This document shows, piece by piece, positions 1 to 14,322 of a stretch of 14,322 bases of DNA. The position numbers were made by a program, and so were the translations under genes. The notes beneath the pieces were generated by a model. That model saw only the letters and a program-made list of their open reading frames with translations, had not been told where the DNA came from and did not search any database. This DNA comes from Clostridiaceae bacterium. Its GTDB lineage: Bacteria; Bacillota_A; Clostridia; Clostridiales; Clostridiaceae. The DNA is taken from NCBI GenBank assembly GCA_029256485.1, contig JAQSXU010000089.1, forward strand, positions 1 to 14,322, in the 5' to 3' direction. Every line of letters begins with the position of its first letter. Positions within the stretch are counted from its first letter, which is position 1.

Positions 1-582
1 GCTTTATGTGTACTTTATATAGGAATATCAGGTGCTCTAAAAGGTAAGGATACTTTAGAAATCATAATTTGTATAGCATTAGGAGCTCTTATTGGAGAAG
101 TAATTGATTTAGATAAGAGACTTAATGATTTGGGAGATATGATTGAAAACAAAATAAATGGAAACAAAAAGCATACAGGGAAAGAAAAGATTTCTATTTC
201 AGAAGGTTTTGTTACATCAAGTTTATTATTTTGTGTAGGAGCTATGGCAGTAGTTGGCTCACTTGAAAGTGGTCTCCAGGGGAATCATACAACTCTTTTT
301 GCAAAATCTATACTGGATGGAGTATCCGCAATAATATTTACATCATCTCTTGGAATAGGTGTAATACTGTCTTCAGTTGCAATTTTAATTTATCAAGGAA
401 GTATAACACTACTTGCAGGTTGTCTTTCCACAGTACTTACAGATAGTGTAATTAGTAATATGTCTGCTGTTGGAAGTCTTTTAATTGTTGGACTTGCATT
501 TAATATGTTTGGAGTAACTAAAATTAAGGTGGCTAATTTGTTGCCAGCGGTATTCATTCCAATTATTTATGGATTATTTTAA
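1..582 (+). CDS. DUF554-family integral membrane protein, 5'-truncated by the window edge
   Basis: The reading frame is open from base 1 to the TAA at 580-582, giving 193 residues with no start, so the N-terminus lies outside the window. An internal ATG at 130 would give only 150 residues and drop the conserved upstream stretch (GALIGEVIDLDKRL), so I do not take it as the start. The protein is mostly hydrophobic with several glycine-rich membrane segments. Pieces such as FCVGAMAVVGSLESGLQGNH and the later ILLYQGSITLLAG-like stretch match the DUF554 family as I remember it. Members are usually about 230 residues, so roughly 35 are missing. Function is unknown; a transport role has only been guessed for the family. 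It is separated from the polysaccharide genes by a strong terminator and is probably flanking housekeeping DNA that marks the left border of the locus. Confidence 0.85.
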   Translation, partial: ALCVLYIGISGALKGKDTLEIIICIALGALIGEVIDLDKRLNDLGDMIENKINGNKKHTGKEKISISEGFVTSSLLFCVGAMAVVGSLESGLQGNHTTLFAKSILDGVSAIIFTSSLGIGVILSSVAILIYQGSITLLAGCLSTVLTDSVISNMSAVGSLLIVGLAFNMFGVTKIKVANLLPAVFIPIIYGLF

Positions 583-606
583 TATATGTTTTAGAAATAA
601 AATATA

Positions 607-658
607 AAAAATAGGGTAGTTATTTCCTGAAATTTTAGGAAATAACTACCCTATTTTT
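607..658 (+). terminator. Rho-independent terminator after the DUF554 gene
   Basis: A perfect 22-bp inverted repeat (607-628 paired with 637-658) with an 8-base loop (629-636) lies 24 bases after the stop codon. The GC-containing middle (AGGGTAGTTATTTCCT) is flanked by an A-run on the left arm and a T-run on the right arm, so it could stop transcription in either direction. It isolates the DUF554 gene from the polysaccharide operon, which must therefore have its own promoter downstream. Confidence 0.88.
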
Positions 659-826
659 ATTTAGTTTTAAATTCTATATAAATTAATTTTTATAGAAATA
701 TAAAATGAAAACGTTACAGAAATATAATGCTGAAAAAAATTTGTAATAAATATAAGCACAATAAACATATTATAATTCAGATAGTTAAATAGAAACATTT
801 TCTTATTAATAATAAGGGGGACTATT
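659..826 (+). promoter_or_regulatory. Gene-free leader expected to hold the locus promoter
   Basis: Between the terminator and the first polysaccharide gene there is no gene. The stretch is extremely AT-rich. Two exact TATAAT hexamers are present, at 723-728 and 771-776, but neither has a convincing TTGACA-like box 16-18 bases upstream; TTGTAA at 741-746 is too far (24 bases) from the second. A promoter is expected here because the upstream transcript is terminated, but I cannot fix its position. I see no recognisable riboswitch. The ribosome binding site AAGGGGG (814-820) lies six bases before the GTG start at 827. Confidence 0.35.
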
Positions 827-1468
827 GTGCTAAACTCAATCTCAAAAGAACGTGAAGAAGATCGGAAAATATATGAACTTATGAAAAGGTCTATTGACAT
901 AATTTGCTCATTGATTGGATTAATATTTTTGATGCCATTACTAGTTATTGTTGCAATTCTTATAAAAATTGAATCAAAAGGTCCAGTGATTTTTGCCCAG
1001 GATAGAGTAGGGATGGATGGACGGTTGTTCAAAATGTACAAATTTAGATCAATGATAAGCAATGCAGAAGAACTTAAGGAAAAGTTGGCAAGTAAAAATG
1101 AGAGAACGGGACCAATGTTTAAAATAAAAGAGGATCCAAGAATAACTAAGGTAGGAAAATTTATAAGAAAAACAAGTATTGATGAATTGCCACAATTAAT
1201 GAACATACTAAAGGGAGATATGAGTATTGTAGGACCACGTCCATCCCTTCCAAATGAAGTTAAGGAATTTGAAAAATGGATGTTGAGAAGACTAGATGTT
1301 AAGCCAGGATTAACTTGCTATTGGCAAGTTTCAGGAAGGGATGACATCGAATTTGATGAATGGATGAAACTAGATGTTAAATACGTAAATGAGAGAAATA
1401 TATTAATTGATTTTTTATTAATATCAAAAACGTTTTTTGTTTTATTTGGAGATAGTCATGCTAGTTAG
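827..1468 (+). CDS. Monotopic phosphoglycosyl transferase (undecaprenyl-phosphate sugar-1-phosphate transferase)
   Basis: This 213-residue protein belongs to the bacterial sugar transferase family (PglC/WcaJ C-terminal domain type). It should move a sugar-1-phosphate from a UDP-sugar to undecaprenyl phosphate, starting repeat-unit synthesis at the inner face of the membrane. Visible are KRSIDII (20-26), one hydrophobic re-entrant helix at about 25-46 with the Pro (P37) typical of the family, GPVIFAQDRVG (52-62), KFRSM (72-76), the DPRITKVGKFIRKTSIDELPQ block (103-123; its acidic residue should correspond to the catalytic Asp) and GDMSIVGPRP (130-139). The length equals the minimal PglC-like form, without the extra N-terminal membrane domain of WcaJ. 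The start is GTG with a good AAGGGGG site six bases upstream. The sugar cannot be read from sequence. It stands alone before a 223-base gap, so it may be expressed partly independently of the rest. Confidence 0.93.
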   Translation: MLNSISKEREEDRKIYELMKRSIDIICSLIGLIFLMPLLVIVAILIKIESKGPVIFAQDRVGMDGRLFKMYKFRSMISNAEELKEKLASKNERTGPMFKIKEDPRITKVGKFIRKTSIDELPQLMNILKGDMSIVGPRPSLPNEVKEFEKWMLRRLDVKPGLTCYWQVSGRDDIEFDEWMKLDVKYVNERNILIDFLLISKTFFVLFGDSHAS

Positions 1469-1522
1469 AACTGAAAAACAAGTAAGCATGTATTTTATAA
1501 GGAACTATTTAAATATATTGTC

Positions 1523-1598
1523 TAATTAACTATCTTAAATATGATTTCAAGATAGTTAATTAAATTGAAGCTAATTAATCAACATACGATTAATTAGC
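1523..1598 (+). promoter_or_regulatory. Two tandem stem-loops in the gap between the initiating transferase and the glycosyltransferases
   Basis: The 223-base gap (1469-1691) contains two perfect inverted repeats. The first pairs 1523-1536 with 1549-1562 (14 bp, core AACTATCTT/AAGATAGTT, 12-base loop). The second pairs 1570-1580 with 1588-1598 (11 bp, GCTAATTAATC, 7-base loop). Neither is followed by a real T-run, so they are poor intrinsic terminators. The outer arms are also compatible: CTAATTAA at 1522-1529 is complementary to TTAATTAG at 1590-1597, so the two hairpins could rearrange. They may attenuate or process the transcript. A lone TATAAT at 1610-1615 lacks a good -35 box. Confidence 0.5.
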
Positions 1599-1691
1599 AT
1601 TTATAGTAATATAATCATTTATCTAAATATATTAATTATAAGGAGGAATTTTAGTCATAAAATGTACTAAGTCTAGGAGGAAAAATTAAAA

Positions 1692-2168
1692 ATGAATGAA
1701 TCAATTAGCATAAGGAATATAAAAGTTTGCCTTGTAGGGTCAAGTGGTGGTCATCTTACGCACCTATATATGCTTAAGAAATTTTGGAAGGATAAGGAAC
1801 GTTTTTGGGTTACCTTTGATAAGGAAGATGCAAGAAGCATTCTTGATGGTGAAAAAGTATATACATGCTATTTTCCTACAAATAGAAACTTTAAAAATCT
1901 AGTTAAAAATACGTTTGTTGCGTGTAATATTTTGAGAAAAGAAAAGCCTGATTTACTAATTTCATCTGGGGCTGCAGTGTCAGTACCGTTCTTTTATATT
2001 GCAAAACTAATGGGTAAAAAATTAATTTATATAGAAGTTTATGATCGGATAGATAAACCTACTATGAGTGGAAAGATGGTTTATCCAATTGTAGATGTAT
2101 TTATAGTACAGTGGGAAGAACAGAAAAAGGTATATCCTAAAGCTATCAATATTGGTGGAATATTCTAA
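1692..2168 (+). CDS. Alg14-like (PssD/Cps14F/EpsF-type) glycosyltransferase membrane-anchoring subunit
   Basis: This 158-residue protein resembles the Alg14 half of the two-protein GT1/GT28 transferases found in capsule clusters (Cps14F, PssD). In the family it recruits the partner catalytic subunit to the membrane and helps form the active site for the second sugar. Evidence is the N-terminal VGSSGGHLTHLYML (15-28), the typical glycine-rich first loop, then SSGAAVSVPFFYIAKLMGKKLIYIE (about 96-120) and a C-terminal VDVFIVQWEEQKKVYPKA segment; 158 residues is the usual size. The ATG at 1692 follows AGGAGG (1675-1680) by 11 bases, slightly long. A second, unused AGGAGG sits at 1641-1646. The next gene, 20 bases on, is the matching Alg13-like partner. 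Confidence 0.9.
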   Translation: MNESISIRNIKVCLVGSSGGHLTHLYMLKKFWKDKERFWVTFDKEDARSILDGEKVYTCYFPTNRNFKNLVKNTFVACNILRKEKPDLLISSGAAVSVPFFYIAKLMGKKLIYIEVYDRIDKPTMSGKMVYPIVDVFIVQWEEQKKVYPKAINIGGIF

Positions 2169-2188
2169 TTGTTGAAAGGAAGGTTCAA

Positions 2189-2734
2189 ATGATATTTGTA
2201 ACAGTAGGTACTCATGAGCAGCAGTTTAACCGACTAATTCAGTATATTGATGAATTGAGAGGTTATGATTATATTACAGAGGATGTAATAATCCAGACAG
2301 GGTATTGTTCATATGAGCCAAAGTATTGCAAGTGGAGTAAGATCATACCTTACAAAGAAATGATAAGGAATGTAGCAGAAGCAAGAATTGTCATTACCCA
2401 TGGTGGTCCATCTAGTTTCATTATGCCTTTACAGGTAGAGAAGATTCCAATTGTTGTTCCAAGGCAGAAGCAGTTTGATGAACATGTAAATAATCATCAG
2501 GTTGATTTTGTTAAGGCAGTTTGTGAACGTCAAGGTAATATTATTCCAATTTATGAAATCGAGAATTTAAGAGATAAAATAGTAAATTATGAGAGAATAA
2601 TTGCAAGTATGCAGAAGGAGGTTATTAATAATAATGCAAAATTTAATGAAGAACTAATGAGAATTGTGGATAAATTATTCGCAGGTACAGATGTAGTTAT
2701 ACATAGGAGGAGTGAACATGAGCTTCGGAATTAA
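2189..2734 (+). CDS. Alg13-like (PssE/Cps14G-type) glycosyltransferase catalytic subunit
   Basis: This 181-residue protein resembles the C-terminal domain of GT28/MurG enzymes, the nucleotide-sugar-binding half that works with the Alg14-like protein encoded just upstream. It begins MIFVTVGTHEQQFNRL, the family signature, and carries VITHGGPSSFIMPLQVEKIPIVVPR (about residues 68-92), the donor-binding HGG loop followed by the PxxPRxxxFDEHVNNHQ segment with its conserved H-V-x-x-H-Q. A GAAAGGAAGG ribosome binding site (2174-2183) is five bases before ATG. Its 3' end overlaps the polymerase gene by 17 bases, so the two are probably translationally coupled. The pair likely adds the second sugar of the repeat unit; linkage and donor cannot be told. 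Confidence 0.9.
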   Translation: MIFVTVGTHEQQFNRLIQYIDELRGYDYITEDVIIQTGYCSYEPKYCKWSKIIPYKEMIRNVAEARIVITHGGPSSFIMPLQVEKIPIVVPRQKQFDEHVNNHQVDFVKAVCERQGNIIPIYEIENLRDKIVNYERIIASMQKEVINNNAKFNEELMRIVDKLFAGTDVVIHRRSEHELRN

Positions 2735-3941
2735 GATTAATAAACATGTAATCATTTTTCTCATTCTATTTACCATAGTACAGAGTATGTTTGGAATTGA
2801 GGGAGTACCTGATACAACATTTATCATTTCTGGAATTGGATTAATATATGGGATTACACATATACGTAATATGGTTAAATGTGATACTAAAAGTAAATAC
2901 TTAATAATTTCGTTAGTTCTAATTCATCTGATTTCAATTTTATATTGTTACTTTAAATATGGGCAAAGTTTTTATGATGGAATATATGGAATACATTATA
3001 TATTTATTTCTTTTTTATATTTCTATTTTTATAATGTTTTTAAAATTAAAGAAGGTATTGATATTAGGGTGTATGAATTACTAATATGGTTGGCTGTAGT
3101 TGTGGCTCTTTTACAAATTTTTCAATCGTTCTTATACCCTAATTTTAATATATTTGAGACTGTACAGATGAGAAATAATAAAATTAGAATTTTTTATAAA
3201 CCTATGATCATTTTTTCTATCTTTTTTATTGTTAGCCAGCTTATCACTTATGGAAAGAATGTAAAAAAATTTTTTCAATTAGCAATATTGCTCTTCTATA
3301 TAATATATGTATATCAAGGTAGAGGAACTATTTTATTATTGTGGGCATGTTTACTAGTAGTGATATGTAGATATTATGGATTGAACAAGAAGAAGAAGCG
3401 AATACTTGTGATATTGTTATTAATGTTTATTGTTATTCCTTTGTGTATTTACTTGTTAAAAGGGAAATTTGGCGAGTTTTTATTTTCGTTTTTGAATGAA
3501 ATAGAAAGCGGGAGTGGAAGTGGTGGAACAAGAATCAATGAATTGGGATATTATTGGGAATTATTTTTACAGGATCCATTATTTGGTATTGGTTTTTTAA
3601 AAGGTTCATCTCCCCTTGCAAAAGTTATTTATGCAAATGAATCAAGGTGGTTTTATATGGACGACATGGGGGTATTCTCTACTGGTCTGGTATGTGGCAT
3701 ATTTGGATTTGTCTGGATATCTTTCGCATTTTTTACACTTGTATGGCAAAACATTGTTTTAAAAAAAATAAATAGTAAAAGATCAACTAGTTTAAGAATT
3801 AGTAATTTTATGATGATATTCATGTCTGTATTTGGGATTTTGTGTACTGATTATATGGTTAGCAAAGCTTATATAATGTTTTTTTGTATGTTTCTTTCAG
3901 TTACAGATGCGTATATAACAAATCAACGAAAATCCAATTAG
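2718..3941 (+). CDS. Wzy-type polysaccharide polymerase (O-antigen ligase/polymerase family)
   Basis: This integral membrane protein of about 407 residues has roughly ten or more hydrophobic helices. It carries the loop typical of Wzy/WaaL proteins: SGSGSGGTR (about 264-272) followed by a tryptophan/tyrosine-rich stretch and DPLFGIGF. In this family the loop lies outside the membrane and the arginine is functionally important. It would join lipid-linked repeat units after flipping. I place the start at ATG 2718, seven bases after AGGAGG (2705-2710); a GTG at 2712 is only one base from that site and is unlikely. It overlaps the end of the Alg13-like gene. Sequence conservation in Wzy is low, so the call rests on topology, the loop motif and context. 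Confidence 0.85.
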   Translation: MSFGIKINKHVIIFLILFTIVQSMFGIEGVPDTTFIISGIGLIYGITHIRNMVKCDTKSKYLIISLVLIHLISILYCYFKYGQSFYDGIYGIHYIFISFLYFYFYNVFKIKEGIDIRVYELLIWLAVVVALLQIFQSFLYPNFNIFETVQMRNNKIRIFYKPMIIFSIFFIVSQLITYGKNVKKFFQLAILLFYIIYVYQGRGTILLLWACLLVVICRYYGLNKKKKRILVILLLMFIVIPLCIYLLKGKFGEFLFSFLNEIESGSGSGGTRINELGYYWELFLQDPLFGIGFLKGSSPLAKVIYANESRWFYMDDMGVFSTGLVCGIFGFVWISFAFFTLVWQNIVLKKINSKRSTSLRISNFMMIFMSVFGILCTDYMVSKAYIMFFCMFLSVTDAYITNQRKSN

Positions 3942-3990
3942 TATATAACAATTAGATATTATTATTTATATATCGTAGAAGGTGAGCTGA

Positions 3991-4869
3991 ATGAAATTTT
4001 CTATAGTTATTCTACATTATAACTTAATAAGTGAAACAATAAAGTGTGTTAATTCGCTTAAAAAAATACTTCCAGAAAAGCATGAAGTTAAAATAATCAT
4101 TGTAGATAATGGATCTAACAATGATACAGGAAATAAATTAAAAGATGCCTTTAAAAAAGATTCCACTGTAGATGTTATATGTACTAATCGAAACTTAGGG
4201 TTTGCAAAGGGAAATAACATAGGTTATGTATATGCACTTGAGAACTATAATCCCGATTTCATAGTACTATCTAATAATGACATATTAATTGAACAAATGG
4301 ATTTTTTTGATGCAATAACAAAGGTTGAAGAAAATGCTTCTTTTTCAGTGTGTGGGCCTGATATTTTGAATCCAAATAAAATGATTCATCAAAATCCACA
4401 TTATTTGGAAGGCTATACCATAGATTCAATTAATAGATTAATTGTTCACAATAGCATTAAATTATTAGTACTGAAATTTCTTAGATTATGTAAAGCCTAT
4501 GAATTATTGTTAAGAATAAAGAAAAGATTAATAAAGAATGTATATTGCACAAATAATTATGATAAAGAGCAGGTGAATGTTGTATTATCTGGTGCATTTT
4601 TAATTTTTTCAAAAAGGTTTATGGCTGAATTTCCAAAGGGCCTATTCTCTGAAACTTTTATGTATATGGAGGAAGATATATTGTACTATATGTGCATGAA
4701 AAGAAAATTAAATATTGTGTATACTCCGCAATTAAAAGTTATACACAATGAAGGAATGGCTACTAAAGCTGAAACTAGCAGTGCAATAAATAAGAATATA
4801 TTTGAGACAAAATATACACTAGATTCTGCAAAAATCTTTAAAAGACTAATGAAATTGGATTTGAGATAA
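3991..4869 (+). CDS. GT2-family glycosyltransferase, rhamnosyltransferase-like
   Basis: This 292-residue enzyme has a GT-A fold and is cytoplasmic. It shows FSIVILHYN (3-11), IIIVDNGSNNDT (36-46), NRNLGFAKGNN (66-76, the sugar-nucleotide region of the WbbL/RfbN-type subfamily), a metal-binding SNND (94-97, standing in for DxD), LSGAFLIF (199-206) and the acidic MEED (226-229) that usually supplies the catalytic base. NxGFAxGxN enzymes of this group are often rhamnosyltransferases, and an RmlA gene is present downstream, so rhamnose is a plausible but unproven donor. The residues at about 150-195 are an inserted, lysine-rich stretch specific to this protein. AGAAGGTGAG lies just before ATG. 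It is 49 bases from the polymerase gene. Confidence 0.9.
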   Translation: MKFSIVILHYNLISETIKCVNSLKKILPEKHEVKIIIVDNGSNNDTGNKLKDAFKKDSTVDVICTNRNLGFAKGNNIGYVYALENYNPDFIVLSNNDILIEQMDFFDAITKVEENASFSVCGPDILNPNKMIHQNPHYLEGYTIDSINRLIVHNSIKLLVLKFLRLCKAYELLLRIKKRLIKNVYCTNNYDKEQVNVVLSGAFLIFSKRFMAEFPKGLFSETFMYMEEDILYYMCMKRKLNIVYTPQLKVIHNEGMATKAETSSAINKNIFETKYTLDSAKIFKRLMKLDLR

Positions 4870-4930
4870 AAGTTATTAAATAATTTAAAAGTAAAATATG
4901 TATATTTGGTGATTTCAGGAGGAAGAATCA

Positions 4931-5677
4931 ATGGATCAATTAAGTATCCCAAACATTATTCATTATTGTTGGTTTGGAGGAAAACCAAAGCCTCAAAAGG
5001 TACTAGATTATATTTCGACATGGAAAAAATTTGCACCAAAGTTTGAATTTAAAGAATGGAACGAAGAAACTTTTCCTATTTCTAGACTAAATCGCTATGC
5101 TAGACAAGCATATGATGCAGGAAAATTTGCATTTGTGACAGATTATGTACGTCTGAAGGTACTTTATTCTGAAGGTGGAATATATTTTGATACGGATGTA
5201 GAAATGATACAGCCATTTTCAGATTTAATTCTACAACATGGTTTTATTGGATTAGAAGAAAAATTTACTGTATGTAGTGCTGTAATTGGAGTACCAATAA
5301 GGGAAGCCTGGGTTAAAGAACTGTTAGATGTCTATGACAAACGTAATTTTCTTATTGAAGATGAAAAAATGGATATGACTCCAAACTCATCAACTATTTA
5401 TAATTATTTGATTGATAAATATGGTGGATTAGAAATGGAAAATAATGATTGCATACATCTATCAAGTTCATTGAGTATATATTCAAAAGAATATTTTTCA
5501 CCAAAGGATTTTGTGTCTGGCAAAATTCATTGTACTAATAAAACATTTACTATACACCATTTTGAAGGAACATGGAAGAGTCGAAAAGAAATCTTTATTG
5601 GTAGAATTTCAACATTTCTAAAAAGAATTCTTGGAGTGAAGGTGCATAATAAACTTAAAGTTGTACTACATCATTAG
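4931..5677 (+). CDS. GT32-like glycosyltransferase (DXD sugar-binding region family)
   Basis: This 248-residue protein matches the OCH1/capsular polysaccharide glycosyltransferase group. It begins IPNIIHYCWFGG (6-17), the family's opening motif, then AFVTDYVRLKVLYSEGGIYFDTDVE (67-91), where D87-T88-D89 is the DxD metal and nucleotide-sugar site. Near the C-terminus HHFEGTWKS is the usual histidine-tryptophan end motif. It should be a cytoplasmic, membrane-associated enzyme adding one sugar (galactose, glucose, mannose or an N-acetylhexosamine in known relatives). The ribosome binding site AGGAGGA (4917-4923) is seven bases before ATG. The 61-base gap before it shows no special structure. Confidence 0.92.
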   Translation: MDQLSIPNIIHYCWFGGKPKPQKVLDYISTWKKFAPKFEFKEWNEETFPISRLNRYARQAYDAGKFAFVTDYVRLKVLYSEGGIYFDTDVEMIQPFSDLILQHGFIGLEEKFTVCSAVIGVPIREAWVKELLDVYDKRNFLIEDEKMDMTPNSSTIYNYLIDKYGGLEMENNDCIHLSSSLSIYSKEYFSPKDFVSGKIHCTNKTFTIHHFEGTWKSRKEIFIGRISTFLKRILGVKVHNKLKVVLHH

Positions 5678-5711
5678 TAACTAATTAAAATGATTTTATG
5701 AGGTTAGTAAA

Positions 5712-6590
5712 ATGAAGAAATTGACTATATTCACCCCATCTTTTAATAGGATAAACTACTTACCAAGACTATATGAGAGCCTAAAAAAACAAACATGTAA
5801 GGATTTCATATGGCTAATAGTAGATGACGGATCCACAGATGGAACTCAAGATTTAATTAATAGATATATAAAAATGAATGAAGTGGAAATTGAGTATTAT
5901 TATATTTTAAATTCTGGTAAATATTTGGCACATAATTTAGGAGTGAAATTGAGCAAAACAGAGTTATTTATGTGTGTTGATTCTGATGATTATTTAGATA
6001 AAAATGCAGTTGAGTCTATGTTTATTTTTTGGGATATGAATAGTGATTCAGATATTGTTGGAATAGTTGCTCCGAAACATTTGCAAAATGAACAAATAGC
6101 ATGTAGGTTTTTCCCAAAGACGGGTATAAAAACTAAGTTTTGTTGTCTTAATGATCAATTTAGAATTAAAGGTGAAACAGCCATATTGTTAAAAGTGGAT
6201 ATATTACAGAAACATTATATACCGAAGTTTGAGGGTGAAAAATTTGCAAGTGAAGAAATAATATACAATCAGATTGATGAAAAGTATTGGATTAAAACAT
6301 TGAATCAAAAGGTTTATTATATGGAGTATTTAAAGGATGGAATTACAAAAAATTTATTTAAAACCTGGCTTGAAAATCCAAATTCAACTAAATATTTATT
6401 AAATAGCAGATATAAAACAATATATTCATTGGATAAAAAATCAGTCTATATAAAGCGTATTAAAACCATAATATGGCTAGAGGCATTAGCGTTAAAGTTA
6501 AAAGAAAGCATATTTTTAAATATTTCCAATAAAGTGGTAGCAGTATTATTATTCCCAATAGCTGTATTTGTTGCATATAAAAAGTTTTGA
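5712..6590 (+). CDS. GT2-family glycosyltransferase
   Basis: This 292-residue protein is a GT-A enzyme distinct from the other GT2 in the locus. It has LTIFTPSFNR (4-13), LIVDDGSTDGT (35-45), the acceptor-side SGKYLAHNLGV (68-78) and a full VDSDD (89-93) metal site. FASEEIIYNQ at about 177-186 probably holds the catalytic acidic pair. The last 25 residues are hydrophobic (VVAVLLFPIAVFVAYKKF), giving a likely C-terminal membrane anchor. The ribosome binding site is weak (GAGG at 5700-5703, eight bases before ATG), so it may be translated less well than its neighbours or by coupling. The donor and linkage cannot be inferred. Confidence 0.9.
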   Translation: MKKLTIFTPSFNRINYLPRLYESLKKQTCKDFIWLIVDDGSTDGTQDLINRYIKMNEVEIEYYYILNSGKYLAHNLGVKLSKTELFMCVDSDDYLDKNAVESMFIFWDMNSDSDIVGIVAPKHLQNEQIACRFFPKTGIKTKFCCLNDQFRIKGETAILLKVDILQKHYIPKFEGEKFASEEIIYNQIDEKYWIKTLNQKVYYMEYLKDGITKNLFKTWLENPNSTKYLLNSRYKTIYSLDKKSVYIKRIKTIIWLEALALKLKESIFLNISNKVVAVLLFPIAVFVAYKKF

Positions 6591-6643
6591 AATAGAAAAT
6601 TAATTAAAAAGCAAGATAAATATTAAAAAGGGGGATGATGTTA

Positions 6644-6823
6644 ATGAGAGATATCAAAATTGGGTATGTTGTAAACGGAAATATTGAAGATAAAACTTTG
6701 TGGTCTGGTACAATTTATAACTTGGCACAAATAATTTCTAAAAAATATGTTATAGAAGCATTAAATATTAATACACGTTTAATAGATAAAATATTTAAAT
6801 TGAAGAAAATTATAAAAAAGTAA
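6644..6823 (+). CDS. GT4-family glycosyltransferase, N-terminal part ending at a frameshift site
   Basis: These 59 codons encode the beginning of a GT-B glycosyltransferase: RDIKIGYVVNGNIEDKTLWSG followed by TIYNLAQIISKKY, the acceptor-domain opening in which a W-S-G-T motif follows the first strand. The frame ends at TAA 6821-6823, far short of any known family length, and the rest of the protein continues in the -1 frame. I chose ATG 6644 because it lies nine bases after AAAAAGGGGG (6625-6634); ATGs at 6635 and 6638 touch the ribosome binding site. Alone this peptide cannot be an enzyme. It makes sense only joined to the following part, giving about 375 residues in total. Alternatively the gene is a recent pseudogene. 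Confidence 0.75.
   Translation: MRDIKIGYVVNGNIEDKTLWSGTIYNLAQIISKKYVIEALNINTRLIDKIFKLKKIIKK
6814..6820 (+). other. Candidate -1 frameshift (slippery) heptamer A AAA AAG followed by TAA
   Basis: In the upstream frame the codons read AAA (6815-6817), AAG (6818-6820), TAA (6821-6823), preceded by A at 6814. This is the exact phase of the A AAA AAG heptamer used for programmed -1 frameshifting in dnaX. Slipping back one base continues GTA ATA TTT and stays open to 7770. The stop directly after the heptamer would pause ribosomes. I see no strong stimulatory stem-loop downstream and no strong Shine-Dalgarno-like stimulator about ten bases upstream. Gain of one A in the six-A run, in DNA or RNA, restores the same protein. 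Confidence 0.55.
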
Positions 6824-7770
6824 TATTTAAAAAAAATTCAAATGAAATGGAAATACTTTATTCAAAATTGAAATCTAAAAGGCTAAATAAACTATTACAA
6901 TCTAAAGTATATGATGTTATTTTTGTGCCAGCTAACAGTTATTCGATAGCTTTTCTTAAAACTAATATACCAATTATATATTTAAGTGATGCGACATTTC
7001 ATTTAATGATTAATTATTATTTTTTTGGATTAGATGATAAAAGCATATATAACGGAAATACAGTAGAAAAAAATGCATTAGTAAATGCTAATCAGATAAT
7101 CTATTCAAGTGAGTGGGCTAAGATGGATGCAATTAATTTTTATAACATTAATTCAAAGAAAATTAACGTTTTTCCATTTGGCTCAAACTTAGTGTGTAGA
7201 TTTGAAAAAGAACATGTGCTTAATAAAGAAGTCAACCTATTATTTGTCGGTGTAGATTGGAAGCGTAAAGGCGCAGATATAGCAATTGAATGCATAGACT
7301 ATTTAAATAAACATTCTAAAAGAACTTATAAATTAACTATTATAGGTCTTAGAAGGCCTTCTGATTTTAATGTGGAAAATGTAAATTTTGTTGGATTTTT
7401 AAATAAGAATAACAAAGAAGAATACGATGAACTTATAGATTATTATAAATCTAGTGATATGTTTATATTGCCAACTCAAGCAGAGTGTGCTGGCATTGTA
7501 TTTTCAGAGGCAAGCATGTTTGGACTTCCTATTATAACTTATGATACTGGCGGTATTGCCACCTATGTGATAAATGATATTAATGGATATAGGCTTCCGC
7601 TGCTTTCCGATAGCAAGGAATTTGCTAACTCAGTTGAAAAAATATGCAAAGATAATGAGACCTTTGAAAAATTTTCACAAAATGCAATAAAACAATATGA
7701 GGAAAATTTGAATTGGGATAACTGGTTAAAATCTTTTAGTTCAGTTATAGAAAAAGTTGTTAATATATAA
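6820..7770 (+). CDS. GT4-family glycosyltransferase, main part in the -1 frame
   Basis: This frame supplies 316 residues of a GT-B retaining glycosyltransferase. It is written from 6820, where a -1 shift would enter it; the frame is open from 6799 and its first ATG is at 6847. From that ATG: YDVIFVPANS (22-31), IPIIYLSDATFHLM (41-54), IIYSSEWA (84-91), FPFGSN (109-114), LLFVGVDWKRKG (131-142, donor phosphate-binding R/K) and the E-x7-E motif ECAGIVFSE (213-221), then the TYDTGG loop. These are the full donor domain and part of the acceptor domain. No ribosome binding site precedes 6847, so independent translation is unlikely. Joined with the upstream part the protein is complete, with no missing motif, which argues that the interruption is recent or tolerated by frameshifting. 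Confidence 0.85.
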   Translation, partial: VIFKKNSNEMEILYSKLKSKRLNKLLQSKVYDVIFVPANSYSIAFLKTNIPIIYLSDATFHLMINYYFFGLDDKSIYNGNTVEKNALVNANQIIYSSEWAKMDAINFYNINSKKINVFPFGSNLVCRFEKEHVLNKEVNLLFVGVDWKRKGADIAIECIDYLNKHSKRTYKLTIIGLRRPSDFNVENVNFVGFLNKNNKEEYDELIDYYKSSDMFILPTQAECAGIVFSEASMFGLPIITYDTGGIATYVINDINGYRLPLLSDSKEFANSVEKICKDNETFEKFSQNAIKQYEENLNWDNWLKSFSSVIEKVVNI

Positions 7771-7842
7771 GTGTATATTTAGGTATTAAACCAAATATGT
7801 TTAAAATAATTAGATAATTTTTACAATTGAAAGGAGTCAAGT

Positions 7843-8739
7843 ATGAGAGGAATTATTTTGGCTGGGGGATCAGCTACACGATTATATCCAGTAACTAAAG
7901 CGATGTCAAAACAAATGGTGCCTATATATGATAAACCAATGATTTTTTATCCAATGTCAGTTTTAATGCTTGCAGGAATAAGAGACATTTTAATTATATC
8001 GACTCGAAGGGATATAGTTAATTTTAGAGAGCTTTTTAACGATGGACAGGAATTAGGGTTAAATATTGAATATGGAATTCAAGAAAATCCTAATGGGCTT
8101 GCGGAAGCATTTATTATTGGAGAAGAATTTATTGGTACTGACAATGTAGCAATGGTTCTTGGAGATAATATTTTCTATGGTCAGCGCTTTACAGAACATT
8201 TAAAAAGAGCTGCTGATTTAAAAAATGGAGCATATGTATTTGGATATTATGTTCAAAATCCAAAATCTTTTGGTGTAGTTGAATTTGATGATGATGGTAA
8301 AGTTATTTCTTTGGAGGAAAAACCAGAAAAACCTAAATCTAAATATGCAGTACCAGGTCTTTATTTTTACGATAATTCAGTAGTTAAAAAGACTAAATCA
8401 TTGAAACCTTCACAAAGGGGAGAATTAGAGATAACTGATTTAAATAAAGCTTATATGGAAGAAGGAACGTTGAAAATTGAAGTACTAGGTAGAGGAATGG
8501 CTTGGCTTGATACAGGAACTCATACATCTATGCTTCGAGCATCTAATTTTGTTGAGGCAGTTCAAAATACTCAAGGAACATATATAGCATGTCTTGAGGA
8601 AATCTCTTATAGAAAAGGTTGGATTACTTCCGAACAGGTTATTGAACTTGCTAAGCCATTAATGAAAACAGGATATGGGAAATATTTAGTTGAAATAGTA
8701 GAAGAAATTAAAAGTAAAATTGTAGTAGTAAGTAAATAA
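7843..8739 (+). CDS. rfbA: Glucose-1-phosphate thymidylyltransferase RmlA/RfbA
   Basis: This 298-residue cytoplasmic enzyme makes dTDP-glucose from dTTP and glucose-1-phosphate, the entry step to dTDP-rhamnose and other dTDP-deoxysugars. It has the signature [20 protein letters not shown] (8-27, Ala replacing the common Gly in GGSGTRL), YDKPMIFYP (29-37), LGDNIFYG (106-113, metal and nucleotide site), the EEKPEKPKS block and GLYFYDN, and [11 protein letters not shown]. Length is slightly above the usual 285-295 of the short form. AAAGGAG (7830-7836) is six bases before ATG. The rmlB, rmlC and rmlD genes are not in the window, so the pathway must be completed elsewhere or the product is used differently. 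Its composition is a little less AT-extreme than the neighbouring membrane protein genes. Confidence 0.96.
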
Positions 8740-8792
8740 TTGAATACAAAAAAGATTATAGTTTTACAAATAATTTTTAGGAGATACGTTTA

Positions 8793-9869
8793 ATGAATGA
8801 CAAGTTTACTTTAGAACATACACATTATTGTAAAGGTATTGCAATAATATTAATGATTACACATCACTTATTTTGGAATAGGCCTGGAATTGGAATGTTT
8901 ATAGGTGATATGGCGATATCTCAACGTGTGGGGATAATCGGGAAGGTTTGCGTGAGTTTATATTTAATGTTAAGTGGTTTAGGTTTATACAAAAGTACAA
9001 ATAAGATTTATAGTAAGAAAGAGTTTTGGTGCAAAAAATTATACAAATTATATATGAATTATTTTTTTATAGTTTGGACATCAATTTTAATATCATTAAT
9101 ATTTTTCCGCAAACAATACCTGGAACTAATTGGATGTGGGGTTATGGGTACTCTGAAAGTTGTTTTAAGTTTCACAGGATTGCAATATTTTGTAGGATAT
9201 CAAGGTATTAATGGAGCTTGGTGGTTTATGACAGTAATAATAGCCTTTTATATTGCATTTCCACTTATAAAATGGGGAGTAGAAAAATACAAAGAGAAAT
9301 TTCTTGTACTTTTTTTTATTATATCTTTTACTGATATGATACCCTTAGAAAGAATAAGAATATTTACTATACTGTCCTGGGGATTTCCATTTGTGTTAGG
9401 GGTTTACATTGCATATTCAAATATATTATGTGATATAAAGAATTATATATACAGTAAAAATACTCTTTTAAAAAAAATAATGTTATTAATTATATTACTT
9501 TTTTCATTAATATTAAGACAAGAACTATCCCCACAAGGAATTGCTGGTATAAAGTTTGATTATTATTTAGCGTTTATATGTGTTATATCAATATATATTT
9601 TTTATGAAAAAATATTGATAGGTAAAAAAATATTTTGTTTTTTAGGGAAAAAGTCTATGGATATATATTATGTTCATATGTTTATTACAACATATTATTT
9701 ATCAGAGTTAATTAATAAAATTAACAATACATTTATTATGATAATAGCATCTATTTTGCTGAGTTTAGTATGGAGTTATGGATTAGATATAATAAGAAAA
9801 ATAATAGGTTGGAACAATTTCAATTTAAGAATAAAAAGTATAATATTTCGTGATTACAAAACAGAATAG
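8793..9869 (+). CDS. Membrane O-acyltransferase, acyltransferase family 3
   Basis: This protein of 358 residues has about ten predicted membrane segments. Its N-terminus holds CKGIAIILMITHH (13-25), the K/R-G-x-A-x(n)-H motif of acyltransferase-3 proteins in which the histidine is essential, and CVSLYLMLSGLGLY is the usual second helix. GAWWFMTVIIAFYIAFPL in the middle is also typical. There is no C-terminal SGNH domain. The family moves acyl groups, usually acetyl from acetyl-CoA, onto sugars, so it probably O-acetylates the repeat unit, either on the lipid-linked intermediate or at the outer face. AGGAGA (8779-8784) is eight bases before ATG. Confidence 0.88.
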   Translation: MNDKFTLEHTHYCKGIAIILMITHHLFWNRPGIGMFIGDMAISQRVGIIGKVCVSLYLMLSGLGLYKSTNKIYSKKEFWCKKLYKLYMNYFFIVWTSILISLIFFRKQYLELIGCGVMGTLKVVLSFTGLQYFVGYQGINGAWWFMTVIIAFYIAFPLIKWGVEKYKEKFLVLFFIISFTDMIPLERIRIFTILSWGFPFVLGVYIAYSNILCDIKNYIYSKNTLLKKIMLLIILLFSLILRQELSPQGIAGIKFDYYLAFICVISIYIFYEKILIGKKIFCFLGKKSMDIYYVHMFITTYYLSELINKINNTFIMIIASILLSLVWSYGLDIIRKIIGWNNFNLRIKSIIFRDYKTE

Positions 9870-9925
9870 TTTTTTGAAGAATTATTGAATATCCATTTAT
9901 AATATCAAGGAATGAGGAGTAGTCA

Positions 9926-11344
9926 TTGAATAATAAAGCTGTTAATTTTTTAAAGAATTTTTCATATACTCTTTCATCAAATTTAATATCTGTGGTTATA
10001 TCAACTATCGTAATTTTAATAGTACCGAAGATTATAGGAGTAGAAGGGTATGGTTATTGGCAGCTATATTTGTTTTATTCTTCTTATGTTGGATTATTAC
10101 ATTTTGGATGGAATGATGGAATATACCTAAGGTATGGTGGTAAACATTATGAAGAGTTAGATAAAAGGTTGTTTTTCTCCCAATTTTGGATGCTGGCAAT
10201 ATTGCAATTAATATTAGTTATATTCATCATGGGTATGTCAACTATTTTTATAAATGATCCTAATCGATTATTCATATTCAAGATGCTAGCATTAAGTTTG
10301 CTAATAGTAAACTTAAATTGTATGTTAGTATATATTTTACAAAGTACAAATAGGATAAAAGAATATGCTCAAATAACAATGATGGAGAAAGTGTTTTATA
10401 CTTTATTGATTATCTTGCTCCTAATATTAAATATAAGAGAATATACAATAATGATTATGGCTGATCTAATGGGAAAATTAATTTCTTTTCTATATTCAAT
10501 GTATTGTTGTAAAGATATTGTGTTTAGGAAAGTATCATCTTTCTATTTAAATATAAAGGAAGCAATAAAAAGTATCAATGCTGGTATAAAATTGATGTTT
10601 GCTAACATAGCAAGTTCGTTGATAATAGGAATTGTAAGATTTGGTATTGAACGAATATGGGATGTTTCCACATTTGGCAAAGTATCATTGACTTTGAGTA
10701 TTTCAAATTTGATGATGATATTTATAAATGCAATGGGGATAATAATATTTCCTCTACTTAGAAGAATAGAAACTCAAAAATTACCGAGTATCTATATAAC
10801 AATAAGAACACTTTTAATGATGTTATTAATAGGCACACTTATAGTATATTATCCATTGAAATTTATTTTGTCAGCGTGGTTGCCACAGTATGCTGAAAGT
10901 TTAATTTATATGGCATTAGTTTTTCCTATATGTATTTATGAAGGGAAAATATCATTGTTAATTTATACATTTTTAAAATCACTTAGAAAAGAAAAATTTA
11001 TATTGCTCATAAATATAATATCTGTAATTCTTAGTTTAATAACAACATTTATATTTGCATTTGTGCTTAAAAATTTATCATTATCAATAGCAGCTATAGT
11101 TTTTCTGTTGGCCTTTAGATGTACTTTAGCAGAAATGTTTTTATCAAAGATACTTAATATCTCATTATATAAGGATAGTACTTTAGAAATCCTAATAACG
11201 TTGGTGTTTATATTGACAGGATGGTTTGTTGTTTCATGGCTTGGAATAATAATATATTTATTAGCTTACATCCTATATTTGTTTATTAAAAGAAAAGATA
11301 TTATCACCATGATAAAAAGAATAAAAAATTTAGCAAAAGAATAA
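9926..11344 (+). CDS. Wzx-type flippase of the polysaccharide transporter (PST) family
   Basis: This protein of 472 residues has about 12-14 hydrophobic helices, the expected size and topology for a lipid-linked oligosaccharide flippase in the MOP superfamily. The N-terminus NFLKNFSYTLSSNLISVVIS, PKIIGVEGYGYWQLY and the following GWNDGIYLRYGG are typical of Firmicutes capsule flippases. It should carry the undecaprenyl-linked unit across the membrane for Wzy. The start is TTG at 9926, with GAGGAG (9914-9919) six bases upstream; no ATG lies in a sensible position. The gene is very AT-rich, and the rare start may lower expression. Confidence 0.9.
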   Translation: MNNKAVNFLKNFSYTLSSNLISVVISTIVILIVPKIIGVEGYGYWQLYLFYSSYVGLLHFGWNDGIYLRYGGKHYEELDKRLFFSQFWMLAILQLILVIFIMGMSTIFINDPNRLFIFKMLALSLLIVNLNCMLVYILQSTNRIKEYAQITMMEKVFYTLLIILLLILNIREYTIMIMADLMGKLISFLYSMYCCKDIVFRKVSSFYLNIKEAIKSINAGIKLMFANIASSLIIGIVRFGIERIWDVSTFGKVSLTLSISNLMMIFINAMGIIIFPLLRRIETQKLPSIYITIRTLLMMLLIGTLIVYYPLKFILSAWLPQYAESLIYMALVFPICIYEGKISLLIYTFLKSLRKEKFILLINIISVILSLITTFIFAFVLKNLSLSIAAIVFLLAFRCTLAEMFLSKILNISLYKDSTLEILITLVFILTGWFVVSWLGIIIYLLAYILYLFIKRKDIITMIKRIKNLAKE

Positions 11345-11388
11345 TTATATAAAATAATAAAAATCTACACAAAGAAGGAATGTATAGT

Positions 11389-12138
11389 ATGGAAGAAATA
11401 GAATTTGATATTCAAGATGTATTTAGAGTATTGAAAAATAACTGGAGGATTATGGTCTGCATAACGATAATTGTAACTATAGTTGTAGGAGCAATAAGCT
11501 TCTTTTATATTAAACCTACTTATAGAGCTAATACTAAAGTTTTTATAGGTAAAGAACAAGTTAAAGATGTAAAGTACGACAGCAACGATGTTGAAATGTA
11601 TCAAAAATTATTAAAGACATATGCAGAATTAATAAAAACCAATGATTTAATTGAAAATGCAATTGGTGAAAAAAACTTAGATATTGCACCATCTCAGATA
11701 ATGCGAGGATTGGAAGCTGTACCCAGAACAGATACACAAATATTGCAAATAAGTTATGAAAGTAATGATAATATATTGGCTAAAGAAGTATTAGTAGCAG
11801 TGGTTGATGAGTTTATAAAAGAATCTAAAGTGCTTATACCTAGTGGAACAATAAAGGTTATAGAAAGTGCGGACATACCACAATATCCAGTAAGTCCTAA
11901 TAAATATAGAAATACTGCAATAGCTTGTTTAGTAGGATTTATGATGGGAATTATGGTAGCTTTATTAAAGGAATATATGAATGATACATTTAAGACAAAA
12001 GAACAGATTGAAAAAGCTATGGAAGTATCTGTAATAGGAATGATACCTATTGAAGATAAAAATTATACGAAGAGTATGAATAAGCATATAACGAAAAATA
12101 CAGATCAAAATTTGAAAGACCAAGCATATGAAACTTAA
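11389..12138 (+). CDS. Wzz/CpsC-type chain-length determinant (tyrosine kinase adaptor)
   Basis: This membrane protein of 249 residues belongs to the Wzz domain family, the Gram-positive type in which the adaptor is separate from the kinase. It has an N-terminal helix (about 21-41), an extracellular region with KPTYRANTKVFIG at its start, and a C-terminal helix preceded by ADIPQYPVSPNK (proline-rich P-x2-P-x-SP motif). The cytoplasmic tail after the second helix should activate the kinase. I place the start at ATG 11389, about nine bases after AAGAAGGA (11372-11379); ATG 11380 directly touches that site. With the next gene it controls polymer length and export. Confidence 0.92.
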   Translation: MEEIEFDIQDVFRVLKNNWRIMVCITIIVTIVVGAISFFYIKPTYRANTKVFIGKEQVKDVKYDSNDVEMYQKLLKTYAELIKTNDLIENAIGEKNLDIAPSQIMRGLEAVPRTDTQILQISYESNDNILAKEVLVAVVDEFIKESKVLIPSGTIKVIESADIPQYPVSPNKYRNTAIACLVGFMMGIMVALLKEYMNDTFKTKEQIEKAMEVSVIGMIPIEDKNYTKSMNKHITKNTDQNLKDQAYET

Positions 12139-12178
12139 GGATTAACTTTATTATTTTAAGGATAAAACAATAAAGGTG

Positions 12179-12232
12179 ATGAATAGTTTTATATTAAATA
12201 GTACAACTAAATTATATAAGGGGAGAATATAA
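12179..12232 (+). other. Possible 17-codon leader frame overlapping the kinase start
   Basis: In the 93-base gap before the kinase, ATG 12179 opens a 17-codon frame (MNSFILNSTTKLYKGRI) whose TAA at 12230-12232 shares an A with the kinase ATG in the sequence TAATG. AAAGGTG precedes it but nearly touches the ATG. Such an overlap could allow coupled translation, yet the kinase has its own AAGGGGAG (12218-12225) site. It may be chance; the peptide resembles nothing I know. Confidence 0.2.
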
Positions 12233-12891
12233 TGTTTATATTTGAAGATAAACCGAGATCAATAGATTCAGAAGCATATAGAACATTAAGAACTAATATA
12301 CAGTACTTGGCCATTAATAAAGAAATTAAAAGTATTTTAGTTACAAGTGCGTGCCCTAAAGAAGGAAAGTCAACAGTATCAGGAAATTTAGCTTTATCGT
12401 TTGCACAGGATGGGAAAAAGGTAATAATTATTGATTGTGATTTAAGACAACCTTCTATTCATACAAAATTTAAAATATCAAATTTATGTGGTATTACAGA
12501 AGTGTTGATAGGAAGAGAAACACTAGATACAGCAATTCAAAATTATAAATTAAATCTTGATATATTGACAAGCGGAAAGTGTCCACCTAACCCATCTGAA
12601 ATGATTAATTCGACAGTAATGAGTAATTTGTTAGAAGAACTTAAGAATAAATATGATATGTTAATAATAGACAGTCCGCCATTGGAAGTGGTTAGCGATG
12701 GTCAAATTTTATCTACAAAAGTGGATGGAACTATTATAGTTTTAAAATCAGAAAAAAGTAAAATATCATCAGTTAAGGAATCAAAAAATCTTTTAAATAG
12801 AGTTGGCGCAAATATAATTGGCTTAGTGATAAATGAAGTGAAGAATAGGAAGAAAAAATATTCATACTATTATGGAAGAGAAAAAAAGTAA
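12232..12891 (+). CDS. CpsD/CapB-type bacterial tyrosine kinase (BY-kinase)
   Basis: This cytoplasmic P-loop ATPase of 219 residues autophosphorylates on tyrosines and, with the adjacent adaptor, regulates polymerisation and export. It shows EAYRTLRTNI (14-23, the helix of the oligomer interface), Walker A SACPKEGKST (39-48), Walker A' VIIIDCDLRQP (64-74), Walker B LIIDSPP (144-150) and a C-terminal tyrosine cluster YSYYYG (210-215), the phosphorylation tail. Length is normal. AAGGGGAG lies six bases before ATG. The cognate PHP-type phosphatase (CpsB/YwqE) that usually accompanies it is not in the window. The adaptor and kinase sit near the 3' end of the cluster here rather than near the start. 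Confidence 0.94.
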   Translation: MFIFEDKPRSIDSEAYRTLRTNIQYLAINKEIKSILVTSACPKEGKSTVSGNLALSFAQDGKKVIIIDCDLRQPSIHTKFKISNLCGITEVLIGRETLDTAIQNYKLNLDILTSGKCPPNPSEMINSTVMSNLLEELKNKYDMLIIDSPPLEVVSDGQILSTKVDGTIIVLKSEKSKISSVKESKNLLNRVGANIIGLVINEVKNRKKKYSYYYGREKK

Positions 12892-12908
12892 TTATTAAGG
12901 GTGGAAAA

Positions 12909-14120
12909 ATGGAATATTATCAAAAAGTAATAATTGATATTTTAAATGCATCCGTAAATAATAAAAATATTGTATTTAACGAAGAAAATGGTATCGACTG
13001 GAATGAAGTTATAAGGGAAGCTAAACAACATAAAATTAGTTCGTTAATATATTCAGCAGTAGATAAAGATAGCTTAAAATACATTGATGATAATATACTA
13101 GCTGAATGGAAAAAGGATATTTTTAAGGATAATGTAACTCAAATAAGACATATAAATAACATTTCACAATTAGTTAATAATTTAAATAAACAAGGGATAG
13201 AAATAATATTGTTAAAGGGATTAGTTTTAAGGGAGCTATATCCAAGACCTGAATATAGAACAATGAGTGATGCAGATATATTGGTCAAGTCAAAAGACTA
13301 TTTAGTTCTTGAAGATCACTTAATAAAAAATGGCTACGAATGTGATAAAGAAAATCATCCAGTTCATAAATGCTTTATGTGTTCTGATCACTCACTTATT
13401 GAAGTCCATTGGAAACTTATAAATGATAGTTATTTTAATGGATATACAGAAAAATTTGAAAATGATGTTTGGAAAAAATCAATTGAATTTAATATTTCCG
13501 GAGCTAAATGTAAAACATTATGTGATGAAGACTTACTTATTCATATGTGCCTTCATATGGCTGTACATGCTAAATATAGAGGATTTGGATTAAGGCAATT
13601 ATATGACGTGGCAATATTTGTTAAAAATAAAAATATAGATTGGGTAAGTTTTTGTAGTAGAATATCTGTTTACGGAATATCAAAATTTACAAAAGGAATA
13701 TTTGAAATATTAAATCAAATATTTGATTTAAATATCCCGAAAGATATTTTAAAAAATCAATATATAAGTCAGCAAGAAATACAATTATTATTAAATAATA
13801 TTTTAGCATCTGGAGTACATGGGCAGAAAGAGGAAATAGTTGGATTCAATATTTCATATAAGGATAGAAGTGATGAGTCATATTCAAAGTATAATGTAAA
13901 AAGATTATTTAAATTTATTTTTCCAACTAGAGCAGAATTAAGTTATAGATATGAATATGCAAAAGAAAATGTTTTATTATTGCCTATAGCTTGGATACAT
14001 CATGCTATAAGAGGAGTGTTTATAAGAAAATATGGATTTGTTAAAATGATTAAATATTATTTGGCCACATTGGATGTTATTAATAGAAGGAAAGAAATAA
14101 TTAAAATTTTTGAATTATAA
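12909..14120 (+). CDS. Nucleotidyltransferase family protein (NTP_transf_5-like) of unknown role
   Basis: This soluble-looking protein of 403 residues resembles the uncharacterised nucleotidyltransferase-fold family often called NTP_transf_5. The key region is LLKGLVLRELYPRPEYRTMS followed by DADILV (101-126), where K103-G104 and the Asp pair D121/D123 match the metal-binding part of the pol-beta nucleotidyltransferase fold. SLIEVHWKL (162-170) and the histidine-rich HMCLHMAVH are further family features, and the remainder is largely helical. Relatives occur in capsule clusters and peptide natural-product clusters, but I know of no established substrate. It starts 17 bases after the kinase with AAGGGTGG (12897-12904) before ATG, so it is almost certainly co-transcribed. 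It might modify a sugar, lipid or the kinase system; this is only inference. Confidence 0.8.
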   Translation: MEYYQKVIIDILNASVNNKNIVFNEENGIDWNEVIREAKQHKISSLIYSAVDKDSLKYIDDNILAEWKKDIFKDNVTQIRHINNISQLVNNLNKQGIEIILLKGLVLRELYPRPEYRTMSDADILVKSKDYLVLEDHLIKNGYECDKENHPVHKCFMCSDHSLIEVHWKLINDSYFNGYTEKFENDVWKKSIEFNISGAKCKTLCDEDLLIHMCLHMAVHAKYRGFGLRQLYDVAIFVKNKNIDWVSFCSRISVYGISKFTKGIFEILNQIFDLNIPKDILKNQYISQQEIQLLLNNILASGVHGQKEEIVGFNISYKDRSDESYSKYNVKRLFKFIFPTRAELSYRYEYAKENVLLLPIAWIHHAIRGVFIRKYGFVKMIKYYLATLDVINRRKEIIKIFEL

Positions 14121-14140
14121 TAATAGTTTTTTCGTTTATA

Positions 14141-14172
14141 AAATTAATTTAGAAATGAGCATAAATTAATTT
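14141..14172 (+). repeat. Pair of AAATTAATTT palindromes able to form an AT-only stem-loop
   Basis: Identical 11-mers AAATTAATTTA occur at 14141-14151 and 14163-14173, each containing a 10-bp palindrome, 22 bp apart (about two helical turns). 14141-14151 can also pair with 14162-14172 around a 10-base loop. No T-run follows, so it is at best a weak terminator. Paired operator half-sites are another possibility. Such A/T palindromes arise easily by chance in this DNA. Confidence 0.35.
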
Positions 14173-14179
14173 ACGTGAA

Positions 14180-14267
14180 TATAATAAGAAAAGGAAAAAA
14201 TCACTTTTTATTTTAAAATAGAAATCTTTAATTTAACATAAGAAAATAATTAATAGGAAGTGATTTT
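14180..14267 (+). promoter_or_regulatory. Possible promoter -10 and a ribosome-site-masking inverted repeat before the last gene
   Basis: A TATAAT at 14180-14185, with TG two bases further upstream than the usual extended -10 and a weak TGAGCA 18 bases before it, could start a transcript here. In the leader, AAAATCACTT (14197-14206) is exactly complementary to AAGTGATTTT (14258-14267), extendable by two G-U pairs and one A-U pair. The right arm contains most of the AGGAAGTGA ribosome binding site (14255-14263) of the gene at 14271, so folding would hide it. The enclosed 50-odd bases are AT-rich and unstructured. Confidence 0.3.
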
Positions 14268-14270
14268 AAT

Positions 14271-14322
14271 ATGGGAAATAACAATACAAAATCAACAATT
14301 ATTTATGATTTTGATAATATAA
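14271..14322 (+). CDS. Start of an unidentified gene, cut by the window edge
   Basis: ATG at 14271 follows AGGAAGTGA (14255-14263) by seven bases and opens a frame without stop to the window end. The 17 visible residues (MGNNNTKSTIIYDFDNI) are too few to name a family; there is no signal peptide or membrane segment in them. It lies 150 bases after the nucleotidyltransferase gene, a larger gap than most in this cluster, so it may be a separate unit or the continuation of the operon. Confidence 0.6.
   Translation, partial: MGNNNTKSTIIYDFDNI

What the first reader, a model, noticed from the sequence alone, without database searches (positions are those of the whole stretch)
6800..6850. GT4 gene split exactly at an in-phase A AAA AAG slippery heptamer followed by a stop
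The upstream frame reads AAA AAG TAA (6815-6823) preceded by A, the same heptamer and phase used in dnaX -1 frameshifting. Only the -1 frame gives a complete GT4 protein, and no ribosome site precedes the first downstream ATG (6847). A frame break at a random point would be unlikely to fall on this motif in the right phase, although A-runs are common here. It could be programmed frameshifting, transcriptional slippage on the A-run, or an on/off switch by A-run length changing the polysaccharide structure. A simple loss-of-function deletion or a sequencing error in the homopolymer are the dull alternatives.
Basis: partly seen in the sequence, partly recalled or inferred. Interest (0 to 1): 0.75.

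Follow-up and report, generated by a model that had tools for sequence, protein, structure and literature searches.

The report
Frame-broken clostridial sugar-transferase gene
A sugar-transferase gene in a Clostridium's surface-polysaccharide cluster is really cut in two by a change of reading frame at or beside a short run of A's; this looks like an inherited gene break that may leak a little, and a deliberate recoding signal is possible but unproven.

Summary
A 62-codon ORF (6635-6823) ends A AAA AAG TAA, and the rest of a GT4 glycosyltransferase (307 codons from ATG 6847) lies in the -1 frame without a ribosome-binding site. The host is a Clostridium near C. beijerinckii/chromiireducens. 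Assembly error is unlikely: a second record, two residues different, has the same 307-aa ORF from the same ATG, and the exact upstream piece is listed on a 6.28-Mb contig. The nearest intact relatives shown are 62-64% identical. Programmed frameshifting lacks its usual supports: no SD-like stimulator, a downstream fold no better than shuffles, and Lys-Gln at the heptamer columns in the four nearest intact relatives. A more distant relative on a Lactiplantibacillus plasmid is also split at an A-run, elsewhere and in the other direction. Against my reading, in-phase A_AAA_AAG is rare (once in 3808 codons of 13 intact ORFs), and a simple deletion model puts it at a break in 0.02-0.18% of cases. 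Best reading: an inherited frameshift in an acquired glycosyltransferase, largely inactive, perhaps leaking a little full-length protein. Selected frameshifting keeps about one chance in six. The other strains' DNA and the host's lysine tRNAs could not be seen.

The parts
6635..6823 (+). Piece 1: N-terminal part of a GT4 glycosyltransferase, 62 codons (starts possible at 6635, 6638, 6644), ends AAA AAG TAA
   Evidence: 46-52% identical to residues 2-57 of the four nearest intact homologs; carries the W-S-G-T motif
6625..6634 (+). Ribosome-binding site of piece 1 (AAAAAGGGGG)
   Evidence: predicted anti-SD pairing -10.7 to -13.2 kcal/mol
6799..6823 (+). Overlap of the two open frames; the frame change must lie here
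   Evidence: -1 frame stop at 6796-6798, frame-0 stop at 6821-6823
6814..6820 (+). In-phase heptamer A AAA AAG
6821..6823 (+). Frame-0 stop TAA directly after the heptamer
6829..6836 (+). A8 run, downstream of the frame-0 stop, so slippage there could not rescue the upstream frame
6847..7770 (+). Piece 2: rest of the GT4 glycosyltransferase in the -1 frame, 307 codons from the first ATG, no ribosome-binding site
   Evidence: (PF00534, E 8.2e-24)

Best explanation
A GT4 glycosyltransferase gene of a clostridial surface-polysaccharide cluster has an inherited frameshift in its 5' part, most simply at the A-run, and the broken allele is shared by more than one sequenced strain. Most ribosomes stop at TAA 6821 and release a 62-residue stub. 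The remaining 307-codon frame lacks a ribosome site and the first two strands of the N-terminal Rossmann domain, so the enzyme is largely absent. Because the break leaves an in-phase A AAA AAG, a small unselected -1 frameshift leak of full-length enzyme is plausible. Shown here: the break, the frames, the missing ribosome site, similar ORF limits in other records, intact relatives at 62-64%. Inferred: that it arose as an indel in the A-run, the loss of activity, and the leak.
For: Of 119 listed homologs (P0002-P0120, from 627 hits of which 120 are shown), 104 match both pieces (E up to 1) within one protein, so the uninterrupted frame is the family norm. The nearest intact ones (Neobacillus and unnamed records, 62-64% identical) have Lys-Gln at the heptamer columns. 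P0001, a different strain (2 of 307 residues differ), has the same 307-aa ORF from the same ATG. P0122 equals residues 2-62 of piece 1 and ends at the same place. No SD-like stimulator of the listed kinds in the 30 nt upstream. Downstream RNA fold z = +0.10, with 106 of 200 shuffles as stable, and 82-98% of same-sized intact-ORF stretches at least as stable. A 48%-identical homolog on an L. plantarum plasmid is also split into two ORFs, at a run of nine A in another part of the gene and with the second part in the other direction, so breaks at A-runs recur in the family without this heptamer and phase. In the model of intact homolog P0004, piece 1 covers strands 3-8 and 34-39, helix 17-30 and most of helix 45-60. 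In the GeneTack survey, recoding-candidate clusters held 4302 of 206,991 predicted frame-broken genes, and transposase genes were the largest group with known programmed frameshifts (PMC3711429, Results part 1 of 3 read).
Against: The exact heptamer in phase at the break is unlikely under simple break models (0.02-0.18%) and rare in intact ORFs (1 in 3808 codons). Piece 2 is uninterrupted and keeps its GT4 domain. The other strain's flanking DUF554 protein, apparently on the same 17,892-base contig, differs at 7 of 193 residues while piece 2 differs at 2 of 307; a decaying gene would not be expected to be the better conserved, unless the cluster was exchanged recently. I saw no break in the other 13 ORFs of the cluster (not compared one by one with homologs), so the cluster does not look generally decayed. 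The L. plantarum split at nine A could equally be read as slippage-prone expression in this family.
Confidence: 0.65

Rival explanations
1. Selected -1 ribosomal frameshifting: ribosomes slip at A AAA AAG so that a minority make the full-length glycosyltransferase, setting how often one sugar is added to the polymer.
For: Heptamer in the right phase, stop directly after it, -1 frame completing a conserved enzyme in ungapped register. A_AAA_AAG is among the most shift-prone motifs in E. coli (with stimulators, PMC4066793; PMC5009743 passages). Break state apparently shared between strains with piece 2 nearly unchanged. A sugar-transferase precedent is cited for this heptamer (H. pylori alpha-1,2-fucosyltransferase, reference 58 of PMC3711429).
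Against: No upstream SD-like element and no downstream structure found. Without stimulators, the shift-prone motifs in E. coli reached only 2.1-10 times the no-motif background, which averaged 0.055%. Lys-Gln stands at this place in the 4 nearest intact relatives. Host lysine-tRNA set unknown; a second lysine tRNA may weaken slipping.
Confidence: 0.17
2. On/off phase variation by changes in the length of the A-run.
For: The break lies at or beside an A-run in a surface-polysaccharide gene, a usual place for such switches (recalled). A distant homolog is also split at an A-run.
Against: A6 is short for high-rate replication slippage (recalled). Eight A-runs of 7-8 lie in the intact ORFs of the window. 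No intact 'on' close copy appears among the 120 hits shown.
Confidence: 0.08
3. Transcriptional slippage on the A-run yields a share of mRNAs in which the frames join.
For: In Clostridium thermocellum IS1447, a run of nine A after a stem-loop, of which seven suffice, gave about 16% slippage in each direction (PMC6211511, abstract, part 1 of 7 and passages). The split L. plantarum homolog has nine A at its break.
Against: Only six A here; selection against slippage becomes visible at nine in a large proportion of genomes (PMC1088944, passages). I found no stable stem-loop downstream and did not fold the stretch upstream.
Confidence: 0.05
4. Two-part enzyme: piece 2 is made by re-initiation after TAA 6821 and pairs with piece 1.
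For: The stop and ATG 6847 are only about 24 nt apart; the same cluster holds a PssD/PssE-like pair, known as a two-part enzyme (recalled).
Against: No ribosome site at 6847 (-0.8 kcal/mol); the cut lies near the end of a predicted helix of the N-terminal domain; 104 of 119 listed homologs hold both parts in one chain.
Confidence: 0.03
5. Assembly or read error in the homopolymer.
For: Homopolymers are the usual place for such errors (recalled).
Against: A second record with 2 residue differences has the same ORF limits, and the identical piece 1 is listed on a 6.28-Mb contig. Their DNA was not seen.
Confidence: 0.02

Closest known systems
dnaX-type and IS3-family -1 programmed ribosomal frameshifting at A_AAA_AAG
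   Same: Same heptamer, phase and direction; stop in frame 0 near the site; -1 frame continues a protein
   Different: No SD-like stimulator or downstream structure found; Lys-Gln at the place in the four nearest intact relatives; no product shown
H. pylori alpha-1,2-fucosyltransferase gene (futC), cited for A_AAA_AAG frameshifting (Wang et al. 1999, known here only as a citation in PMC3711429; PMC2752801 passages say futC could be influenced by translational frameshift)
   Same: A surface-sugar transferase whose full product may need a -1 shift at this heptamer
   Different: Different enzyme family (recalled); futC also has a poly-C tract and an imperfect TAA repeat, not seen at this break
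Split GT4 homolog on Lactiplantibacillus plantarum plasmid NZ_CP128482.1
   Same: 48%-identical GT4 in a polysaccharide cluster, cut into two overlapping ORFs at an A-run
   Different: Run of nine A between the two domains (P0004 residues about 185-198), second ORF in the +1 frame, not an A_AAA_AAG site
Frameshift pseudogene clusters of the GeneTack survey (PMC3711429)
   Same: Broken frame limited to close strains as far as seen, intact homologs elsewhere, no ribosome site for the second ORF
   Different: No further lesion seen; the heptamer sits at the break
IS1447 transcriptional slippage in Clostridium thermocellum (PMC6211511)
   Same: A-run in a clostridial gene joins two frames
   Different: Nine A (seven needed) after a stem-loop, against six A here
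GT4 retaining glycosyltransferases of GT-B fold (BshA, MshA, PglA, WaaG, PimA)
   Same: Pfam PF00534 in piece 2; the model of intact homolog P0004 matches these structures (TM by query length 0.45-0.75 in the 50 rows shown)
   Different: Only 13-18% identical in those rows; substrate unknown; here split into two frames

Membership tests
Programmed -1 ribosomal frameshifting | X_XXY_YYZ heptamer in the 0-frame phase at the frame change | tested here: met
   A AAA AAG 6814-6820 inside the overlap
Programmed -1 ribosomal frameshifting | -1 frame continues the same protein | tested here: met
   ungapped register to P0002-P0005
Programmed -1 ribosomal frameshifting | SD-like element upstream or structure downstream | tested here: not met
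   no listed SD motif in 30 nt; z +0.10. Distant stimulators not tested
Programmed -1 ribosomal frameshifting | site conserved in several diverged relatives | tested here: not met
   the 4 nearest intact relatives carry Lys-Gln at the place; 104 of 119 listed homologs match both pieces in one chain
Programmed -1 ribosomal frameshifting | single lysine tRNA reading AAA and AAG | not testable with these tools
   no genome held
Programmed -1 ribosomal frameshifting | trans-frame product shown | not testable with these tools
   needs proteomics or a reporter
Transcriptional slippage | A/T run of about nine, or seven after a stem-loop | tested here: not met
   six A; lengths from PMC1088944 and PMC6211511
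Homopolymer phase variation | both run lengths present in the population or related strains | tested here: inconclusive
   no intact close copy among 120 shown hits; only one close cluster, DNA not seen
Frameshift pseudogene | family norm is one uninterrupted frame; second ORF lacks its own start signal | tested here: met
Frameshift pseudogene | relaxed selection or further lesions in the remaining frame | tested here: inconclusive
   no further lesion; dN/dS not computable without the other strains' DNA
GT4 glycosyltransferase | Glycos_transf_1 domain over its cut-off | tested here: met
   piece 2, 84.5 bits against 26.4

The most novel reading that the evidence does not exclude
A clostridial surface-polysaccharide glycosyltransferase whose only full-length product comes from stimulator-free -1 frameshifting at A AAA AAG, kept across strains because a low dose of the enzyme sets how often a side sugar is added.
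Probability: 0.16. Interest if true: 0.6.

Novelty: new member of a known kind. Interest (0 to 1): 0.28.

Why it matters
If the shift is used, it would be a case of recoding in a non-mobile surface-polysaccharide gene without evident stimulators, and a natural way to dose a glycosyltransferase. If not, it is a clean example of a frame break at an A-run that carries a slippery heptamer, which warns against reading such motifs as programmed signals in AT-rich genomes.

Tried and rejected
Localising the break inside 6799-6823 by comparing both frames with four homologs failed (scores overlap). Relatives by DNA: genome contigs gave one weak Prevotella locus at 27%, viral contigs none, plasmids no near match and 70 records with GT4 proteins below 60% identity (20 listed, of which only the best, split one was opened). 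Promoter scan of 6500-8000 gave no more promoter-like sites than shuffles, 10 against 11.9. Tandem repeats: none of 12 rows covers the break. Six of the 119 listed homologs are under 350 aa; whether they are cut by contig ends or broken was not examined. Literature: ten searches, in an open-licence library only. Clostridium + programmed ribosomal frameshift + slippery sequence gave 1 paper, a review; glycosyltransferase + programmed ribosomal frameshifting + bacteria + polysaccharide gave 0; Clostridium + lysine tRNA + anticodon + frameshift gave 2, with nothing found on the host's lysine tRNAs in what I read; exopolysaccharide + Clostridium beijerinckii + glycosyltransferase + frameshift gave 3, none opened. 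Searches listed further papers by title and abstract start only. Opened: PMC3711429, PMC4066793, PMC1088944, PMC5009743, PMC6211511, PMC2752801, each in part. In these listings and passages I met no report of this case.

Full report
What is there. The window is a polysaccharide gene cluster on the + strand: a DUF554 flank, an initiating sugar transferase, PssD- and PssE-like proteins, a Wzy-like protein, several glycosyltransferases, rmlA, an acyltransferase, a Wzx-like protein, a chain-length protein, a tyrosine autokinase and a nucleotidyltransferase-like protein. The DUF554 flank is 82-86% identical to listed proteins named from Clostridium (C. beijerinckii, C. chromiireducens, C. gelidum and others) and 96% to two unnamed records (best 120 of 7571 hits shown), so the host is a Clostridium of that group; no genome is held for it.

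The break. Piece 1 starts at one of three ATGs (6635, 6638, 6644) behind a strong ribosome site and ends AAA AAG TAA at 6823; the heptamer A AAA AAG is at 6814-6820. The -1 frame is open from 6799 to 7770. Its first ATG is 6847, with predicted anti-SD pairing of only -0.8 kcal/mol, against -5.7 to -13.0 for 13 intact ORFs. The four nearest intact homologs match piece 1 to their residue 57 and the open -1 frame from their residue 51, both ungapped there. The change can therefore lie anywhere in the 25-nt overlap; a BLOSUM comparison of the two frames there did not decide (11-15 against 12-16).

Is it real and shared? The protein search returned 627 hits, 120 shown. The best, P0001, is a Logan record: 307 aa, 305 of 307 identical, starting at the same methionine. 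The next are intact 376-380-aa proteins at 62-64%. A search with piece 1 alone (which by its length limits cannot return full-length proteins) gave one protein, P0122: 61 aa, 100% identical, ending at the same residue, on a 6,282,479-base contig with source '-'. The tool writes '-' for proteins that the window itself encodes, so I cannot say whether that contig is from another strain. I saw no DNA for either record; the shared break is inferred from ORF limits, and a different lesion nearby would look alike. P0124, a DUF554 protein with the same longest contig of 17,892 bases, differs from the window at 7 of 193 residues, while piece 2 differs at 2 of 307. That argues that P0001 is a different strain; that both lie on one contig is inferred from the equal contig length. 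Either the cluster was exchanged recently or piece 2 is well conserved; I cannot separate these.

A second broken homolog. In the plasmid collection the best match, 48% identical, lies on a Lactiplantibacillus plantarum plasmid and is annotated as two overlapping GT4 genes. Read apart, its parts (205 and 180 codons) match P0004 at residues 1-185 and 198-370. Its frame change lies at a run of nine A, and its second part is in the +1 frame. So a member of this family has been split at an A-run at another place and in another direction. That fits ordinary indels at A-runs; nine A would also fit transcriptional slippage there. Only this one of the 70 matching plasmid records was opened.

Is the motif more than chance? 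In 13 intact ORFs (3808 codons), AAAAAAG occurs three times and in phase once. That one is the natural end of the autokinase gene (12882-12891), again followed by TAA. AAAAAAGTAA occurs four times in the window against 0.41 expected, so the word is locally common. In a model of single-base losses at 10,249 positions (gene ends left out), an in-phase A_AAA_AAG lay in the overlap in 0.02-0.18% of cases, depending on how strongly long runs are favoured, and in none directly before the stop. Any X_XXY_YYZ heptamer with Y = A or T lay there in 24-71%. The model rests on eight intact-ORF A-runs of seven or more, none followed by G in the needed phase, so its small figures are rough. Motif and break are also not independent, since indels favour A-runs (established knowledge). 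Weighed against the survey's 4302 genes in recoding-candidate clusters among 206,991 predicted frame-broken genes, with transposase genes the largest group with known programmed frameshifts (PMC3711429, Results part 1 of 3 read), I put selected frameshifting at about one in six; that weighing is my judgement.

Are there stimulators? None of the SD-like motifs listed in PMC4066793 (passages) lies in the 30 nt upstream; the best anti-SD pairing there is -2.5 kcal/mol. RNA from 6814 to 6900 folds no better than shuffles (z +0.10, 106 of 200 as stable). From 6825, stretches of 40, 60, 80 and 120 nt are weaker than most intact-ORF stretches: 87.5, 82.5, 98.0 and 96.4% of these are at least as stable. 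In E. coli, the shift-prone motifs without stimulators gave 2.1-10 times a no-motif background averaging 0.055% (PMC4066793, section read). A leak of that order is what I would expect if the host has one lysine tRNA; PMC5009743 (passages) says approximately half of known bacteria do. The host's set is unknown.

What is lost. The model of intact homolog P0004 (mean pLDDT 93.1) places strands 3-8 and 34-39, helix 17-30 and most of helix 45-60 in the part matched by piece 1, so piece 2 alone lacks the start of the N-terminal Rossmann domain. In an alignment of 42 of the 119 homologs, picked by hand without the short ones, Ser19 and Gly20 are invariant and Trp18 at least 90%. In all 119, WSG within the first 70 residues occurs in 107 (WSG followed by T or S in 79). 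The model's closest solved folds include GT4 enzymes: BshA (TM by query 0.65-0.71), MshA (0.45-0.75), PglA, WaaG and PimA, at 13-18% identity in the 50 rows shown. That piece 2 alone is inactive is inference.

Verdict. A real, probably inherited frame break, most likely a mutated glycosyltransferase gene with at most a basal leak. Programmed frameshifting fails two tested features (stimulators, conservation of the site) and passes two (heptamer in phase, -1 frame completing the protein), with the decisive ones untested. Transcriptional slippage and phase variation are less likely because the run is six A long.

Noticed in passing
12882-12891: The autokinase gene (12232-12891) also ends A AAA AAG TAA, and its -1 frame there runs straight into the next gene (12909-14120), which has its own ribosome site (predicted pairing -7.6 kcal/mol); a second place in the window where this heptamer could be tested.
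   Followed up: partly
window, 6814, 9495 (-), 12752, 12882: The decamer AAAAAAGTAA occurs four times, where 0.41 is expected from shuffles.
   Followed up: no
L003:1219-2368: A GT4 homolog on L. plantarum plasmid NZ_CP128482.1 is split into two overlapping ORFs at a run of nine A, second part in the +1 frame.
   Followed up: partly
7843-8739: rmlA is present, and no rmlB, rmlC or rmlD was recognised among the window's ORFs that I scanned.
   Followed up: no
1-582 against 6847-7770: The flanking DUF554 protein differs more from the second strain (7 of 193) than the broken glycosyltransferase piece (2 of 307), as if the cluster had been exchanged recently.
   Followed up: partly
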